NCBI RefSeq assembly: GCF_001050195.2 | Contig: NZ_DF967965.1 | Location: forward strand, 338,844-402,843 | Origin: Anaerolinea thermolimosa | GTDB lineage: Bacteria > Chloroflexota > Anaerolineae > Anaerolineales > Anaerolineaceae | DNA length: 64,000 nt | Direction: 5' to 3' | Shown: piece after piece, positions 1 to 64,000 of the stretch | Numbering within the stretch: position 1 is the first letter of the stretch | Layout of the letters: each line of letters starts with the position of its first letter | Position numbers and translations under genes: made by a program | Notes under the pieces: model-generated | The model's input: only the letters and a program-made list of their open reading frames with translations | Told to the model about the DNA's origin: nothing | Databases searched by the model: none

Positions 1-1669
1 CCGTCGGATCGATGCCAAGGCGTGAGAGATGAAAGTCGAGGAGCACCCGCGTTCCGGCTCCACGCTGACGATTGACAAAGACCACATCCTCGCGCGTCAG
101 ATCTTCCAGGCTGGATATTTTTTTGGGGTTTCCTCTGGCCACCAGCAGGCCCTGCAGGCGGTCGGCCCATTGCACCAGGGTAACCGGAATGTCTGGCAGG
201 TATTGACGGATATACGGAAGGTTGTATTCACCACTCTGGGGATCGAGCAGATGCGAACCCGTCAGATGGGCTTCACCACGTCGCAGGGCTACCAACCCTC
301 CCAGGCTGCCCACATTGGCTGAGACCAGGCGTCGGTTCTTCCGGGGTAATTCCTGGGCGAGCAGGTCGAGGCTCGGGTCGTGGGAGCCAATCGCCAGGAT
401 AGTGCGCTCGATTTCACCGGCAGAGCGATAGAGGTTCACACGCACGCTGGAGCCAGCTTCCAGCCCCTGAATGCCACGGGGAATGATAGCCAGCCCGTCG
501 GCGCGAACCAGCGAGGTGATCACCCCTGCTCCGCGCGAGAGCGGGGACGCCAGAAGGGTATCATCGACTTTTCCAACCACCACGCGCACAAAATCATCGT
601 CACCGGGGGGAGAAGTGATCTTGCGGGTAAGGCAGGCTTCGATCTGTACTGGCTCGCGGGGAGCTCGTCCCAGCCAGGTATCGAGCAGAGGGCGGACGAA
701 AATCTCGCCGGTGAGCGCAGCTGACACCGGGTATCCCGGCACCCCGATAATGGGGATATCTCCGCCGGTGCGGCGATGAATCATGCCCAGAATCACCGGG
801 TGCCCGGGGCGCACGGCCACACCATGGACGAGTAACTCACCCAGCCGGGCCACCACACTGGCTGAGAAATCTTCTGCACCGGCGGAAGAACCGGCGTTGA
901 GGAGGATGAGATCGCATTCCTCCGCGGCCTGCTGCACCCGCTGGCAGATTTGCTCCTGATCATCTGGAGTGATGGGATATCGAATAGCCGTGCCACCCCA
1001 TTCGTTCACCTGTGCTGAAAGAACCACGGAGTTGAATTCGATGATGTCACCAGGCTTAACTGGTTGCCCAATAGGCACCAGCTCGCTGCCGGTGGGTAAG
1101 ACCCCCACCCGTGGGCGCCGGGCAACCTGAAGCTGGACGTTCCCGCTGGCCGCCAGGGCGCCCAGGTCGATGGGGCGCAGGGTGTGCCCTGCGGGGAGAA
1201 CCAGCTCGGTGGCAACGATATCTTCACCCATCGGGCGGACGTGAGTCCATGGCGGGAGGGGTTCACGCAGGCGGATGGTATGAGGATGGCGCGGGTCGGA
1301 GGCTGGTTGACCGTGGGCGTCTAGCGGCTCAACCGCTTCAATGGGCACCACGGCGTTGGCCCACTCGGGCAGAGGATCACCCGTGTCGACATACCTGGCC
1401 TGTTCCCCGATTGACAGAGCCACAGGACGGGATGGTAGAGCCCCTGAAGTATGTTCAGCACGCAGGGCAAAACCATCCATCGCGGCGGCGTGGTAATGGG
1501 GTGAAGAGAGCCGTGCCCAGACGGGTTGTGCCAGTGTGCGCCCGGCGGCATGTTCATCGAGGGGAATCGATTCCACCCCCAGAACCCCCCAGAGGCCGGC
1601 TTTTTCCAGAGCCTGCTGGAATCGTTCCTTTGCCTGGGCGAGCGGAATATCGTGCAGGTAGACGGACAT
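1..1669 (-). CDS. MoeA-type molybdopterin protein fused to a periplasmic-binding-like domain (3' end beyond window)
   Basis: The reading frame opens at the ATG ending at 1669 and stays open to base 1, giving about 556 residues with no stop. Residues 1 to about 400 are MoeA-like, the molybdenum-insertion step of molybdenum cofactor synthesis, with the N-terminal AAMDGFALRA segment and a C-terminal PVSAALTGEIFVRPLL stretch. From about residue 420 a second domain follows (TILAIGSHDPSLDLL, NRQRGAGTRVLLD), which is typical of the PBP/LysR-substrate-binding-like domain found fused to MoeA in some archaea and Chloroflexota. That domain is proposed to sense molybdate or cofactor; this is family knowledge, not shown here. 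The gene lies downstream of a second moeA on the same strand. Its first 193 codons are duplicated just upstream. Confidence 0.85.
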   Translation of the reverse strand, partial: MSVYLHDIPLAQAKERFQQALEKAGLWGVLGVESIPLDEHAAGRTLAQPVWARLSSPHYHAAAMDGFALRAEHTSGALPSRPVALSIGEQARYVDTGDPLPEWANAVVPIEAVEPLDAHGQPASDPRHPHTIRLREPLPPWTHVRPMGEDIVATELVLPAGHTLRPIDLGALAASGNVQLQVARRPRVGVLPTGSELVPIGQPVKPGDIIEFNSVVLSAQVNEWGGTAIRYPITPDDQEQICQRVQQAAEECDLILLNAGSSAGAEDFSASVVARLGELLVHGVAVRPGHPVILGMIHRRTGGDIPIIGVPGYPVSAALTGEIFVRPLLDTWLGRAPREPVQIEACLTRKITSPPGDDDFVRVVVGKVDDTLLASPLSRGAGVITSLVRADGLAIIPRGIQGLEAGSSVRVNLYRSAGEIERTILAIGSHDPSLDLLAQELPRKNRRLVSANVGSLGGLVALRRGEAHLTGSHLLDPQSGEYNLPYIRQYLPDIPVTLVQWADRLQGLLVARGNPKKISSLEDLTREDVVFVNRQRGAGTRVLLDFHLSRLGIDPT

Positions 1670-2310
1670 GGCTGGCTCCCAGCTTTATAAAATCTCAATA
1701 GGTGGGTAAGACCCCCACCCGTGGGCGCCGGGCAACCTGAAGCTGGACGTTCCCGCTGGCCGCCAGGGCGCCCAGGTCGATGGGGCGCAGGGTGTGCCCT
1801 GCGGGGAGAACCAGCTCGGTGGCAACGATATCTTCACCCATCGGGCGGACGTGAGTCCATGGCGGGAGGGGTTCACGCAGGCGGATGGTATGAGGATGGC
1901 GCGGGTCGGAGGCTGGTTGACCGTGGGCGTCTAGCGGCTCAACCGCTTCAATGGGCACCACGGCGTTGGCCCACTCGGGCAGAGGATCACCCGTGTCGAC
2001 ATACCTGGCCTGTTCCCCGATTGACAGAGCCACAGGACGGGATGGTAGAGCCCCTGAAGTATGTTCAGCACGCAGGGCAAAACCATCCATCGCGGCGGCG
2101 TGGTAATGGGGTGAAGAGAGCCGTGCCCAGACGGGTTGTGCCAGTGTGCGCCCGGCGGCATGTTCATCGAGGGGAATCGATTCCACCCCCAGAACCCCCC
2201 AGAGGCCGGCTTTTTCCAGAGCCTGCTGGAATCGTTCCTTTGCCTGGGCGAGCGGAATATCGTGCAGGTAGACGGACATGGCTGGCTCCCAGCTTTATAA
2301 AATCTCAATA
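1091..2310. repeat. Exact 610-bp tandem duplication (copies 1091-1700 and 1701-2310)
   Basis: Two adjacent 610-bp direct copies show no difference by eye, and their ORF translations are identical. The unit runs from inside the fused moeA gene to the last codons of the upstream moeA. Only one shared base lies at the junction, so no long flanking homology explains it. Both moeA genes remain intact, and one extra 5' fragment of the fused gene is left between them. Either a very recent duplication or an assembly join that kept an overlap twice would give this picture. Confidence 0.95.
1695..2279 (-). pseudogene. Truncated 5' copy of the fused moeA gene
   Basis: This 194-codon frame starts like the intact gene (MSVYLHDIPLAQAKE) and is identical to its first 193 residues. 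It then breaks off after GVLPT, where the duplication junction places the tail of the neighbouring moeA and a stop codon. It lacks the catalytic half of MoeA and the binding-protein domain, so no function is expected. It sits 15 bp downstream of moeA in the position where the intact gene would originally have begun. Confidence 0.9.
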
Positions 2311-3530
2311 GTTACCAGTGAGCCGGCTTCGATGCCGGTGGCATCGGCGGGGATTTTCAGCAGGCCATCGGCTCGCGCCAGGGTAAAAATCAGGTTGCTT
2401 TTGTAGAAAATCGGCTCAGCCATCCATGTTCCTCCCTGTGAAGTGAGCTGTACGGGCAGGTAATCTTCTCGCCCGGCCTGCGAGGGCACATTAACGGCCA
2501 GGCGCGCTTGGATGGCCGTTCGCGGGCGGGGGGCGATGAGCCCGAGGCAATGTTCAATCACGGGCACCACGAACAGGCGGGCAATGACCAGTGCGCTGAC
2601 CGGATTCCCCGGAAGACCGATCACGGCTTTGCCACCACAGACAGCCAGAATGGTGGGCTTGCCGGGTTTCACATTGATCCCGTGCACCAGCACGCCGGGT
2701 TTCCCGGCGCGGGCGATGATTTCAGCGGTGAGATCGCGTGTGGATGCGGAAGACCCGGCGGTGATGACCACAAGGTCGTTTTCATCAAGGGCCTGACGGA
2801 GGGTCTGATTGAGGGGTTCGGGATCATCGGGTACGATGCCGTATCGGCGGGGGCGGGCGCCAGAGGCAGTGACCAGAGCGCTGAGGGTGTAACTGTTGAC
2901 ATCCCGCACCTGGCCGGGGGCAGGCGTCTGTTCCGGGGGGATCACCTCATCGCCGCTGGAAAGAATGCCCACCCGGGGTGGGGCCGTTACAGGCACCTCC
3001 AGAATCCCCAGAGCCGCCAGTCCGCCGATTTCAGCCGGGCGAAGGCGCACCCCAGCAGGGAGGACTTCATCACCCGATCTTACATCTTCTCCGGCGAATA
3101 ATACATTTTCGCCGGGGGCAGCGGCACGTAAAATCTCAACCTCTCCTGGCCGGCTGTACTGGGTGTATTCCAGCATGACCACCGCGTCTGCTCCTTCGGG
3201 GAGCATTCCTCCAGTGTGAATGAGCGCGGTCTGACCGGGGTTTAAGACGAAACCCGGTGCACTACCCATGGGAACTTCACCCGCCAGGGTGAGGTAAGCG
3301 GGGAGGCTCTCAGAAGCGCCAAAGGTATCACGCGCGCGGACGGCAAAGCCATCGACGGCGCTGCGCGAAAAAGCAGGGAGGGGTTCGGAGGCGTAGATAG
3401 GTTGGGCACTCACGCGCCCCAGGGCGTCGGTGAGGCTCACCATTTCAATCTGTGGGTTGGGGGGTGGGAGGTGTTTGAGGAGCAAGGTGAGGGCTTCAGT
3501 GGGGGGGAGGAGTTCGAGAAATTCGGGCAT
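2295..3530 (-). CDS. moeA: Molybdopterin molybdenumtransferase MoeA
   Basis: A 411-residue protein of normal MoeA length. It should catalyse insertion of molybdate into adenylylated molybdopterin in the cytoplasm. Visible family features are AVDGFAVRA near residue 60, GGMLPEGADAVVMLE around 105-120, the GEDVRSGDEVLPAG segment, the central ITAGSSASTRD loop, and the GLPGNPVSALV motif. A C-terminal MoeA beta domain ends in VTIEIL. The start lies three bases after the stop of the upstream UbiA-like gene, so the two are probably co-transcribed. The last codons of this gene are included in the 610-bp duplication, but the gene itself is complete. Confidence 0.93.
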   Translation of the reverse strand: MPEFLELLPPTEALTLLLKHLPPPNPQIEMVSLTDALGRVSAQPIYASEPLPAFSRSAVDGFAVRARDTFGASESLPAYLTLAGEVPMGSAPGFVLNPGQTALIHTGGMLPEGADAVVMLEYTQYSRPGEVEILRAAAPGENVLFAGEDVRSGDEVLPAGVRLRPAEIGGLAALGILEVPVTAPPRVGILSSGDEVIPPEQTPAPGQVRDVNSYTLSALVTASGARPRRYGIVPDDPEPLNQTLRQALDENDLVVITAGSSASTRDLTAEIIARAGKPGVLVHGINVKPGKPTILAVCGGKAVIGLPGNPVSALVIARLFVVPVIEHCLGLIAPRPRTAIQARLAVNVPSQAGREDYLPVQLTSQGGTWMAEPIFYKSNLIFTLARADGLLKIPADATGIEAGSLVTIEIL

Positions 3531-3533
3531 GGA

Positions 3534-4430
3534 TCATCCACTCCACAGGGCCAGGTTGAGGAAGTAAATGGTCAATGCGAAGGTAGAGGCCGCGACCACC
3601 GTCAGTAATTTCCAGCGGGGGCGTGCTCCGTTGCCGATGGAGGTGATTAAAAAGATCTGAAACAGGCCGATGGGCAGCCCGAGCAGGCCCGGCCAGGTTA
3701 GTGCCCAGGGTAAACCTGCCAGAGCCGCCGAACCGAGAAGGAAGTACCCCCCTAAAATGAGCAGATTATGCAAATTCATGCCGCGCTGCCAGCCCAGGCG
3801 GGTGAGCATGTTCAGACGCTCTTCGCGGAGATCGGCAGCATACGCCGGCAGGCGGAGAGCCAGCAGAGAGGCCAGGGTCAGGAAGGTGAGGGGGAAGGTG
3901 ATGAGTGCCAGGAGGCGGTGCAGTTCCCCTGCCTGTAAAAGAAAAGCCAGAACCGGAGTAAGGTTGGCCAGAAAAAAGGCCAGCACCAGCTCGCCATAAC
4001 CGGAGCGGGCCAGGCGCAGGGGAGGGACAGCGTCGGCCAGGGTGAGGAAAAAGGAAAGCCCCAGTACAAGGAAGCCCGACAGAGTCAGGGCATGCCCGGC
4101 GAGTAAGAGCACGGTAAGCACGGCGCCGATCGTCAGGGTGGTGGCTGAAATTTGCAGGAGGTTGAGGCGCGTCAGGCGGGGTGGGTCACCGGGTTTGCGT
4201 ATGGGATCAGAGAGGGGAGAACGGTCGAAATATTCCCGTAAGAAATAACTGCTTAAAAGGAGGGTAAGCATGGCAGCCTGCCCGGCCAGGTATGCCTGCC
4301 AGTGAATGGCGATCCCCAGGTATTTGGCGATGCCGGCCCCAAGAGAGTATGTGAGGATGCAGGCGAGGAGAGCCCAGGGATGGACGATGCGCAACAACTC
4401 ACGGGTTGGGGAGGGAGGGGGTGTGTTCAT
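3534..4430 (-). CDS. UbiA-like polytopic membrane protein (probable prenyltransferase family, divergent)
   Basis: 298 residues with about eight or nine hydrophobic segments, consistent with the UbiA/MenA prenyltransferase fold. The first Asp-rich motif is weak: REYFDRSPLSDP has Asp residues at suitable spacing but lacks the usual Asn/Asp start. The second motif region (YAADLREERLNMLTRLG) keeps the D-x-E pattern. A role in attaching an isoprenoid chain to an aromatic acceptor is therefore possible but unproven, and substrate cannot be read from sequence. Its start codon directly abuts the stop codon of proline dehydrogenase, and moeA follows by three bases. This looks like a tight three-gene transcript of unrelated functions. 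Confidence 0.6.
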   Translation of the reverse strand: MNTPPPSPTRELLRIVHPWALLACILTYSLGAGIAKYLGIAIHWQAYLAGQAAMLTLLLSSYFLREYFDRSPLSDPIRKPGDPPRLTRLNLLQISATTLTIGAVLTVLLLAGHALTLSGFLVLGLSFFLTLADAVPPLRLARSGYGELVLAFFLANLTPVLAFLLQAGELHRLLALITFPLTFLTLASLLALRLPAYAADLREERLNMLTRLGWQRGMNLHNLLILGGYFLLGSAALAGLPWALTWPGLLGLPIGLFQIFLITSIGNGARPRWKLLTVVAASTFALTIYFLNLALWSG

Positions 4431-5390
4431 TTACTGGCGGAAGAAATGGGCGATGAAAAACCAGATGTTTTCCGGGCGTTCACCTAACCGGCGCATGAAA
4501 TAAGGATACCAGTGTGTACCGTAAGGCACGTAGACCCGAACCGGGTAACCGGAGGATGCGAGCTGATCCTGCAGGTCGCGCCGGATGCCGTAGAGCATTT
4601 GAAATTCCAGCGCGTTTTGAGGAAGGCCCACCTCTTCAGCAACCTGCCTGGCTGCCCGGATGCGTGCCGGGTCGTGGGTGGCCAGGGCAGGAAGGGGTGG
4701 AAAACGGCCATCCTCGCTCAGGGTGGGGCAACCGGCTTCCAGAGCACCCTGAATCAGAGATCGGGCGAGTCGATCATAATTTTCATCCACATCCGACTTG
4801 TGCGGGAAAGCCACCGAGACCGGCTCTTTGTAGGCCCCTTTGCACAGACGCACACGGCCTTGCCTGGCCAGAATACGGTCGAGGTCGGCACCGGTGCGGT
4901 AGAGATAGGCCTGCAGCACAATACCCACATTATCAAAGCCCTGTTCACGCGCAGCATGATAAAGGGCCAGGGTAGGCGCAGTGAGTGAGGAATCTTCCAT
5001 ATCGATGCGGATAAAATTGTTCTGCTCTCGCGCCTTCGTAAGGATGGTAAAGAGAAGCTCCTGGCACAGGGCAGGGTCAATGACCAGGCCGATCTGGCTG
5101 AGCTTGAGCGATACATTGGCGCGAACATGGTGCGCCTCTATTTTTTCGAGGAGAGACACGACCTCATCCGCTGCGTTACGGGCTTCCTCGCGGCTGGTGG
5201 TGGATTCTCCAAGATGATCCAGGGTGGCCTGAATGCCCCGGGCGTTCAGGTCACGCACGGCTTTAAGGCCTTCTTCGGCAGTTTCACCTGCCACAAAGCG
5301 CGAGGCGGCACGCCAGGCAAAGCTCCAATGGGTGATGAGCCGCTGCGCCCAACCGGCTTTTGAAAGGGAAACGAAAAACCAGCGAAGCAT
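4431..5390 (-). CDS. Proline dehydrogenase
   Basis: A 319-residue monofunctional PRODH, the usual size of the standalone bacterial enzyme. It oxidises proline to delta-1-pyrroline-5-carboxylate with FAD, at the membrane face. Sequence support: RIDMEDSS in the beta/alpha barrel near residue 130, RLCKGAYKEP near 185, FQMLYGIR near 265, and the characteristic C-terminal YVPYGTHWYPYFMRRLGERPEN block that binds proline. No P5C dehydrogenase gene is present in the window. It is the first gene of a minus-strand run with UbiA-like and moeA genes downstream, and is divergent from the amino-acid transporter. Confidence 0.92.
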   Translation of the reverse strand: MLRWFFVSLSKAGWAQRLITHWSFAWRAASRFVAGETAEEGLKAVRDLNARGIQATLDHLGESTTSREEARNAADEVVSLLEKIEAHHVRANVSLKLSQIGLVIDPALCQELLFTILTKAREQNNFIRIDMEDSSLTAPTLALYHAAREQGFDNVGIVLQAYLYRTGADLDRILARQGRVRLCKGAYKEPVSVAFPHKSDVDENYDRLARSLIQGALEAGCPTLSEDGRFPPLPALATHDPARIRAARQVAEEVGLPQNALEFQMLYGIRRDLQDQLASSGYPVRVYVPYGTHWYPYFMRRLGERPENIWFFIAHFFRQ

Positions 5391-5483
5391 GACTTTGATT
5401 CTATCATCAATTGCTGATCTGTTTTTGGGGCGTATGACATGGATATGGTGTGCCTGTACCTCTCTATATGGGGCAGGGGCTCG

Positions 5484-5514
5484 TTGAGGCGATACTGATA
5501 AACTTTGATATAAT
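5484..5514 (+). promoter_or_regulatory. Promoter of the amino-acid ABC transporter operon
   Basis: A perfect TATAAT at 5509-5514 lies 66 bases before the binding-protein start. A weak TTGAGG at 5484 is 19 bases upstream, so the -35 assignment is uncertain. The AT-rich stretch around it and the divergent gene arrangement support promoter activity. Confidence 0.6.
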
Positions 5515-5579
5515 TTTCACAGAAAGCCCTTTTTGCAAAGAGATGGTCTCATTTGTCACCCAAGGAGGAGTGCAAAACC

Positions 5580-6344
5580 ATGAAGCGTGTAACCTGGATT
5601 TTTGTGTCGGTGCTGGTGTTCACCGCCCTGGTGCTTGGGGCGTGCGCACCTGCGGCTTCAAGCGGCGGCGCGAAAAAAATTCGCGTGGCTACCGATGCCA
5701 CCTTTCCACCTTTCGAGATGGTTGATGAGCAAACCAAGCAATTAACCGGCTTCGATGTGGAGCTGATGAATGCCCTGGCAAAGAAGGCGGGCTTTGAGGT
5801 GGAGTGGACCAACGTAGGCTTCGATTCGATGCTGGCGGGAATTTCTGAGTGCCAGTATGATGCGGCTATTGCGGCCATCACCATCACGGAAGATCGTAAA
5901 GCCACCATGGATTTTTCTGATCCGTATATCAACGCCGGGCAGATTGTCACCGTTCGGAAAGAGACCACAGATATCAAGAGCAAGGATGATCTGAGCGGCA
6001 AAAAGATCGGCGCTCAGATTGGCACCACCGGCGCCATTGAAGCCGGAAAGATCGCGGGGGCCGAGGTAAAAACCTACGATGCTTATGATCAGGCCTTCCT
6101 CGACCTGGCCAATGGGCAGATTGATGCCGTCATTGCGGATTACCCCACCACACTGGCTTTTCTGGCTACCAATCCCGATAAGCTGATGACGGTTGGCGAA
6201 GTGTTCACCGACGAGAATTATGGCATTGCAGTTTGTAAAAAGAAAAGCAGTGAATTCATGGGGCCGATTAACGAAGCGCTCAAAGCTCTCAAAGATGACG
6301 GAACGGTAAAGAAGCTGGAAGAAAAGTGGCTCGCGGGCCAGTAA
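5580..6344 (+). CDS. Polar amino-acid ABC transporter substrate-binding lipoprotein
   Basis: 254 residues, starting at the ATG eight bases after a strong AAGGAGG (an upstream in-frame ATG at 5553 precedes that site and is rejected). A signal peptide with lipobox LGAC puts the mature lipoprotein on the outer face of the membrane. The SBP_bac_3 family (glutamine/cystine type) is recognised from IRVATDATFPPFE, LTGFDVELMNALA, FDSMLAGISECQYDAAI, DFSDPYI and a final DGTVKKLEEKW. It captures an amino acid and delivers it to the permease encoded next. Exact substrate cannot be told. First gene of a three-gene transporter operon. Confidence 0.9.
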   Translation: MKRVTWIFVSVLVFTALVLGACAPAASSGGAKKIRVATDATFPPFEMVDEQTKQLTGFDVELMNALAKKAGFEVEWTNVGFDSMLAGISECQYDAAIAAITITEDRKATMDFSDPYINAGQIVTVRKETTDIKSKDDLSGKKIGAQIGTTGAIEAGKIAGAEVKTYDAYDQAFLDLANGQIDAVIADYPTTLAFLATNPDKLMTVGEVFTDENYGIAVCKKKSSEFMGPINEALKALKDDGTVKKLEEKWLAGQ

Positions 6345-6362
6345 GCACCATCGGGCTGTGGG

Positions 6363-6380
6363 GGCCGGGGCTACCCGGCC
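6363..6380 (+). terminator. Intercistronic GC hairpin between binding protein and permease
   Basis: A perfect 7-bp stem (GGCCGGG/CCCGGCC) with a 4-base loop sits 19 bases after the binding-protein stop and is followed by a U-rich but interrupted tract. Such a hairpin typically stabilises the upstream message or partially terminates, giving more binding protein than permease. That role is inferred. Confidence 0.55.
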
Positions 6381-6411
6381 CTCTTGTTGTGTTTCATTAA
6401 AGGCGGTGAGC

Positions 6412-7236
6412 ATGGCAAATCCATCGGTTCCTCAACCCGATTCCCACCTCCCCACCATTCCCGGCAACGAAAATGCCCTGCGATGGGATCCGGGCTGGCT
6501 CCTGGTGGTCAGTGCGATGGCGTTACTGGCCATTCTGGTGTTCGTGGTACGCGATCCTTTTGATCGTATCTTTCGTTTTGTGCTGGATGGTGTGCGGGTT
6601 ACCGTGGTAGTGACCCTGGTGACTTTTGGGCTGGTTTTAATCATCGGCATGATTGGCGCACTGGGCCGGCTTTCGCGTATTGCGCCGTTGCGCGGGCTGG
6701 CCACGGTGTATGTTGAGGTCGTCCGCGGGATTCCCCTGCTGGTGCAATTGTATTTCTGGTATTATGCTTTTCCATCCATCGTCCGTGACCTGGGTGCCCG
6801 GTGGAATATTGCAGGAATGAAGGATTTTGTGGCCAACCCTTATTTTATGGCCATCCTCGGGCTGACGCTCTGCTACGCGGCCTATATGACTGAAGTTTAC
6901 CGGGCAGGGATTCAGAGCATCCCCAAGGGGCAGATGGAAGCGGCTCGCAGCCTGGGAATGACCTACTTTCAGGCCATGCGCTACATCATCCTCCCTCAGG
7001 CCGTGCGGGTGATCCTGCCACCGGTTGGAAATGAATTCATCACCCTGCTCAAGGATTCCTCGCTCGTTTCGGCGGTGGCAGTCTCTGATTTGACTCGCCG
7101 GGGGCGAGAGTTTCAGGCCATCACTCCTTTACCTCTCCATATCTACCTGATGATTGGCCTGATGTATCTGATCATGACTCTCCTTTCGGCACGGGTGGTA
7201 AGTATGCTGGAGGCCGGCGTGCGCCGTGAACGGTGA
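6412..7236 (+). CDS. Polar amino-acid ABC transporter permease
   Basis: 274 residues from the ATG at 6412; a longer frame from 6358 would run through the intercistronic hairpin. The HisM/GlnP-type permease is recognised by several transmembrane helices, [17 protein letters not shown], and the EAA loop [22 protein letters not shown], which contacts the ATPase. A hydrophilic tail of about 25 residues precedes the first helix at [16 protein letters not shown]. It probably works as a homodimer with the ATPase that overlaps its 3' end. Confidence 0.9.
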
Positions 7237-7972
7237 GATGATAGAGCAACCGATCATTCAAATTGAGAAGGTACACAAGTATTTTGGCCGGGTGCATGCC
7301 TTAAGAGGGGTGAGCCTTGATGTATTCAGGGGAGAGGTTGTAGTGATCATCGGGCCTTCGGGGTCGGGCAAATCTACACTTTTACGGTGCATCAACCGCC
7401 TGGAGGAGTTCGACAGTGGGCGGATTGTGGTGGATGGCATTCCACTGGATACGGCAGAGAACATCAACGCGGTGCGCGCCGAAGTGGGAATGGTCTTTCA
7501 GCAGTTTAACCTCTTCCCTCATCTGACCGTTCTGGAAAACATTACCCTGGCGCAGAAGGTAGTACGGAAGCGCAACGCTGAGGAAGCTGAAAAGATCGCC
7601 ATGGACTTACTCGGTAAGGTGGGCATCCCGGAGAAGGCCAACGCCTACCCCTTACAGCTTTCGGGGGGGCAACAGCAAAGGGTGGCCATAGCCCGTGCCC
7701 TGGCGATGAATCCAAAAATCATGCTCTTTGATGAGCCAACCAGTGCCCTCGACCCGGAAATGATTCAGGAAGTGCTGGATGTGATGCTGGCACTGGCGAA
7801 GGAAGGCATGACCATGGTGGTGGTTTCGCATGAGATGGGCTTTGCCCGGAACGCTGCCAACCGGGTGATCTTCATGGATGAAGGACTGATTATAGAAGAA
7901 GCTCCGCCCCAGGTTTTGTTCACCAACCCATCCCAGGAACGCACCCGGCTTTTCCTGAGTAAGGTTTTATAG
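7226..7972 (+). CDS. Polar amino-acid ABC transporter ATP-binding protein
   Basis: 248 residues from a GTG at 7226, overlapping the permease by 11 bases; an ATG at 7238 is an alternative start that loses only four residues. Complete ABC motifs are visible: Walker [10 protein letters not shown] near residue 45, Q-loop [10 protein letters not shown], signature LSGGQQQR, Walker [13 protein letters not shown] and the H-loop VVSHEMGFA. Closest in style to GlnQ/HisP. It energises import of the amino acid captured by the lipoprotein two genes upstream. Last gene of the transporter operon, with 24 bases to the next ORF. Confidence 0.93.
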
Positions 7973-7996
7973 CGCCTGGAGGATCGAAAGCAACGT

Positions 7997-9007
7997 ATGT
8001 TGTTCCCTCTGGGAAAACTCCCCTACGATTTTCTGGCGAAATTGCTCAGCCAGGCTCCGGTCACCGATCCGCGGGTTTTAATTGGCCCGGGAAGCGGCCT
8101 GGATTGTGCGGTCATTGACCTGGGTGAGCGCTATCTGGTGTTCAAGTCTGACCCGATAACCTTTACCACTGACCAGATCGGATGGTACGCCGTGCAGGTC
8201 AATGCCAATGATATTGCTACCACCGGAGGGGTGCCGCGCTGGATGCTGGCCACCCTGCTTCTGCCGGAGGGGAGGGCGACGCCTGAACTGGTGGAGAGAA
8301 TTTTTGATCAACTGAGCCAGGCCTGCGCGGCGTTGGGTATCAGCCTTGTAGGTGGACATACGGAAGTGACCTATGGGCTTGATCGGCCGGTGATCAGCGC
8401 GGCGCTGGTGGGAGAGGTAGAAAAGGGGCGGCTTGTCAGGCCGGACGGGGCGCGTCCTGGGAACAGACTGCTTTTGACCAAAGGGGTACCGGTAGAAGCC
8501 GTCTCTATTCTGGCTCGTGAATTTGGGGCGCATCTCAAGGCGGTTTTAAGCGAAGACGAGTTGCAGGAAGCGCGAGATTACCTGATGAACCCGGGCATCA
8601 GTGTGGTGCGTGATGCCCGGATTGCCGTTGGAGCCGGGCGAGTGAGGGCGATGCACGATCCCACAGAAGGCGGACTGGCCTCTGCTTTGTGGGAACTGGC
8701 TGAGGCCAGCCGGGTGCGCCTGGTGGTTGACCCTCAGGCGGTGAGGGTACCCGACCTGGCCCGGCGTATTTGCAGCCAGCTGGGGATTGATCCGCTGGCG
8801 TCGATCGCTTCGGGGGCGCTGTTGATGGCAGTGGAAGCGGATGATGCTGACATCATTGCCAGCGCTTTAGAAAAAGAAGGGATCCCGTGCGCAGGCATTG
8901 GCAGGGTGGAGTCCGAAGGGACGCCGGAGGTGCTTACGCCGGATGGAAAGGCCCTGGTGCGCCCCATGCGGGACGAAATTGCCCGTCTTTTTGAGCGAGA
9001 AGGGTGA
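7997..9007 (+). CDS. AIR synthase-related protein (HypE/ThiL-like)
   Basis: 336 residues with the two-domain PurM/HypE/ThiL/SelD fold: a dimer-forming N-half (SGLDCAVIDLG, YLVFKSDPITFTTDQIGWYAVQVNANDIATTGG) and a C-half ATP-type domain (MHDPTEGGLASALWELAE, ASGALLMAVE). The NDIATTGG and DPTEGGLA motifs fit HypE-like members best. No hydrogenase-maturation or thiamine genes are nearby, so the substrate is unknown. The SelD active-site Cys/Sec-Gly-Cys-Lys segment is absent, so it is not selenophosphate synthetase. It follows the transporter ATPase by 24 bases and may be co-transcribed. Confidence 0.7.
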   Translation: MLFPLGKLPYDFLAKLLSQAPVTDPRVLIGPGSGLDCAVIDLGERYLVFKSDPITFTTDQIGWYAVQVNANDIATTGGVPRWMLATLLLPEGRATPELVERIFDQLSQACAALGISLVGGHTEVTYGLDRPVISAALVGEVEKGRLVRPDGARPGNRLLLTKGVPVEAVSILAREFGAHLKAVLSEDELQEARDYLMNPGISVVRDARIAVGAGRVRAMHDPTEGGLASALWELAEASRVRLVVDPQAVRVPDLARRICSQLGIDPLASIASGALLMAVEADDADIIASALEKEGIPCAGIGRVESEGTPEVLTPDGKALVRPMRDEIARLFEREG

Positions 9008-9053
9008 CGCTGACGAGCGAATCAGCAGATCAATGATCGGATGAACGGGTGTT

Positions 9054-9452
9054 TTACCACCTGGCCTTGCGGCTGTTGCCTTTCAGCTCATCCTGAAAGA
9101 CGATGCTCAGGAAAAAGCTGACCACGCTGACGATCAGTGATCCGAGGAAGGCCGGTACAAAGCCATCTACGGTGAAACCGACCCCGAACTGGGTGCCGAT
9201 AAGACCTGCCAGATAAAAAAGAAGCGTGTTGATGAGCAGCGCGCCCAGCCCGAGGGTGATAACGATGATTGGACAGGAAATGACGGTGAGGATGGGGCGT
9301 AAAATGGCGTTGACCAGCCCGAAAATGAGTGCCAGCCAGAGGACTTCCCACCAGTGATCAAATTGAGGGGTGATTCCCCGCCCGTTGAGCAGGTAAATGG
9401 CAGCGTATAAACCAGCGGCATTGATTCCAAGGCGGATGAAAAGTTTGGTCAT
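9054..9452 (-). CDS. Phage-holin-4/YvlD-family membrane protein
   Basis: 132 residues from the ATG ending at 9452, which has GGAGG a few bases upstream; an earlier start at 9479 lacks this. Four hydrophobic helices and the family patterns FGLVNAILRPILTVISCPIIVITLGLG and FLGSLIVSVVSFFLSI match the small membrane family annotated as phage holin family 4 or YvlD. Despite the family name, chromosomal members of this kind are not linked to phage lysis, and nothing phage-like is nearby. Function unknown. Confidence 0.75.
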   Translation of the reverse strand: MTKLFIRLGINAAGLYAAIYLLNGRGITPQFDHWWEVLWLALIFGLVNAILRPILTVISCPIIVITLGLGALLINTLLFYLAGLIGTQFGVGFTVDGFVPAFLGSLIVSVVSFFLSIVFQDELKGNSRKARW

Positions 9453-9566
9453 GACCGTTCCTCCTGTTGTTGAATACATTGTACCCGGAATGGCTGTTTG
9501 CCGGAGTGTGATTTTCCCATCCTCTGCTTTGATGGGATTTACCCGCTGACACCACCTGATGTTCCT

Positions 9567-10553
9567 TTATTCCCTGCAACGATATTCCATCCACACGAGG
9601 GTATTTTGAAGTGAAAACTGGCAGGTCAGGAAGGCGTCTACTCCACGCCCGAAAGGGTAGTTTACGCTCATCGGGCGGTGGCGGTACTGGAAATGCTGCA
9701 GGGCCACAGGAAGCAAAGCGCGTAAGGCTGCATCTTCGTGTTCAGGCGGAGAGGCTATCCACAGCATATCCGAGTAGCCGCGAATAGGTTCCCAGGAGGC
9801 AAACCCGAGCGTCTGGACCGGCTGGTTACCGTTGCCATAATATCGGGCGGCCCAGTGAAGCTGAGAATTCCCGTTCAACCACATCCACAGCTGGTTCCAC
9901 CATGCCGGGTGGAAGTGATTTACCTCAAAACTCATGTTCCAGGTTGTATCGGGGGGGTAGTTTAGCTCCAGCCAGCGGCGTTGCAGGGGCCAATCGATGC
10001 GCTCGCGCGGGCCAATTTCCACCCCAAAGGGGGGGATTAGATCGGGCACCCCGTTGCTCAGCCATGTGGAACGGCGTGACCTCTCGACGAAACCTACCGA
10101 GGCGTAGAGGTTATAGGCCGGGGCGTTATCGTCTCGCACCTGAAGCCAGGCTGATTTCACCCCCCGTTCCCGAATGTACTCAAGGGCGCGCAGGGTCAGT
10201 TCGCGGGCAATGCCCCGTCGGCGATAATCCGGATGGACAGCCACATTGGCGATCATGAAAATCCATTTTCCACCCTTGAAGATGGGGATCAGGCTTAAAT
10301 TACCAACCAGCCGGTGATCTTGCTCCCAGACAAAACCAAAGAGAGGGGAAGATATTCGCTCACCGCGCCAGAATGTCCAGCGAACGAGGGCAGGGTCAGC
10401 GGCGGCCTGGCGGATGTGGCGCAGATATTCACGGCCATCGGGGTCAAGGGTAGACGAAAAACAAAGCTCCATCAGATCGGCCACGGCAGAGAGGTCGCGG
10501 CGCGCATCGAGTGGACGAATGTGACTGATTTTTTCCGCAGGGTGGTAGCGCAC
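9567..10553 (-). CDS. GNAT-family N-acetyltransferase with extra C-terminal domain
   Basis: 328 residues from a GTG at 10553, without a clear ribosome binding site, so the true start may differ. Residues about 10-165 form a GNAT domain with the acetyl-CoA motif VAVHPDYRRRGIARELTLRALEY and the following DNAPAYNLYASVGF. The C-terminal half (about 160 residues, rich in Trp and Tyr) resembles a second, degenerate GNAT lobe and has no recognisable cofactor motif. Substrate is unknown. It stands alone and is divergent from clpC. Confidence 0.75.
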   Translation of the reverse strand: MRYHPAEKISHIRPLDARRDLSAVADLMELCFSSTLDPDGREYLRHIRQAAADPALVRWTFWRGERISSPLFGFVWEQDHRLVGNLSLIPIFKGGKWIFMIANVAVHPDYRRRGIARELTLRALEYIRERGVKSAWLQVRDDNAPAYNLYASVGFVERSRRSTWLSNGVPDLIPPFGVEIGPRERIDWPLQRRWLELNYPPDTTWNMSFEVNHFHPAWWNQLWMWLNGNSQLHWAARYYGNGNQPVQTLGFASWEPIRGYSDMLWIASPPEHEDAALRALLPVALQHFQYRHRPMSVNYPFGRGVDAFLTCQFSLQNTLVWMEYRCRE

Positions 10554-10672
10554 GAGGTTATTTTACATCTGAGGAAGGCAGGAGGACAATTGAAACGGGG
10601 TGGAAAAAACGGGGGTGTGGTGGGCCCTTCTGGAAAAAAGGGTTCTCTAACAGGAATCTTATATAACAAATG

Positions 10673-10701
10673 TTCAATGTTAATAAACTCGATGCTATAA
10701 T
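10673..10701 (+). promoter_or_regulatory. Probable clpC promoter
   Basis: A TATAAT at 10696-10701 has TTCAAT 17 bases upstream at 10673-10678, in an AT-rich stretch 42 bases before clpC. No CtsR-type heptad repeat or CIRCE element was seen, so heat-shock control by those factors is not supported. Confidence 0.55.
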
Positions 10702-10742
10702 TCTGACACAGTGGGATTTTCTCCACCAAAGGATGGAAGCTT

Positions 10743-13205
10743 ATGATGCGATTTGATCGTTTTACCGAAAGAGCTCAAGAGGCCGCTCAACGCGCGGCGG
10801 AGATCATCCAGCGATATGGGCATAACCAGATTGACACAGAGCATATCCTTCTGGCGATGATCGAACAGCCGCAGGGGGTGGTTCCTCAATTACTGGAAAT
10901 ATTAAAGGTGGATGCCAATTTACTGGCAGAACGCCTGGATTATATCCTGCGTACCAGCCCGAAGGCGAGCATTTTTGGCGGAGGTGCCGGGCAGATTTTC
11001 ATCACTCCGCGGGTGAAACGCATCATCGATCTGGCCAATGAAGAGGCCAATCGGATGAAGGATGAATATATTTCTACCGAGCACCTCTTTCTGGCGGTGT
11101 TGAGCGAGCGAAACACGCCAGCGGCGCGTTTGCTGGAAGGGGCGGGCGTTACCCGCGAGCGTGTCAATGAAGCGATTATGCAGCTGCGCGGGGGGCAGCG
11201 CGTTTCAGACCCTCAGGCCGAGACGCGCTATCGAACGCTGGAAAAATACTCACGTGACCTTACCCAGCAGGCGCGGGAGGGGAAGCTCGACCCGGTGATT
11301 GGTCGGGATAAGGAAATTCTGCGTGTGATGCAGATTCTTTCTCGCCGCACCAAGAATAACCCTGTTCTCATTGGAGAAGCCGGGGTCGGAAAGACAGCCA
11401 TCGTAGAGGGTCTGGCGCAAAAAATTGCCAGCAATGATGTGCCGGAGATTCTGGCGGGTAAACGCGTGGTGGCGTTAGACCTGGGGGCCATGATTGCGGG
11501 TTCGCGTTTTCGCGGTGAGTTTGAGGAGCGCCTTAAAGCCGCCATTGAAGAAGTTCAACGTGCGGCAGGCGAGATCATCCTCTTTATTGATGAATTGCAC
11601 ACCGTGGTGGGGGCGGGCGCGGCACAGGGGGCGATGGACGCTTCCAACATGCTTAAGCCCTCACTGGCGCGGGGCGAATTGCAATGCGTGGGTGCAACCA
11701 CGCTGGATGAATACCAGAAATATATTGAGAAGGACTCTGCGCTGGAGCGGCGTTTTGCGCCCGTATTTGTGGACGAGCCGAGCGTAGAAGATACCATTCA
11801 AATGTTACGTGGTCTGCGAGACCGGTATGAGGCCCACCACAAGGTAAAAATTTCTGATGAGGCCCTGGTGGCTGCGGCGCGGCTCTCTGCGCAGTATGTG
11901 CCTGACCGTCATCTACCCGATAAGGCTATTGACCTGATTGATGAGGCGGCGGCCAAATTGCGAGTGGCGCTTTACTCTCTGCCGCCAGAGTTAAAAGCGC
12001 GCAAGACTGAAATCGACCGGTTGATGGCCGAGGAGGAACAGGCTGGTCAGGAACGTGATTATGAGCGTGCGGCTCTCAAAAAGGCGGAGCGACTGCGCCT
12101 GGAAAGTGAGTACAACGAGTTGCGGGTAAAATGGGAACGTGACCATCAGCTGGATGGACAGGTGGATGAGAATGATATTGCCGAGGTCATCGCACAATGG
12201 ACGGGTATCCCGGTGAGCCAGATGATGGAGTCTGAAGCGCAGCGTTTATTGCACATGGAAGAACGCCTGCACGAGCGTATCATCGGGCAGGAGGAGGCTG
12301 TTCACGCGATCGCCGATGCCATTCGCCGTGCCCGGTCGGGTCTCAAAGACCCACGACGCCCGATTGGTTCGTTTATCTTCATCGGGCCTTCAGGAGTAGG
12401 AAAGACTGAACTGGCACGTGCCCTGGCTGAGTTCCTCTTTGGTGATGAAGACGCCCTGGTGCGGCTGGATATGAGCGAATACCGTGAACAGCATACGGTT
12501 TCGCGCCTGTTTGGTGCCCCACCCGGATATGTGGGGTACGAAGAAGGCGGGCAACTTACCGAAGCGGTGCGCCGACGGCCTTATCGGGTGATCCTGTTCG
12601 ATGAAATCGAAAAGGCCCACCCTGAGGTCTGGAATGCGTTATTACAGATCCTGGATGATGGTCGCCTTACCGATGGGCAGGGCCGGCAGGTGGACTTCCG
12701 CAATACGGTGTTAATCATGACCAGCAACCTGGGCACCGAGTTCGTGCGCAAGGGGGGCACGCTGGGCTTCCTGCAACCCAACGACACAGCCGAAGATCGG
12801 CAGATGCATGATAAGATCGAAAAGGCCCTCAAATCGACCTTCAGGCCTGAGTTCCTCAACCGTATTGATGAGATTATCATCTTTTCACCGCTCACCGAAG
12901 AACAGATGTTGAGCATTGTGGATCTGCAGATGAGAGAGGTGCAAACACGGCTGGTGGAGCACGGCCTGGAAGCCGAGCTGACCGACCGGGCACGCCAGTG
13001 GCTGGCAAAAGTGGGCTACGACCCGAACTTTGGGGCGCGTCCATTGCGCCGGGCATTGCAAAAATACGTCGAAAGCCCGCTCTCTGTCAGCCTGCTTTCG
13101 GGTGAGTTCCACCCCGGTGATAAGGTGGTGGTGGATGTGGAGGAAGACAGAGTGGTCTTTCGTAAGGTGACCGAAAGCGAGCCATCGCCTGTAAACCAGG
13201 CTTAG
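10743..13205 (+). CDS. clpC: ATP-dependent Clp protease ATPase subunit ClpC
   Basis: 820 residues, full length for ClpC. It unfolds protein substrates and feeds them to ClpP. N-terminal double Clp-N repeat (residues 1-150), first AAA+ module with Walker A GEAGVGKT near 210 and [11 protein letters not shown], a middle coiled coil of ClpC length (about 410-470, UVR-like), and a second AAA+ module with [16 protein letters not shown] near 545 and the Walker [14 protein letters not shown]. Two adjacent ATG codons (10743 and 10746) are possible starts. No clpP, mcsA or mcsB lies nearby. A hairpin terminator follows the stop. Confidence 0.95.
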
Positions 13206-13214
13206 GCAAAATCA

Positions 13215-13262
13215 GCGGGGCTATCTCCAGGTACAGGGGACAGCCCCGCACCGTTCTCTTTT
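13215..13262 (+). terminator. Terminator downstream of clpC
   Basis: An 8-bp stem GCGGGGCT/AGCCCCGC (13215-13222 and 13242-13249) with a 19-base loop is followed by a T-rich run ending at 13262, ten bases after the clpC stop. Confidence 0.7.
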
Positions 13263-13375
13263 GATGCACAAAGGCATGGAGCCCGCCTGAGCCGGGCCCT
13301 GGTGTTGTGAGGAGGCGGAGCGAGAACCAGCGGGCTGGCATTGGAATTGCATGATTCGGGTATACTAAGCAATAT

Positions 13376-15016
13376 ATGGCACTGGAAGTGTGGCAGATTG
13401 TGACGTTTCTTTCGGGCCTGCACCTTTTCCGGGGGATCGAGGAGGAGCGCCTGAAGTGGATCGCCGGGCAAATGACCGAATTGCGCCTGCGCGAGGAGGA
13501 GCTTGTCTACGAAGAGGGGCAAGAACCCAATAACCTGTACTTCATTTTTGAAGGCCGGGTGCAGATGACACGCTACCGGCGGGGTGCCCCCAAAGAGGAA
13601 GAAATGCTTGGCTTCCTCGATCAGGGTGATTACTTTGGGCTGGAGGTTTTGGAAGCAAGGACGGCGCGTCGCACAAGTGTTCAGACGACTACGGCAGTGG
13701 TGCTTCTTTGCTTTTCTGCCGAAGCCTTGAACGAGGTCTTTGCACAGGTTCCAGAATTGATTCCCCGGCTGGATTTAATGATTGCTTCTTTTCATCTGAT
13801 GCTGCGGACGAACCTGGATTGGCTTAATCCGGAGGAATACATCCTCTATATTGCTCGCAAGCATCCATTCTTCCTGTGGGTACGTCTTTTACCTCTTATT
13901 CTTCTGATCACAATAGTGGTCGGGTTATTCCTTGGATTGTATGGCACACTGGGCTTGAGCCTTTTTTTGATCTTGATGGCAGGTGCACTGGCGGTCGCCG
14001 GGGGTGTGGGACTCTGGATTTATGTGGATTGGTCGAATGATTATTACATCGTCACCGCCAGGCGCATTGTATTCCAGGAGCGTATCGTTCTGCTCTACGA
14101 CAGTCGACAGGAATCGCCCATGGAGCAGGTACAGTCTACCGAAGTGGATCGCTCTTACCTTGGGCAGTTGCTCGGATTTGGCGATGTGCGTATCCGCACC
14201 TATACGGGGGTGATTGTGTTCCAGGCGGTGCGCCTGCCTGCGGAAGTGGAAAAAATCATTCAAGAGCAGATCAAGCGGGTGCAATCTACCCTGCGACAGG
14301 CCGAAATTCGTTCGATAGAAGAGACAATTGCCCGCAGGATCGGCTTGCTACCCGCCAGGAGCGGCCCGCCCGGAGAGGCCACACCTGCCAAACCCGCTCC
14401 GACCCCGATGCAGCGCTTCATGGCAGACCTGTTTCACCTGCGCTATGAATATGGCGATACCATTCAATATCGCACGCACTGGTGGATTTTGATTTCGCGC
14501 ATCTGGCTGGTTACGCTCTTATTGCTCGGAGTGGTCTTTACCAGTCTGTTCTTGCTGGTAAAGGCTGCCCTCGGGCAGATGCCGGAAGGATTTCCGGTGG
14601 TGGGGGCCTTCCTGGGGTTGATGCTGCTTGGACTGGGGTTCTTCCTCCGGTGGGTCTATGTTTATATTGACTGGCATAATGATCGTTACCTCATCACCAG
14701 TGATCAGGTAGTGGATATTAACCGGAAGCCTTTAGGGAAAGAGGAGCGTCGCGCGGCGCCGATCCGCAATATTCTCAGTGTGGAGTTTAAACGTCTGGGA
14801 ATCATTGGACTGCTGCTTAACTTCGGGACGGTCTATATTCGGATTGGAGATACGCTTTTCACCTTTGACAATGTTTATAATCCTTCGGAGGTGCAGCGGG
14901 AGCTGTTCCACCGGATGGCGGTGCGAAGCGTGCGTGAACGTCAGCAACAGGCTGAAGCCGAACGTCAGCGCATGGCTGACTGGATTTCAGCCTACGATCG
15001 ATTGACCCGCCGGTGA
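13376..15016 (+). CDS. Cyclic nucleotide-binding domain protein with two membrane-anchored bacterial PH domains
   Basis: 546 residues. Residues about 10-140 form a CAP_ED cyclic-nucleotide-binding-like fold (LYFIFEGRVQMT, GDYFGLEVL). Two similar modules follow, each with a pair of transmembrane helices and a bacterial PH (YdbT-like) domain. Module one covers about 155-310 (WIYVDWSNDYYIVTARRIVF) and module two about 365-520 (WVYVYIDWHNDRYLITSDQVV). A charged coiled tail ends the protein. A -10 box TATACT at 13361-13366 would start transcription within about five bases of the ATG, suggesting a leaderless message. Probably a membrane sensor; ligand and partner are unknown. The NDYY/NDRY repeats show internal duplication. 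Confidence 0.75.
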   Translation: MALEVWQIVTFLSGLHLFRGIEEERLKWIAGQMTELRLREEELVYEEGQEPNNLYFIFEGRVQMTRYRRGAPKEEEMLGFLDQGDYFGLEVLEARTARRTSVQTTTAVVLLCFSAEALNEVFAQVPELIPRLDLMIASFHLMLRTNLDWLNPEEYILYIARKHPFFLWVRLLPLILLITIVVGLFLGLYGTLGLSLFLILMAGALAVAGGVGLWIYVDWSNDYYIVTARRIVFQERIVLLYDSRQESPMEQVQSTEVDRSYLGQLLGFGDVRIRTYTGVIVFQAVRLPAEVEKIIQEQIKRVQSTLRQAEIRSIEETIARRIGLLPARSGPPGEATPAKPAPTPMQRFMADLFHLRYEYGDTIQYRTHWWILISRIWLVTLLLLGVVFTSLFLLVKAALGQMPEGFPVVGAFLGLMLLGLGFFLRWVYVYIDWHNDRYLITSDQVVDINRKPLGKEERRAAPIRNILSVEFKRLGIIGLLLNFGTVYIRIGDTLFTFDNVYNPSEVQRELFHRMAVRSVRERQQQAEAERQRMADWISAYDRLTRR

Positions 15017-15099
15017 ACCAGTTTGCATGGGCCTGTTAAGTTATAAGTTATAAAGAAAATGTTACCGAAGGAGGGGGCTCTTTGGTGCAGGTAGAGATA

Positions 15100-15654
15100 C
15101 TACGGCGAGGTTGGCTCTAGCCTCAACGGCCAGATGACTTCAACAATACGTTGCTGAACAAGGGCATCCTTTATCAACGCAGGCGAGAGACAGTAAGATG
15201 AAGCCCCTGCTTCGGCCAGTAGTTCCGCCGCCTGGCGGGGCTCCTGGGGCACTACCTCTAACCCACTACCGGGCATGTTGAGAACGGGCACCAAATCCGT
15301 GATATTCATTGCCAGGTTGAGGGCGCTGTCATGCAGTTCCTCCCAGGTATCCACCACCCCGGTAGTCAGTAAGACCACTGCGGCAAACATGGCTACCAAT
15401 AGAGGTTTCCACTCCTGGCGCAAGAGCACCAGCATCAGGGCTAACCCTGAAAAGAACGCCCCTATAACTTTGGGGCCAAAGTGAAAATGGACTATCAGGT
15501 ATATGATCCAAAGGATAAAAAGAAGCGCGTATGGCGCCCATTGCCGAAAGCGGGCTTTGAATTTTACCCATGGGATAACCAGGGAGCCAAGAGCTTCATC
15601 CTTTTCGCCTGGGAACGCCTCCCGGACATCTGATCGCGCCCGATTAAACTGCAA
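15100..15654 (-). CDS. Hypothetical membrane protein
   Basis: 184 residues I do not recognise. A basic N-terminal region of about 35 residues is followed by three hydrophobic segments (roughly 40-57, 60-78 and 85-102) and a soluble C-terminal part of about 80 residues with a single Cys. No catalytic motif is visible. It is convergent with the cNMP/PH protein and divergent from the DUF1848 gene, and codon use looks less biased than in its neighbours. Confidence 0.5.
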   Translation of the reverse strand: MQFNRARSDVREAFPGEKDEALGSLVIPWVKFKARFRQWAPYALLFILWIIYLIVHFHFGPKVIGAFFSGLALMLVLLRQEWKPLLVAMFAAVVLLTTGVVDTWEELHDSALNLAMNITDLVPVLNMPGSGLEVVPQEPRQAAELLAEAGASSYCLSPALIKDALVQQRIVEVIWPLRLEPTSP

Positions 15655-15793
15655 TTAGCGAGACCTCATTTATTTGTAAGATGTATAATATCTCCAGGTT
15701 TGCTTGTGGTTAGATGACACCGGCACACAAACCGATCTGCAACCCTACGACGCATTGAGGGGACTTGCTCTTTCAACCCCGGGGGAGGTTTCT

Positions 15794-16750
15794 GTGATCA
15801 TCAGCGCCAGCCGCCGTACCGACATTCCGGCCTTCTACACACCCTGGTTCATCCGCCGCGTGCGCGCCGGGTACTGCACCGTACCCAACCCCTTCAACCG
15901 CAACCAGGTGAGTTACGTCTCGCTCAAGCCTGAGGATGTGGATGTCATCGTCTTCTGGACGCGCAACCCTGCCCCGCTCATTCCCTACCTGGACGAATTG
16001 GATGCGCACGGCCTGTGCTATTACTTTCAATACACTGTGCTGAACAACCCGCGCGCCCTGGACCCCCAATCTCCACCCCTGCCGGCGGCGCTGAAGACCT
16101 TCCTCCGCCTGGCCGAAAAAATCGGCCCGCAGAAGGTCATCTGGCGCTACGATCCCATGGTCTTCACCCTCCACACCGATGCCGAGTACCACCGCGAGAC
16201 CTTTGCCCGCATTGCCACAGCACTGCGCGGCTTCACCCGGCGCGTGGTGATCAGTGTGATGGACCGCTACCCCAAAGCCGAGAAGCGCCTGGCTGTGCTC
16301 GAATCGCACGGCTTTGCGCTGAATGAAAATGTCATGACAAACCCGGCTTTCGAGCGCCTGATGCGCGATCTGGTCGCTATCGCCGCCCAGAACGCGATGG
16401 AGATCGTCAGCTGCGCCGAAGACCTCGACCTGACGCCCTACGGCGTGCGCCCGGGTAAGTGCGTGGATGATGAATACATCCGCAGTGTGTTCGGCCTTGA
16501 GGTGACCCACAAGAAGGATCCCCACCAGCGCGAGGTGTGCGGTTGTGTAGTCAGCAAGGACATCGGTGCCTACGATACCTGCCTGTTTGGCTGTCAGTAC
16601 TGCTACGCCACACAGAGTTTCGACCGCGCACGGAAACAGCACGCCGAGCACAACCCCGAATCGCCCTCGCTGATCGGGTGGTATGAGGCACCACCGCCGA
16701 CCAAGGATGAGGTGCCACCGCATGATGCAAAGCAGTTGAATTTATTTTAA
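15794..16750 (+). CDS. DUF1848-family protein with C-terminal Cx3Cx2C iron-sulfur motif
   Basis: 318 residues from the GTG at 15794, five bases after GGGGGAGG; a longer frame from 15704 has no ribosome site and no conserved sequence. The start ISASRRTDIPAFYTPWF and the central VIFWTRNPAPL and VIWRYDPM are typical of DUF1848. Near the C-terminus, CLFGCQYCYA (residues about 263-271) gives a radical-SAM-like Cx3Cx2C motif at the opposite end from normal, with two more Cys just before it (EVCGCVVS). This suggests a TIM-barrel Fe-S protein of unknown reaction. First of three closely spaced genes with strongly GC-rich codon use. Confidence 0.8.
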   Translation: MIISASRRTDIPAFYTPWFIRRVRAGYCTVPNPFNRNQVSYVSLKPEDVDVIVFWTRNPAPLIPYLDELDAHGLCYYFQYTVLNNPRALDPQSPPLPAALKTFLRLAEKIGPQKVIWRYDPMVFTLHTDAEYHRETFARIATALRGFTRRVVISVMDRYPKAEKRLAVLESHGFALNENVMTNPAFERLMRDLVAIAAQNAMEIVSCAEDLDLTPYGVRPGKCVDDEYIRSVFGLEVTHKKDPHQREVCGCVVSKDIGAYDTCLFGCQYCYATQSFDRARKQHAEHNPESPSLIGWYEAPPPTKDEVPPHDAKQLNLF

Positions 16751-16761
16751 TCAGCGGGAAG

Positions 16762-17661
16762 ATGAGCATGATCAGGCATGATCCCTATACCTACCTGCTG
16801 GACGAATTGCGCATACGCAACGACGCCGAGGACGAGGAAACGTTTGCGGATGCCCTGCATCGCTTACAACCGTACGTCACCCGCCTGCGGGAGAGTTACG
16901 ATGCTTCTCCCTCACGGGTGGATTTTTCGTGTGAGCACACTCGCGCCGCCTACATGCTGGTCTATTATCCTCACTACATCGAGCCGCTCTACCAGATTCT
17001 GTGCGCCCTGCCCCAAGATGTGATTCAGACCTGCTTCAACGGTGAGAAGGTGCGCGCCGCCTTCCTGGGAGCCGGCCCGGTTCCTGAGGCCTTGGGGTGG
17101 GTGGCCTTTCTAAACGAGTATGCGCCCCAGGCCAGAGTGGCACTGGCGAACCTGCTGGACTGGCACGTACATGCCTGGCGCATCGGGCAGGAAATTACGG
17201 CCTACGCCCTGGCGCCCTACTACTGGCCGCGCGGGAAGACCCTGCTCCAACCGTTCGAATTCGATCTGCTCAACCCCGCCGCACTGGAACAACCGCGGCT
17301 CCAGCAGGCCATTCGGCGATCCTCGCTCATCGTGATGCAGAACTGCCTCAACGACCTGCTCCATGCCCGCGAGGCCGTCCTGGAAACTTTCCAGCGCATC
17401 CTGGACCTGGCGGAATCGCCCACGCTGGTCGTGGTGTGTGATCTCTACTTTCCAGGCGTGTGCGATCTCATGGCTGAGATGCTCGCCGCCATGACACAGT
17501 GCCACTGGGGAGAAGTGGTCTTTCCCTTACAGTACCGTGAAGTGACCTCATGCATCCCCCCGGAGGTCATCACCCGCCACCTGCTCACCGGCGACAGAAC
17601 CCGACGCCTCATCCCCCGCAAACATACCCGTTTTTATGCTCTGGCTGTGTGGCATGTTTAA
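16762..17661 (+). CDS. Hypothetical protein with methyltransferase-like Rossmann features
   Basis: 299 residues, 11 bases after the DUF1848 gene. I do not recognise a named family. Residues about 98-110 (RAAFLGAGPVPEALG) resemble SAM motif I. They are followed by VALANLLDWHVHAW (a possible acidic ribose-binding strand), PFEFDLLNP, and RRSSLIVMQNCLNDLL as a motif IV-like strand. Together these suggest a class I SAM-dependent methyltransferase fold with an N-terminal helical extension of about 90 residues. Catalytic residues and target are not evident. Position between DUF1848 and a nucleic-acid-acting RNase H suggests, without proof, a shared RNA- or DNA-related role. Confidence 0.45.
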   Translation: MSMIRHDPYTYLLDELRIRNDAEDEETFADALHRLQPYVTRLRESYDASPSRVDFSCEHTRAAYMLVYYPHYIEPLYQILCALPQDVIQTCFNGEKVRAAFLGAGPVPEALGWVAFLNEYAPQARVALANLLDWHVHAWRIGQEITAYALAPYYWPRGKTLLQPFEFDLLNPAALEQPRLQQAIRRSSLIVMQNCLNDLLHAREAVLETFQRILDLAESPTLVVVCDLYFPGVCDLMAEMLAAMTQCHWGEVVFPLQYREVTSCIPPEVITRHLLTGDRTRRLIPRKHTRFYALAVWHV

Positions 17662-17684
17662 CCCTTAAACTGCGAGTGTAACCG

Positions 17685-19445
17685 ATGAACGAACGCCTGG
17701 ACGCCCACCTCTCTGCTATGGAAGACCTGCTCCGCGAGAGCGGCCTGCAGATTGTCGAGCGGCGGGCCATTTCCTACGGCGTGCAAATCGTGCTCACCGA
17801 TGGTCAGAGTAAGGTGCCACTCAATTTCTTTACCAGTGGACGTATCACCGCCCAGGGCAGGCCTTCGGATTTACAGGTCAAACTCGACGCCTGGGCTAAA
17901 CAGCAGGAAGCCACCTTTCGCGGCCAGGCGGCCGAGGAAGAGCGCAAGTCGCAGGCCAACATCCTGGTGGCGGCACCGGCCCACTTTCATAAGGTGCGCA
18001 GTTTGTTGGCCGACATGCCCGGTGTGAGCTTCGTCTCGCCGCGCGGCTCGGCCCTGCTCCATGCCGAGATCGAGCAGGAGCATCAGCACGTGGCGGTGAC
18101 GCTGTACCCCTCGGGTACGCTGGTGATCCAAGGGCTGGCTTCGCGCTTGCTCGATGAGATCACCCAAACCCTGAACGTGCATGTGGTCAAGCCCCTGGAC
18201 TGGGCACTGGTAGAAGGCGCACCGCCGACGGAAGATGAGCGCTATGCCGTCCTGGAAGACGGTGAGACTTCACCCGCCCTGGCGTGGCTGCAGATGCACT
18301 GCGACCCGCAGGTGCTGTGGTTCACCCGCCCGTCCCTTTTCTACACCTTGGTCGCGGCGGCGCAACTGCGCGAAGCCTGGCCGAGAGTAAATTATCCCCT
18401 GGCTGAGGCGCGGGTGCTGGTCTTGCCCTTTGCGCGGGCGCTGAGCGGCTTTTTGACCCAATTGGCCCTGCATCTAGGCTGGGTGGAGGGCGATGCGTTT
18501 ACAGTGCCCCCTGCGCTCGATACCCTGCGCGGCTGGTGGGAACGCCTGGCTTCTGCTTTGCCCGACCCACAGGTGCAGGATACGCTGGCGGCGGCCTGGC
18601 AGGCCCTGTGCGATGCTCTGCGCCCCGATTTTGTCCTTCAGCCTGCGCCGCCGCTTTGCCCCGAGGACGCTGAAGCGCAGATCGCCGCTGTGTTGAAGAC
18701 CATCACACACTTCTACCGCATCTGGGTGGCATCGCCAAATGTGCCCGCTGCCTCTCCCCCGGCCCCAACGGGTGAAGCCGATGACCACGCCGAAGCCTGG
18801 ATCGGTACAGACGAGGCTGGCAAGGGGGATGTCTTCGGCCCGCTGGTGGTGGCAGGGGTGGCAGTCACCGCCGAAACCCTGCCTCAATTGCAGGCGCTGG
18901 GGGTGCGCGACAGCAAGGCACTGGATGATGCCGCCATCCTGCGCCTGGCGGGGGCGATCAAGGCGCTTTGCCCGCACGAGGTGCTGGTTTTGGAGCCGCA
19001 GACCTATAACAAGCTCTACCCCCGGCACGGTAGAAACCTGAACCGTCTACTGGCCTGGGCACATGCGCAGACCATCGCTCGCCTGGCACAGCAAACCGGG
19101 ATCACCCATGCCCTGAGCGATCAGTTCAGCACGGCGCACGAGTTGGAAACCGCCGTGGCGCAGGAAGCCCCCGGGGTGCACCTGCGGCAGTTTCCGCAGG
19201 CCGAGCGTGACCCGGCCGTAGCGGCGGCGTCCATCCTGGCGCGGGCGGCTTTCCTGGAAGGTCTGCACGCCCTACAACAGCGCTTTAAGGGTGTTTCCAT
19301 CCCGCTCGGGGCGACCGATCCCCAGGTGCGCCAGGCCGTGCGCGATATCTACGAGCGGTGGGCCATGGACGGACTGCGCGCCGCGGCCAAGTGCCATTTC
19401 CGCACCGTGACCGAGGCGCTGGGGAATGTGCCCTTGCACTGTTAG
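17685..19445 (+). CDS. Ribonuclease HIII with long N-terminal TBP-like/HEPN-like extension
   Basis: 586 residues, nearly twice the usual RNase HIII length. Residues about 370-580 are RNase HII/HIII: IGTDEAGKGDVFGPLVVAG (the D-E-G-K of type III enzymes), VRDSKAL, and AERDPAVAAASILARAAF carrying further active-site Asp. This enzyme cleaves RNA in RNA-DNA hybrids. The N-terminus holds two TBP-like beta units (about 25-70, PLNFFTSGRITAQG; 105-165, VAVTLYPSGTLVIQG), whereas ordinary RNase HIII has one. A helical region (about 200-355, VLVLPFARALSGFLTQL) recalls the HEPN/Dmd-binding part of the RnlA toxin. The RnlA catalytic Arg/His pair is not obvious. Third gene of the 15.8-19.4 kb cassette. Confidence 0.8.
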   Translation: MNERLDAHLSAMEDLLRESGLQIVERRAISYGVQIVLTDGQSKVPLNFFTSGRITAQGRPSDLQVKLDAWAKQQEATFRGQAAEEERKSQANILVAAPAHFHKVRSLLADMPGVSFVSPRGSALLHAEIEQEHQHVAVTLYPSGTLVIQGLASRLLDEITQTLNVHVVKPLDWALVEGAPPTEDERYAVLEDGETSPALAWLQMHCDPQVLWFTRPSLFYTLVAAAQLREAWPRVNYPLAEARVLVLPFARALSGFLTQLALHLGWVEGDAFTVPPALDTLRGWWERLASALPDPQVQDTLAAAWQALCDALRPDFVLQPAPPLCPEDAEAQIAAVLKTITHFYRIWVASPNVPAASPPAPTGEADDHAEAWIGTDEAGKGDVFGPLVVAGVAVTAETLPQLQALGVRDSKALDDAAILRLAGAIKALCPHEVLVLEPQTYNKLYPRHGRNLNRLLAWAHAQTIARLAQQTGITHALSDQFSTAHELETAVAQEAPGVHLRQFPQAERDPAVAAASILARAAFLEGLHALQQRFKGVSIPLGATDPQVRQAVRDIYERWAMDGLRAAAKCHFRTVTEALGNVPLHC

Positions 19446-19446
19446 A

Positions 19447-19530
19447 TCAATCCACCAGTCCCAGACTCTGCTCCCGGGCAACTGCCTGGGTGCGTGTGCG
19501 CACGCCCAGTTTCAGGTAGAGATTGTTCAA
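19447..19530 (-). pseudogene. Remnant of a LuxR-type HTH regulator (C-terminal end only)
   Basis: On the minus strand about 26 codons read LNNLYLKLGVRTRTQAVARE followed by QSLGLVD and a stop. This is the last helix-turn-helix stretch of LuxR/NarL regulators. The frame upstream (beyond about 19525) no longer resembles the family, and no start codon or receiver domain is present. It is a decayed 3' end, marking a deletion or insertion boundary beside the RNase HIII cassette. Confidence 0.75.
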
Positions 19531-19673
19531 AGGGCGGTATTTTTCACCTTATTCCCCTTTCCGAAGCCGCCCGCAAGTATGGGCTAGACGAAGCCTGCTG
19601 GAGAGGAAAAAATACGGTAAAATAGTCAGCATTGACTGGCTTTTATTGTTTTTGAACGAAGGTAGCGAAAAGA

Positions 19674-20186
19674 ATGGCTATTCGAACGATTGTAACGGTT
19701 CCAGACGGTGTACTGCGGCGCAAGGCCAAAAAGGTCACCACTTTTGATAAGGAATTACACACCCTGATCGAAGATATGATTGAAACGATGCGTCAGGCTC
19801 CGGGGGTGGGGTTGGCCGCACCGCAAATTGGGGTTTTACAGCGGGTGATTGTGGTGGAATATGGGGATGAAGAGGACGAGGAAGCCCCCAAAAAACTTTT
19901 CGCTGTGGTTAACCCCGAAATCACCCATGCCTCAGAAGAAATGGTGGTGGGGAATGAAGGTTGTCTTTCCATCCCCCGGATCATGGGTGAGGTTGAGCGC
20001 CATGAAAAGATTGAAGTGCGGGGGCAAAATAAGTTTGGCAAGCCCGTGAAGTACAGGCTTTCGGGCTGGCTGGCACGCATTTTCCAGCATGAAATTGATC
20101 ATCTTGAGGGCGTGCTGTTTACCGATCGAGCAACAAAGCTCTGGCGAGTTGCTGAAGAAGAAGAGGAAGTGCCGGACACGGTTTAA
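19674..20186 (+). CDS. def: Peptide deformylase
   Basis: 170 residues, normal length. It removes the formyl group from the N-terminal Met of new proteins. All three metal/active-site motifs are present: GVGLAAPQIG (about 45-54), EGCLSIP (about 98-104, metal-binding Cys) and QHEIDHLEG (about 140-148, two His and the catalytic Glu). An acidic insertion (EYGDEEDEEAPKK) and an acidic tail are clade-specific additions. The stop is 15 bases before recF, suggesting joint transcription. Confidence 0.95.
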   Translation: MAIRTIVTVPDGVLRRKAKKVTTFDKELHTLIEDMIETMRQAPGVGLAAPQIGVLQRVIVVEYGDEEDEEAPKKLFAVVNPEITHASEEMVVGNEGCLSIPRIMGEVERHEKIEVRGQNKFGKPVKYRLSGWLARIFQHEIDHLEGVLFTDRATKLWRVAEEEEEVPDTV

Positions 20187-20201
20187 ATCCCGGCCCAGGC
20201 C

Positions 20202-21422
20202 ATGTACCTGACCCGCCTTTCGTTGACTAACTTTCGCGCGTTCACCCGCCTGGATATGGAAGTTCCCAGGCGGACGCTTTTGCTGGTTGGGGACAATGCT
20301 CAGGGCAAGACGAGTATCCTCGAAGCGGTGTATTACCTGGCCACGTTTACGTCCTTCCATGCTCAATCAGACAGACAACTGATCAACTTTCTGGCCGGTA
20401 GAGAAGCGCTGGCAGTGGGGCGGCTGGTCGCAGAATTTCAACGCGGCGAAGCCCGCCATCAGCTTGAGGTGCGTCTGATTCAAGAAACAAACGGGGCCGG
20501 GTCGCGTTTTCGCAAGGAAATTTTACTGGATGGGGTCAAACGCACCCCCAATGAGGCCACAGGGGCTTTTGAGGCGGTGATTTTCCTGCCGCAGATGACG
20601 CGCATTGTAGAGGGAAGCCCCGAAGAACGCCGCCGGTACCTCAACCTGGCGCTGGCGCAGGTGGTGCCCGGGTATGCGCAGGCGCTCAGTGAATATGCCC
20701 GTGCGCTGGAACAACGCAATGCACTGCTCAAACAACTCAATGAACGCGGGGGAGATGCCGATCAGCTGTTGTACTGGGATGCCATCCTGGCTGAGCGTGG
20801 AGCAGAATTGATCTTTCATCGGATTGCAGCCATTCAGGAGCTGGAGCGTCTTTCAGCGCGTATCCATGCAAGGTTGACGCATAACCTGGAAGTGCTTCAA
20901 CTGGTGTATCAGCCGGCGTATGATCCCCTGCCTCAACCGGAAGGACAATTCGCCTTGCCGCTGGTAACACCCATGAACCGCAGTGGCTTTACCCGCGAGC
21001 AGATTCGCCGGGGCTTCATGGAACGCCTGATGACCCTGCGGCAGGAAGAAATTGCGCGCGGGATGACCACCATTGGCCCCCACCGGGATGAGGTGCGTTT
21101 CTTGAGCAATCACATTGACCTGGGGAATTACGGCTCGCGCGGACAGGTGCGAACGGCACTGCTTTCTCTCAAGCTGGCCGAGGCGCAATGGATGCGAGAG
21201 CGTTCGGGGCACTGGCCGGTGATGCTCCTGGATGAGATTTTAGCCGAACTGGACGACCGCCGGCGTGTTGATTTACTGGAATACCTGGGAGAATGTGAAC
21301 AAACCCTGCTTACCACAACCGACCTGAAACTTTTCTCAGAAGATTTCTTGCGAAAGAGTGTTCTCTGGCAGGTGGAGCAGGGGGTTATTTCGAAAATTCA
21401 ACCCGCCTGTACTGAGGGGTAG
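20202..21422 (+). CDS. recF: DNA replication and repair protein RecF
   Basis: 406 residues. It is an SMC-like ATPase that loads RecA at gapped DNA together with RecO and RecR. Walker A GDNAQGKTSILEA near residue 30 and IFLPQMTRIVEGSPEERRRYLN in the family-specific arm are visible. So are TIGPHRDEV near 292, SRGQVRTALLSLKLAEA (signature region) and MLLDEILAELDDRRR (Walker B and D-loop). The usual dnaA/dnaN neighbourhood is absent; here it sits between def and the convergent rsmG. Confidence 0.95.
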   Translation: MYLTRLSLTNFRAFTRLDMEVPRRTLLLVGDNAQGKTSILEAVYYLATFTSFHAQSDRQLINFLAGREALAVGRLVAEFQRGEARHQLEVRLIQETNGAGSRFRKEILLDGVKRTPNEATGAFEAVIFLPQMTRIVEGSPEERRRYLNLALAQVVPGYAQALSEYARALEQRNALLKQLNERGGDADQLLYWDAILAERGAELIFHRIAAIQELERLSARIHARLTHNLEVLQLVYQPAYDPLPQPEGQFALPLVTPMNRSGFTREQIRRGFMERLMTLRQEEIARGMTTIGPHRDEVRFLSNHIDLGNYGSRGQVRTALLSLKLAEAQWMRERSGHWPVMLLDEILAELDDRRRVDLLEYLGECEQTLLTTTDLKLFSEDFLRKSVLWQVEQGVISKIQPACTEG

Positions 21423-21439
21423 GCCTTTCTGACAGAAAA

Positions 21440-22153
21440 CTAACGCAGTGGATTCCGAGCTGGCACACCCACCCGGCGGGGGTAATTTTGCGGGGTGGCC
21501 GCGATTTTGTCAATGATAATCAGGAAGCGCTCTTCTGCCACCCCCGGCAGGGTGACGGGGACAAGCTGACGGAGCCGTCCACCGAGAAGGCGAATGGCGT
21601 TTTCACTGGCATGGGCCTCAGCCGGAGCGCTTTCGCCTTTCTGGGCCAGGGCAGCGCCGCCCACCCGCACCAGGGGGAGGAGATATTCAGCCAGCACATT
21701 CATCTGGGCCACCGCGCGCGCTACGGCCCACTCAAAATGTTCTCGATATACCCGGTTTTGCCCCAGCTCTTCCGCACGGGCCTGGATCACCTCAACATTT
21801 TCAAGACCCAGGGTTTCTACAATGTGGCGGCAAAATTCTACTTTCTTGCCGATCGAGTCGACCAGGGTAAGGCGCATGGTGGGGTAAAGGATTTTTAGGG
21901 GAATGCCCGGAAAACCTGCGCCTGTGCCGATGTCGATCAGGCTTTCGGGAGGGCGGTCTCGCCAGGCCAGCGAACAGGTGAATGAATCCAGAAAGTGTTT
22001 GATACGAATACCGGCTACATCGCGGATAGCGGTCAGATTCATACGGGTGTTCCATTCGAGGAGCTCTTCTTCATAGCGCTTTAAAAGAGCCACCTGCCGT
22101 GGAGTGAGGCGGATCTGGAGCAAAGATTGGGCTTCCTGCAGGAGTTTTTCCAT
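21440..22153 (-). CDS. rsmG: 16S rRNA (guanine527-N7)-methyltransferase RsmG
   Basis: 237 residues. It methylates G527 of 16S rRNA using SAM. Recognisable by LLKRYEEELLEWNTRMNLTAIRD, KHFLDSF, the SAM-binding DIGTGAGFPGIPLKILYP, a second Rossmann strand LTLVDSIGKKVEFC and the ARAVAQMNVLAEYLLPLV region. It is convergent with recF (17-base gap) and divergent from the ABC-exporter leader region, whose promoter begins 43 bases from the rsmG start. Confidence 0.94.
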   Translation of the reverse strand: MEKLLQEAQSLLQIRLTPRQVALLKRYEEELLEWNTRMNLTAIRDVAGIRIKHFLDSFTCSLAWRDRPPESLIDIGTGAGFPGIPLKILYPTMRLTLVDSIGKKVEFCRHIVETLGLENVEVIQARAEELGQNRVYREHFEWAVARAVAQMNVLAEYLLPLVRVGGAALAQKGESAPAEAHASENAIRLLGGRLRQLVPVTLPGVAEERFLIIIDKIAATPQNYPRRVGVPARNPLR

Positions 22154-22195
22154 GTTGAGGCGATTATACCCGGAAGATTAAAAAAGCTTAATCCC

Positions 22196-22224
22196 TTGAC
22201 AACTCACCCATTGATTGATAGACT
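22196..22224 (+). promoter_or_regulatory. Promoter of the attenuated ABC/GNAT operon
   Basis: TTGACA at 22196-22201 and TAGACT at 22219-22224 are separated by exactly 17 bases. Transcription would start near 22231, about 25 bases before the leader-peptide ATG. Confidence 0.7.
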
Positions 22225-22255
22225 GAAGCTTAATCTTATGAAAGGAGAAAGGCGC

Positions 22256-22360
22256 ATGAACAGGTATGCTTCCATCTGCATCGCAGTAATTATGCCGGAT
22301 CGCACCGACCTCGGTGGCGCTGTGTTGATTCCTTGTCGTAGTGCGCCTGCTCCCAGATAG
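22256..22360 (+). CDS. 34-residue leader peptide
   Basis: A short frame starts with MNRYASICIAVIMPD and ends in IPCRSAPAPR, a basic Pro/Ala-rich tail. The ATG at 22256 is preceded by a purine-rich AAAGGAGAAAGG site. It follows a good promoter by about 25 bases, ends 20 bases before the first of two strong terminators, and precedes an exporter operon. This is the classic layout of ribosome-mediated attenuation. No run of one amino acid is present, so the trigger may be a translation inhibitor rather than amino-acid starvation; that is inference. Confidence 0.6.
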   Translation: MNRYASICIAVIMPDRTDLGGAVLIPCRSAPAPR

Positions 22361-22380
22361 AACGAACGGAACGAACTGAG

Positions 22381-22476
22381 AGGCCACGGGTGCACCGACA
22401 GAACCCCCGTGGCCTTTTTCTTTGCCCTGGAATGATCAGGCCACGAGCATTCAAAAACCGTGGCCTGTTTTTTTTT
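22381..22476 (+). promoter_or_regulatory. Tandem attenuator: two terminators sharing one stem sequence
   Basis: Arm 1 (GGCCACGGG, 22382-22390) pairs with arm 2 (CCCCGTGGCC, 22405-22414), followed by TTTTTCTTT. Arm 3 (GGCCACG, 22439-22445) pairs with arm 4 (CGTGGCC, 22459-22465), followed by G and nine T. All four arms carry the same complementary heptamer, so arm 2 can pair with arm 3, destroying both terminators, and arm 1 can pair with arm 4. The ABC gene's GGAGGAG site starts immediately after the last T-run. Confidence 0.8.
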
Positions 22477-22486
22477 GGAGGAGAAG

Positions 22487-23356
22487 ATGGACGCTGTGAT
22501 CGTAAACGACCTGTATAAGCAATTCGGAAAACGTGGTGAAACCCTGGTGAGTCGCCTCTGGAAGCGGGCTTCATCCAACGGGAAGAACGGGAATGGATCG
22601 GCTCAGGGGAATGGGGCTCGTCCGGTGGTGATCGCGGTAGACCATGTGTCTTTTTCGGTGCAAAAAGGGGAGATCTTCGGCGTGCTTGGCCCGAATGGGG
22701 GCGGCAAATCGACGCTCATCCGGCTGATCTCGACCCTGATGCTTCCGGATGCAGGTCACATCACTGTGCTGGGATACGATGTGGTGCGCCAGCCGATGAA
22801 GGTGCAGGAGCGGATCAACCGGGTTTCGGTTGAGGCCAGCTTTTTCAAGAAGCTTTCGCCGATGGAAAACCTGCTCTACGGTGCGCGGCTGTACGGTTTG
22901 AATGCAGGTGATGCGCGCCGCCAGGTGGTGGAGATCCTCACCCGGCTGGGCCTGGAGAAACGCTCCATCTATAGCCCTATGGAAGAAATGTCGCGAGGAA
23001 TGCAACAAAAAGTGGCCATTGCCCGCGCGCTGCTTTCACGGCCTGAGCTTCTTCTGCTGGATGAACCCACCACAGGCCTGGATCCGCGTTCAAAACGTGA
23101 GGTTCAGGCGGTGGTGCGTGAGATGCGTGAGCAGTATGGCACCACCATTATCCTGACCACCCACGATATGAACGAGGCGGACACCCTCTGTGATCGGATC
23201 GCCATCATGAACAGCGGCAAGATCATCGCCCTTGACACGCCTGCGGGGCTTAAGGCTATGGTCAGTCCGCAAGACGGCAGGCCACCAACGCTGGAAGATG
23301 TTTTTCTGGAATTGACCGGCGAAAAGCTGGTCAAGCCGGAGGAAGAAGAACCATGA
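22487..23356 (+). CDS. ABC-2 type exporter ATP-binding protein
   Basis: 289 residues from the ATG at 22487, right after GGAGGAG; the 22460 start would lie inside the terminator. A DrrA/NodI-like ATPase: Walker A GPNGGGKSTLIRL (unusual GGG in place of SGK), EASFFKKLSPMENLLYGARLYGL, signature SRGMQQKVAIARAL, Walker B LLLLDEPTTGLDPRSK and H-loop LTTHDMNEAD. An Asn/Gly/Ser-rich insertion near residues 25-50 is unusual. It pairs with the ABC-2 permease three genes downstream. The stop overlaps the next start by four bases. Expression is probably attenuated by the leader. Confidence 0.88.
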   Translation: MDAVIVNDLYKQFGKRGETLVSRLWKRASSNGKNGNGSAQGNGARPVVIAVDHVSFSVQKGEIFGVLGPNGGGKSTLIRLISTLMLPDAGHITVLGYDVVRQPMKVQERINRVSVEASFFKKLSPMENLLYGARLYGLNAGDARRQVVEILTRLGLEKRSIYSPMEEMSRGMQQKVAIARALLSRPELLLLDEPTTGLDPRSKREVQAVVREMREQYGTTIILTTHDMNEADTLCDRIAIMNSGKIIALDTPAGLKAMVSPQDGRPPTLEDVFLELTGEKLVKPEEEEP

Positions 23357-23940
23357 ACAACCATTTCATCTTTGAAAGCCGGGAGCTCCGGCTGACTCCT
23401 CTCAATATCGAACAGGATGCGCCGGTGCTGGCTCAATGGAGCCGTGATCTGGAGATCGCTCGCCGCCTGCGCAGTGACCCGTTCGTTCAACCTCTGAGCG
23501 TGAGTGAAGCGCGCCGGGTGTTTGAGGCCTGGTTGAAAGAGGTGGAGGCATCGAACCGAAACACGCTTTTTGCCCTGCGCCCGCAGGAAGATGAACGCCT
23601 GGTTGGCTTTCTGCGTATCACTGGTATTCTCTGGCTGCATGGAACGGCGAACTTTGAGTTGCTTCTGGGCAGTGAAGAAGATCGAATGCGCTATGCCGAT
23701 GAGGCGCTGGTGCTTGGGCTAAATTATGCTTTTGGGGAACTGCATCTGTTTCGAGTTTCAGTGCAGGTGCCAGAATACGATGCGGCTGGCCGGGCGTTGT
23801 ACGATCGGGCGCGTTTCACTCTGGAGGTGCGTCAGCGGCAGGCTGTGTTCCATGAAGGGCGCACCTGGGACCGTCTTCAGTTTGGAATGTTACGCCCGGA
23901 GTGGGAGGCTTTTTATCAACGTGAGGGGGTGGCCCTATGA
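23353..23940 (+). CDS. GNAT N-acetyltransferase, RimJ/RimL-like (first of a pair)
   Basis: 195 residues, starting in an ATGA overlap with the ABC ATPase. Acetyltransferase_3 (RimJ/RimL) architecture is visible from RELRLTPLNIEQDAPVLAQWSRD at the N-terminus, RLVGFLRITGI, a degraded acetyl-CoA loop (YADEALVLGLNYAFGELHLFRVSVQV) and AAGRALYDRARFTLEVRQRQAVF. The usual RGKG-type acetyl-CoA loop is replaced by MRYADE, so activity may be altered. Genes of this class acetylate proteins, drugs or small metabolites; the target here is unknown. Confidence 0.75.
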   Translation: MNNHFIFESRELRLTPLNIEQDAPVLAQWSRDLEIARRLRSDPFVQPLSVSEARRVFEAWLKEVEASNRNTLFALRPQEDERLVGFLRITGILWLHGTANFELLLGSEEDRMRYADEALVLGLNYAFGELHLFRVSVQVPEYDAAGRALYDRARFTLEVRQRQAVFHEGRTWDRLQFGMLRPEWEAFYQREGVAL

Positions 23941-24509
23941 CCACCCCCACGTTAGAGGGGAAGCGGGTGCGCCTCGGGCGCATGGAGGGAGAGAAGGACC
24001 TGGAATCCTGGGCTGGCTGGTTTAGAAACGTGGAATTCCAGCATTTGCTGGATGTTGAACCACCCCACCTCTGGTCTGCCGGGCAGATTCAAACCTGGTT
24101 GGAAAGGAAAGACGACAGGTCTGTACTTTTTGGGATCCGCACTCTGGAAGATGATGCGCTGATTGGTTTTGTTACCCTGGAAGCCCCGGATTGGACGGCA
24201 CGAACCGCCTGGACATCCATTGGGATTGGCGTGGAGGCGCGGTGGGGGCAGGGGCTGGGGAGGGAAGCCATGAGCCTTCTCCTCGGATATGCCTTTGAAA
24301 CCCTTCATCTAAACCGGGTCTCGCTGACGGTTTTTGAGTACAACCAGCGCGCCATTCGATGCTATCTCCGGTGTGGTTTCCTGGAAGAAGGCCGGGCAAG
24401 GCTGGCTGTTCAACGCTTTGGAAGGCGATGGGATCTCGTATATATGGGTTTTCTATATGAAGACTGGTTGTGCCTGAAGAAGAGGGAAGAGCCGGTTATC
24501 CTTTCTTAA
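23937..24509 (+). CDS. GNAT N-acetyltransferase, RimJ/RimL-like (second of a pair)
   Basis: 190 residues, beginning in an ATGA overlap with the first GNAT. It keeps a better acetyl-CoA loop (ARWGQGLGREAMSLLLGYAFETLHLNRVSLTVFEYNQRAIRCYLRCGF) than its partner, and the common N-terminal LEGKRVRLGRMEGEKDLESWAGW. The two proteins look like an ancient tandem duplication and could form a heterodimer. Placement between the ATPase and permease of one exporter suggests the acetylation concerns the exported compound; this is inference. Confidence 0.78.
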   Translation: MTTPTLEGKRVRLGRMEGEKDLESWAGWFRNVEFQHLLDVEPPHLWSAGQIQTWLERKDDRSVLFGIRTLEDDALIGFVTLEAPDWTARTAWTSIGIGVEARWGQGLGREAMSLLLGYAFETLHLNRVSLTVFEYNQRAIRCYLRCGFLEEGRARLAVQRFGRRWDLVYMGFLYEDWLCLKKREEPVILS

Positions 24510-24526
24510 GTCAAAAAGGATCTTCT

Positions 24527-25366
24527 ATGACTGCATTAACCTTACAATTGCGTGCTTCCTTTGCTTTTGTGGAGCGCAATTTCAACCTGATTAAACGTTA
24601 CTGGGCCTGGGAAATGGTCTGGCTGATTTATTCGACTGCCGAAAGTCTCTCGGTGAGCTTCATTGGTCTGGGAATGGGAGCAATTAGCGGCAATGGAGCG
24701 GCGGCCCCGCAGGTTAACACGGGGTATCTGGTATTGTATTTACTCATCGGCACGCTGGTATGGCGCTTTCTTTCGATGATCTTTTACTGGATTACTGACT
24801 TGATTAACATTGAACGGTGGGAAGGCACCATCGAATATACGCTGATGGCCCCTGTGCGCCGCCTGACTCACATGGCCGGGCAGACTGTCTTTGCAGTGGT
24901 GTATAGCCTGTTTTTCACCGGGATCATCCTCACGGTGACCACGCTGGTCTTCAAGATTGATCTGAGCCGGGCAAATATTCCTGGTGGTGTGGCGATGATT
25001 TTGTCGGGGAGTATTTCCTTCATCGGCATTGGCATCATGGCTTCATCGCTACCCCTGCTCTTTCCTGAGCGAGGGGCGCAGATGACCAACGTCTTTATCG
25101 CCCTCTTAATGCTGGTTTCGGGAGTGTATTATCCGGTGAGTGTGTTGCCAGGGTTTTTACGCCAGCTGGCTGTGTACAGCCCGGCCACCTATGTGCTGGA
25201 AGGGGTGCGACTGGCCATGCTGGAGAATGTGCCCACCCATGAGTTGTGGGGCTTCATGCGCCCGGTATTATTAATCGGGGTGTTCCTGGTGCCTGCGGGC
25301 CTGTGGGTGTTTGCTCAGGCTGAACGCTACGCCAAACGCACCGGAAAACTGCACCGAAATGGGTGA
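24527..25366 (+). CDS. ABC-2 type exporter permease
   Basis: 279 residues from the ATG at 24527, preceded by AAAAGGA; the frame opens earlier inside the GNAT gene. Six hydrophobic helices and the ABC-2 family patterns (RWEGTIEYTLMAPVRRLTHMAGQ, FPERGAQMTNVFIALLMLVSGVYYPVSVLPGFLRQLAVYSPATYVLEGVR) are clear. It is the membrane half of the exporter whose ATPase is encoded at 22487-23356. Last gene of the attenuated operon; 69 bases separate it from the convergent Crp-like regulator. Confidence 0.87.
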   Translation: MTALTLQLRASFAFVERNFNLIKRYWAWEMVWLIYSTAESLSVSFIGLGMGAISGNGAAAPQVNTGYLVLYLLIGTLVWRFLSMIFYWITDLINIERWEGTIEYTLMAPVRRLTHMAGQTVFAVVYSLFFTGIILTVTTLVFKIDLSRANIPGGVAMILSGSISFIGIGIMASSLPLLFPERGAQMTNVFIALLMLVSGVYYPVSVLPGFLRQLAVYSPATYVLEGVRLAMLENVPTHELWGFMRPVLLIGVFLVPAGLWVFAQAERYAKRTGKLHRNG

Positions 25367-25435
25367 ACAGCCATAAAAGTGCTTTCAAAGAACGCCGAAC
25401 TTGGCGTGTGAGAGAGAACGATGGGGGTTAGGCCC

Positions 25436-26122
25436 TTAATCCACGAGGGCACGGAGGGCATCCGGGCAGTGAAGGGTGATGTGGCCGCCTTGATCTGCCG
25501 ATAGGATGCCCTGCCGTTTAAATGCAACCATCACCTGGTTGGCCCTCCGGCGAGATGCACCAACCAGCTCAGCGATGTCATTTTGTGGAAGGCGCAGGCG
25601 GATCAGCACACCCTGAGGAGTGTTTTGCCCGTATTCTTCTGCCAGCAGGAGCAACTGATGAGCAATGCGTCCGGGAACATCCAGGGCGGCAAAGGTACGG
25701 ATCAACCGGGTGGTGCGCCTGACCCGTTCAACCAGGGAATGGAGTAGATTTTCGTTGGCTCTGGGGATCGTTCGCAACATTTCCAGGAAGTGGGAGCGGG
25801 CCATCCAGAGGGTGGAGGTGGCTTCCAGGGTAATCACACTGGCCGAGCGCTCAGCCTGGTCGATGACGCCCAGTTCACCGATAATATCTCCCGGCCCTTG
25901 AATGTTGAGGGTAACCTGAGTACCATCCATCTGTGGCAGATAGACTTTCACTGTTCCATCAAGGATGAAGTAGACCAGATCGCTGGGTTCGCCTTCGGTC
26001 ACCACGTCAACTGCCGGTGGAAACTGACGAGCGTGCAGGCGCTGGCATACCCAGGACATTTCTGACGGGGTAAGACCTTTAAAAAGGGTGATGCGGGTGG
26101 CAGCTTCAAGGGGGTAGTTCAT
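25436..26122 (-). CDS. Crp/Fnr-family transcriptional regulator
   Basis: 228 residues from the ATG ending at 26122, which has AAGG at a six-base spacing; a GTG two codons upstream is possible. The N-terminal cNMP-binding fold is seen in RQFPPAVDVVTEGEPSDLVYFILDGTVKVYL and GDIIGELGVIDQAERSASVITLE. The C-terminal Crp-type winged helix follows (LPQNDIAELVGASRRRANQVMVAFKRQGILSA). No Cys cluster for an Fe-S cofactor is present, so it is not a classical oxygen-sensing Fnr. Its ligand and regulon are unknown. It is convergent with the exporter and stands alone. Confidence 0.85.
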   Translation of the reverse strand: MNYPLEAATRITLFKGLTPSEMSWVCQRLHARQFPPAVDVVTEGEPSDLVYFILDGTVKVYLPQMDGTQVTLNIQGPGDIIGELGVIDQAERSASVITLEATSTLWMARSHFLEMLRTIPRANENLLHSLVERVRRTTRLIRTFAALDVPGRIAHQLLLLAEEYGQNTPQGVLIRLRLPQNDIAELVGASRRRANQVMVAFKRQGILSADQGGHITLHCPDALRALVD

Positions 26123-26231
26123 GGACACCCTTAATGTACCCGGTCTGAGAACTGATTACAAGCTTAAAGAATTACGAATGGCTTACAATCGTGCCGTTGA
26201 TCTTTCTGGATGACCATGAATGTTCTTTTGT

Positions 26232-27212
26232 TTATCGGGTTTGGGCATGGGTAGCGTGGGGGACCTGGACCACCCCGTCGGTTTGATTGAGGTGCAGGGT
26301 CAGTCCTTCCCGTGCTACCATTGTACCGGGGAGCAGACGTTCGGCCTGGGCTGCGATGCGGTCCATCTGTTCATCATCGTATTCCGGTGCATGATGAAAG
26401 AGCACCAGTTGCCGTGCACCAGAAACCTGAGCCGCCTGGATGGCGATGCCCACCGTAGAATGTCCGTAGCCCTGAGTGTTGGGCAGTCCTGCGGCCATGC
26501 CAAGATAATGCTCATCGGTGTACTGGGCGTCATGGATGAGCAACCGGGTTCCCTGAGCGAAATGAGCCAGCCTGCGGTCGCCATTGACATACCCTTCGGT
26601 ATCGGTGGCGTATACCATCGAAACATCGTGCCAGTCGATGCGATAATGTAAAACTCCGTTGGGATGGGCATAAGAGCGCAATACCCGGATGCGGATCAGG
26701 TCGGGGTCTTCCATCAAAACAGGGTCGCTGGCGCTTCCCAAGGCCACACCTCCGACTGATTCGCCGATGGCCAGCAGGTCGGGTTCGCGCAGAGTGGCGA
26801 AGCTGAGCCAGGCATTGAGTTCGGAGAGATGCAGTGGAAAATAAGGGGGTGACATGACCGCTGCAAGCGCCACTTTGGGGCTGGAATTGAGGAAGTCGGG
26901 CCCGAAGAGGTGCAGTCGGGTGCTTGGGACAAACGCCGGAGTGAAAAATGGAAACCCCTGGGTATGGTCGTGATGGAGATGGCTGAAAAGCAGGACGGCC
27001 TCAACGGGTTGTTTATTCTCGCGAGAACGGCGCATCAGTTCGCGCCCCAGCGGGATGATCCCCGTACCGGCGTCCAGAATGATCGTCCATGCACCAATGG
27101 TCACTTCAATGCAGGGAGTGTTGCCTCCATAACGCACGGTAGATGCTCCCGGGGTTGGGTAACTGCCGCGCACACCCCAGAATCTCACGCTGAATTCTTG
27201 ATTTTCATTCAT
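26232..27212 (-). CDS. MBL-fold metallohydrolase
   Basis: 326 residues. The metallo-beta-lactamase fold is shown by RFWGVRGSYPTPG and RYGGNTPCIEV at the N-terminus, the metal motif SHLHHDHTQG near residue 78, VYATDTEG near 208 and HSTVGIAIQAA. The start resembles the phosphodiesterase-like MBL proteins often linked to cyclic-nucleotide or nucleic-acid phosphodiester hydrolysis, but the substrate cannot be assigned. It is divergent from the HAD hydrolase gene, with a 111-base gap. Confidence 0.85.
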   Translation of the reverse strand: MNENQEFSVRFWGVRGSYPTPGASTVRYGGNTPCIEVTIGAWTIILDAGTGIIPLGRELMRRSRENKQPVEAVLLFSHLHHDHTQGFPFFTPAFVPSTRLHLFGPDFLNSSPKVALAAVMSPPYFPLHLSELNAWLSFATLREPDLLAIGESVGGVALGSASDPVLMEDPDLIRIRVLRSYAHPNGVLHYRIDWHDVSMVYATDTEGYVNGDRRLAHFAQGTRLLIHDAQYTDEHYLGMAAGLPNTQGYGHSTVGIAIQAAQVSGARQLVLFHHAPEYDDEQMDRIAAQAERLLPGTMVAREGLTLHLNQTDGVVQVPHATHAQTR

Positions 27213-27323
27213 CCCTGCATCCTCCCTTCATCCTTCTGACCTGCCCTATGAGAATACTGGAGAGGCAGGAGAAGAGCAAGGAAAAAGTTCTCACTCCGAA
27301 GATTTGTTGATATACTAGCCCCG

Positions 27324-27965
27324 ATGCATCACTGGAGGGCTATTCTCTTCGATATTGGCGGGGTTCTGGTGTGCACAGAAGACCCTGCTCCGCGCCAGCG
27401 CCTCGCTCAGCAATACGGGCTAAGTCGTGAAGGGCTGGAAAACCTGGTTTTCGGAAGCCCGGTCAGCCTGGCGGCGGAGCGAGGCGAGGCTTCGGAGGAG
27501 GATGTCTGGCAGTTTGTCCGGCGCTCTCTCCACCTTAATGAGGCGGCGCTGGTTGAATTCAAGCGCGATTTCTGGGCCGGTGATCGGCTGGATCAGACTC
27601 TGGTTGCCTGGCTGGCCAAAAAACGTTCGCATTTCCGCATCGGGTTGCTGACCAATTGCTGGAGCCGGGAGCCTTTGACGTATTATTCAACGCTCCTTGG
27701 TCTGCCTGATCATTCCCTGGCCGGGGCTGTAGATGCTGTGGTGAGTTCAGCCCAGGTGAGGGTGCGTAAACCACACCCGCGAATTTTTGAAGCGATCCTT
27801 CAGGTGCTCGGTGTGCCTCCTGGCGAGAGCATATTTGTGGATGATTTTCTGGAAAATGTGGAAGGCGCACGTGCGCTGGGTATGACGGGGATTCATTTCC
27901 GCAAGCGGGAGGACGTGTTATCTGCCCTTGACCGGATGCTCCATGGGGGACGGCTTCATGAATAA
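27324..27965 (+). CDS. HAD-family hydrolase (YihX/epoxide-hydrolase-N-like)
   Basis: 213 residues with motif I FDIGGVL (nucleophile Asp; the second Asp is replaced, as in many YihX-like members), motif II LLTNC, motif III KPHPRIFE and motif IV VDDFLENV. A helical cap lies between motifs I and II. A TATACT at 27311-27316 places the transcription start next to the ATG, so the message may be leaderless. The stop overlaps the following phosphoesterase start by eight bases. Probably a small-molecule phosphatase; substrate unknown. Confidence 0.85.
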   Translation: MHHWRAILFDIGGVLVCTEDPAPRQRLAQQYGLSREGLENLVFGSPVSLAAERGEASEEDVWQFVRRSLHLNEAALVEFKRDFWAGDRLDQTLVAWLAKKRSHFRIGLLTNCWSREPLTYYSTLLGLPDHSLAGAVDAVVSSAQVRVRKPHPRIFEAILQVLGVPPGESIFVDDFLENVEGARALGMTGIHFRKREDVLSALDRMLHGGRLHE

Positions 27966-28566
27966 TGGCGGAGCCCTGCACGTACTGGGGGTTGTGGCAG
28001 ATACGCATGTGCCCGACCGGGTGAATGCTCTGCACCCGGAATTGCTTTCGGCGCTGAGAACTGCCGGGGTGGAGAGGATTCTTCACGCTGGAGATGTCTG
28101 TGTTCGCCAGGTGATTGAAGAACTGGAAAGTGTAGCTCCGGTAACGGTGGCGCGTGGAAACCGCGACTGGATGCTTTCGCCCTTGCCTCCATGGAGTGCC
28201 CTGCTGGAACTGGATGGAGTTCGGGTGGCAATGGCTCATGGGCAGGGGAGTTTTTTTACCTACTGGCTGGATAAATTCCTCTTTGTCTTTCAAGGGTACC
28301 GGTTTGAGCGGTATCAGCGGGTAGTGGCAGCGTCTTCGGCTCTGGAGGCCGATGTGTATATTTTCGGGCATACCCACCGCGCCGAAAATCGCCTGGTGGG
28401 AGGACGGCTTTTCTTCAATCCCGGTTCGGCCAGCTTTGGTTTTATTAAGGGCAGCCGTCACCCGTCCTTCGGTTTGTTAACCATCCGCCCCGGTGGGCAG
28501 GTGCAGGGAGAAATTCGTCCGCTGAACGGGTGGCGGGTGGTAAAGGGGCGCTGGGAGCGATTGTAA
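27958..28566 (+). CDS. YfcE/MJ0936-type metallophosphoesterase
   Basis: 202 residues from the ATG at 27958, overlapping the HAD gene by eight bases. The calcineurin-like motifs are GVVADTHVPD, ILHAGDV, ARGNRDWM (normally GNCD), AHGQGS and FGHTHRAE, all with metal ligands in place. Residues SFGFIKGSRHPSFGLLTI and the basic tail complete the fold. These enzymes hydrolyse phosphodiesters; the natural substrate is unknown. A second, shorter relative lies at 30.8-31.3 kb. Confidence 0.87.
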   Translation: MNNGGALHVLGVVADTHVPDRVNALHPELLSALRTAGVERILHAGDVCVRQVIEELESVAPVTVARGNRDWMLSPLPPWSALLELDGVRVAMAHGQGSFFTYWLDKFLFVFQGYRFERYQRVVAASSALEADVYIFGHTHRAENRLVGGRLFFNPGSASFGFIKGSRHPSFGLLTIRPGGQVQGEIRPLNGWRVVKGRWERL

Positions 28567-28640
28567 ATCCCGGGACACCCGGCCTGGGCAGAAGAGCCTG
28601 CCGTCACCCGGGCTTTGTTCCATGCGGTACAGGCTAAAAG

Positions 28641-28679
28641 AGGGGAGCTGCCCGGGCGATGATTTCGGGCAGCTCCCCT
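28641..28679. terminator. Bidirectional terminator between phosphoesterase and alpha-galactosidase
   Basis: Perfect 13-bp arms (AGGGGAGCTGCCC, 28641-28653, and its complement at 28667-28679) are flanked by T-rich sequence on the plus side and an A-rich CTAAAAG on the other. It separates two convergent genes. Confidence 0.85.
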
Positions 28680-28686
28680 GAATGTT

Positions 28687-30768
28687 TTATGAGACTCGTC
28701 GTATGCGCAGTACGGTTGACGAAAAATCAGAAAGCATAACCGGTACTCCCTGCTCCATCCAGGCCAGGCCTGAGCGGGGTTCGGATTCGCCTTCAATTTC
28801 GTAAAGTGCGTTTTCATCCAGCCCGCGCAGGCGCACCGGCGGGAGCATAACCGGCTCAGGGATATGGGTGCGGAAGACAAAAAGGACCCCTTCGGAACGA
28901 TCTTTACTCATGTATTGAACTGCCGAGAAGGGGGACTGTTGCGGCGATAGGAGCCGGAACTGGTCGCCGAGTTGAACGATGGGGCGAATTTCTTTGTAAA
29001 GAGCAATCCAGTGAGCGGCCTGCTGGCGTTCTTCTTCGCTCCAGTGGAGCAGATTCCCGCCCACACCCAGGGCACCACACATGGCCACATGGAAGCGGAA
29101 GTCTAAAGGAATGCGCTCGCTGGCGGCATCGGTTACCCAGGCTTCCATCACGCTGGCAGGGAAAATGCAGGAGAACCCCTCCTGAATGTTCAGGCGAGCG
29201 GTTGCTTCGGTGTTATCGCTCACCCATACCTGATCGGCCAGGTGTAAGATACCCAGGTCAGCGCGCCCTCCACCCCCGGAACAGCTTTGCCAGATGACGT
29301 TGGGATGGCGGCGGCGTAATTCACCCCACACGCGGTATACTCCCTGCACATAACGCACCCAGAGTTCACGCGGGTCACCAGGAGCATCTGGCCAGCCAGG
29401 TTCGCTGACGTTTCGATTCATATCCCATTTGATGAAAGCAATATTGTTCTCACGGAGGAGGCGGTCCAGGGTCTCGATCAGGTATTCCTGTACATCAGGC
29501 CGGGCCAGGTTGAGGATGAGTTGATTGCGGGCTTCGGTGCGGGGACGGGAAGGGAAGTGAATGACCCAATCGGGGTGCGCCCGGTACAGGTGGCTGTCGG
29601 GATTGACCATCTCAGGCTCGATCCAGAGCCCGAAATCCATTCCCAGATCATTGACTTTACGGATAAGGGGTTGCAATCCATCCGGGAATTTGGCAGGATC
29701 GGGCCACCAGTCACCCAGTCCGGCATTGTCGGAATGGCGCCCCTGGAACCAGCCGTCATCTACGACGAAGAGTTCGATGCCCATATCGGCGGCGAGTTCA
29801 GCCAGGCGGGTTTGACTCTGGACGTCAACATCAAAGGTGGTGGCTTCCCACGAGTTGTAGAGCACCTTATGGGTGATGGGGCCGTGAGGAAGGATGGAAT
29901 GCCGGATAAAATCGTGCAACAGACGGCTGGCCGCGCCGAAGCCGCCCTTCGTATAGCCTGCAAAAGCTGAGGGAGTGGTGAATACTTCTCCCGGCTGAAG
30001 GCACCAGGCAAAATCCCAGTCGTTCAGCCCGATGTTGATCCGGGTGGAGTCAAAATCGGTTACCTCTGCAGTGATCTTCCAGTTTCCGCTCCAGGCCAGG
30101 GCGCCGAACCACACTTCTCCCTGATCTTCATCCGCCGTCCCGCGATCGATGGCAAACCAGGGGCTGGCATGATGGCTGGTTGTGATACGGCGGCTTTCCA
30201 GCACTTTCAGGCCGGGTTTGAGAAATTCACGCTGGAGATGGTTTTCATCCAGCCATTTTCCGCTCAGATGAGTCAGGCGGTATTGACCGAACCGTGGAAG
30301 GTGCCACTGGGCAGAGAAAATCCGCTCCAGGGTGACGGGCTGGCTGCCCAGGTTTTCCACGGTAACCCAGCGCTCGATCAGGTCCTCGGCAACATGGGCG
30401 CGGTAGTGCAGGTTCACCCGCAGAGGATAGAGAGCATCGTGTAGATGCAGGATGAGTTCTTCTCCCTGGGTGCTGGCCTCTTCAAAGAGCAGGACTGTGT
30501 CACGGGTGCCATCTGAGAAAGTCAGTTTGAGGCAGGGGTCAATATATTTCAGACCGCCGCAGGCAGGGTATTCCTCTGGAACCACCTGTCCCGGGCCGTT
30601 AAAAGAGGCCCACCCTGGCATGGCGATTGGAGGTGGGTAATCCGTCGGGCGGGGGAGGCGCACTCCCCAGTAGCGATGGGTGAGTAACCCCATGGCATTC
30701 ATGCCTGTGGCGTAACCGGTGTTTCTTGTTTCGATGATCCAGGAGTTGGGGAAAGAGAAGATAGGCAT
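28687..30768 (-). CDS. Alpha-galactosidase, glycoside hydrolase family 36
   Basis: 693 residues, typical of GH36 enzymes that release galactose from raffinose-type sugars. An N-terminal beta-sandwich (1 to about 290) precedes the barrel (YNSWEATTFDVD, VDDGWFQGRHSD). The nucleophile Asp lies in FIKWDMNR near residue 445 and the acid/base Asp in WVSDNTEA near 515, after SCSGGGGRADLG. No signal peptide is present, so it acts inside the cell. No sugar transporter or regulator lies beside it. The nearby phosphoesterase and rel genes share the strand but not the pathway. Confidence 0.93.
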   Translation of the reverse strand: MPIFSFPNSWIIETRNTGYATGMNAMGLLTHRYWGVRLPRPTDYPPPIAMPGWASFNGPGQVVPEEYPACGGLKYIDPCLKLTFSDGTRDTVLLFEEASTQGEELILHLHDALYPLRVNLHYRAHVAEDLIERWVTVENLGSQPVTLERIFSAQWHLPRFGQYRLTHLSGKWLDENHLQREFLKPGLKVLESRRITTSHHASPWFAIDRGTADEDQGEVWFGALAWSGNWKITAEVTDFDSTRINIGLNDWDFAWCLQPGEVFTTPSAFAGYTKGGFGAASRLLHDFIRHSILPHGPITHKVLYNSWEATTFDVDVQSQTRLAELAADMGIELFVVDDGWFQGRHSDNAGLGDWWPDPAKFPDGLQPLIRKVNDLGMDFGLWIEPEMVNPDSHLYRAHPDWVIHFPSRPRTEARNQLILNLARPDVQEYLIETLDRLLRENNIAFIKWDMNRNVSEPGWPDAPGDPRELWVRYVQGVYRVWGELRRRHPNVIWQSCSGGGGRADLGILHLADQVWVSDNTEATARLNIQEGFSCIFPASVMEAWVTDAASERIPLDFRFHVAMCGALGVGGNLLHWSEEERQQAAHWIALYKEIRPIVQLGDQFRLLSPQQSPFSAVQYMSKDRSEGVLFVFRTHIPEPVMLPPVRLRGLDENALYEIEGESEPRSGLAWMEQGVPVMLSDFSSTVLRIRRVS

Positions 30769-30797
30769 AGGATTTCTCCAGATGTGAGAGGCCTGAC

Positions 30798-31292
30798 TCA
30801 GGCCAGGTAAAAGAATCGCCCCTGATGGGTTTGCGAGTCTAAAAGATAGAAGGATCGTTCTTCCACTCTGACGCCGCCCAGTGCACCCGGGTTGATCAGA
30901 CGCATCTTCCCGATTTGTTCATCGCGGCGCCGATGGGTGTGGCCGGTAAAGAGAAGATCAACCGACTGGCTGCGGATCAGTTCTTGAAGAGCGGCGGAGA
31001 CGTGCCCATGGACGGCGGCAATTTGCAGCCCTTCGATCTCTCCGCGGTAAATCATGCCTGAGTAGTTCGAGGGGTTAAGCTGGAGCAGTGCCTGGCGGAT
31101 GGCACCGGTGGCAATGTCTCCATTTCCGCACACATGGATCACGCGGAAACCGCCCAGAGCGGAGGCTGTTTCGGGGGTGGTCAGGTCGCCACAATGGATG
31201 AGCACTTCGGCCCCTTCCTGCCTCAGACGCTCCAGGGCAACCTGCAGGTTGTGAAGATGGTTATGAGTATCGGAGATGATGCCGATTTTCAT
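30798..31292 (-). CDS. Small YfcE-type metallophosphoesterase
   Basis: 164 residues from the ATG ending at 31292; a TTG two codons upstream overlaps the rel stop. All five calcineurin motifs are present: GIISDTHNH, IHCGDL, VCGNGDI (a GNGD variant), VHGHV and FTGHTHRR. It is translationally adjacent to the end of the rel gene, with which it was presumably co-transcribed. The 781-bp duplication begins within its 5' end but leaves it intact. Substrate unknown. Confidence 0.88.
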   Translation of the reverse strand: MKIGIISDTHNHLHNLQVALERLRQEGAEVLIHCGDLTTPETASALGGFRVIHVCGNGDIATGAIRQALLQLNPSNYSGMIYRGEIEGLQIAAVHGHVSAALQELIRSQSVDLLFTGHTHRRRDEQIGKMRLINPGALGGVRVEERSFYLLDSQTHQGRFFYLA

Positions 31293-32802
31293 CGTCAAAC
31301 AATTTCCAATAGCCTGAAGGCAATATTGCTTCTTCGGAAAGAACGCTCCAGAGCCGCTTTGTGGGTCTCATCCAGCGAGGTGATTACCAGCCGCAGGCTG
31401 AATCCGCCATCGGGTAAAGTGTTGTTGACCGAGCGCAGGATGTTCCCTCCATGCCGCGAGACGATTCCGGCCAGGCGGGAAAGCACCCCGGGGCGGTTGT
31501 CTTCCTGGGGGGCAACCAGGTTGACGGTCGTCCAGTGCAGGTTCTCGCGGGTAATACCGGCCTGAATGAGCGCCTGACGCAGATCTTCCACCCGGATGGC
31601 GCCCCCGCCCACCGCCGCGTACAGGTCTTCCAGGCTGGCGCAACCGAGAAGTTCAAGAAGGGTATCGACACGGTCTGCCTCCAGAGTTTGCACATCTTCG
31701 AGGGCCAGAATACCGGCCTCGGCAAGCATTCCACGTACCCTTTGCCGCCCCTGGTCGGCAGATTTCCGCAATGCCTCGATCGCCAGCACCACCCGCAGCA
31801 GGCGGGCAGTCGATTCGTTACAGAAGCTCAACCATTCTTCAGAGGGGGTGAGACGTTTACCGCTGGTGACCACCTCAACCACGTCTCCCGGGGAAACACG
31901 GTCGGAGAGCCGGGCAAGGTTGCCATTGACTTTAACAGCGCTGATCTTATCCAGCAGGAATTCTTGCTGGATGGATGCTACTGCATCGAGCACGGTGGAA
32001 CCCTCTCTCAGGAAGCGCGCCCCTGCAGGTTGTGAAGATGGTTATGAGTATCGGAGATGATGCCGATTTTCATCGTCAAACAATTTCCAATAGCCTGAAG
32101 GCAATATTGCTTCTTCGGAAAGAACGCTCCAGAGCCGCTTTGTGGGTCTCATCCAGCGAGGTGATTACCAGCCGCAGGCTGAATCCGCCATCGGGTAAAG
32201 TGTTGTTGACCGAGCGCAGGATGTTCCCTCCATGCCGCGAGACGATTCCGGCCAGGCGGGAAAGCACCCCGGGGCGGTTGTCTTCCTGGGGGGCAACCAG
32301 GTTGACGGTCGTCCAGTGCAGGTTCTCGCGGGTAATACCGGCCTGAATGAGCGCCTGACGCAGATCTTCCACCCGGATGGCGCCCCCGCCCACCGCCGCG
32401 TACAGGTCTTCCAGGCTGGCGCAACCGAGAAGTTCAAGAAGGGTATCGACACGGTCTGCCTCCAGAGTTTGCACATCTTCGAGGGCCAGAATACCGGCCT
32501 CGGCAAGCATTCCACGTACCCTTTGCCGCCCCTGGTCGGCAGATTTCCGCAATGCCTCGATCGCCAGCACCACCCGCAGCAGGCGGGCAGTCGATTCGTT
32601 ACAGAAGCTCAACCATTCTTCAGAGGGGGTGAGACGTTTACCGCTGGTGACCACCTCAACCACGTCTCCCGGGGAAACACGGTCGGAGAGCCGGGCAAGG
32701 TTGCCATTGACTTTAACAGCGCTGATCTTATCCAGCAGGAATTCTTGCTGGATGGATGCTACTGCATCGAGCACGGTGGAACCCTCTCTCAGGAAGCGCG
32801 CC
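31241..32802. repeat. Exact 781-bp tandem duplication (copies 31241-32021 and 32022-32802)
   Basis: Two head-to-tail copies with no visible difference span the 5' 17 codons of the phosphoesterase gene and the 3' third of rel. The junction shows two bases of microhomology. As with the 610-bp repeat, each parent gene survives intact on the outside, and only a rel 3' fragment plus a tiny phosphoesterase 5' fragment are extra. No terminal inverted repeats or mobile gene are present. Confidence 0.95.
31295..32021 (-). pseudogene. Duplicated 3' fragment of rel (TGS end and ACT domain)
   Basis: About 240 codons identical to the C-terminal part of the intact rel gene (REGSTVLDAVASIQQEF to the final RLLEIV). 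It lacks the HD and synthetase domains. The frame upstream enters the duplicated phosphoesterase start, so no natural start codon or ribosome site precedes it. A translation of the ACT domain alone from an internal Met is conceivable but unsupported. Confidence 0.88.
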
Positions 32803-33932
32803 CCGCCGCTGGGGGTGAGAATTTCAATGGGGCGGTAGTGGGAGGTATCGCGGTGGTGACGAATGCAGTCGATCACCCCCCACATGTTTTCACCCTCCAT
32901 TTCCCGGGTGGCGATGGCTACTTCGACGGCTCCATAATCGGGTAACCAGATGGTGACCTGAATGGCACGGTAACCATTCTGGGGGTAGGCAATGAAATCG
33001 TCAAAGCGGTCGTTATCCAGGTAGGGGCCAAAGAAGGTATTGACCGCTCCAAGGAGTTCGTAACAGGCTGTGCGGGAGTTGTTGTCGACCACGAGACGAA
33101 AGCTGATCAGGTCATTGACATGGGCGAAATTATTCAGGGGGGCTTTCCGCGCCCGTGCCATACGGCGGAGCTTTTGCCAGGTTTGCCAGTACCCTTTGAC
33201 GAAGATAGAAACCGAGCCTTCTATACCGGCTTTTTCCATGAGATGAGCCAGTTGCTCCATGAAGGGTTCGATGAACGAAAGTTGCAAGCGTGGGTCGGCG
33301 TCTATGCGGGCATGGACATCGGCAAAGGTCTCGGGCTCGGCGTAAGGAAAGGCGAGGTCCTCCAACCAGCAGCGCCATTGATAGCAATTCAGGATACCTG
33401 CCAGTTTCCCGTAGGCGCGAATGGCTTCGGTGGCTTTCTGCACCCGTTTGGCGGGCGGCATGTGTTGCAGGGTGAGGAGATTATGACTTTTGTCGGCCAG
33501 TTTGACCAGAAAGACACCCGGATCGCGGAACATGGCGATCTTTCGCAGGGTTTCCAGCTCGCGGGAGCGGCCATCTCGCGGGTTGCTCAGCTTGGTCACC
33601 CCATCGACGATATGAGCCACTTCTTCACCCAGGGGGCCGGGGAACTTCTGGCGGATGCGGTCGAGGCTCTCGCCGGAGTCTTCGACGCTATCGTGGAGAA
33701 GGCCGGCGATGGTCCAGGCTTCATTTCCCACCAGCCGGTCGAGGAAAGCCCCTACCCAGGCGCAATGGGTTTCAAAATAAGGTTCGCCGCTGAGACGTTT
33801 CTGCCCGGCGTGGAGCTCTCGTCCCCAGGCATAAGCCTCGGCGATGGCCGGTGTGCGCGGGACGAACTTCCCCGGCATGATATCATCAGCCAGGTTGGGG
33901 CGCATCTCATGAATGGTTTGAATGTGCACCAT
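32076..33932 (-). CDS. RelA/SpoT homologue with intact HD hydrolase and degenerate synthetase
   Basis: 618 residues with the full Rel order: HD hydrolase (about 20-190; HAGQKRLSGEPYFETH, AGLLHDSVED, VKLADKSHNLLTL), synthetase region (about 225-370), TGS (about 385-445) and C-terminal ACT (about 535-618). The hydrolase keeps the metal and ED residues. The synthetase is damaged. DLISFRLVV keeps its Asp, but the R-x-K-x-x-x-S segment is not recognisable, GYQSIHTT has become GYRAIQVT (the His is lost) and EIQIRT has become EVAIAT. It therefore looks like a ppGpp hydrolase of SpoT type. This activity statement is inferred from known Rel residues. It is shorter than the usual 720 or more residues. 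Confidence 0.85.
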   Translation of the reverse strand: MVHIQTIHEMRPNLADDIMPGKFVPRTPAIAEAYAWGRELHAGQKRLSGEPYFETHCAWVGAFLDRLVGNEAWTIAGLLHDSVEDSGESLDRIRQKFPGPLGEEVAHIVDGVTKLSNPRDGRSRELETLRKIAMFRDPGVFLVKLADKSHNLLTLQHMPPAKRVQKATEAIRAYGKLAGILNCYQWRCWLEDLAFPYAEPETFADVHARIDADPRLQLSFIEPFMEQLAHLMEKAGIEGSVSIFVKGYWQTWQKLRRMARARKAPLNNFAHVNDLISFRLVVDNNSRTACYELLGAVNTFFGPYLDNDRFDDFIAYPQNGYRAIQVTIWLPDYGAVEVAIATREMEGENMWGVIDCIRHHRDTSHYRPIEILTPSGGARFLREGSTVLDAVASIQQEFLLDKISAVKVNGNLARLSDRVSPGDVVEVVTSGKRLTPSEEWLSFCNESTARLLRVVLAIEALRKSADQGRQRVRGMLAEAGILALEDVQTLEADRVDTLLELLGCASLEDLYAAVGGGAIRVEDLRQALIQAGITRENLHWTTVNLVAPQEDNRPGVLSRLAGIVSRHGGNILRSVNNTLPDGGFSLRLVITSLDETHKAALERSFRRSNIAFRLLEIV

Positions 33933-34010
33933 GTAAAAATTTTAACCTTAATTTGAAGAAAAAGCTGCTTTTTACACTCCATTTGTTTGTGAGATTCGTC
34001 ACAGGATTGA

Positions 34011-35477
34011 TGTCAATGCAAAATAGAAATGTCCCCTGAAATGCAAAATAGAGATGTCCCCTATGAAGAGTGGTGAGACAATGCCAGATGTGATGTTGAG
34101 GTCCATGTTAGTCAGTGCCATGGGGTGAAGCTTCTTCGATGGGTTTCCCGTTCAGGTGGTGACCATAGCGGCGCCAGGGGTGATTGGGGGCAGGGGACGG
34201 TGGAGCCTTGACCTGACGATCGAGGGATTTGGTATCCACGATGTCGGCTTGACGGATCGCCTTCTGGTAGAGGGAGTAAGGCAAGGGCTGGTTTTTGTAG
34301 AGGATCGTCACTTCTCCTTGAGGGGTCTCGCAAACGGTTACCCGGGCATTGCGTAAGGCATAGTCTGGGCGTTCGGATTGGATCTGGTAGATCATGTGCT
34401 TGAACTGGAGGGTCAGGTTTTTGGAGAGGGTACGGGTTTCCTGGTGAGACAGGATCAGGTCCAGGTTTTCGGCAGGTAACAAGGGTCGATGGGCATTGTG
34501 ATGACTGCGCGGGGCTACTGCAAAACGGCGGTTGAAATCTTCCCGAAACTCGGGTAAGAAAGCATTCGCCGTGGCCATGTCAGAAATCCCCCGTAAACGC
34601 AGTTCTTTCACCAGGCGGTCTTGCAGGGTCTGGTTCGCCCGTTCAATGCGTCCTTTGGCTTGGGGAGTACTGGCACACAGGATCTGGATCTCCAGTTCCT
34701 GCATGGCCCGTCCAAATTGGGTCAACCCGGAGGTGGTTGCCAGAGGACGGGGCTGATTGACCCGAAAAATGCCATGACGGTCGCTGTAGAAGGCTAGCGG
34801 CTTGCCATAACGCTCCAGGTAGTGGCGCGTCGCCTCACAGTAGGCGAAAAAGGTCTCATCGGGCACAAACCACAGTTCCATCAACTGTCCCGTCGCATCA
34901 TCGATAAACACCAGCAGGGTACACTGCGGACCCCGTTCTTCGAACCAGGCATGATCCGAGCCATCGATTTGCACTAACTCCCCTAAACACGCTCTCCGTT
35001 CGCGCATCTGGTGCACTGGCGCTTTCTTCCCCCGCCGCGGCTTCCATAGCCCTTCAGCTATCATCAGTTTGCGCACACTTTCCCGCGAAAGCCTCAATTG
35101 ATGCCGCTCGCTCAACTTCTCATGCGCTAACGTCGGACCAAAGTCCGCATAACGCTCATACAGCAGGTCCAGGGCTTTCTGCCGCGTTCCTCCATCCAGC
35201 CGATGGTTGCTCGGCTTCCCCCGCCTTCGGCTCACCAGCCCTGCCGCTCCTTCGCCTTTGTATGCCCGATACAGCCGTTTGATCTGTCGTACACTCAGCC
35301 CCAGTATCCGCGCGGCTTCCCCTTGCGTTAGCCGCTTGTCTTTTATCCGTTGCATCGTTTCTAACCGGGTGATCTCTTCTTTACTCATCGCTAGTAGTTC
35401 GTCCATTCCCTTTCTCGTCCCTCCTATGGGGACATTTTAACTTTGCACAAAGGGGACTTTACTACTTTGCACTAACA
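34011..35477 (-). mobile_element. IS1202-like (ISNCY) insertion sequence with 15-bp target duplication
   Basis: A 1467-bp element begins TGTCAATGCAAAATAG and ends, on the other strand, TGTTAGTGCAAAGTAG. Terminal inverted repeats extend about 50 bases, and each contains two tandem copies of a TGCAAA...GTCCCC unit. It is flanked by perfect 15-bp direct repeats, TCGTCACAGGATTGA at 33996-34010 and 35478-35492. It carries one transposase. Intact ends, an intact gene and perfect target repeats show a recent insertion, upstream of the S1-domain gene. Confidence 0.92.
34108..35406 (-). CDS. Transposase (DDE integrase-type, IS1202/ISNCY group)
   Basis: 432 residues. An N-terminal helix-turn-helix (TQGEAARILGLSVRQIKRLYRAY) and a second winged region lead into an rve-type catalytic core. 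The DDE triad can be seen in LVQIDGSDHAWF, FYSDRHGIF and KGRIERANQTLQDRL. The C-terminal region contains basic stretches for DNA contact. The frame is complete and the element ends are intact, so it is probably active. It is transcribed away from the downstream S1-domain gene. Confidence 0.93.
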   Translation of the reverse strand: MDELLAMSKEEITRLETMQRIKDKRLTQGEAARILGLSVRQIKRLYRAYKGEGAAGLVSRRRGKPSNHRLDGGTRQKALDLLYERYADFGPTLAHEKLSERHQLRLSRESVRKLMIAEGLWKPRRGKKAPVHQMRERRACLGELVQIDGSDHAWFEERGPQCTLLVFIDDATGQLMELWFVPDETFFAYCEATRHYLERYGKPLAFYSDRHGIFRVNQPRPLATTSGLTQFGRAMQELEIQILCASTPQAKGRIERANQTLQDRLVKELRLRGISDMATANAFLPEFREDFNRRFAVAPRSHHNAHRPLLPAENLDLILSHQETRTLSKNLTLQFKHMIYQIQSERPDYALRNARVTVCETPQGEVTILYKNQPLPYSLYQKAIRQADIVDTKSLDRQVKAPPSPAPNHPWRRYGHHLNGKPIEEASPHGTD

Positions 35478-35492
35478 TCGTCACAGGATTGA

Positions 35493-35521
35493 TTGACAAC
35501 CTTGTTTTGGGGGGGTATAAT
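35493..35521 (+). promoter_or_regulatory. Consensus sigma-70 promoter of the S1-domain gene, abutting the IS target site
   Basis: TTGACA at 35493-35498 and TATAAT at 35516-35521 are both perfect consensus hexamers, 17 bases apart. The -35 box begins on the very next base after the IS target-site duplication, so the insertion replaced all upstream sequence but left the core promoter whole. Confidence 0.9.
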
Positions 35522-35555
35522 CACCTTTCGTGACACTAATAAGGGAGAGTACGTG

Positions 35556-36407
35556 ATGGAGCCAGAAGTAGCGAAAGAGACCGAAGTCGAAACCAAACCA
35601 GAAATTAAACCCAAAATGCATTTTACCGGCAAGGTTTTAAAAACGGGGCTGGCCGGGGCTCTGGTGGATATCGGTCTGGAAAAACCAGCGATGATTCACA
35701 TTTCGCAGATCGTTGCTCCAAACGATGAGCCGATCAAACGGGTGGAAGATGTATTGCAACCCGGGCAGGAAATTGACGTCTGGGTTCGGCGGGTGAAGGA
35801 TGACCGGGTGGAATTGACCATGGTCAAACCGCTTGACCTGGAATGGCGAGACATCAAAAAGGGCATGACCGTCAAAGGGAAGGTTGTGAGGCTGGAGAAG
35901 TTCGGTGCCTTTGTTGAAATCGGCGCTGAACGACCAGGTCTGGTGCACATCTCAGAAATGGCCTACGGGTATGTTCGTCAGCCATCCGATGTGGTTAAAG
36001 AAGGGGATGAAATTGAAGCGCAGGTGATCGATTTCAACCGCAGAAAACGGCAGATCAAACTGAGCATGAAGGCCCTTTTGCCGGAGCCGGTGGTTGAGGA
36101 AGAACCCCCTGCACGTGAATTTGTGGAGATGCCCAAACGCGAAAAACCCCAGCGCAAGAAAAAGGCGAAATCTGCTCGCTCACGCGGTGGAGAATCGGGC
36201 AGTGACGTTGAAGAATTGCTGGCGGCTCTTGGGCAATCCTCAGCCGAGGCGGAGGAAGAGACAGCCATGGCCATTGCCTGGCGAGAAGCCATGGAACGCG
36301 CTAAAGCCCGCAAGCAGGAAGAGAAAATGCGCCGGAACAAGGGAATTTCGCAGGAACAGGAAGAGATTCTCAGCCGTACTCTGGACAATAAAGTTCAGAC
36401 CACCTGA
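35556..36407 (+). CDS. Protein with two S1 RNA-binding domains
   Basis: 283 residues from the ATG at 35556 after AAGGGAGAG; the frame is open upstream across the promoter and is not coding there. Two S1 domains: about 20-92 (GKVLKTGLAGALVDIGLEKPAMIHISQI) and about 103-175 (GKVVRLEKFGAFVEIGAERPGLVHISEM). A long charged tail rich in Lys, Arg and Glu follows. It probably binds RNA or the ribosome, like short S1 relatives of Gram-positive bacteria. A full-length ribosomal S1 would have more repeats. It is a single-gene unit with a perfect promoter and a terminator. Confidence 0.88.
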   Translation: MEPEVAKETEVETKPEIKPKMHFTGKVLKTGLAGALVDIGLEKPAMIHISQIVAPNDEPIKRVEDVLQPGQEIDVWVRRVKDDRVELTMVKPLDLEWRDIKKGMTVKGKVVRLEKFGAFVEIGAERPGLVHISEMAYGYVRQPSDVVKEGDEIEAQVIDFNRRKRQIKLSMKALLPEPVVEEEPPAREFVEMPKREKPQRKKKAKSARSRGGESGSDVEELLAALGQSSAEAEEETAMAIAWREAMERAKARKQEEKMRRNKGISQEQEEILSRTLDNKVQTT

Positions 36408-36451
36408 TGCAACGAACGCTCCCACGACTCTCTCCCATGCGTTCAGAATAG

Positions 36452-36479
36452 AACCCGCTCCAAGGCGGGTTTTCTTTTG
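36452..36479 (+). terminator. Terminator after the S1-domain gene
   Basis: A 7-bp stem AACCCGC/GCGGGTT (36452-36458, 36465-36471) is followed by TTTCTTTT. The end of its T-run overlaps the -35 box of the next promoter. Confidence 0.8.
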
Positions 36480-36505
36480 CAAAAGCAGAATGCCTGTGGT
36501 ACACT
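36477..36505 (+). promoter_or_regulatory. Probable pyrG promoter
   Basis: TTGCAA at 36477-36482 and TACACT at 36500-36505 are spaced by 17 bases. Initiation near 36512 would make a leader of about 170 bases before pyrG. Confidence 0.6.
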
Positions 36506-36512
36506 AACTCCG

Positions 36513-38326
<1,814 letters not shown>

Positions 38327-38439
38327 GGCAGAGCCGTGCAAGGTTCCGGCGAATGAGCTGCTCGGATTGGCGTTCCTGTATTATACTTGGGATGCCTGTA
38401 GCAAAGGGTTGCGGCTTGATCGCCGCCGAAAAAATTTGA

Positions 38440-39765
<1,326 letters not shown>

Positions 39766-39783
39766 TTTCTCCCTGGTTTTGAC

Positions 39784-39823
39784 AAAAGACCCCGAGGGTT
39801 TTTAATGCCCTTCGGGGTCTTTT
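39784..39823. terminator. Bidirectional terminator between enolase and alpha/beta hydrolase
   Basis: Arms at 39784-39798 and 39808-39823 form about 15 pairs with A and T tracts at opposite ends, so it works on both strands. The stop codon of the convergent hydrolase gene (39802-39804) lies within the loop. Confidence 0.9.
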
Positions 39824-41076
39824 GATTCTGGTATGTCGTCCAGAAAATGGAGAATTTCCTGGACGACCTGCCCAAAGGCAGGACTTGTGGGAAGCACCAC
39901 GTGGTGCTCTCCATTAACCTGGGAATAGCGGGCATTGGGCCCGATCATACTGGCGAGCTTTCGAGAAAGCTCCGGGCGGGTGATCGGGTCGCGTTCTCCC
40001 TGAAGAATGAGGGTGGGCATCTGGAGACTGCGTGCCTGCTGACGAACATTCTTCCCCATCTGGCGGAATTGTTCCAGAAAGAGAAGTGGAACCTGAAGCG
40101 GGCGTATGGCCTGTTGCACCTCAGGGTGTGCCAGGTTAACCTCTGGTGCTACCTGACCAGCAGCGGATTGAAGGTGAAGGGTAGGGAAGGATACCAGGCG
40201 AAATGGCCGAAGGGAAACCGGAAGGACAAGGCGAACCAGCCAAACGGCGGCACGGAGAGGGAGAGTTTCGTTGAACCAGAAGGGAGCAATGAGCACCAGG
40301 CGGTCGGGCTGGCTGGCAAGTGCCGCAGAGATGGCAAGTGCCCCGCCCATGGAGAACCCGCAGAGCACCACGGGCTTCCCTGTGGCGCGCGCTGAGGAGA
40401 CTTCTCGGGAGAGAAACCGAACCCACCCGGCGGTGCGTTGCCTGAAGAGAGACGAAATTTGAACACCAAATCCCGGTAAAAGCGGCACCCTCACAGCCCA
40501 TCCTGCGCGGTTGAGCTCTTGAGCCAGAGAACGCATTTCGTTGGGGGTGCCCGGAAAGCCATGCACCAGAATGACCAGGCCACGATCTCCGGGCAACTCG
40601 AAGGCTTCGTGTTCGGGGGTGGAGAGCAGGTTGAGGTCGGGCAAGAGTGGGTCGCAGCCGGGGGTAGTCAGGGCGTGGAACAGGCTGAAGAGAAGCAAGA
40701 AGCCTCCCTGAAGGGTGATTCCCCAGCCCATGCCCCGCCAGAAGGGTTCGGTTCCTCCTTCTTCTGTCAGGACCAGAAAGCCCCCTGCGGCGAGGATCAG
40801 CAAGGCCAATCCGGCGCTGATCCACAGGGTGCGCCTGAAGGTGCGCGCAGCATGGGCCTGTCGGTTGCTGTCAAAGGGCAGGCCAAGCCTGGCAGTGGCA
40901 AAGCGCAAGCTGAGGAAGGCCAGGATGACCTCGATAGCCCCCCAGACCATTCCCTGTAAGCCCAGCCCTTTCCAGATAGCATCCTGCTGGAAGATCAGGT
41001 ATAACCCGGCGCCCAGGCTAATCGCGCCCCAGGTAAACAGTCTTCGGCTGAGAATGCGCTGGAAGTCGTAAATCAT
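39802..41076 (-). CDS. Alpha/beta hydrolase with N-terminal membrane domain
   Basis: 424 residues. About 150 residues at the N-terminus hold four hydrophobic helices. The hydrolase domain follows, with oxyanion region VILVHGFPGTPNEM (near 175), nucleophile GFSMGG (Ser near 245), acid Asp in LQGERDPIT and His in NGEHHVV. This matches carboxylesterase/monoacylglycerol-lipase-type enzymes tethered to the membrane. It is the last gene of a minus-strand run that includes the selenoprotein and two other alpha/beta hydrolases. Substrate unknown. Confidence 0.82.
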   Translation of the reverse strand: MIYDFQRILSRRLFTWGAISLGAGLYLIFQQDAIWKGLGLQGMVWGAIEVILAFLSLRFATARLGLPFDSNRQAHAARTFRRTLWISAGLALLILAAGGFLVLTEEGGTEPFWRGMGWGITLQGGFLLLFSLFHALTTPGCDPLLPDLNLLSTPEHEAFELPGDRGLVILVHGFPGTPNEMRSLAQELNRAGWAVRVPLLPGFGVQISSLFRQRTAGWVRFLSREVSSARATGKPVVLCGFSMGGALAISAALASQPDRLVLIAPFWFNETLPLRAAVWLVRLVLPVSLRPFRLVSFPTLHLQSAAGQVAPEVNLAHPEVQQAIRPLQVPLLFLEQFRQMGKNVRQQARSLQMPTLILQGERDPITRPELSRKLASMIGPNARYSQVNGEHHVVLPTSPAFGQVVQEILHFLDDIPESKDPEGH

Positions 41077-41094
41077 GGCAAATGTTTATCCTCC

Positions 41095-41568
41095 TTACCC
41101 GGCTTGGAGCTTATCCAGAATCGCAAGAACACTGGCATTGGTGGGAATATCCTTCATGGAATCGCCATAATGCTGAAAGCGAATTTTACCTTCCAGATCG
41201 ATGACAAACAAAGCAGGCATGCGTCCCATTTTTAAAAGATTAAATTCTTGATCATACTGGCTGGCAACCCGCGAGCGAAGGTCGGGGCAACCGATGAAAG
41301 GCAGATTATTCTCCTGCCAGTAACGCTTGAAGGCGTTGGGGCCATCGGGGCCGATGGCGATGATTTCAGCGTTGCGGGCGGTAAATTGAGTGTAATCCTG
41401 GCGCAACTGCGCCAGATGTTGACGGCAATAGGGTCATATAAAGCCGCGCAGCAGAACCAGAACGATGAATTTTTTCCCACGAAAGTCTGATAATCGGATC
41501 GTGCGGCCAAGTGTATCGGTGAGTTCAAAATCAGGGGCTGTAGGATCGGCGGGTAAATGGGTAACCAT
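41095..41568 (-). CDS. Selenocysteine-containing peroxiredoxin-like (AhpC/TSA) protein
   Basis: Read through an in-frame TGA at 41434-41436, this is a 157-residue thioredoxin-fold redoxin. The start is the ATG ending at 41568 with AAAGGAG upstream. Before the TGA the family start APDFELTDTLGRTIRLSDFRGKK is clear. Around it the sequence is RGFI-U-PYCRQHLAQLR, where relatives have CPYC. After it the fold continues with IGPDGPNAFKRYW, NLPFIGCPDL and MPALFVIDLEGKI. Sec is residue 45 and the resolving Cys residue 48 (UxxC). A SECIS-like hairpin lies just downstream. Without recoding, only a 103-residue C-terminal piece would be annotated. It probably reduces peroxides or thiols. No sel genes are in the window. 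Confidence 0.85.
41396..41436 (-). promoter_or_regulatory. Bacterial SECIS-like element after the UGA codon
   Basis: Reading the minus strand, a perfect 8-bp stem CTGGCGCA/TGCGCCAG (41415-41408 and 41405-41398) with a GU in the tiny apical loop lies 26 bases after the UGA. This fits the bacterial SECIS layout, an apical loop with G at roughly 16-37 bases from UGA, which SelB needs for Sec insertion. Confidence 0.7.
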
Positions 41569-41607
41569 AGAGAAACTCCTTTCGTGTGTACGAAAGAGAA
41601 ACAAAGA

Positions 41608-42600
41608 TTATGGAAGAGCTTCAGAAAAATGATCCCTGATGAATTCAATCACCGGATTCAGGAAGAGGTCGGGACATTCTTCCTGGGGAAGGTGCCCACA
41701 GGCCGGGAGAACTGCCAGACGCGCCCCTGGAAGTTCAGAAGCCAGGCGGACGCTATCGGCGGCGGGAATGATCTGGTCGTTTTCTCCGCTGATCACCAGG
41801 GTGGGGAGGAAAATTCCCCTCAGCCGGGGAGCCAGGTCTTCATTGCCACTGCCTGCTTTGGTAAATTCCCACAGTGCCGCATCCCAGTTGGCCATGTGCA
41901 GGGGTTTACGGTAGCCAGCCTGGATTTCGGGAGTGATGCGGGAGGGATCGTGCCAGGCGGCCCGGAGGAAAGCTTCTCCCTGCTCACCGGCCAGGGAGCG
42001 GGCAAAGAAAGGCCCCAGCCGATCCATCTGAGGGGTGTGAACCAATGGTTGCAAGATGCCAAAAGGGCGCCGGTTGCCGGTGTAAATGGCCGCATCCACC
42101 AGCACCAGCCCGCTCACACGTTCTGGATGAGCCAGAGCGGCCTGAACTGCTAACCGCCCACCGGCAGAATTACCCACGAGAATGGCTTTTTCCATTCCCA
42201 GGGCATCCATCAGACCCAGGAGAAGGGTGAGGTTGCCTTCTACCCCGTAGGGGCTTTCTCCCTTCCAACTGCCCGGAAGGGGGCGTTCGGTGAGGCCAAA
42301 AGCGGGCCGGTCATACGCTACTACTCGTGCATACTGGCTGAGAGGCCCCATCACCTCACGCCAGGAAAAGACACTGGCGCCAAATCCATGAAGCAGGATC
42401 ATCACCGGTTCGTCCGTGCCGGCTTCTTTATAATGCACCTGTAACCCATTTGCGGTGAGAAACCGGCTATCGGGGTCAGCCAGTGCTTCGACGGGTTGAA
42501 TATCGGGCAGGGGAGGAACAGGGATCACCAGCGGCCCGATGATGAGTAGCACCAGAAAGAGGCCTGTCACAGCCGCAAGGACGCGAAGAGGGCGATTCAT
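41608..42600 (-). CDS. Alpha/beta hydrolase with N-terminal signal anchor
   Basis: 330 residues. One hydrophobic helix (VLAAVTGLFLVLLIIGPLVI) at the N-terminus probably anchors it outside the membrane. The catalytic pattern is LLHGFGASVFSW (oxyanion), VGNSAGG (Ser), SGENDQII (Asp) and ACGHLPQEE (His). Related in style to haloperoxidase/esterase-like hydrolases. Its start overlaps the stop of the upstream hydrolase (ATGA), and the selenoprotein gene follows by 39 bases. A similar anchored hydrolase is encoded at 52-53 kb, hinting at paralogy. Confidence 0.85.
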   Translation of the reverse strand: MNRPLRVLAAVTGLFLVLLIIGPLVIPVPPLPDIQPVEALADPDSRFLTANGLQVHYKEAGTDEPVMILLHGFGASVFSWREVMGPLSQYARVVAYDRPAFGLTERPLPGSWKGESPYGVEGNLTLLLGLMDALGMEKAILVGNSAGGRLAVQAALAHPERVSGLVLVDAAIYTGNRRPFGILQPLVHTPQMDRLGPFFARSLAGEQGEAFLRAAWHDPSRITPEIQAGYRKPLHMANWDAALWEFTKAGSGNEDLAPRLRGIFLPTLVISGENDQIIPAADSVRLASELPGARLAVLPACGHLPQEECPDLFLNPVIEFIRDHFSEALP

Positions 42601-43346
42601 GGAGACTCCTTCAGGCTGGTCAGGAAGTCCGTCAGGGCTGAAACCACCTGCCGTTGTTGCTCTTCACGCGAAATGGAGGCTGGCTTATCACCTGGCTGGT
42701 TACCATACCATCCAAACTCGGCATGGTTGCCGCCGATGATTTCAACCCAGCGGGTGTCTGAGGGGAGCAAAGCACGCGAGGCGGCGATTTTCTCAGCGGT
42801 GGCCAGTCCATCCTGCGTGGCATAGATGGAGATGCTCTTTACGTTCACAGATGAAAGGTCGTCGCTTGCGGCCGGGTACGAAGCAAGTAAGGCCAGCCCG
42901 GTGATTTTCCCGGGATGATTCCGGACAAAGTTAGCCGCCATGGCTCCACCGAGGGAATGGCCGCCAAGCACCCAGCGGCGAACTTCAGGATGGGCAGCAA
43001 TCACCTTCCCTGCAGTATTGGGAGCCAGAACAGCCAGATTGAGCGGCATGGGGGGCAGAATCACCAGATATCCGTTTCTGGCGAGTTCCCTGGCCAGGGG
43101 GGCGTAGGCCCGGGCATCCACATGTCCACCCGGGTAAAAAATGAACCCGGTATCCGGTGAACTACCGGCTGGTTTAAATTCGTACCAGGAGGAGGGACGG
43201 CTAACTGAGAGTGCAGAATCGCGCTGCATGGCCGCCAACGCCTCAGGCATGGGAGGAGAAGGGGTGAGGCCCCAGAAGACAAAACCACCTGTGACCAACA
43301 GAAGGATGATCAGCAGGCCAATCAAAACCTTGCGTAAAACATTCAT
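42597..43346 (-). CDS. Membrane-anchored alpha/beta hydrolase (dienelactone-hydrolase/abhydrolase_5-like)
   Basis: 249 residues from the ATG ending at 43346; an earlier Met at 43397 adds a non-conserved stretch before the hydrophobic anchor VLIGLLIILLLVTGGFVFWG. Catalytic Ser lies in LGGHSLGGAM near residue 135, Asp in YATQDGLAT and His in GGNHAEFGWYG. The FIFYPGGHVDARAYAPLAREL start suggests the abhydrolase_5 family, whose members act on lipids or small esters. It opens the minus-strand hydrolase/selenoprotein group. Confidence 0.82.
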   Translation of the reverse strand: MNVLRKVLIGLLIILLLVTGGFVFWGLTPSPPMPEALAAMQRDSALSVSRPSSWYEFKPAGSSPDTGFIFYPGGHVDARAYAPLARELARNGYLVILPPMPLNLAVLAPNTAGKVIAAHPEVRRWVLGGHSLGGAMAANFVRNHPGKITGLALLASYPAASDDLSSVNVKSISIYATQDGLATAEKIAASRALLPSDTRWVEIIGGNHAEFGWYGNQPGDKPASISREEQQRQVVSALTDFLTSLKESP

Positions 43347-43417
43347 ACCATGATTGTAGAATGAAGCAATGGCCAGATCAAGGTCAGGATTGTACAAACC
43401 TCATACAGCGGTGCGGA

Positions 43418-44113
43418 TTATTCCTGGAGCATTGAGCGGGCCATTTCCCAGATGCGGTCGAACATGGCGGGGGTGAGGCGCCCCGTCTGGGTGTTCTGGC
43501 GGCTGGGATGGTAAGAAGCCAGAAGCCAGGGGAGGTTAACATCGGGTTGGTAAAATGCCGCGTGTTGAAAAACCAGGTGATTGGATGAAACCCCCTGCTG
43601 GCGATACCAGGCCAGCAACCAGTCAAAGGCGATGCGACCGAGGGCCACAAAACCCTGCAGGTGAGGGCGTAAGAGGCCGATTTCTTCTTCGAGGTAAGGG
43701 TGGCAGGCGGCGATTTCCTGCGGGGTGGGTTTATTGTCTGGAGGGGCACAACGTACAGCAGCGGCTATGTAGAGGTCGTTCAATTGCAGGCCATCTTCTC
43801 GATGATGAGACAACGGTTGGTTGGCGAACCCCGCACGGTACAGGGCGGCATAGAGAAAATCGCCCGATGCATCGCCGGTAAAGTTGCGCCCGGTACGGTT
43901 TGCGCCATGTGCACCGGGGGCCAGCCCGACTACGAAAATGCGAGCATGGGGATCGCCAAACCCGGGGACGGGTTTCCCCCAGTATTCCCAATCCTTATAG
44001 GCGCGCTTTTTCTTTTCAGCCACTGCTTCACGCCACGACACCAGGCGAGGGCAACGCCGGCAGGTGATGATGCGCTCCGATAACGATGCCAGAGAATCCT
44101 CAAGATCACTCAC
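43418..44113 (-). CDS. Uracil-DNA glycosylase, type 5 (UdgB-like), iron-sulfur
   Basis: 231 residues from the GTG ending at 44113, six bases after AGGAG and overlapping tetR by eight bases; a longer start at 44143 lacks a ribosome site. Motif A GLAPGAHGANRTGRNFTGD has Ala/Gly in place of the usual polar catalytic residue, as in type 5 enzymes, and motif B is SYHPSRQNTQTGRLT. Four Cys (TCRRC at the N-terminus, RCAPP and AACHPYL mid-protein) should bind a 4Fe-4S cluster. It excises uracil and other deaminated bases. Third gene of the MFS-tetR transcript. Confidence 0.88.
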   Translation of the reverse strand: MSDLEDSLASLSERIITCRRCPRLVSWREAVAEKKKRAYKDWEYWGKPVPGFGDPHARIFVVGLAPGAHGANRTGRNFTGDASGDFLYAALYRAGFANQPLSHHREDGLQLNDLYIAAAVRCAPPDNKPTPQEIAACHPYLEEEIGLLRPHLQGFVALGRIAFDWLLAWYRQQGVSSNHLVFQHAAFYQPDVNLPWLLASYHPSRQNTQTGRLTPAMFDRIWEMARSMLQE

Positions 44114-44717
44114 GCTGTTCTCCTGTTTGGGGTGAAAGCCCATTTAAAAACGTATCAAGGAGAAAATGTACCACGGCAGTTTCGTCAAAGCGGGGAGAAC
44201 CGGTTGCGGAAAAGAAGGGATACATCATTCCCAGGAATGCCCAGGTGGCCATTTCGGGATCCACGGAGCGGAGTTCTTTTTTTTGAATGCCGCTCCGAAG
44301 GATATCGGCTATGCCGTCAATGAAGGTAGCATGGTACCGGCTGGAGAAGGACTCCCGCTTTTGCGGGCTGAGCTTGTTCATCTCCTGGGCCGCAAGCCGA
44401 ATGAGCGCCCGGCGTTCCATTGGAAGGCGGGTAAAAATCGCATGGATGAGAAAGCCCAGCTTCTGAGGAGTCCCTCCGGGTTGAGATGTTGCCTCAGAGA
44501 TTAAGGCGGTGAGTTCTTCCAGACTGCTCTCCAGGATTGCCAGGAAGAGATCCTCTTTATCAACAAAATAATAATACAGGCCAGGCTTGGAAATATGACA
44601 ACTGGCCGCAATCTCACGCATGGAGATACCATCGTAACCGCGGATGACGAACAGCCGCGCGGCTTCGTTTAGAATGTGAGAGCGCATATCAGATGGCGAG
44701 GAGGGCTCCATAAACAT
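44106..44717 (-). CDS. TetR-family transcriptional regulator
   Basis: 203 residues. The N-terminal TetR helix-turn-helix is typical: RSHILNEAARLFVIRGYDGISMREIAASCHISKPGLYYYFVDKEDLF. The C-terminal ligand-binding half is helical and variable. The gene lies 25 bases downstream of the MFS transporter gene in the same direction. A perfect palindromic operator overlaps the start region of that transcript, so it most likely represses the operon and itself until a transported compound binds. Confidence 0.92.
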   Translation of the reverse strand: MFMEPSSPSDMRSHILNEAARLFVIRGYDGISMREIAASCHISKPGLYYYFVDKEDLFLAILESSLEELTALISEATSQPGGTPQKLGFLIHAIFTRLPMERRALIRLAAQEMNKLSPQKRESFSSRYHATFIDGIADILRSGIQKKELRSVDPEMATWAFLGMMYPFFSATGSPRFDETAVVHFLLDTFLNGLSPQTGEQRE

Positions 44718-44742
44718 CTGGGGTTGATTTTACCTCTCTTTG

Positions 44743-46161
44743 TCAGAGTTGTTCTGCTTCTCCAGCCACCGCATGCTCTCGGATAGTCTCCAGTTCGGCA
44801 TCCCGGTTTTTCAGAAACCAGGCGGCCAGGAGGAGGAGAACCCCCACACCGGCTACTGTCAGGAACGCGGTGCTGTAACCGGCCAGCGGGCTTTGGACGG
44901 CACGTGAGGCGGCCACAGCTCCCACGAGGGCACTGCCTATCAGTTGACCAACGCTGGAGAAAAGAGTGATCACTCCCTGAGCAACGGATCTTTCCTGCAC
45001 GCGGGCTTCGTTGAGCATGATGTATCGCACAGGAGCACCCAATAAAGCACTTAAACCCAATCCTACGAGCACCCCGGATAGGATGAAGAGGGGAAGTGAG
45101 GTAGAAAAGAGGCTGAGCAGAACCAGCCCGATGGTCATGACCAGGTTGCCGACGAAAATGACCGGTTTCGAGCCCACATGATCGAGCAGGCGGCCAGCCA
45201 GGGGTGAACCAATCATCATGGCCAGCACCACAGGCATAAGCATCCAGCTCGCATTTTTCTGCGTGATCCCGGCGCCTTGCAGGCTGATCACAGCCAGCAA
45301 AGGCATAAAGACCAGGCTGGCCTCAGCAAAACCAGCACCTGCAGAGAGAAGATAGGCCAGGCCAAGTTGACGGCGGTTAAAGAGACGCTCTGGGAGGATG
45401 GGATTCTCTGCACGGTGCTCTACAAAACGTAGAAGTACGAGGAGCCCAAGCGAGAGACCCAGAAAGGGCCCCACGGCTGGTGAAAACAGACTGGAAAAGA
45501 AATGCGTGGTATCGAGCTGGTTGATTCCGAAGGCGAGGCTTCCCAATAGCAGGCTGAGAACGGCCATACCTGCCCAGTCAAAGCGTGGTGAGTGACCGGG
45601 ACGTGTGACCGGAAGCAGGCGAATACTGAAGAGAATGATCACCCCGGCTACGGGCAGGTTGATGAGGAACAACCAGTGCCAGGTGGCCAGACTGAGCACC
45701 ACTCCACCCAGAATGGGGCCGATGAGAAAGGCCAGCCCGAAGACGGCTCCAATGAGCCCCAGGGCACTACCGCGCTTTTCAAGGGGAAAGGTGTCGCCGA
45801 TGACGGCACTGGCTACCGGGAAAATGCCTCCGGCGCCAAATCCCTGAATGGCCCGCCCGGCGACGATCATGAAAAAGTTACCAGAAAAGGCGACAAGCGT
45901 GGAACCTGCGGCGAAGAGAGCAAGATCGAGGATGTAAATCCAGCGGCGGCCATAGAGGTCGGAAAGTTTTGCCATGAGGGGAGTGCTGACCAGCTGGAAG
46001 AGAACATACATGCTAAAAATCCAGGTGAGAGCGCGCTCAGAGACCTGGAATTGAGATCGTATGGCGGGTAAAGCTGGCCCGACGATGGCGATATCCAGGG
46101 CGCCCATCAGCACACCAAAAAAGAGAACCGTGAGCAAGCGATTTCTACGTTGATTTTCCAT
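44743..46161 (-). CDS. MFS drug-efflux transporter (DHA2-like)
   Basis: 472 residues with about 14 hydrophobic helices. MFS motif A is KLSDLYGRRW after helix 2. The GPALPAIRSQFQ start, RAIQGFGAGGIFPVASAVIGD and GLIGAVFGLAFLIGPILGGVV (motif C, antiporter) mark the proton-coupled drug-efflux group (EmrB/QacA-like). Probably exports a toxic compound out of the cytoplasm. It is the first gene of an operon with tetR and the uracil glycosylase, controlled by an upstream TetR operator. Confidence 0.9.
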   Translation of the reverse strand: MENQRRNRLLTVLFFGVLMGALDIAIVGPALPAIRSQFQVSERALTWIFSMYVLFQLVSTPLMAKLSDLYGRRWIYILDLALFAAGSTLVAFSGNFFMIVAGRAIQGFGAGGIFPVASAVIGDTFPLEKRGSALGLIGAVFGLAFLIGPILGGVVLSLATWHWLFLINLPVAGVIILFSIRLLPVTRPGHSPRFDWAGMAVLSLLLGSLAFGINQLDTTHFFSSLFSPAVGPFLGLSLGLLVLLRFVEHRAENPILPERLFNRRQLGLAYLLSAGAGFAEASLVFMPLLAVISLQGAGITQKNASWMLMPVVLAMMIGSPLAGRLLDHVGSKPVIFVGNLVMTIGLVLLSLFSTSLPLFILSGVLVGLGLSALLGAPVRYIMLNEARVQERSVAQGVITLFSSVGQLIGSALVGAVAASRAVQSPLAGYSTAFLTVAGVGVLLLLAAWFLKNRDAELETIREHAVAGEAEQL

Positions 46162-46193
46162 TGGGTAAATCCATTCCTTTGTTCTGGCTATTT

Positions 46194-46247
46194 ACCGACC
46201 GGTCGGTCAGTACTACGCTATCATACCATGAGAAGAAGGGATGTCAA
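46194..46247 (-). promoter_or_regulatory. Promoter and TetR operator of the MFS-tetR operon
   Basis: On the minus strand TTGACA (46247-46242) and TATGAT (46225-46220) are 16 bases apart. A perfect 14-bp palindrome, ACCGACCGGTCGGT, lies at 46194-46207, just downstream of the -10 box, where a bound repressor would block initiation. The sequence is typical of TetR-family operators. Confidence 0.85.
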
Positions 46248-46650
46248 GAGATGAGGGGTGATCAAGAATCCTCAGGTGAGTATTCTTCTTTCAATGTCCA
46301 CCCTGTGGGTGTCCAATCTGGCAATGGGGGGGAAAGGTTAGCCAACCAGGGATCGATCCACGGGTGAAATGGGTTGTGATTGGCCGATACCGGTGTATGT
46401 GATGTCTGTGAACCTTTTGAATGAAACCTGCGCCTGAATCGTTACACCCGGGTGAGAGGAGATCTGGAGGGGTGATTTCACCAACCGCCTGTGTAACAAA
46501 GGTAAACGAGTGTTTGTCCCATATCTGGTTGGTTTTTGATTGCTTACCACATATGGTGATAAAAAGTTGTAAATCAGGCGGATTTGCCCCCATATGTGGG
46601 GTTTCAAAAGTCGCCCACCATTTTTGGGACAGACACAAACGAGAAAAAGC
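46248..46650. other. Intergenic region without a gene; contains inverted repeats
   Basis: About 400 bases between the MFS and VOC promoters have no convincing ORF. Visible structure: CCACCC/GGGTG hairpin near 46300; GTGTTTGTCCCA (46510-46521), nearly the inverse of TGGGACAGACAC (46625-46636); and two CATATG-centred palindromes between them (near 46550 and 46595). A transcribed RNA or a relic of a small transposable element is possible; neither is established. Confidence 0.4.
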
Positions 46651-46679
46651 TTGACAGAACAAGTGTTCTATTGTATACT
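46651..46679 (+). promoter_or_regulatory. VOC gene promoter with internal AGAACA-N2-TGTTCT palindrome
   Basis: TTGACA (46651-46656) and TATACT (46674-46679) are 17 bases apart. Between them a perfect inverted repeat AGAACAAGTGTTCT (46656-46669) contains GAAC-N4-GTTC, the core of the Gram-positive LexA (DinR) box. A repressor bound there would occlude RNA polymerase. Confidence 0.65.
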
Positions 46680-46719
46680 GTTGCAGTATTCAATAGCCCG
46701 GTGTTTTCAGGAGGTATCC

Positions 46720-47091
46720 ATGTCTCGAATAGTGCATTTTGAACTTCCCACATCGAATGTGCAGGTCAGCAAAAAGTTCCTCGAAGAGGTCTTTGGCTGG
46801 AAGATCGAAAAATGGAATGGCCCGGTGGAGTACTGGACGGTTACCACAGGTGATCCTTCAGAGCCCGGAATTAACGGAGGACTGGGTGGTGCGGCGAATG
46901 AGTTCCACGGCACTGTGAACACTTTAGAAGTGCCCAACCTGGATGAAACCCTTGCCAGAGTCGTGGCCGGTGGCGGGCAGGTGGTGATGCCCAAGGATGA
47001 AATCCCGGGGGTGGGCTGGCTGGCTTACATTCGCGAGCCTGGCGGGGCTGTGCTGGGGGTGATTCAAAACTTCCCTGAAAGATCAATGTAA
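46720..47091 (+). CDS. VOC-superfamily (glyoxalase/bleomycin-resistance-like) protein
   Basis: 123 residues from the ATG after AGGAGG. The paired beta-alpha-beta-beta-beta VOC fold is suggested by IVHFELPTSNVQVSKKFLEEVFGWKIEKW and the second-half VPNLDETLARVVAGGGQVVMPKDEIPGVGWLAYIREPGGAVLGVIQ. Metal ligands are plausible (His in VHFELP, Glu near the C-terminus) but not certain. It is a single-gene unit with a strong promoter carrying a palindromic operator and a strong terminator, so it is probably inducible. The substrate is unknown. Confidence 0.82.
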   Translation: MSRIVHFELPTSNVQVSKKFLEEVFGWKIEKWNGPVEYWTVTTGDPSEPGINGGLGGAANEFHGTVNTLEVPNLDETLARVVAGGGQVVMPKDEIPGVGWLAYIREPGGAVLGVIQNFPERSM

Positions 47092-47111
47092 AGCAACACA
47101 TCGGGGAATTT

Positions 47112-47146
47112 GGGCAGGGTAGGAACAGCTACCCTGCCCCTTTTTC
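47112..47146 (+). terminator. Terminator after the VOC gene
   Basis: An 11-bp stem GGGCAGGGTAG/CTACCCTGCCC (47112-47122, 47129-47139) with a 6-base loop is followed by CTTTTT. Confidence 0.88.
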
Positions 47147-47247
47147 GGTAACAGACGGTATCCATTCGTTTCCACGGGCAGGAAAACGAAAGGGTATTCT
47201 GGATTCTTCTGCTATACTTATACCAACATATCCCGCAGGAGGTTTTC

Positions 47248-48717
47248 ATGTTTGCCAATGCCCTGATCGTCCTGCTGGTACTGGTGCTGTTTTTTTTAGC
47301 GGTACTGCTGGTGCGTACAGCGCTTTATGGGCGTCCGCCTCAGGCGGTGGAGCCAGCGGCCCTGGCTGAGGTATCCGGGGAGGTGGTGGCCGAACATCTG
47401 GCAGAAATCATTCGCCATCCCACAGTCTCTGAGTTGGACCCCGAAAAAATCGATTACGCGGCCTTTATTGAATTGCGCGCTTCTTTAGAGAAGCTGTATC
47501 CGCGGGTGCATTCTACCCTGCGGCTCGACCCGGTTAACCGTTACAGTCTACTATATACCTGGAAAGGCAAGGATGAGCGCCTGCCTCCCATTCTGTTGGC
47601 CAGCCATTCGGACGTGGTACCGGTGGACCCGGCTTCGCGCGGCGAGTGGAAGTACCCTCCGTTTGAGGGGCGTCTGGCGGAGGGATACCTCTGGGGGCGG
47701 GGTACGCTGGATAATAAAAATACCCTGATTGCCATGCTGGAGGCTGTTGAGACACTCCTCAAGAGCGGCTATCAACCTGAGCGAACGATTTTGCTGGCCA
47801 TCGGGCATGATGAAGAAGTGGGCGGGCGGCAGGGCGCAGCCCAGATCGCCGGGCGGATTCAAGCCTACAATACCCGGCTGGCAGCTGTGCTCGACGAAGG
47901 TGGGGCTGTGTTTTCCTCAGGGATTGTGCCCGGGGTCAAATTGCCGCTGGCGCTGGTAGGAATTACGGAAAAGGGTTATCTCACCCTGCATCTGGAGGCG
48001 GAAGGGCAGGGTGGACATGCTGCCTACCCGCCACGGCACACAGTGATCGGCGTGCTGGCCATGGCAATCGCTGCTCTGGAAGATGCTCCGATGCGCGCTC
48101 GTACTGCGCTGATCGAGTTGATGTTCGAACATCTGGGGGCTTTTCTTCCTTTCGGACTGCGCCTGGTATTCGCCAATTTCTGGCTCTTCAGGCCGTTATT
48201 CCGCAGAGCAATGCTCACCAACCCACGGATGGCGGCGATGATGCGCACCACAACAGCGGTGACCATGATCTCAGGTGGAATCAAGGACAATGTCTTGCCG
48301 GCTCATGCCAGCGCGGTGGTGAACTTTCGTTTGTTGCCGGGTGACCACATTGCTGATGTGGTGCAGCATGTTCGTAAAGTAGTGGGGGAAGATACCGTTC
48401 AACTTCACATTCCTGAAGGTGCGGCCTGGGAATCTCCCCCGGTGTCTCCCGTGGATGGAGCGGCCTTTCGCAGTTTGAGCCAGGTTATTCAACAGGTATT
48501 CCCCGAAGCGCTGGTGGCCCCTTACCTGGTTATGGGGGCTACGGATGCCCGGCATTACGCGGGAGTGTGCGACCATATTTATCGCTTCAGCCCGATGATT
48601 CTGGATGAAGAGGGGGTTACATCCATTCATAATAAAAATGAACGCATTCCCATCGATGTTCTGGCACGAATGGTGCAATTTTATGTGCAATTGATTCAGG
48701 TGTGGGGAGCGGCCTGA
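47248..48717 (+). CDS. M20-family metallopeptidase (carboxypeptidase-S/PM20D1-like), membrane-anchored
   Basis: 489 residues. An N-terminal hydrophobic helix (LIVLLVLVLFFLAVLLVRTAL) anchors it. Di-zinc peptidase motifs are LLASHSDVVPVD near residue 115 (His and Asp), GRGTLDNKNTLIAMLEAVE, GHDEEVGG (catalytic Glu and metal ligand) and GATDARHYAG. The size and order match the carboxypeptidase S / PM20D1 group, which cleaves or forms N-acyl amino acids. A TATACT at 47213 and AGGAGG before the ATG provide signals. An 11-bp perfect terminator separates it from the VOC gene. Confidence 0.9.
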   Translation: MFANALIVLLVLVLFFLAVLLVRTALYGRPPQAVEPAALAEVSGEVVAEHLAEIIRHPTVSELDPEKIDYAAFIELRASLEKLYPRVHSTLRLDPVNRYSLLYTWKGKDERLPPILLASHSDVVPVDPASRGEWKYPPFEGRLAEGYLWGRGTLDNKNTLIAMLEAVETLLKSGYQPERTILLAIGHDEEVGGRQGAAQIAGRIQAYNTRLAAVLDEGGAVFSSGIVPGVKLPLALVGITEKGYLTLHLEAEGQGGHAAYPPRHTVIGVLAMAIAALEDAPMRARTALIELMFEHLGAFLPFGLRLVFANFWLFRPLFRRAMLTNPRMAAMMRTTTAVTMISGGIKDNVLPAHASAVVNFRLLPGDHIADVVQHVRKVVGEDTVQLHIPEGAAWESPPVSPVDGAAFRSLSQVIQQVFPEALVAPYLVMGATDARHYAGVCDHIYRFSPMILDEEGVTSIHNKNERIPIDVLARMVQFYVQLIQVWGAA

Positions 48718-48777
48718 GGATGGGAGGTCTTCAGGGTGGGTTTTCCCATGGATTGATGCGACTTCTGGAGGAGAACG

Positions 48778-49119
48778 ATGCCAATCTCAGCCGAGCAATT
48801 CAAAAACATTCATGATCTGGTGCGGTATCTCAATGATCTGGAGAGCAAAGTAAACCTGCTGGAAGAACAAAATTCAGCCCTGCGTACCTCTTTGGAGGAA
48901 ATGAGCACACGGAATGCTGACCTGGTGGCTTTTTTGAAAGAGAACTGGCCAAAGACCAGCCTTTTCCATCGCAGTTTCTGGGTGAGGGCCCTGACCATTT
49001 TCGGGCACAACCTTGTCATTCAACTGATTCTGGGGGTATTCCTGACGATCATCTATTTTGCCATTCTGGCGCCTGTGCTGATACAGCTTTTCCGGCAGAT
49101 GTCGGGTTCACTGCCCTGA
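48778..49119 (+). CDS. Hypothetical coiled-coil/membrane protein
   Basis: 113 residues after GGAGGAG. Residues about 10-55 are a heptad-like coiled coil (IHDLVRYLNDLESKVNLLEEQNSALRTSLEEM). A single long hydrophobic stretch at about 80-103 (LVIQLILGVFLTIIYFAILAPVLIQLF) follows. No family recognised. It lies between the M20 peptidase and the SpoIIE phosphatase, and its end is 73 bases before the phosphatase start. It could be a small partner of that membrane phosphatase; this is inference from position only. Confidence 0.6.
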   Translation: MPISAEQFKNIHDLVRYLNDLESKVNLLEEQNSALRTSLEEMSTRNADLVAFLKENWPKTSLFHRSFWVRALTIFGHNLVIQLILGVFLTIIYFAILAPVLIQLFRQMSGSLP

Positions 49120-49192
49120 GGGCCATCTGAGGAATTCTCCGCTGAGCGAACGATCTCTCTCTTCACTTGCCCGACAAATAGAACACCTGGCG

Positions 49193-51223
49193 GTGCGGGT
49201 CTGGCCGGGGATAACCAGTTTGCCCGCTGAACGGCGGGTTGTTGCCGCACTGGATGTGCTGGGGGCGGGGTATTATGCTGTTTTAAGCCTGGCAGGCCTG
49301 GGCTGGTTAGTGGCAGTAAGCGACTGGGGGGTTTTACGGGCGCACAGTTTGTTGTTTCTCGTGCTGTTACTGCTGGCGATGCTGTTCAATCGCTTCCGTT
49401 ACTTTGCGTTTACCGAATTAAGTTTTGGAAAAACGTCGAGCGTTTTTAGCTCCATGGATGGGGTCGCTGGATGGACGGCGGCGCTGTTGCTGGGACCGAT
49501 CGGATTATGGGTCGGTGTGATCAATGTGGCTGTACGTTTTGCCATGGATCTGCCGGGAAATTTGCAGGCTTCTGCGCGCTGGGAGTTGTTGCGCGTGGAG
49601 CTTTCTAACCTTGTGGAAAATACCCTTGCCCGGTTGGGAGCTCTGGTATGTTACCGCGCGATGGGTGGGGCGATTCCATTCCCGAGCATGGAAATTCATA
49701 CAGTGATTGTGGCATTGCTGGCTACGGCTGTCATGGTTCTCCTTCAGCAGGTGATCTCTGTGCCATTTTATGTCCTTCTTGCAGCTGCGGTGGAGGTCAT
49801 TGACCACGAGGTTACGCCTTTCCGCTTTTTACGCTTTGTGGTGGGGAAGGGAATCATGCTGGCGGTAGCGGCACCTTTTGCGGTGCTGGCGGCAGGCTTA
49901 TACCGCGATTATGGTCTGTGGATGATGTTGTTCTTCTTCGGGGGGCTGGTGGTGGTAAGTTACCTGGCCAATCGCTTCAGCCGTTCAGCGTTGCATATTC
50001 AATTGCAATCGCGCATGATGGAAGGTCTGGAGAGTCTCAGCCGGGCGTTGTTGCTGGCCCCGCCTGACAGGGAGCGGATTCTCCATGCCATTCGGGAGCA
50101 TATCACTCAGGGGCGGTTACACCTTCCCGGTAGACTGGAGATTTGTCTTTTCCCGGGCGAAATCATCCTGCATGAACCAGCCATGTGGTCTGCTCTTCCA
50201 GAAGATGCCTGGAACTGGTTGCGTGATCATCCCGGAGCGCACCACTTCGGACCGGCTATGCCCCTACCCTGGAACGAAGTAGAAACGGATCGCAGTACGG
50301 CTCTGGTGAGTATCAATGATTATGATAGTGGGGAGATGGTGGGTGGAATTTATCACTCGGTTTCAGCGCGTGGATTAATTGACCGCCAGCTTTATTTGCT
50401 CTACCTTCCGGCGTTGAATACCCTGGCAGACCAAATTTCACTGGCACTCCGCCGGGTGAAGGGGTATCAGCAGTTGTTGCAGCACCGGCGTGTCGAAGAA
50501 GAATTGAGGCTTGCGGGAGATATTCAGGGGAGTTTTCTGCCTGATCGCTTCCCTGAATTACCGGGCTGGAGCCTTTCGGCGATGCTGGTTTCAGCGCGGG
50601 ATACCTCCGGGGATTTCTTTGACTTCTTCACCCTACCCGATGGGCGGGTAGGCATCGTACTGGCTGATGTGGCCGATAAAGGCATCGGGGCGGCACTGTA
50701 CATGGCCCTGAGCCGGGCTTATCTCCGCAGCCTGGCGTTGGAGAAAGACCCACACCCTTCTGCCACCCTGGCGGCGCTTAACCGACGTATTCTCCAGGAC
50801 ACCAGTTCAGATCTTTTTGTAACGCTGGTCTATGGCCTGATTTCTCCGGGGAGCGGCACCTTCACCTACTGTAATGGTGGGCATCCACCTCCTCTGGTGG
50901 TGCGCTCTAACCCGGACCAACCTGTTGAGTTGCTGGTGCGGACCGGGATGGCGATAGGCGTAACGGAGAACACTGAGTGGCAGGAGGGTTCTATTGAACT
51001 CTTTCCGGGAGACTATATTCTGATGTACAGCGATGGGATTACCGAAGCTCAGTCTGACAGCGGGGAGTTTTTTGGACTGGAGCGTTTGATCCGTGAGGTT
51101 GAGGCGATGCGGGGACGGCCACCGGCTGAGGTGCGTGAATACCTGATTCAGAGGGTGCAGGATTTTTCGGGTGAGGTGCAGGAAGACGACATTGCCCTTT
51201 TGGTTCTGTGTAAAACGGGGTGA
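49193..51223 (+). CDS. Membrane-anchored SpoIIE-type PP2C serine/threonine phosphatase
   Basis: 676 residues from a GTG at 49193, with no good ribosome site. The same frame is open further upstream and reads plausibly (LSERSLSSLARQIEHLA), so the real start may lie near 49142 with a rare codon. About seven membrane helices fill residues 15-270. A linker with a GAF-like region follows. The phosphatase domain (about 445-676) starts RRVEEELRLAGDIQGSFLPDRFPELPGW. It shows metal-binding DTSGDFFDFF and LADVADKGIGAALYMAL, NGGHPPPLVV, and MYSDGITEAQ. These enzymes often act on anti-sigma-factor antagonists. Confidence 0.85.
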   Translation: MRVWPGITSLPAERRVVAALDVLGAGYYAVLSLAGLGWLVAVSDWGVLRAHSLLFLVLLLLAMLFNRFRYFAFTELSFGKTSSVFSSMDGVAGWTAALLLGPIGLWVGVINVAVRFAMDLPGNLQASARWELLRVELSNLVENTLARLGALVCYRAMGGAIPFPSMEIHTVIVALLATAVMVLLQQVISVPFYVLLAAAVEVIDHEVTPFRFLRFVVGKGIMLAVAAPFAVLAAGLYRDYGLWMMLFFFGGLVVVSYLANRFSRSALHIQLQSRMMEGLESLSRALLLAPPDRERILHAIREHITQGRLHLPGRLEICLFPGEIILHEPAMWSALPEDAWNWLRDHPGAHHFGPAMPLPWNEVETDRSTALVSINDYDSGEMVGGIYHSVSARGLIDRQLYLLYLPALNTLADQISLALRRVKGYQQLLQHRRVEEELRLAGDIQGSFLPDRFPELPGWSLSAMLVSARDTSGDFFDFFTLPDGRVGIVLADVADKGIGAALYMALSRAYLRSLALEKDPHPSATLAALNRRILQDTSSDLFVTLVYGLISPGSGTFTYCNGGHPPPLVVRSNPDQPVELLVRTGMAIGVTENTEWQEGSIELFPGDYILMYSDGITEAQSDSGEFFGLERLIREVEAMRGRPPAEVREYLIQRVQDFSGEVQEDDIALLVLCKTG

Positions 51224-51227
51224 TTCT

Positions 51228-51980
51228 GTGTCAACACGGATGCGTTCAGAGGGGAGGCCAACCAAAGGTATCGCGGTGCCATGGGAATTGCGGGTTATCC
51301 TCTGGGCCGGGGCCAGCGCGGGAGGAATGCTTGGAGTGTGGCGTGCCTTCACAGCATGGGTGGTTCATTTTCCCTGGGTGCAGATCGCCGGAATGGACCT
51401 GGTGTATGGATTCGGGCTGGGGGCAGGTCTGATTGGGGGCATGTGCGCCGTGGCCAGGCTGTTTCCTGTCATTTCATCCAGCCCGAAGGTGCAACATCTG
51501 GCGGCTTTGCTCTCTTTTCTGGCGGGAGGGGCCGCTTTTGGGCTGGTGGGAGCTGCATTCTTCTTCGCTATGCCCGGTTTTACCCTTTCTGAGCAGTGGA
51601 TGGAGCTGGTGGCTACCTTTGAAGCAGGGTTGAGCCTGGCATTGGCGCTCTGGCCATTCCCATTTCAGGGGCGGAGGAGAGATTTTCTACCCCGGAGCTG
51701 GCCGTGGCGTATGCTCATCGCAGGGGCCCTGTTTGTTTCACTCCACGGGGGGTTTCTGTTCCTGCATATTTCGAATCAGAGCGCGCTTGTCATCTGGCCA
51801 GGGGCGGTATACCAGCAGTGGTCTGGAAAATGGGCAGGAGAGGTTCTCCTGCCGAACGCGTTTAACCGCCTGGCCCTGCTGGATGCATTTGTAAGTGGAG
51901 CGTTGCTTTGTTTGGCATTGCTGGTGAGCCTGCGGCTGGCTGCTGGAAACCGGCTGTGGGCTTCACGGCCATTACGCTAG
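51228..51980 (+). CDS. Hypothetical polytopic membrane protein
   Basis: 250 residues from a GTG four bases after the phosphatase stop (an ATG at 51240 is an alternative). Six or seven hydrophobic helices and no recognisable motif. The 5' end directly follows the SpoIIE-type phosphatase, so the two are probably co-transcribed and co-translated. This may be a membrane component of the same signalling unit. It ends two bases before the stop of the convergent alpha/beta hydrolase. Confidence 0.6.
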   Translation: MSTRMRSEGRPTKGIAVPWELRVILWAGASAGGMLGVWRAFTAWVVHFPWVQIAGMDLVYGFGLGAGLIGGMCAVARLFPVISSSPKVQHLAALLSFLAGGAAFGLVGAAFFFAMPGFTLSEQWMELVATFEAGLSLALALWPFPFQGRRRDFLPRSWPWRMLIAGALFVSLHGGFLFLHISNQSALVIWPGAVYQQWSGKWAGEVLLPNAFNRLALLDAFVSGALLCLALLVSLRLAAGNRLWASRPLR

Positions 51981-51982
51981 GG

Positions 51983-52936
51983 TTATCTCCTGGTCAGGGA
52001 GTCGAGAAATTCGATCACCAGTGGATTGAAGAGATCAGCCCTTTCGTAGTTGGATACGTGGCCGGCTTCCGGTAACGCTTGAAACCGGGCACCGGGGAGG
52101 CGTTCCAGAAGGTCTGGCGCATACGAAATGGGGACAGTACGGTCTTCTTCACCCATCACGAGCAGAATCGGCTTGCCGGTTTTACCCAGACGGGCATATT
52201 CTGCCATCGGGTCGATGTCGAAGTGGCGCAGGGTGGAAATGAGAGCACGACGAAACCCGCGATATTGCATCTGGACGCGGTAGTTGGCCTGCCATTCCGG
52301 GAGGAGAGCCGGGTTGTAAAAACTATCTTCCTGCCGGGCAAGGATGTATGGTTGAATGTAAACGGTGTAAAGGTACTCACCCACCCCGGGCAGGTTGACC
52401 GGAAAGATGGTCTGGGGGGTAATTTGCACCACCTGAGGGTCTACCAGGGTGACGCTGGCCACGCGGTCAGGATATTGATTGGTGAAGGCGGCCACCAGGG
52501 CTCCGCCCATTGACAGCCCGACTAGGTGAACCGGTTCCTGAATCTCAAGGGCCTGAAGGAGGCCAGAGATTTGACGCAGGAATAGATCGAGGTTATAGGG
52601 GCCGGGGGGACGATCCGAATAACCGCGACCGTACAGGTCAAAGCGAAGCACACGAAATCCAGCCTGAGCCAGTACAGGGGCATTGCGATCCCAGGCGAAC
52701 ATGGGGGCCGAGAACCCGTGAACCAGTACCACCAGGGGGCCCGTGGCCGGGCCGGTGAGTTCGTAATGCACCATGCCATCCGGGAGTTCGATAAAATCAC
52801 CGGGGGCACTGGCGCGGGTGTTCTCGTCGAGGGGGAACTTTTCCTGATCGTAAGCGGCGTACGCTCCCCAGAGGATGACAACTCCGAGGAGGAAGGCGGC
52901 CAGAATGCGCAATTTTCGCGATGGATGGGAAAGCAT
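51983..52936 (-). CDS. Membrane-anchored alpha/beta hydrolase
   Basis: 317 residues from the ATG ending at 52936; the longer frame from 52975 runs through a TATACT (52960-52955) that looks like its -10 box. An N-terminal anchor (LRILAAFLLGVVILWGAYAAY) precedes the hydrolase core: VLVHGFSAPMFAWD, nucleophile VGLSMGG near residue 140, Asp in MGEEDRTVP and His in EAGHVSNYERAD. The architecture is very similar to the hydrolase at 41.6-42.6 kb, suggesting paralogues. Substrate unknown. Confidence 0.86.
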   Translation of the reverse strand: MLSHPSRKLRILAAFLLGVVILWGAYAAYDQEKFPLDENTRASAPGDFIELPDGMVHYELTGPATGPLVVLVHGFSAPMFAWDRNAPVLAQAGFRVLRFDLYGRGYSDRPPGPYNLDLFLRQISGLLQALEIQEPVHLVGLSMGGALVAAFTNQYPDRVASVTLVDPQVVQITPQTIFPVNLPGVGEYLYTVYIQPYILARQEDSFYNPALLPEWQANYRVQMQYRGFRRALISTLRHFDIDPMAEYARLGKTGKPILLVMGEEDRTVPISYAPDLLERLPGARFQALPEAGHVSNYERADLFNPLVIEFLDSLTRR

Positions 52937-53036
52937 GAGCTTGATCCTGGGATGAGTATACTCCAGGATGAGCATTCAGGGATGCGGGAGAGGGGCACAG
53001 AGATGCACCGATGGAAAAATTGAGATTTTTCATCTA

Positions 53037-53065
53037 TTGACAGCTATTCAGTTAAATAGTATATT
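53037..53065 (+). promoter_or_regulatory. Strong promoter of the DUF4914 transcript
   Basis: TTGACA (53037-53042) and TATATT (53060-53065) are 17 bases apart. Transcription should begin near 53072, giving a leader of about 165 bases. Confidence 0.8.
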
Positions 53066-53071
53066 TTCACC

Positions 53072-53161
53072 ATGCAATTCCCGAAGCGAGACAACCGGAT
53101 GAATTTGACTACTCAGCGCCGAGAAATTTCTTTCGCGGGGCAGTCGAGCTACATCCGTTGA
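53072..53161 (+). CDS. Possible 29-residue leaderless leader peptide
   Basis: An ATG at 53072, at the predicted transcription start, opens a 29-codon frame (MQFPKRDNRM... to SSYIR, then TGA at 53159-53161). It covers exactly the structured part of the leader. If translated, ribosome movement could set which hairpin forms. There is no upstream ribosome site, so it would be a leaderless message. Equally, the frame may be incidental to a riboswitch-like RNA. Confidence 0.35.
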   Translation: MQFPKRDNRMNLTTQRREISFAGQSSYIR

Positions 53162-53220
53162 CCTTAAGAATAAGTCTAAGTGTACTCAAAAGCCCCGCAC
53201 CCTGGCGGGGATTTCTTTTT
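53095..53220 (+). promoter_or_regulatory. Structured leader RNA with anti-terminator and terminator (candidate riboswitch/attenuator)
   Basis: Nested helices: P1 CGGATG/CATCCG (53096-53101, 53152-53157), P2 GACT/AGTC (53107-53110, 53142-53145), and P3 CCGAGAAA/TTTCGCGG (53119-53126, 53131-53138; one A-G mismatch). The terminator is CCCCGC/GCGGGG (53193-53198, 53205-53210) plus ATTTCTTTTT. GCGGGGC at 53135-53141, part of P3, is perfectly complementary to GCCCCGC at 53192-53198. The terminator and an anti-terminator are therefore mutually exclusive, and folding of P1-P3 would favour termination. No known riboswitch class recognised. Confidence 0.7.
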
Positions 53221-53235
53221 ATGTGGAGGAGAGGC

Positions 53236-55110
53236 GTGGACGTGGACTGGTGTATTTTTCATCCCCCTTCATCAGCGGCTGAAGTCCTGGCGGGCAGCCC
53301 TCGGGTCATCGCGGTCGGGTCTACAGAAGAACTGCTTGCCCTTTCCTGCGGTGAAAATGGCAACAGTCTGTACGAGGTGGCGTACGATGTGCCCGGAAAG
53401 GGACGAGTGGTTGAGGCGGTGGTGGCGCGGGTGCGGAACGGAATCTCGGTGAACTATACCGAGCCGTATATGCGCCGGAGAGATCCCGATTGTCTGGTTG
53501 TGGGCGATGCCTTGCCTACCGATAAGGAACGGTTTCGCGATCGGTTCGGGATCGATTTCTCAGTCGTCAGACAGGAAGCCTTTGAATGGCTGAAGTCGCA
53601 AGAGCTGGTGATTTTTGGCTTTCAGGCCGGTCGGCCCGGGGTAGGGCTGGATACCCTGGTCATTGCACCGGCCAACGCAGGGTTCTTCGCGCTGGGCCTT
53701 GCCTATTTGCAGGGAATCTTACCACTGGATCAAATCCAGGCCGGGTTTAACCCCAAAGCGGTCATCTACACTGCGCCGGTGTTTCGTCACACGCACTTTA
53801 ATGGAAAGCAGGTGGTGGTACATAACCGCCTTCCTGATTGTTATGAAATGTTCTCTTTCAATCTCTACCCGGGGCCGAGCGCGAAAAAGGGGGTCTATGG
53901 AATGCTCATCGACCTGGGTGAGAAGGAAAACTGGGTCACGGCGCACTGCTCGACGGTGCAGGTGGTGACCCCTTACGACAATGTGGTGACGATCATGCAT
54001 GAGGGTGCCAGCGGCGGCGGGAAAAGCGAAATGCTTGAACAGGCGCATCGTGAACCTGATGGCCGATTGCGCCTGGGTGAGAATATCATTACCGGCGAAG
54101 TGCGTCATCTGGTCATCCCGCGCACCTGTGATCTTTACCCGGTAACGGATGACATGGCGCTGTGCCACCCATCCATTCAAAATGGGAACGGGAAGTTAAG
54201 TGTGATCGATGCAGAAGATGCCTGGTTCGTGCGTGTGAACCACATCACCAGTTATGGCACTGACCCTTACCTGGAAAAGTTAACCGCTCAGCCAAGCGAG
54301 CCGCTTTTATTCCTTAACATCGATGCGGTACCCAATGGACGGGCGTTGATCTGGGAACATACGATGGATGCACCAGGAAAACCCTGCCCCAATCCGCGGG
54401 TGGTGGTGCCGCGGCGGGTGATCCCGAACATCATCAATGACCCGGTAACGGTGGATGTGCGGAGTTTTGGGGTGCGCACGCCGCCGTGTACCAAAGAACA
54501 ACCCAGCTATGGCATTCTTGGTCTGTTCCATGTGTTACCGCCGGCGCTGGCCTGGCTCTGGCGGCTGGTAGCACCGCGGGGGTTCGATAACCCTAGCATT
54601 ATCGATACGAACGGGTTGAGCAGTGAAGGGGTTGGGTCTTACTGGCCTTTCTCGCCGGGGCGCAGGGTGACTCAGGCCAACCTGCTTCTGGATCAGTTTG
54701 TGCGCTTTAAACGCACGCGTCACATTCTCATCCCCAACCAGTATATCGGGGCATGGAAGGTAGGTTTTATGCCCCAGTGGATTGCGCGTGAATACCTGGC
54801 AAGGCGAGGAAGCGCACGGTTTAAGAGCGATCAGCTTCGCCCGGCGCGTTGTTCGTTACTGGGTTACACTCTTCACCAGCTGCATGTGGAAGGCAGCCTG
54901 ATTGCACGCTGGTTCCTTCAGGTGAACACTCAACCTGAAGTGGGCGATGAAGCGTACGATCAGGGAGCTGAAATTCTGTACGGTTTCTTCCGGTCTCAGC
55001 TCCAGACCTTCCTGGAGGAAGATCTTCATCCACTGGGGCGGCAAATCATCGAGTGTTGTCTGGAGGGGGGGAGCCTGGAAGACTATGAGAAGCTAATCCC
55101 GGTAGAATGA
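53236..55110 (+). CDS. DUF4914-type protein with PEPCK-like P-loop
   Basis: 624 residues from the GTG at 53236, four bases after GGAGGAG; an ATG at 53221 directly follows the terminator T-run and has no ribosome site. I assign it to DUF4914 from memory of the family's length and motifs. Near residue 254-266, IMHEGASGGGKSEM is a Walker-A-like loop resembling the kinase loop of PEP carboxykinase and HPr kinase. Other conserved-looking blocks are GFQAGRPGVGLDTLVIAPANAGFFALGLAYLQG, FRHTHFNGKQ, and HITSYGTDPY. It may be an ATP-dependent kinase or carboxykinase-like enzyme. It is a single-gene unit with its own attenuator and terminator. Confidence 0.65.
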   Translation: MDVDWCIFHPPSSAAEVLAGSPRVIAVGSTEELLALSCGENGNSLYEVAYDVPGKGRVVEAVVARVRNGISVNYTEPYMRRRDPDCLVVGDALPTDKERFRDRFGIDFSVVRQEAFEWLKSQELVIFGFQAGRPGVGLDTLVIAPANAGFFALGLAYLQGILPLDQIQAGFNPKAVIYTAPVFRHTHFNGKQVVVHNRLPDCYEMFSFNLYPGPSAKKGVYGMLIDLGEKENWVTAHCSTVQVVTPYDNVVTIMHEGASGGGKSEMLEQAHREPDGRLRLGENIITGEVRHLVIPRTCDLYPVTDDMALCHPSIQNGNGKLSVIDAEDAWFVRVNHITSYGTDPYLEKLTAQPSEPLLFLNIDAVPNGRALIWEHTMDAPGKPCPNPRVVVPRRVIPNIINDPVTVDVRSFGVRTPPCTKEQPSYGILGLFHVLPPALAWLWRLVAPRGFDNPSIIDTNGLSSEGVGSYWPFSPGRRVTQANLLLDQFVRFKRTRHILIPNQYIGAWKVGFMPQWIAREYLARRGSARFKSDQLRPARCSLLGYTLHQLHVEGSLIARWFLQVNTQPEVGDEAYDQGAEILYGFFRSQLQTFLEEDLHPLGRQIIECCLEGGSLEDYEKLIPVE

Positions 55111-55117
55111 TGCTGAA

Positions 55118-55149
55118 AGCCCGGCTTGATCCTGCCGGGCTTCTTTTTT
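55118..55149 (+). terminator. Terminator after the DUF4914 gene
   Basis: An 8-bp stem AGCCCGGC/GCCGGGCT (55118-55125, 55134-55141) with an 8-base loop is followed by TTCTTTTTTG. Confidence 0.88.
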
Positions 55150-55191
55150 GTCAATTTACGCGTACATGTGAAAGAGGGCCTCTCCGAATTC

Positions 55192-55485
55192 TTAAATGAT
55201 TTCTCTGGCGCGTTCTTTGGCCTGCAGCCAGGCGCGGTAAAGTTCCGGGTGTTCAGGCTGCCCCGGAGGAAGATTCTCAAGCAGGATGGTGACCCAGCGG
55301 AGCATCACCAGATGATGATAGCTGGAGATAACCCCATCCGATGGGAGTTGATTAAGGGCGGTGCGAATCAGTTGAATATCGGTGGAATCTTCGAGCTGGC
55401 AGAATCGGCGAAGCTCTTTACGGGCAATTTCCACACTTGCAGAGTAGAGGTGTTGAAAAGCCGGGCTTGCGTTTGCTCGTCGCAT
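55192..55485 (-). CDS. Hypothetical small protein
   Basis: 97 residues, predicted all-helical and without membrane segments (MRRANASPAFQHLYS, RKELRRFCQLED, LIRTALNQLPSDGVISSYHHLVMLRWVTILLEN). No family recognised. It is convergent with the DUF4914 gene, and its 5' end is next to the tRNA-derived repeats. The frame has consistent codon use, and the terminator at 55118 could serve it too. Probably real, function unknown. Confidence 0.5.
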   Translation of the reverse strand: MRRANASPAFQHLYSASVEIARKELRRFCQLEDSTDIQLIRTALNQLPSDGVISSYHHLVMLRWVTILLENLPPGQPEHPELYRAWLQAKERAREII

Positions 55486-55650
55486 ACTTTCATCATATCA
55501 TTTTCCACGAAGGGGGGGATGCGCCTGGATGTTGCAATTGAATCACAAAATCAGAAAGCGATTGGTTCCCATTCTGACCCGTTCGTGATGATGCACTTTT
55601 CAGAGAATCAGATAGATGGTAACCGGGGAACATTTGAGGAACAGAAAAAA

Positions 55651-55879
55651 CCAGGGGAGGAATTCTGTCTGTGCTCCCACGCGAAGCGCGCAGGGCGGGA
55701 GGAATTCGAATCCTCGTTTTGGCCTTTGTACACCTCGATGGTGTGAGAGGGACAAAAAAATTCCCCCAGGGGAGGAATTCTGTCTGTGCCCCCACGCGAA
55801 GCGCGCAGGGCGGGAGGAATTCGAATCCTCGTTTTGGCCTTTGTACACCTCGATGGTGTGAGAGGGACAAAAAATTCCC
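55651..55879 (-). repeat. Two tandem tRNA-Glu-derived repeats (115 and 114 bp) with inserted micro-hairpins
   Basis: Copies at 55651-55765 and 55766-55879 are nearly identical. On the minus strand each contains the anticodon-loop start CCCTCTCA, the 3' anticodon stem, the T-arm, the acceptor strand TGGGGGCA and the 3' flank of the intact tRNA-Glu next door. The 5' half is lost. Each copy has two insertions relative to the tRNA: about 17 bases in the anticodon loop (CACC-ATCGA-GGTG) and about 19 between T-arm and acceptor strand (CGCG-CTT-CGCG). They cannot encode functional tRNAs. Confidence 0.8.
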
Positions 55880-55900
55880 CCAGGGGAGGAATTCTGTCTG

Positions 55901-55973
55901 TGCCCCCAGAGGAATTCGAATCCTCGTTTTGGCCTTGAGAGGGCCACGTCCTGGGCCGCTAGACGATGGGGGC
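55901..55973 (-). tRNA. tRNA-Glu (anticodon CTC)
   Basis: The minus strand folds into a full cloverleaf: acceptor GCCCCCA/TGGGGGC, D-arm with AGCGGCCCAGGA loop, anticodon stem TGGCC/GGCCA with loop CTCTCAA (anticodon CTC at 34-36), and T-arm GAGGA-TTCGAAT-TCCTC. The discriminator base is A, and no CCA is encoded. It reads GAG codons. The 3' half is repeated twice downstream in degenerate form. Confidence 0.93.
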
Positions 55974-56153
55974 CAGAAGCGGGGTGATTTTACCACAGCG
56001 CCGGGTGGGTGTCAATCAATTTCAGAGAGGCGCGAAGGTGTAGCCGGAGGGAGAGAGATATCCTTTACATTGACTCTCATCGCCAGTAATGCTATCATCC
56101 GTTGATACAAGGACTTATCTTGATCTTTAATAATCGAACAGGAGGAATTATTC

Positions 56154-57248
56154 ATGAGTTCCGATTTTATTGCTCGTTTGGTGGGGATGGTGGCCTTCTC
56201 CATCGTAGGCGTGTACTGGGGAACCTATCTGGGGCGGCTGGCAAACCAGGCTTCTGGCCCATTTCCTTTCTCGGTGGAACAATACGCCTTCACCATTGGT
56301 ATGGTTGGGGCACTGGTTGGACTTATTCTGACGCCATTTTTTACCACGCGGCCCATCAAAGCGCTGCGTCTGCAATTATCGAAGCTTTCGGCAAGATCAT
56401 TATTCGCTTCTCTGGTTGGGTTAACAGTGGGGTTAGTCATCGCCGCATTACTGGCTTTTCCTCTCTCGCTTTTGCCATCTCCGTTGGGCCAGGTGATGCC
56501 TTTCATTGGCGTGGTGCTTTTGGGCTACCTGGGTGTGGCCGTGTTCAATATGCGGCAGGATGATCTGTTCGCCCTTTTACAGGGGTTCTCCCGGCCTGCC
56601 GGGGGCCTGCCTGTTGGCCCGGCTGAGGGAACTTCACCAAACTGGGCGGAGAGCCGCACTATTTTGCTGGACACCAGCGTCATCATTGATGGACGGATTG
56701 CCGATGTTGCCCGGACGGGGTTTCTGCCCGGTTCCTTTTTGATTCCACGATTTGTTCTCAATGAACTGCAATACATCGCTGATTCCTCGGATTCCTTACG
56801 CCGGCAGCGTGGCCGACGTGGCCTGGAGGTGCTGGCTCAGTTGCAGCGTGAACCATCCATCCCGGTGCGCATTTCGGATATCGATGTGGAAGGTGTCCGC
56901 GAAGTGGATGATAAACTGGTGATTCTGGCGCGTCAGCTGCGTTGCCCTATCCTGACCAATGATTACAATCTGAACCGGGTGGCTGAGTTGCAGGGCGTGA
57001 CGATTTTAAACATCAATGAACTGGCCAATGCTGTAAAATCAGTACTGTTGCCCGGGGAGATGCTCAGCGTCCGGGTAATTCAGGAAGGGAAAGAAGCCGG
57101 GCAGGGCGTTGGTTACCTGGAAGATGGAACGATGGTGGTGGTGGAAGGCGGGCGTGGCTTGATTGACCAGGAAGTCAATGTGCTGGTGACCAAAGTGTTA
57201 CAGACAGCGGCTGGTAGAATGATCTTTGCCCGCCCTGAAAAAGATTGA
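56154..57248 (+). CDS. PIN-TRAM membrane protein (YacL-like)
   Basis: 364 residues after AGGAGG. Four transmembrane helices (1 to about 140) precede a PIN nuclease domain at about 165-290 (ILLDTSVIIDGRIADVARTGF, RGLEVL, VDDKLVILARQLRCPILTNDYNLNRVAEL), with the acidic metal-binding Asp residues present. A C-terminal TRAM domain (LLPGEMLSVRVIQEGKEAGQGVGYLEDGTMVVVEGG) suggests RNA binding. This order is that of B. subtilis YacL and its relatives, commonly near cysS and rlmB as here. Probably a membrane-associated ribonuclease; target unknown. Confidence 0.92.
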   Translation: MSSDFIARLVGMVAFSIVGVYWGTYLGRLANQASGPFPFSVEQYAFTIGMVGALVGLILTPFFTTRPIKALRLQLSKLSARSLFASLVGLTVGLVIAALLAFPLSLLPSPLGQVMPFIGVVLLGYLGVAVFNMRQDDLFALLQGFSRPAGGLPVGPAEGTSPNWAESRTILLDTSVIIDGRIADVARTGFLPGSFLIPRFVLNELQYIADSSDSLRRQRGRRGLEVLAQLQREPSIPVRISDIDVEGVREVDDKLVILARQLRCPILTNDYNLNRVAELQGVTILNINELANAVKSVLLPGEMLSVRVIQEGKEAGQGVGYLEDGTMVVVEGGRGLIDQEVNVLVTKVLQTAAGRMIFARPEKD

Positions 57249-57305
57249 TCGCTCAGTTTGAGAGAAAATAGACGGTTGGGTGATGCAAAGCAAGGAGCGT
57301 TGAGA

Positions 57306-58709
57306 ATGGGAATGAAAATTTACAATACTTTGACTCGAAAAAAAGAGGATTTTGAGACCCTCGAACCGGGAAAGGTGCGCATGTATGTATGCGGACCGAC
57401 CGTTTACAACAAGGCGCATGTGGGTCATGCCATGTCGGCGCTGGTTTTTGATATTATCCGACGTTATTTAATGTATCGCGGGTATGATGTAACCTTCGTG
57501 ATGAATTTTACCGATGTGGATGACAAGATCATCCTGCGGGCCAATCAGCTCGGGGTGGATCCTTTCGAACTGGCAGAAGGGTATATTGAGGAATACCGCC
57601 GACAGTTGGAGCAGTTGAATGTGCTTCCGGCAACCTTCAACCCGCGCGCTACACAAACCATTCCTCAAATTATTGCAATGGTGCAGGGATTGATCGAAAA
57701 GGGATACGCCTACCCTGCGAATGGTGATGTGTACTTTCGGGTGAGGCGCGACGAGGATTATGGCAGGCTTTCTGGCCGCCGCGTCGATGAGATGCAATCG
57801 GGTGCGCGGATTGAGATCGGGGAGCATAAGGAAGACCCGCTGGACTTTGCTCTCTGGAAGGCGGCTAAACCTGGCGAGCCCGCATGGGATAGCCCCTGGG
57901 GGCCGGGGCGTCCTGGCTGGCACATTGAATGCTCGGCCATGAACCTGACTCACCTGGGGGAACAGATTGACATTCATGGCGGGGGCAACGATTTGATTTT
58001 CCCGCACCATGAAAATGAAATTGCTCAGACCGAAAGTTTCACCGGAAAACCCTTCGCCCGTTACTGGGTGCACAACGGGATGCTCCAGCTGGGCGGGGAG
58101 AAGATGTCGAAATCTCTGGGAAATCTGGTGACCATTGAAGAATTCCTCCGTGAACACGATGCAGATGTGTTACGGCTGATGGTGCTTAATTCGGGATATC
58201 GAAACCCGCTTACTTTCAATGATGAGGTCATCGAGCAGACGGAACGCACCCTGGAGCGGTTAAAATCAGCTCTGCGGCCGGCGCTGCCTGGTGCAAAGGG
58301 ATTGGACGAGGAAAGCGCCCGCAAACTGACTGCCCAGGCAGAAGAAACTCGTGAGGGATTCATCCGGGCTATGGATGATGATTTCAACAGCGCGGTTGCC
58401 CTGAGCCATCTTTTTGAGCTGGTGCGAGCCATTAACCAGGCCCGTACGGCGGGTGCCATCGATGCCGATTTACAGGTTGCACAGGGCGTTTTACGTGAAC
58501 TGGCCGGGGTGCTCGGCTTACGCCTGCAGGAAAAGACAGAAGAATCGCATGCGGCGGATCCCTTTATTGATCTTCTCGTAGAAGTGCGCACAGAGTTGCG
58601 AAAGCAAAAGCTCTGGGCGCTTTCGGATCTGGTACGCGACCGGTTAGCTGCTCTGGGTGTAATCCTGGAAGACAGCAAAGAAGGCACTACCTGGCGGTAT
58701 CAAAAGTGA
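57306..58709 (+). CDS. cysS: Cysteinyl-tRNA synthetase
   Basis: 467 residues from the ATG at 57306, eight bases after AAGGAG; the frame opens earlier at 57258 without a ribosome site. Class I motifs: [18 protein letters not shown] (zinc Cys and HIGH) and [11 protein letters not shown] (KMSKS). Zinc-site support comes from GWHIECSAM and PHHENEIAQ. It charges tRNA-Cys. The stop overlaps the rlmB GTG (GTGA), so the pair is coupled, following the PIN-TRAM gene by 57 bases. Confidence 0.96.
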
Positions 58710-59458
58710 AAGAGTGGATTACCGGGAGAAACCCGGTTTTTGAGGTGCTTCGTGCCCGCCGCAGGCAAGCCTTCAGATTGCTGGTGGCGGCTGGAGTTGA
58801 AGAGAAGGGCCGCCTGGAGGAGATCCTTCGCCTGGCAACAGCGCGAAAACTGAGCGTGAACCGTGTGCCGCGCCAGCAACTGGACGCCTTGGGTGAGGGA
58901 CACCAAGGAGTGGCCGTGGAGGTCAGTGGTTACCCGTATGCGGCCATTCAGGATATCCTTAACTTGGCGAAGCAACGGCGAGAAGCGCTCTTTGTATTGG
59001 CGCTGGATCTGATCCAGAACCCGCAAAACCTGGGTACCCTGTTAAGAAGCGCCGAAGCTGTGGGGGTGCACGGGGTGATTTTGCCCCTGGCACGTGCGGC
59101 CGGGGTAACCCCGGCGGTGGTGCATGCTTCAGCAGGGGCCAGCGAACACCTGCTGGTGGCTCAGGCGAACCTGGCCCAGGCCCTTGCTCTGCTTAAGGAG
59201 GAGGCTGATGCCTGGGTCATTGGACTGGAGGGAGGGGCCGGAGCCCGGCCTGTTGAACAGGTGCCTCTGGATGGCCCTCTGGCGCTGGTGGTGGGCAACG
59301 AAGGTGAAGGAATGCGATCGCTGGTGCGTAAAACCTGTGATGCCCTGGTAGCCCTGCCCATGATGGGCAAGATCGAGTCGCTCAATGCGGCTGTGGCCGG
59401 GTCGATTGTCCTGTACCGGGCTCTGGAAGCCCGGCGGAACAGGTCTGGAGGGGCTTAA
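58706..59458 (+). CDS. rlmB: 23S rRNA (guanosine-2'-O-)-methyltransferase RlmB-like (SPOUT/TrmH family)
   Basis: 250 residues starting at a GTG inside the cysS stop. An N-terminal substrate-binding domain ([25 protein letters not shown]) precedes the SPOUT trefoil-knot. The SPOUT motifs are [30 protein letters not shown] and [28 protein letters not shown]. It should methylate G2251-type guanosine of 23S rRNA, though paralogues modify other sites. Position next to cysS and the PIN-TRAM gene matches many bacterial genomes. Confidence 0.92.
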
Positions 59459-59492
59459 GGGTGACATTTCTTGTCTGAAGGGGAGGTAAGAA

Positions 59493-60080
59493 TTGAAGGT
59501 CGATTTTCATGTTCATGCCTCAGAACGCTCGGGATGTGCCGTAAGTGGGGAAGAGGAAATGATTCGTGCGGCCCGGGCGGCGGGGTTAGATGCCATTGTG
59601 TTTACCGATCATCACCGGCTGGTTTCACCGATGCGGCTGTCGGAGCTGAATGAGCGCTACGCTCCGTTTCGGATTTACGGCGGGGTTGAAATTACCACCC
59701 GAGAAGGAGAAGACTGCCTGGTATTCGGGGTGCAGGATCCGCTTTTGGAAAGCACCGAGTGGCCTTACTGCGAACTGATGACCTTTGTAAGGGAGCGGGG
59801 TGGTTTTGTGGCGCTGGCTCATCCTTTCCGGTATGCACCGGAAATCAGGGTGGATTTAGAAGCCTGCCCGCCGGATGGTATTGAAGTAAGGTCACGCAAT
59901 ACCCCGCCTGCGCGGGAGGCCGATATTCGAGAAATTGCTCGCAGGTATGGGCTGGTTATGTTATGCAACTCTGATGCCCATAACGTGCAGTCGGTGGGGG
60001 AGTACTTCAATGAAGTCTCTGAGCTTTCGGACGGTGACCGACAGCTGGTAGAGCGTTTGCGAACGTTGAAAAACGGGTGA
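59493..60080 (+). CDS. PHP-domain phosphoesterase
   Basis: 195 residues from a TTG at 59493 with GGGGAGG six bases upstream. PHP metal motifs are VDFHVHASER, FTDHHRL (the second His pair), GVEITT, LAHPFRY and NSDAHN. The compact length matches stand-alone PHP phosphoesterases related to histidinol-phosphatase and RNase AM-like proteins. Metal-dependent hydrolysis of a phosphate ester is expected; substrate unknown. It ends at a strong bidirectional terminator and is probably cotranscribed with rlmB (34-base gap). Confidence 0.87.
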   Translation: MKVDFHVHASERSGCAVSGEEEMIRAARAAGLDAIVFTDHHRLVSPMRLSELNERYAPFRIYGGVEITTREGEDCLVFGVQDPLLESTEWPYCELMTFVRERGGFVALAHPFRYAPEIRVDLEACPPDGIEVRSRNTPPAREADIREIARRYGLVMLCNSDAHNVQSVGEYFNEVSELSDGDRQLVERLRTLKNG

Positions 60081-60101
60081 ATGGATGGAGAATTCTATCC
60101 G

Positions 60102-60136
60102 GGCAGGCTACCGGAGTGTTATCCCGGTAGCCTGCC
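60102..60136. terminator. Bidirectional terminator between PHP and DUF456 genes
   Basis: A 13-bp perfect stem (GGCAGGCTACCGG at 60102-60114 with its complement at 60124-60136) is followed by ATTTTA. It separates convergent genes. Confidence 0.88.
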
Positions 60137-60157
60137 ATTTTAGTAGAGTGGATATAT

Positions 60158-60664
60158 TTATGAGAGGACGAAAGCCCAGAGAATCCACAACCCGATCATC
60201 AGACCGCCCATTCCGGCACGAATGATAACTGCCCAGCCACAGCCCAGTGCCATGCTTTTTGTCGAGTCCAGGGCTTTGCGCCAGTCACGCAGACGGTAGA
60301 ATTCCACCGCAAAGATGCCGGCAAGGGCAAGGATTAAACCGCCGAAAGGGGGCAACAACAAACTTCCTGCCACGCCGAGGATCAGGGCCACGCCAATGGC
60401 CAGCCACGAAGCCCCCTTCTGGCGGGCAGAAGCGCCCATGATGACGTTATCAATCAGGCTTCCGGCGAGCATCAAAAGGGTCATGAGACCCAGAATGATC
60501 CACCCGGCGGTATTAAAACCGGAGAGAATGCCATAAACGACACCGGCCAGCCAGATGATCACCAGACCGGGCAAAATGGGAATGACCAGCCCCAACCACC
60601 CGACCAGCATAACGGCCAGGGTGACGGTGAGCAGGGTGGCTTTGCCCAGAAGGGGAACGTTCAT
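60158..60664 (-). CDS. DUF456-family membrane protein
   Basis: 168 residues with five or six hydrophobic helices. The VGWLGLVIPILPGLVIIWLAGVVYG start and GSLIDNVIMGASARQKGASWLAIGVALILGVAGSLLLPPFGGLILALAGIFAVEF centre are typical of DUF456. Function unknown. It starts 11 bases after the serS stop on the same strand and is probably transcribed with serS under T-box control; that link is inferred. Confidence 0.88.
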   Translation of the reverse strand: MNVPLLGKATLLTVTLAVMLVGWLGLVIPILPGLVIIWLAGVVYGILSGFNTAGWIILGLMTLLMLAGSLIDNVIMGASARQKGASWLAIGVALILGVAGSLLLPPFGGLILALAGIFAVEFYRLRDWRKALDSTKSMALGCGWAVIIRAGMGGLMIGLWILWAFVLS

Positions 60665-60675
60665 CTCAAGGTTTC

Positions 60676-61947
60676 TCAGGGGGTGATGATATCAATTCCA
60701 CCCATCCATGGGCGGAGCACTTCGGGGACGAGGATCGAGCCGTCGGGCTGCTGGTAGTTCTCCAGCACGGCAATGAGGGTACGGGGCAGGCCCAGTCCCG
60801 AACCGTTGAGGGTGTGCACCAGGCGGGTTTTGCCACCTTCTGCCGGGCGATATTTGATATTGGCGCGTCGAGCTTGAAAATCGGTGACGTTGGAGACCGA
60901 GCTGACCTCCAGCCATTCGTTGCAACCGGGTGCCCAGACTTCGATGTCGTAGGTGATGGCGGCATTGAATCCCAGATCACCCGTACAGAGCTGTACCACG
61001 CGGTAGGGCAGACCCAGTTCGGCGCAGGTTTGTTCGGCATCTGCCAGCATCTTCTCCAGCTCGCGGTCCGATTCTTCGGGGCGGCAATAAATATACATCT
61101 CAACCTTGTCAAACTGGTGGCCGCGTTTAATCCCACGCACATCGCGCCCGGCGCTCATCTTCTCGCGGCGGAAGCAGGGGGTGTAGGCTGTGTAGTGAAT
61201 GGGGAGGGCGGCTTCTTCGAGAATTTCATTCATGAAGAGGCCGGTGAGAGGGACTTCGGCGGTGGGAACCATCCAGAAGTCTTCTTCGGCGTCGTGGTAG
61301 AGGTTATCACGGAATTTAGGGAGTTGCCCGGCAGCGAAGAGAGTCTCTTCTTTGACCATAAAGGGCAAATACTGTTCCGTATAACCCTGACGGATGTGCA
61401 AATCGAGCATCCAGGCAATGAGTGCCCGTTGAAGACGAGCGCCAGCCCCACTGAGGACGTAAAAGCGTGAGCCGGTAATCTTCACCCCCTGATCGAAATT
61501 GATGATCCCCAGGCGAGGGCCAAGATCCCAGTGGGGAAGGGGCGTGAAATCAAAGGTTCGGGGTTGCCCTACGGTACGGATGACCACATTCTCGTGTTCG
61601 TCGCGGCCCAGGGGAACCCCGGCTTTAGGTATATTGGGGATCTGAGCAATCTCTGCGGTGAGCGCTTCCTCTACCTGACGCACCTGTTCGTCGAGGGCGG
61701 CGATTTCTTCGCCTACCTGGCGCATGGCCTCGATTTTCGCCTGGCGTTCAGCCGGGTCTTTGCTTCGGCCAATTTCTTTCGAGACGGTGTTTCGTTCGGC
61801 CTTCAGGGTTTCAACGCGGGTGAGCAGGCGCCGTCGTTCGGCATCCAGTTCCAGAACGCGATCTACTACACTGACATCCATCTGACGGCGGGTGAGGGCA
61901 TCGCGTACGACTTCGGGGTTTTCTCGAAACAGATTGATGTCTAACAT
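60676..61947 (-). CDS. serS: Seryl-tRNA synthetase
   Basis: 423 residues from the ATG ending at 61947, seven bases after AAGGAG; the frame is open 40 codons further upstream, but that part is the T-box leader. An N-terminal coiled-coil arm (about 30-105) binds tRNA-Ser. Class II motif 2 is [21 protein letters not shown] and motif 3 is [30 protein letters not shown] and the AYTPCF segment complete the active site. It charges tRNA-Ser and supplies serine for tRNA-Sec as well. Controlled by a T-box riboswitch. Confidence 0.97.
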
Positions 61948-61973
61948 GGCAGCACTCCTTGTATTGAAAGAAT

Positions 61974-62228
61974 CGCCCCCTCTCCGCGCAGGACGAGGGG
62001 GCGCCCGTGGTGCCACCTGCTTTCGCCACCCCATGGGGGGGCCTCTTCCTGGCGGTAACGGCGCCAACCGTCTCTCTTATGGCCTGGCCGGGCCTCTGCG
62101 AGAGCGACCTGCTCTTTGGAGCAACCGGGGTGGATTTCACCGCCTGAATGTTCGGCTCGCACCAACCGCCGACTCTCTGAAAGGGTGCAGTTACTTGGCC
62201 CCGGGCGGGTCTTTACGGGTTAATTATA
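61974..62228 (-). promoter_or_regulatory. T-box riboswitch of serS, with -10 box
   Basis: Reading the minus strand, a TATAAT (62228-62223) starts a leader of about 260 bases. The stem I top loop region CAGAGAGTCGGCGGTTGGTGCGAGCC (about 62182-62157) has the AG-bulge and GGUG-type loop. A specifier loop with GAAATCCAC (codon UCC, Ser, near 62134-62132) follows. The T-box core GGTGGCACCACG (about 62018-62007) comes next. Last is a 9-bp terminator, GAGGGGGCG with CGCCCCCTC in plus-strand terms (62003-61995 and 61982-61974). Uncharged tRNA-Ser would stabilise the anti-terminator and raise serS expression. Confidence 0.88.
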
Positions 62229-62303
62229 CCAGTACCGCGCGCATCCGGGTTCATTTCATGCGAGGGGAGTTCTGGTTCTTCTTAACCGCAGATCGCACGG
62301 CGG

Positions 62304-63224
62304 TTATTTACATAACGTGTCAAAAATGTAGATTCGGTCATCCGTGCGCACGGCGAGGGTACGGTTATCGTAGGCCCATTTGGTTTCCCGCGGTGTGTCG
62401 AGAGCAGTATCCAGAATATATTGCTGTTTCTCGCTGACCAGGAGCACCATGGCGCGATCATCTTCATCAAAATAAGCCACTTTGCTGTTGTCTGGCGACC
62501 AGTTGGGCTGGATCATGTACGGGTAGGTTGATTCATCGAACATGACCTCGTGACGGCGCAAATCAAAGCGGTCTCGAACGAGACGTGTGGCTTCACCAAA
62601 GGGATTAACCACACCTTCATTGACGTTGATTTCATACGTCTGGTCGCAATCGGGGCCGCAGGCGCTGAGCACACGCAATCGTCGACCCGCCAGCCAGGAA
62701 AGGACGGCCTTGGAAGAGCTACCGCCGGGTTCTGTACGGGCGGACTCAGCGGGGAACCAATCGTGCATTTCGCCCCCATCAGGAGAGTACGTCATCACGG
62801 TATAAAGGCCATCGGAGGCACGCCAGGCGACGAAAGCCAGCAGGGTGCCATCAGGAGACCACGCCAGGTCACCGAAGACGCGGATGTTCGGTAAAGGAGA
62901 AGGCGTGTTTTGAAAATCTGGCCCGCTGACCAACTTGAGCGTTCCGGCAAACCAGTTAGAGCTGGCTCCGGGGGCCACGAAGGCCAGCTCCTCTGAGTCG
63001 GGGCGCCAGGCCATTAAATCTCCCTGGGGTTGTTCCACGCGCAGTGGTTCTGCATTTGCCAGCAAGCATGAACGGTCGGCTACGGTAGGGAATTCTCTGG
63101 AGGTGGAGGTGGGAAGTGGGGTGAGGGTGGGGCCCGCCTCAACTACTGGCGCCGGTAAACCGGGCACCAGACCACAGGCGGTGGTGAACAAAACGAGACA
63201 GAAAAAGGCGATAACGTTTTTCAT
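62304..63224 (-). CDS. Lipoprotein with TolB/WD40-like beta-propeller repeats
   Basis: 306 residues. A signal peptide with lipobox FTTAC (Cys near 17) is followed by a Thr/Pro-rich linker. Repeats of the type MAWRPDSEELAFVAP, LAWSPDGTLLAFVAW, NWSPDNSKVAYFDED and KWAYDNRTLAVRTDD are the PD40/TolB propeller blades. Probably an extracellular, membrane-anchored scaffold; role unknown. It is the only gene here between serS (whose leader it borders) and the divergent partial gene at the window edge. Confidence 0.78.
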   Translation of the reverse strand: MKNVIAFFCLVLFTTACGLVPGLPAPVVEAGPTLTPLPTSTSREFPTVADRSCLLANAEPLRVEQPQGDLMAWRPDSEELAFVAPGASSNWFAGTLKLVSGPDFQNTPSPLPNIRVFGDLAWSPDGTLLAFVAWRASDGLYTVMTYSPDGGEMHDWFPAESARTEPGGSSSKAVLSWLAGRRLRVLSACGPDCDQTYEINVNEGVVNPFGEATRLVRDRFDLRRHEVMFDESTYPYMIQPNWSPDNSKVAYFDEDDRAMVLLVSEKQQYILDTALDTPRETKWAYDNRTLAVRTDDRIYIFDTLCK

Positions 63225-63330
63225 TGGTTTCTAATTAAACCACATCCGGGGTGGTTTGGCTGGAAGACAATCATCTTCTACATGAACAAACTGGTGTAAG
63301 TTCTTCGCTATAATGAAAAGGATCCAAACC

Positions 63331-64000
63331 ATGATCGGTGGAGCCGGGATGATCGACGAAAAGGTGCTTGTGGCAAAAGGGAGTGCCGGTTCAAAGGTGG
63401 AACGAACGGGGCCATCTTCCTGGCGGCTACAAATTCCGGCAGGAGAAACCCCCGAATACCGCTGGGCACAGCTGGATAATTACGGAAACCAGCCGCGAAG
63501 CCGATTTGCTCTTCGCCCACCTTTCGCTCTGAGTGTGCGGGCGCGGGTCTCGCAGGCTGATCTTCCCGGCACCTGGGGGTTTGGGCTTTGGAACAACCCT
63601 TTCACTGTTGAACTGGGTATTGGCGGGGTAACGGCGCGTTTCCCTGCTTTACCCAACGCGGCGTGGTTCTTCCATGCTTCGCCTCCCAATGCTCTCTCGT
63701 TTCGGGATGATTTACCGGCGCATGGCTTTTTAATGGCAGTATTTTCCTCTCCATTAATTCCGCCCGGTGTGCTTGCACTGGGTTTACCGTGGCTGCCTTT
63801 GCTGGCCTTTCGTCCTGCGGCGCGGTGGATTCGCCGGTGCCTGGGACGGATCATCCGTGAGGATTCCGCCCGCCTTGAGATAGACCCCACTGTATGGCAT
63901 GAATATCGCCTGGAATTAAAAGAAACTTCCTGCCGGTTCGAAGTGGACGGCAGGAAGATGCTGGAGACAAAGGTTGTACCGCGTGGACGGTTGGGACTGG
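63331..64000 (+). CDS. Hypothetical protein, possibly lectin-like fold (3' end beyond window)
   Basis: An ATG at 63331, seven bases after AAGGAT, opens a frame of at least 223 codons reaching the window edge. A TATAAT lies at 63309-63314. The sequence (VERTGPSSWRLQIPAGETPEYRWAQLDNY, PGTWGFGLWNNPF, WHEYRLELKETSCRFEVDGRKMLETKV) has the beta-strand rhythm and the HEYRLELK...F.VDG pattern of LamG/GH16-like concanavalin folds. No catalytic residues can be assigned. Another ATG at 63349 is an alternative start. The product is partial, so the call is tentative. Confidence 0.65.
   Translation, partial: MIGGAGMIDEKVLVAKGSAGSKVERTGPSSWRLQIPAGETPEYRWAQLDNYGNQPRSRFALRPPFALSVRARVSQADLPGTWGFGLWNNPFTVELGIGGVTARFPALPNAAWFFHASPPNALSFRDDLPAHGFLMAVFSSPLIPPGVLALGLPWLPLLAFRPAARWIRRCLGRIIREDSARLEIDPTVWHEYRLELKETSCRFEVDGRKMLETKVVPRGRLGL

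Follow-up and report, generated by a model that had tools for sequence, protein, structure and literature searches.

An open reading frame of Anaerolinea thermolimosa that appears to be broken by a TGA codon is almost certainly the gene of a selenium-containing redox enzyme. The product is very probably a peroxiredoxin-like (Prx-like) selenoprotein of the UxxC type, in which selenocysteine (Sec) at position 45 would be specified by way of a hairpin with an AGUU loop, and which most likely acts as a selenol-thiol oxidoreductase. The gene lies in a stretch of 64,000 nt, hereafter the window (G000:C1:338844-402843), which was taken from a genome assembly of 4.17 Mb in 6 contigs (99.99% complete, 4.69% contamination).

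Reading frame of the redoxin gene

The gene and its signals were located as follows:

41095 to 41568, minus strand: Sec-containing Prx-like (UxxC) redoxin gene, 157 aa (translation, Pfam AhpC-TSA, TGA homologues)
41434 to 41436, minus strand: in-frame UGA, read as selenocysteine 45 of U-P-Y-C (66 counted homologues: TGA in 59, a Cys codon in 7)
41576 to 41580, minus strand: likely ribosome-binding site AGGAG, 7 nt before the ATG (direct sequence reading)

The frame runs from an ATG (41568-41566) to a TAA (41097-41095) and comprises 157 codons when TGA is read as a residue. Its single internal TGA (41436-41434) corresponds to residue 45, in the context R-G-F-I-U-P-Y-C. Residues 10-131, on both sides of the TGA, were matched by the Pfam model AhpC-TSA (E 9e-26, 90.7 bits against a cut-off of 26), and residues 9-143 by the Pfam model Redoxin (E 4e-20). 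The initial annotation, made from the sequence alone, had read the two flanks as one AhpC/TSA-like protein, and the AhpC-TSA match covers both. An inverted repeat, CTTTCGT-ACAC-ACGAAAG (window 41579-41596), abuts the ribosome-binding site of the gene; it was absent from the corresponding stretch of a relative of the same genus (L094).

A 103-aa ORF with a TTG start lies downstream of the TGA, and the locus might accordingly make two products, a 44-aa peptide and, from the internal start, a second protein downstream. Both sides are conserved as one domain in the homologues, however, the redox motif extends across the TGA, and the frame is continuous in the Cys forms of the gene, so that two separate products are highly improbable.

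Reassignment or general suppression of TGA in the host, either as another amino acid or by non-specific read-through, was also considered. Apart from the open frame itself nothing was found in its favour, whereas TGA serves as an ordinary stop in the window, where it ends 24 of the 54 mechanically called ORFs of at least 150 aa, among them one that we take to be the gene of CTP synthase. In addition, the codon at the site is only TGA or a Cys codon in the counted homologues, and a tRNA-Sec with the anticodon tca is present in the genome. We give this explanation very little credence.

Homologues and the codon at the Sec site

The host and 100 relatives (101 genomes) were searched, and a match at E <= 1e-12 was obtained in 59 of them. 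From 80 listed matches 68 were taken, 12 weak ones without a stop being left out. The 73 homologous loci were reduced to 66 counted ones, own gene included, by leaving out five paralogues of the host genome (L002-L006) and two PrxQ-type loci with TxxC (L087 and L088). The Sec site was located by a pattern requiring U or C, which every candidate matched. The codon at this site was TGA in 59 of the 66 and a Cys codon in the remaining 7, counts that are not independent because the homologues are related. The TGA thus stands in place of the first Cys of a CPYC motif, as had been proposed, and its recurrence shows that it is not a sequencing error.

The alternative that the TGA stands for a Cys codon through a sequencing error, or that the gene is a decaying relic, can point to the seven Cys homologues, and also to one genome (G017) with a TGA homologue and no detectable Sec machinery, where the gene could indeed be a relic. 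It is nevertheless extremely unlikely for the present gene: the TGA recurs in many assemblies, including those of the isolates Bellilinea caldifistulae, Ornatilinea apprima and Leptolinea tardivitalis, the frame is otherwise open, and the AGUU hairpin described below is absent from the seven Cys forms. All three of these alternatives were rejected: sequencing error because of the recurrent TGA, code reassignment because of the ordinary TGA stops, and internal initiation because of the one conserved domain across the TGA.

Among named loci (best 80 of 377 relatives, partly the same genes as the 66), 79 had TGA and 1 had TGC; by title these 80 are mostly from Chloroflexota, with some from Firmicutes (Facklamia miroungae, Soehngenia longivitae) and Deltaproteobacteria. 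Class-wide, 141 of 396 genomes gave a match at E <= 1e-20, which does not agree with the earlier view that Sec redoxins of this kind are rare. Among the matches listed in the class, all those better than 1.2e-47 have an in-frame TGA, one of them with an extra TAG. Class-level matches in G385, G370, G307 and G367 lie within open frames of 504 to 2216 aa, and fused or multidomain redoxins may therefore exist. A scan of the genome contigs with the single protein returned no relative, which is probably a limit of exact peptide patterns, and phage records contained distant matches only (4 records, 27.7-30.6% identity).

Three motif groups were distinguished, namely UP[YF]C, to which the window gene belongs, UPHC, and U[MLI]QC with its Cys relatives. 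On the best tree, in which the outgroup and the third subfamily were flagged as long branches, the distribution of Sec and Cys needs at least 3 changes, 2 of them forced by well-supported branches. One Cys homologue (L062:1501-1968, genome G022) reads CPFA and has lost the second Cys of the motif; the same genome also carries TGA copies.

Hairpin downstream of the UGA

41397 to 41416, minus strand: bacterial SECIS (bSECIS) hairpin, 7 Watson-Crick pairs and an outer G-U pair, apical loop AGUU at 41408-41405 (folding, homologues, published constraints)

The hairpin has the sequence CUGGCGC-AGUU-GCGCCAG, and the first base of its loop is 26 nt after the UGA. A perfect hairpin with a GU-containing loop had been placed 26 bases past the UGA; the hairpin itself was recovered, and the 26 nt turned out to be the distance to the loop, the stem starting some 18 nt past the UGA. 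Stretches of 41, 49 and 58 nt folded with -15.8 kcal/mol, including a small second helix, and with z of -2.5 to -2.7 against dinucleotide shuffles; on the same comparison z was -1.5 for a 76-nt stretch and +0.2 for a 46-nt stretch in which the hairpin is cut. The hairpin alone was calculated at -14.1 kcal/mol. The constraints given in the consulted part of a recent review are a loop of 3-9 nt, a stem of 4-16 bp, a G at the first or second loop position, a distance of 16-37 nt from the UGA and an MFE <= -7.5 (PMC13188914). With the loop AGUU, a stem of 7-8 bp, G in second position, 25 nt from UGA to loop and -14.1 kcal/mol, the hairpin agrees with every one of these constraints.

An AGUU(G) loop closed by at least 5 pairs was found in 57 of the 59 TGA homologues (all but L032 and L033) and in 0 of the 7 Cys homologues, in a loop-specific test that is partly post hoc because it was picked after the first folds had been seen. 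Synonymous recoding of the 59 genes (500 rounds) gave a mean of 1.44 and a maximum of 6, and for the window gene only 1 of 500 recodings had an AGUU hairpin of at least 5 pairs. The 5-pair criterion was passed by 72 of the 79 named TGA loci and missed by 7, in a set that adds loci not used to choose the loop test but overlaps with the 66 homologues. At the level of codons, 53 of the 59 TGA genes and none of the 7 Cys genes have CAG-TTG at the loop, TTG making up 20% of the Leu codons elsewhere in the TGA genes. Less specific measures separated the two forms poorly: any loop with G in its first two places and at least 5 pairs was found in 58 of 59 TGA but also in 3 of 7 Cys homologues, the mean folding z of a 48-nt stretch differed weakly (-1.35 for the 59 TGA vs -0.46 for the 7 Cys forms), and the mean MFE of the same stretch did not separate them (-14.3 vs -15.0).

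The position and the stem of the hairpin vary within the family. In L030, L052, L054 and L057, which occupy two separate places in the tree, the hairpin is 9 nt (three codons) nearer the UGA with the same loop, and the U[MLI]QC group has a rewritten stem, CGCCC-AGUUG-GGGCG. Over 79 distinct sequences pairing amounted to 88.8%, and sliding the 3' arm brought it down to 51.7% or less. Pair changes on both sides occurred in 15 cells vs 8.7 in shuffles that ignore the relatedness of the sequences, and sliding the 3' arm by -1 still yielded 12 such cells. Eight of the 15 fall on the column pair 22-39, the outer pair, which is unpaired in 60 of the 79 sequences; the other seven are in the 6-bp core (G-C to C-G, C-G to U-A and G-C to A-U). 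Two TGA forms, L101:6001-6462 (Ornatilinea apprima) and L103, have no AGUU hairpin and carry GGTT or GGCT at the aligned place, so that their SECIS loop may differ. The TGA forms of Bellilinea caldifistulae and Leptolinea tardivitalis do have the hairpin.

Selenocysteine machinery

The search for selA, selB, selD and tRNA-Sec had been set beforehand as a refutation test, and all four were present in the host genome above curated cut-offs (selB 319 bits, selA 551, selD 350, tRNA-Sec 75); ARAGORN likewise reported tRNA-SeC with the anticodon tca. The three protein genes are on the window's own contig (C1). The tRNA-Sec is on a separate contig (C3), and relatives were therefore checked for it; it was over the cut-off in 5 of 5 relatives tested.

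Among genomes with the TGA form, 46 of 48 had a selA match (E <= 1e-40), a count that includes one genome (G013) with fragments only, under the cut-off; selA was also present in 34 of 53 genomes without the TGA form, and the two are thus only loosely coupled. The exceptions are G031, which has selB and tRNA-Sec, and G017 (95% complete, its TGA form belonging to a distant subfamily), in which no selA, selB or tRNA-Sec was detected at the thresholds used. The distant TGA homologue of G017 (L090:1501-1875) has the hairpin, and may be an orphan Sec gene, the sign of an assembly gap, or a relic. In the three genomes with only main-group Cys forms (G075, G088 and G061) tRNA-Sec was not found, nor were selA and selB in the first two. 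G061 has selA in two pieces (G061:C6:30365-31518), a partial selB match and a Cys redoxin, which looks like loss of the Sec trait.

Two further genes of the host contain a TGA in frame. In selD (L015:1501-2433, G000:C1:2315532) it lies near the start (CAGUASK) and is followed by a hairpin with the loop CGUGU, the 51-nt fold of which is hardly better than shuffles (z -0.62). The other (L003:1501-1929, G000:C1:2925875) is a second candidate redox selenoprotein, a TxxU peroxiredoxin (TPIU), with a stable hairpin after its TGA (z -2.87).

Because the Sec machinery is present, the TGA is recurrent and the hairpin is conserved far above the recoding expectation, insertion of selenocysteine at position 45 of the redoxin is strongly supported at the sequence level and appears near-certain. 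In the mechanism that we propose, SelB with Sec-tRNA(Sec) would recognise the AGUU-loop hairpin, the loop of which begins 26 nt after the UGA, and selenocysteine would be inserted at position 45 instead of termination.

Predicted fold and active site

The structure predicted from a 28-sequence input (pLDDT 90.6, pTM 0.88) has a peroxiredoxin/ResA-like thioredoxin fold. The ten best rows in VIA-align, headed by Bcp, AhpE and human Prx4, had Z 22.1-23.0 and rmsd 1.7-2.2 over 145-151 aligned residues, and Foldseek returned peroxiredoxins with ResA chains close behind.

The active site of peroxiredoxins consists of Pro, Thr, Cys and Arg, which are catalytic, with the motif PxxxTxxC. In the alignment with the peroxiredoxin 2ywn, U45 falls on the Thr of TxxC, C48 on the peroxidatic Cys and P118 on the Arg of KRAVFVID; only the Cys is in place, and Arg41, Sec45 and Pro118 occupy the other three positions. 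In ResA (3c71) the same residues align with the first Cys of its CPHC variant, the second Cys, and the Pro of LPTTFLI, which is presumably the cis-Pro. Among the 66 homologues column 48 is Cys in 65, column 118 is Pro in 58 and a gap in the remaining 8, which make up the third group, and column 41 is Arg in 57 and Ile in 9. Sec at the place of the peroxiredoxin Thr and Pro at that of its Arg point to thioredoxin-like chemistry, and this pattern favours a Sec-Cys disulfide reductase of the thioredoxin type over a true peroxiredoxin. The initial annotation of a peroxiredoxin-like selenoprotein accordingly holds for the Sec reading and the fold, and is modified for the chemistry. From the alignments, Sec45 would attack a disulfide, or possibly a peroxide, Cys48 would resolve the selenenyl-sulfide, and Pro118 would take the cis-Pro place of thioredoxin-like proteins.

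An enzyme that mainly reduces peroxide shares the Sec reading and differs on the substrate, and its odds overlap with those of the preferred explanation. The best fold matches are peroxiredoxins, the Pfam match is AhpC-TSA, and Cys48 is at the place of the peroxidatic Cys, all of which are consistent with such a role; it is less well compatible with the replacement of Thr by Sec and of Arg by Pro, with Arg or Ile at position 41 in place of Pro, and with the separate TxxU peroxiredoxin candidate of the same genome. On balance we regard a mainly peroxide-reducing function as rather unlikely and prefer the selenol-thiol oxidoreductase.

Comparison with known families

A Prx-like family, distantly homologous to Prx and with UXXC in place of TXXU, was described in the Sargasso Sea study of 2005 (PMC1088965), appeared as Prx-like 1 (pfam00578, UxxC) in an ocean survey of 2008 (PMC2398784), and is given as a Prx-like thiol:disulfide oxidoreductase in reviews of 2022 and 2026 (PMC9312934, PMC13188914), according to the portions of these papers that were consulted. 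With this family the redoxin shares pfam00578, a thioredoxin-like UxxC (U45-P-Y-C48) in place of TxxU, and distant peroxiredoxin homology. The comparison was made with the description of the family in those portions, and no difference was found; the published reference sequence of the family is WP_010940744.1. As far as the consulted text goes, the redoxin is thus a well-supported further member of a selenoprotein family known since 2005. The term chloroflex was not found in the main text of either review.

The NCBIfam models matched the window protein in 13 families, each under its cut-off (28 homologues were scanned, cut-offs being shown for the first member only). The best was the SelL-related redox protein NF040769, with 70.6 bits over residues 10-92, which covers only the N-terminal half of the redoxin and falls short of the cut-off of 120 bits. 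ResA-type thiol-disulfide oxidoreductases share the active-site pair and the Pro at the place of P118 (3c71, E 7.4e-9), whereas the redoxin has Sec for Cys and reaches 52 bits with the NCBIfam ResA model against a cut-off of 170. Peroxiredoxins (AhpE/Bcp, Sec-Prx with TxxU) share the overall fold (Z 22-23), whereas in the redoxin Sec replaces the Thr and Pro the Arg, and the motif is UxxC instead of TxxC or TxxU.

Gene neighbourhood

The genes around the redoxin gene were compared in 81 loci, window included, many of which are cut by contig ends:

41608 to 42600, minus strand: alpha/beta hydrolase 1 (PF00561), next gene upstream, separated by 39 nt (same strand and no more than 150 nt upstream in 17/81 loci)
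42597 to 43397, minus strand: alpha/beta hydrolase 2 (PF12695), its end overlapping the start of hydrolase 1 by 4 nt (14/81 loci)
39802 to 41076, minus strand: alpha/beta hydrolase 3 with N-terminal DUF6992 domain, downstream, 18 nt gap (7/81 loci)
43418 to 44143, minus strand: uracil-DNA glycosylase (UDG) superfamily gene (PF03167), upstream, same gene row (15/81 loci)

The three alpha/beta hydrolases that had been named as neighbours were confirmed, two upstream and one downstream. On the same strand the order is MFS transporter, TetR regulator, UDG-family gene, hydrolase 2, hydrolase 1, Sec redoxin and hydrolase 3. Hydrolase 1, the N-terminus of which is hydrophobic by eye, was present at any place in 20 of the 81 loci. 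Two further downstream genes, which we take to be those of enolase and CTP synthase, recur in 15 and 12 loci, respectively; the MFS gene recurs in 2, and the TetR gene was found in the window only. One Cys form (L135) retains the adjoining hydrolase 2 and the UDG gene. The redoxin and hydrolase 1, often with the second hydrolase and the uracil-DNA glycosylase, form a gene row that recurs within Anaerolineaceae and, judging by record titles, also in some other Chloroflexota.

This recurrent co-location suggests a link between the redoxin and alpha/beta hydrolases, and it is suggestive only, since related genomes share gene order by descent. None of the titles listed by one full-text literature search concerned such a pair. 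It is conceivable, if doubtful, that the Sec redoxin is a dedicated redox partner of the apparently membrane-anchored hydrolase, maintaining or switching, at the membrane, the redox state of that hydrolase or of its substrate.

Implications

When the TGA is read as a stop, the redoxin gene loses its active site. As no NCBIfam model is over its cut-off either, the copies in this group of bacteria may be mis-annotated. The redoxin family is, in addition, a natural experiment on the grammar of the bSECIS element, in which the AGUU loop persists through rewriting of the stem or a shift of the entire hairpin by three codons.
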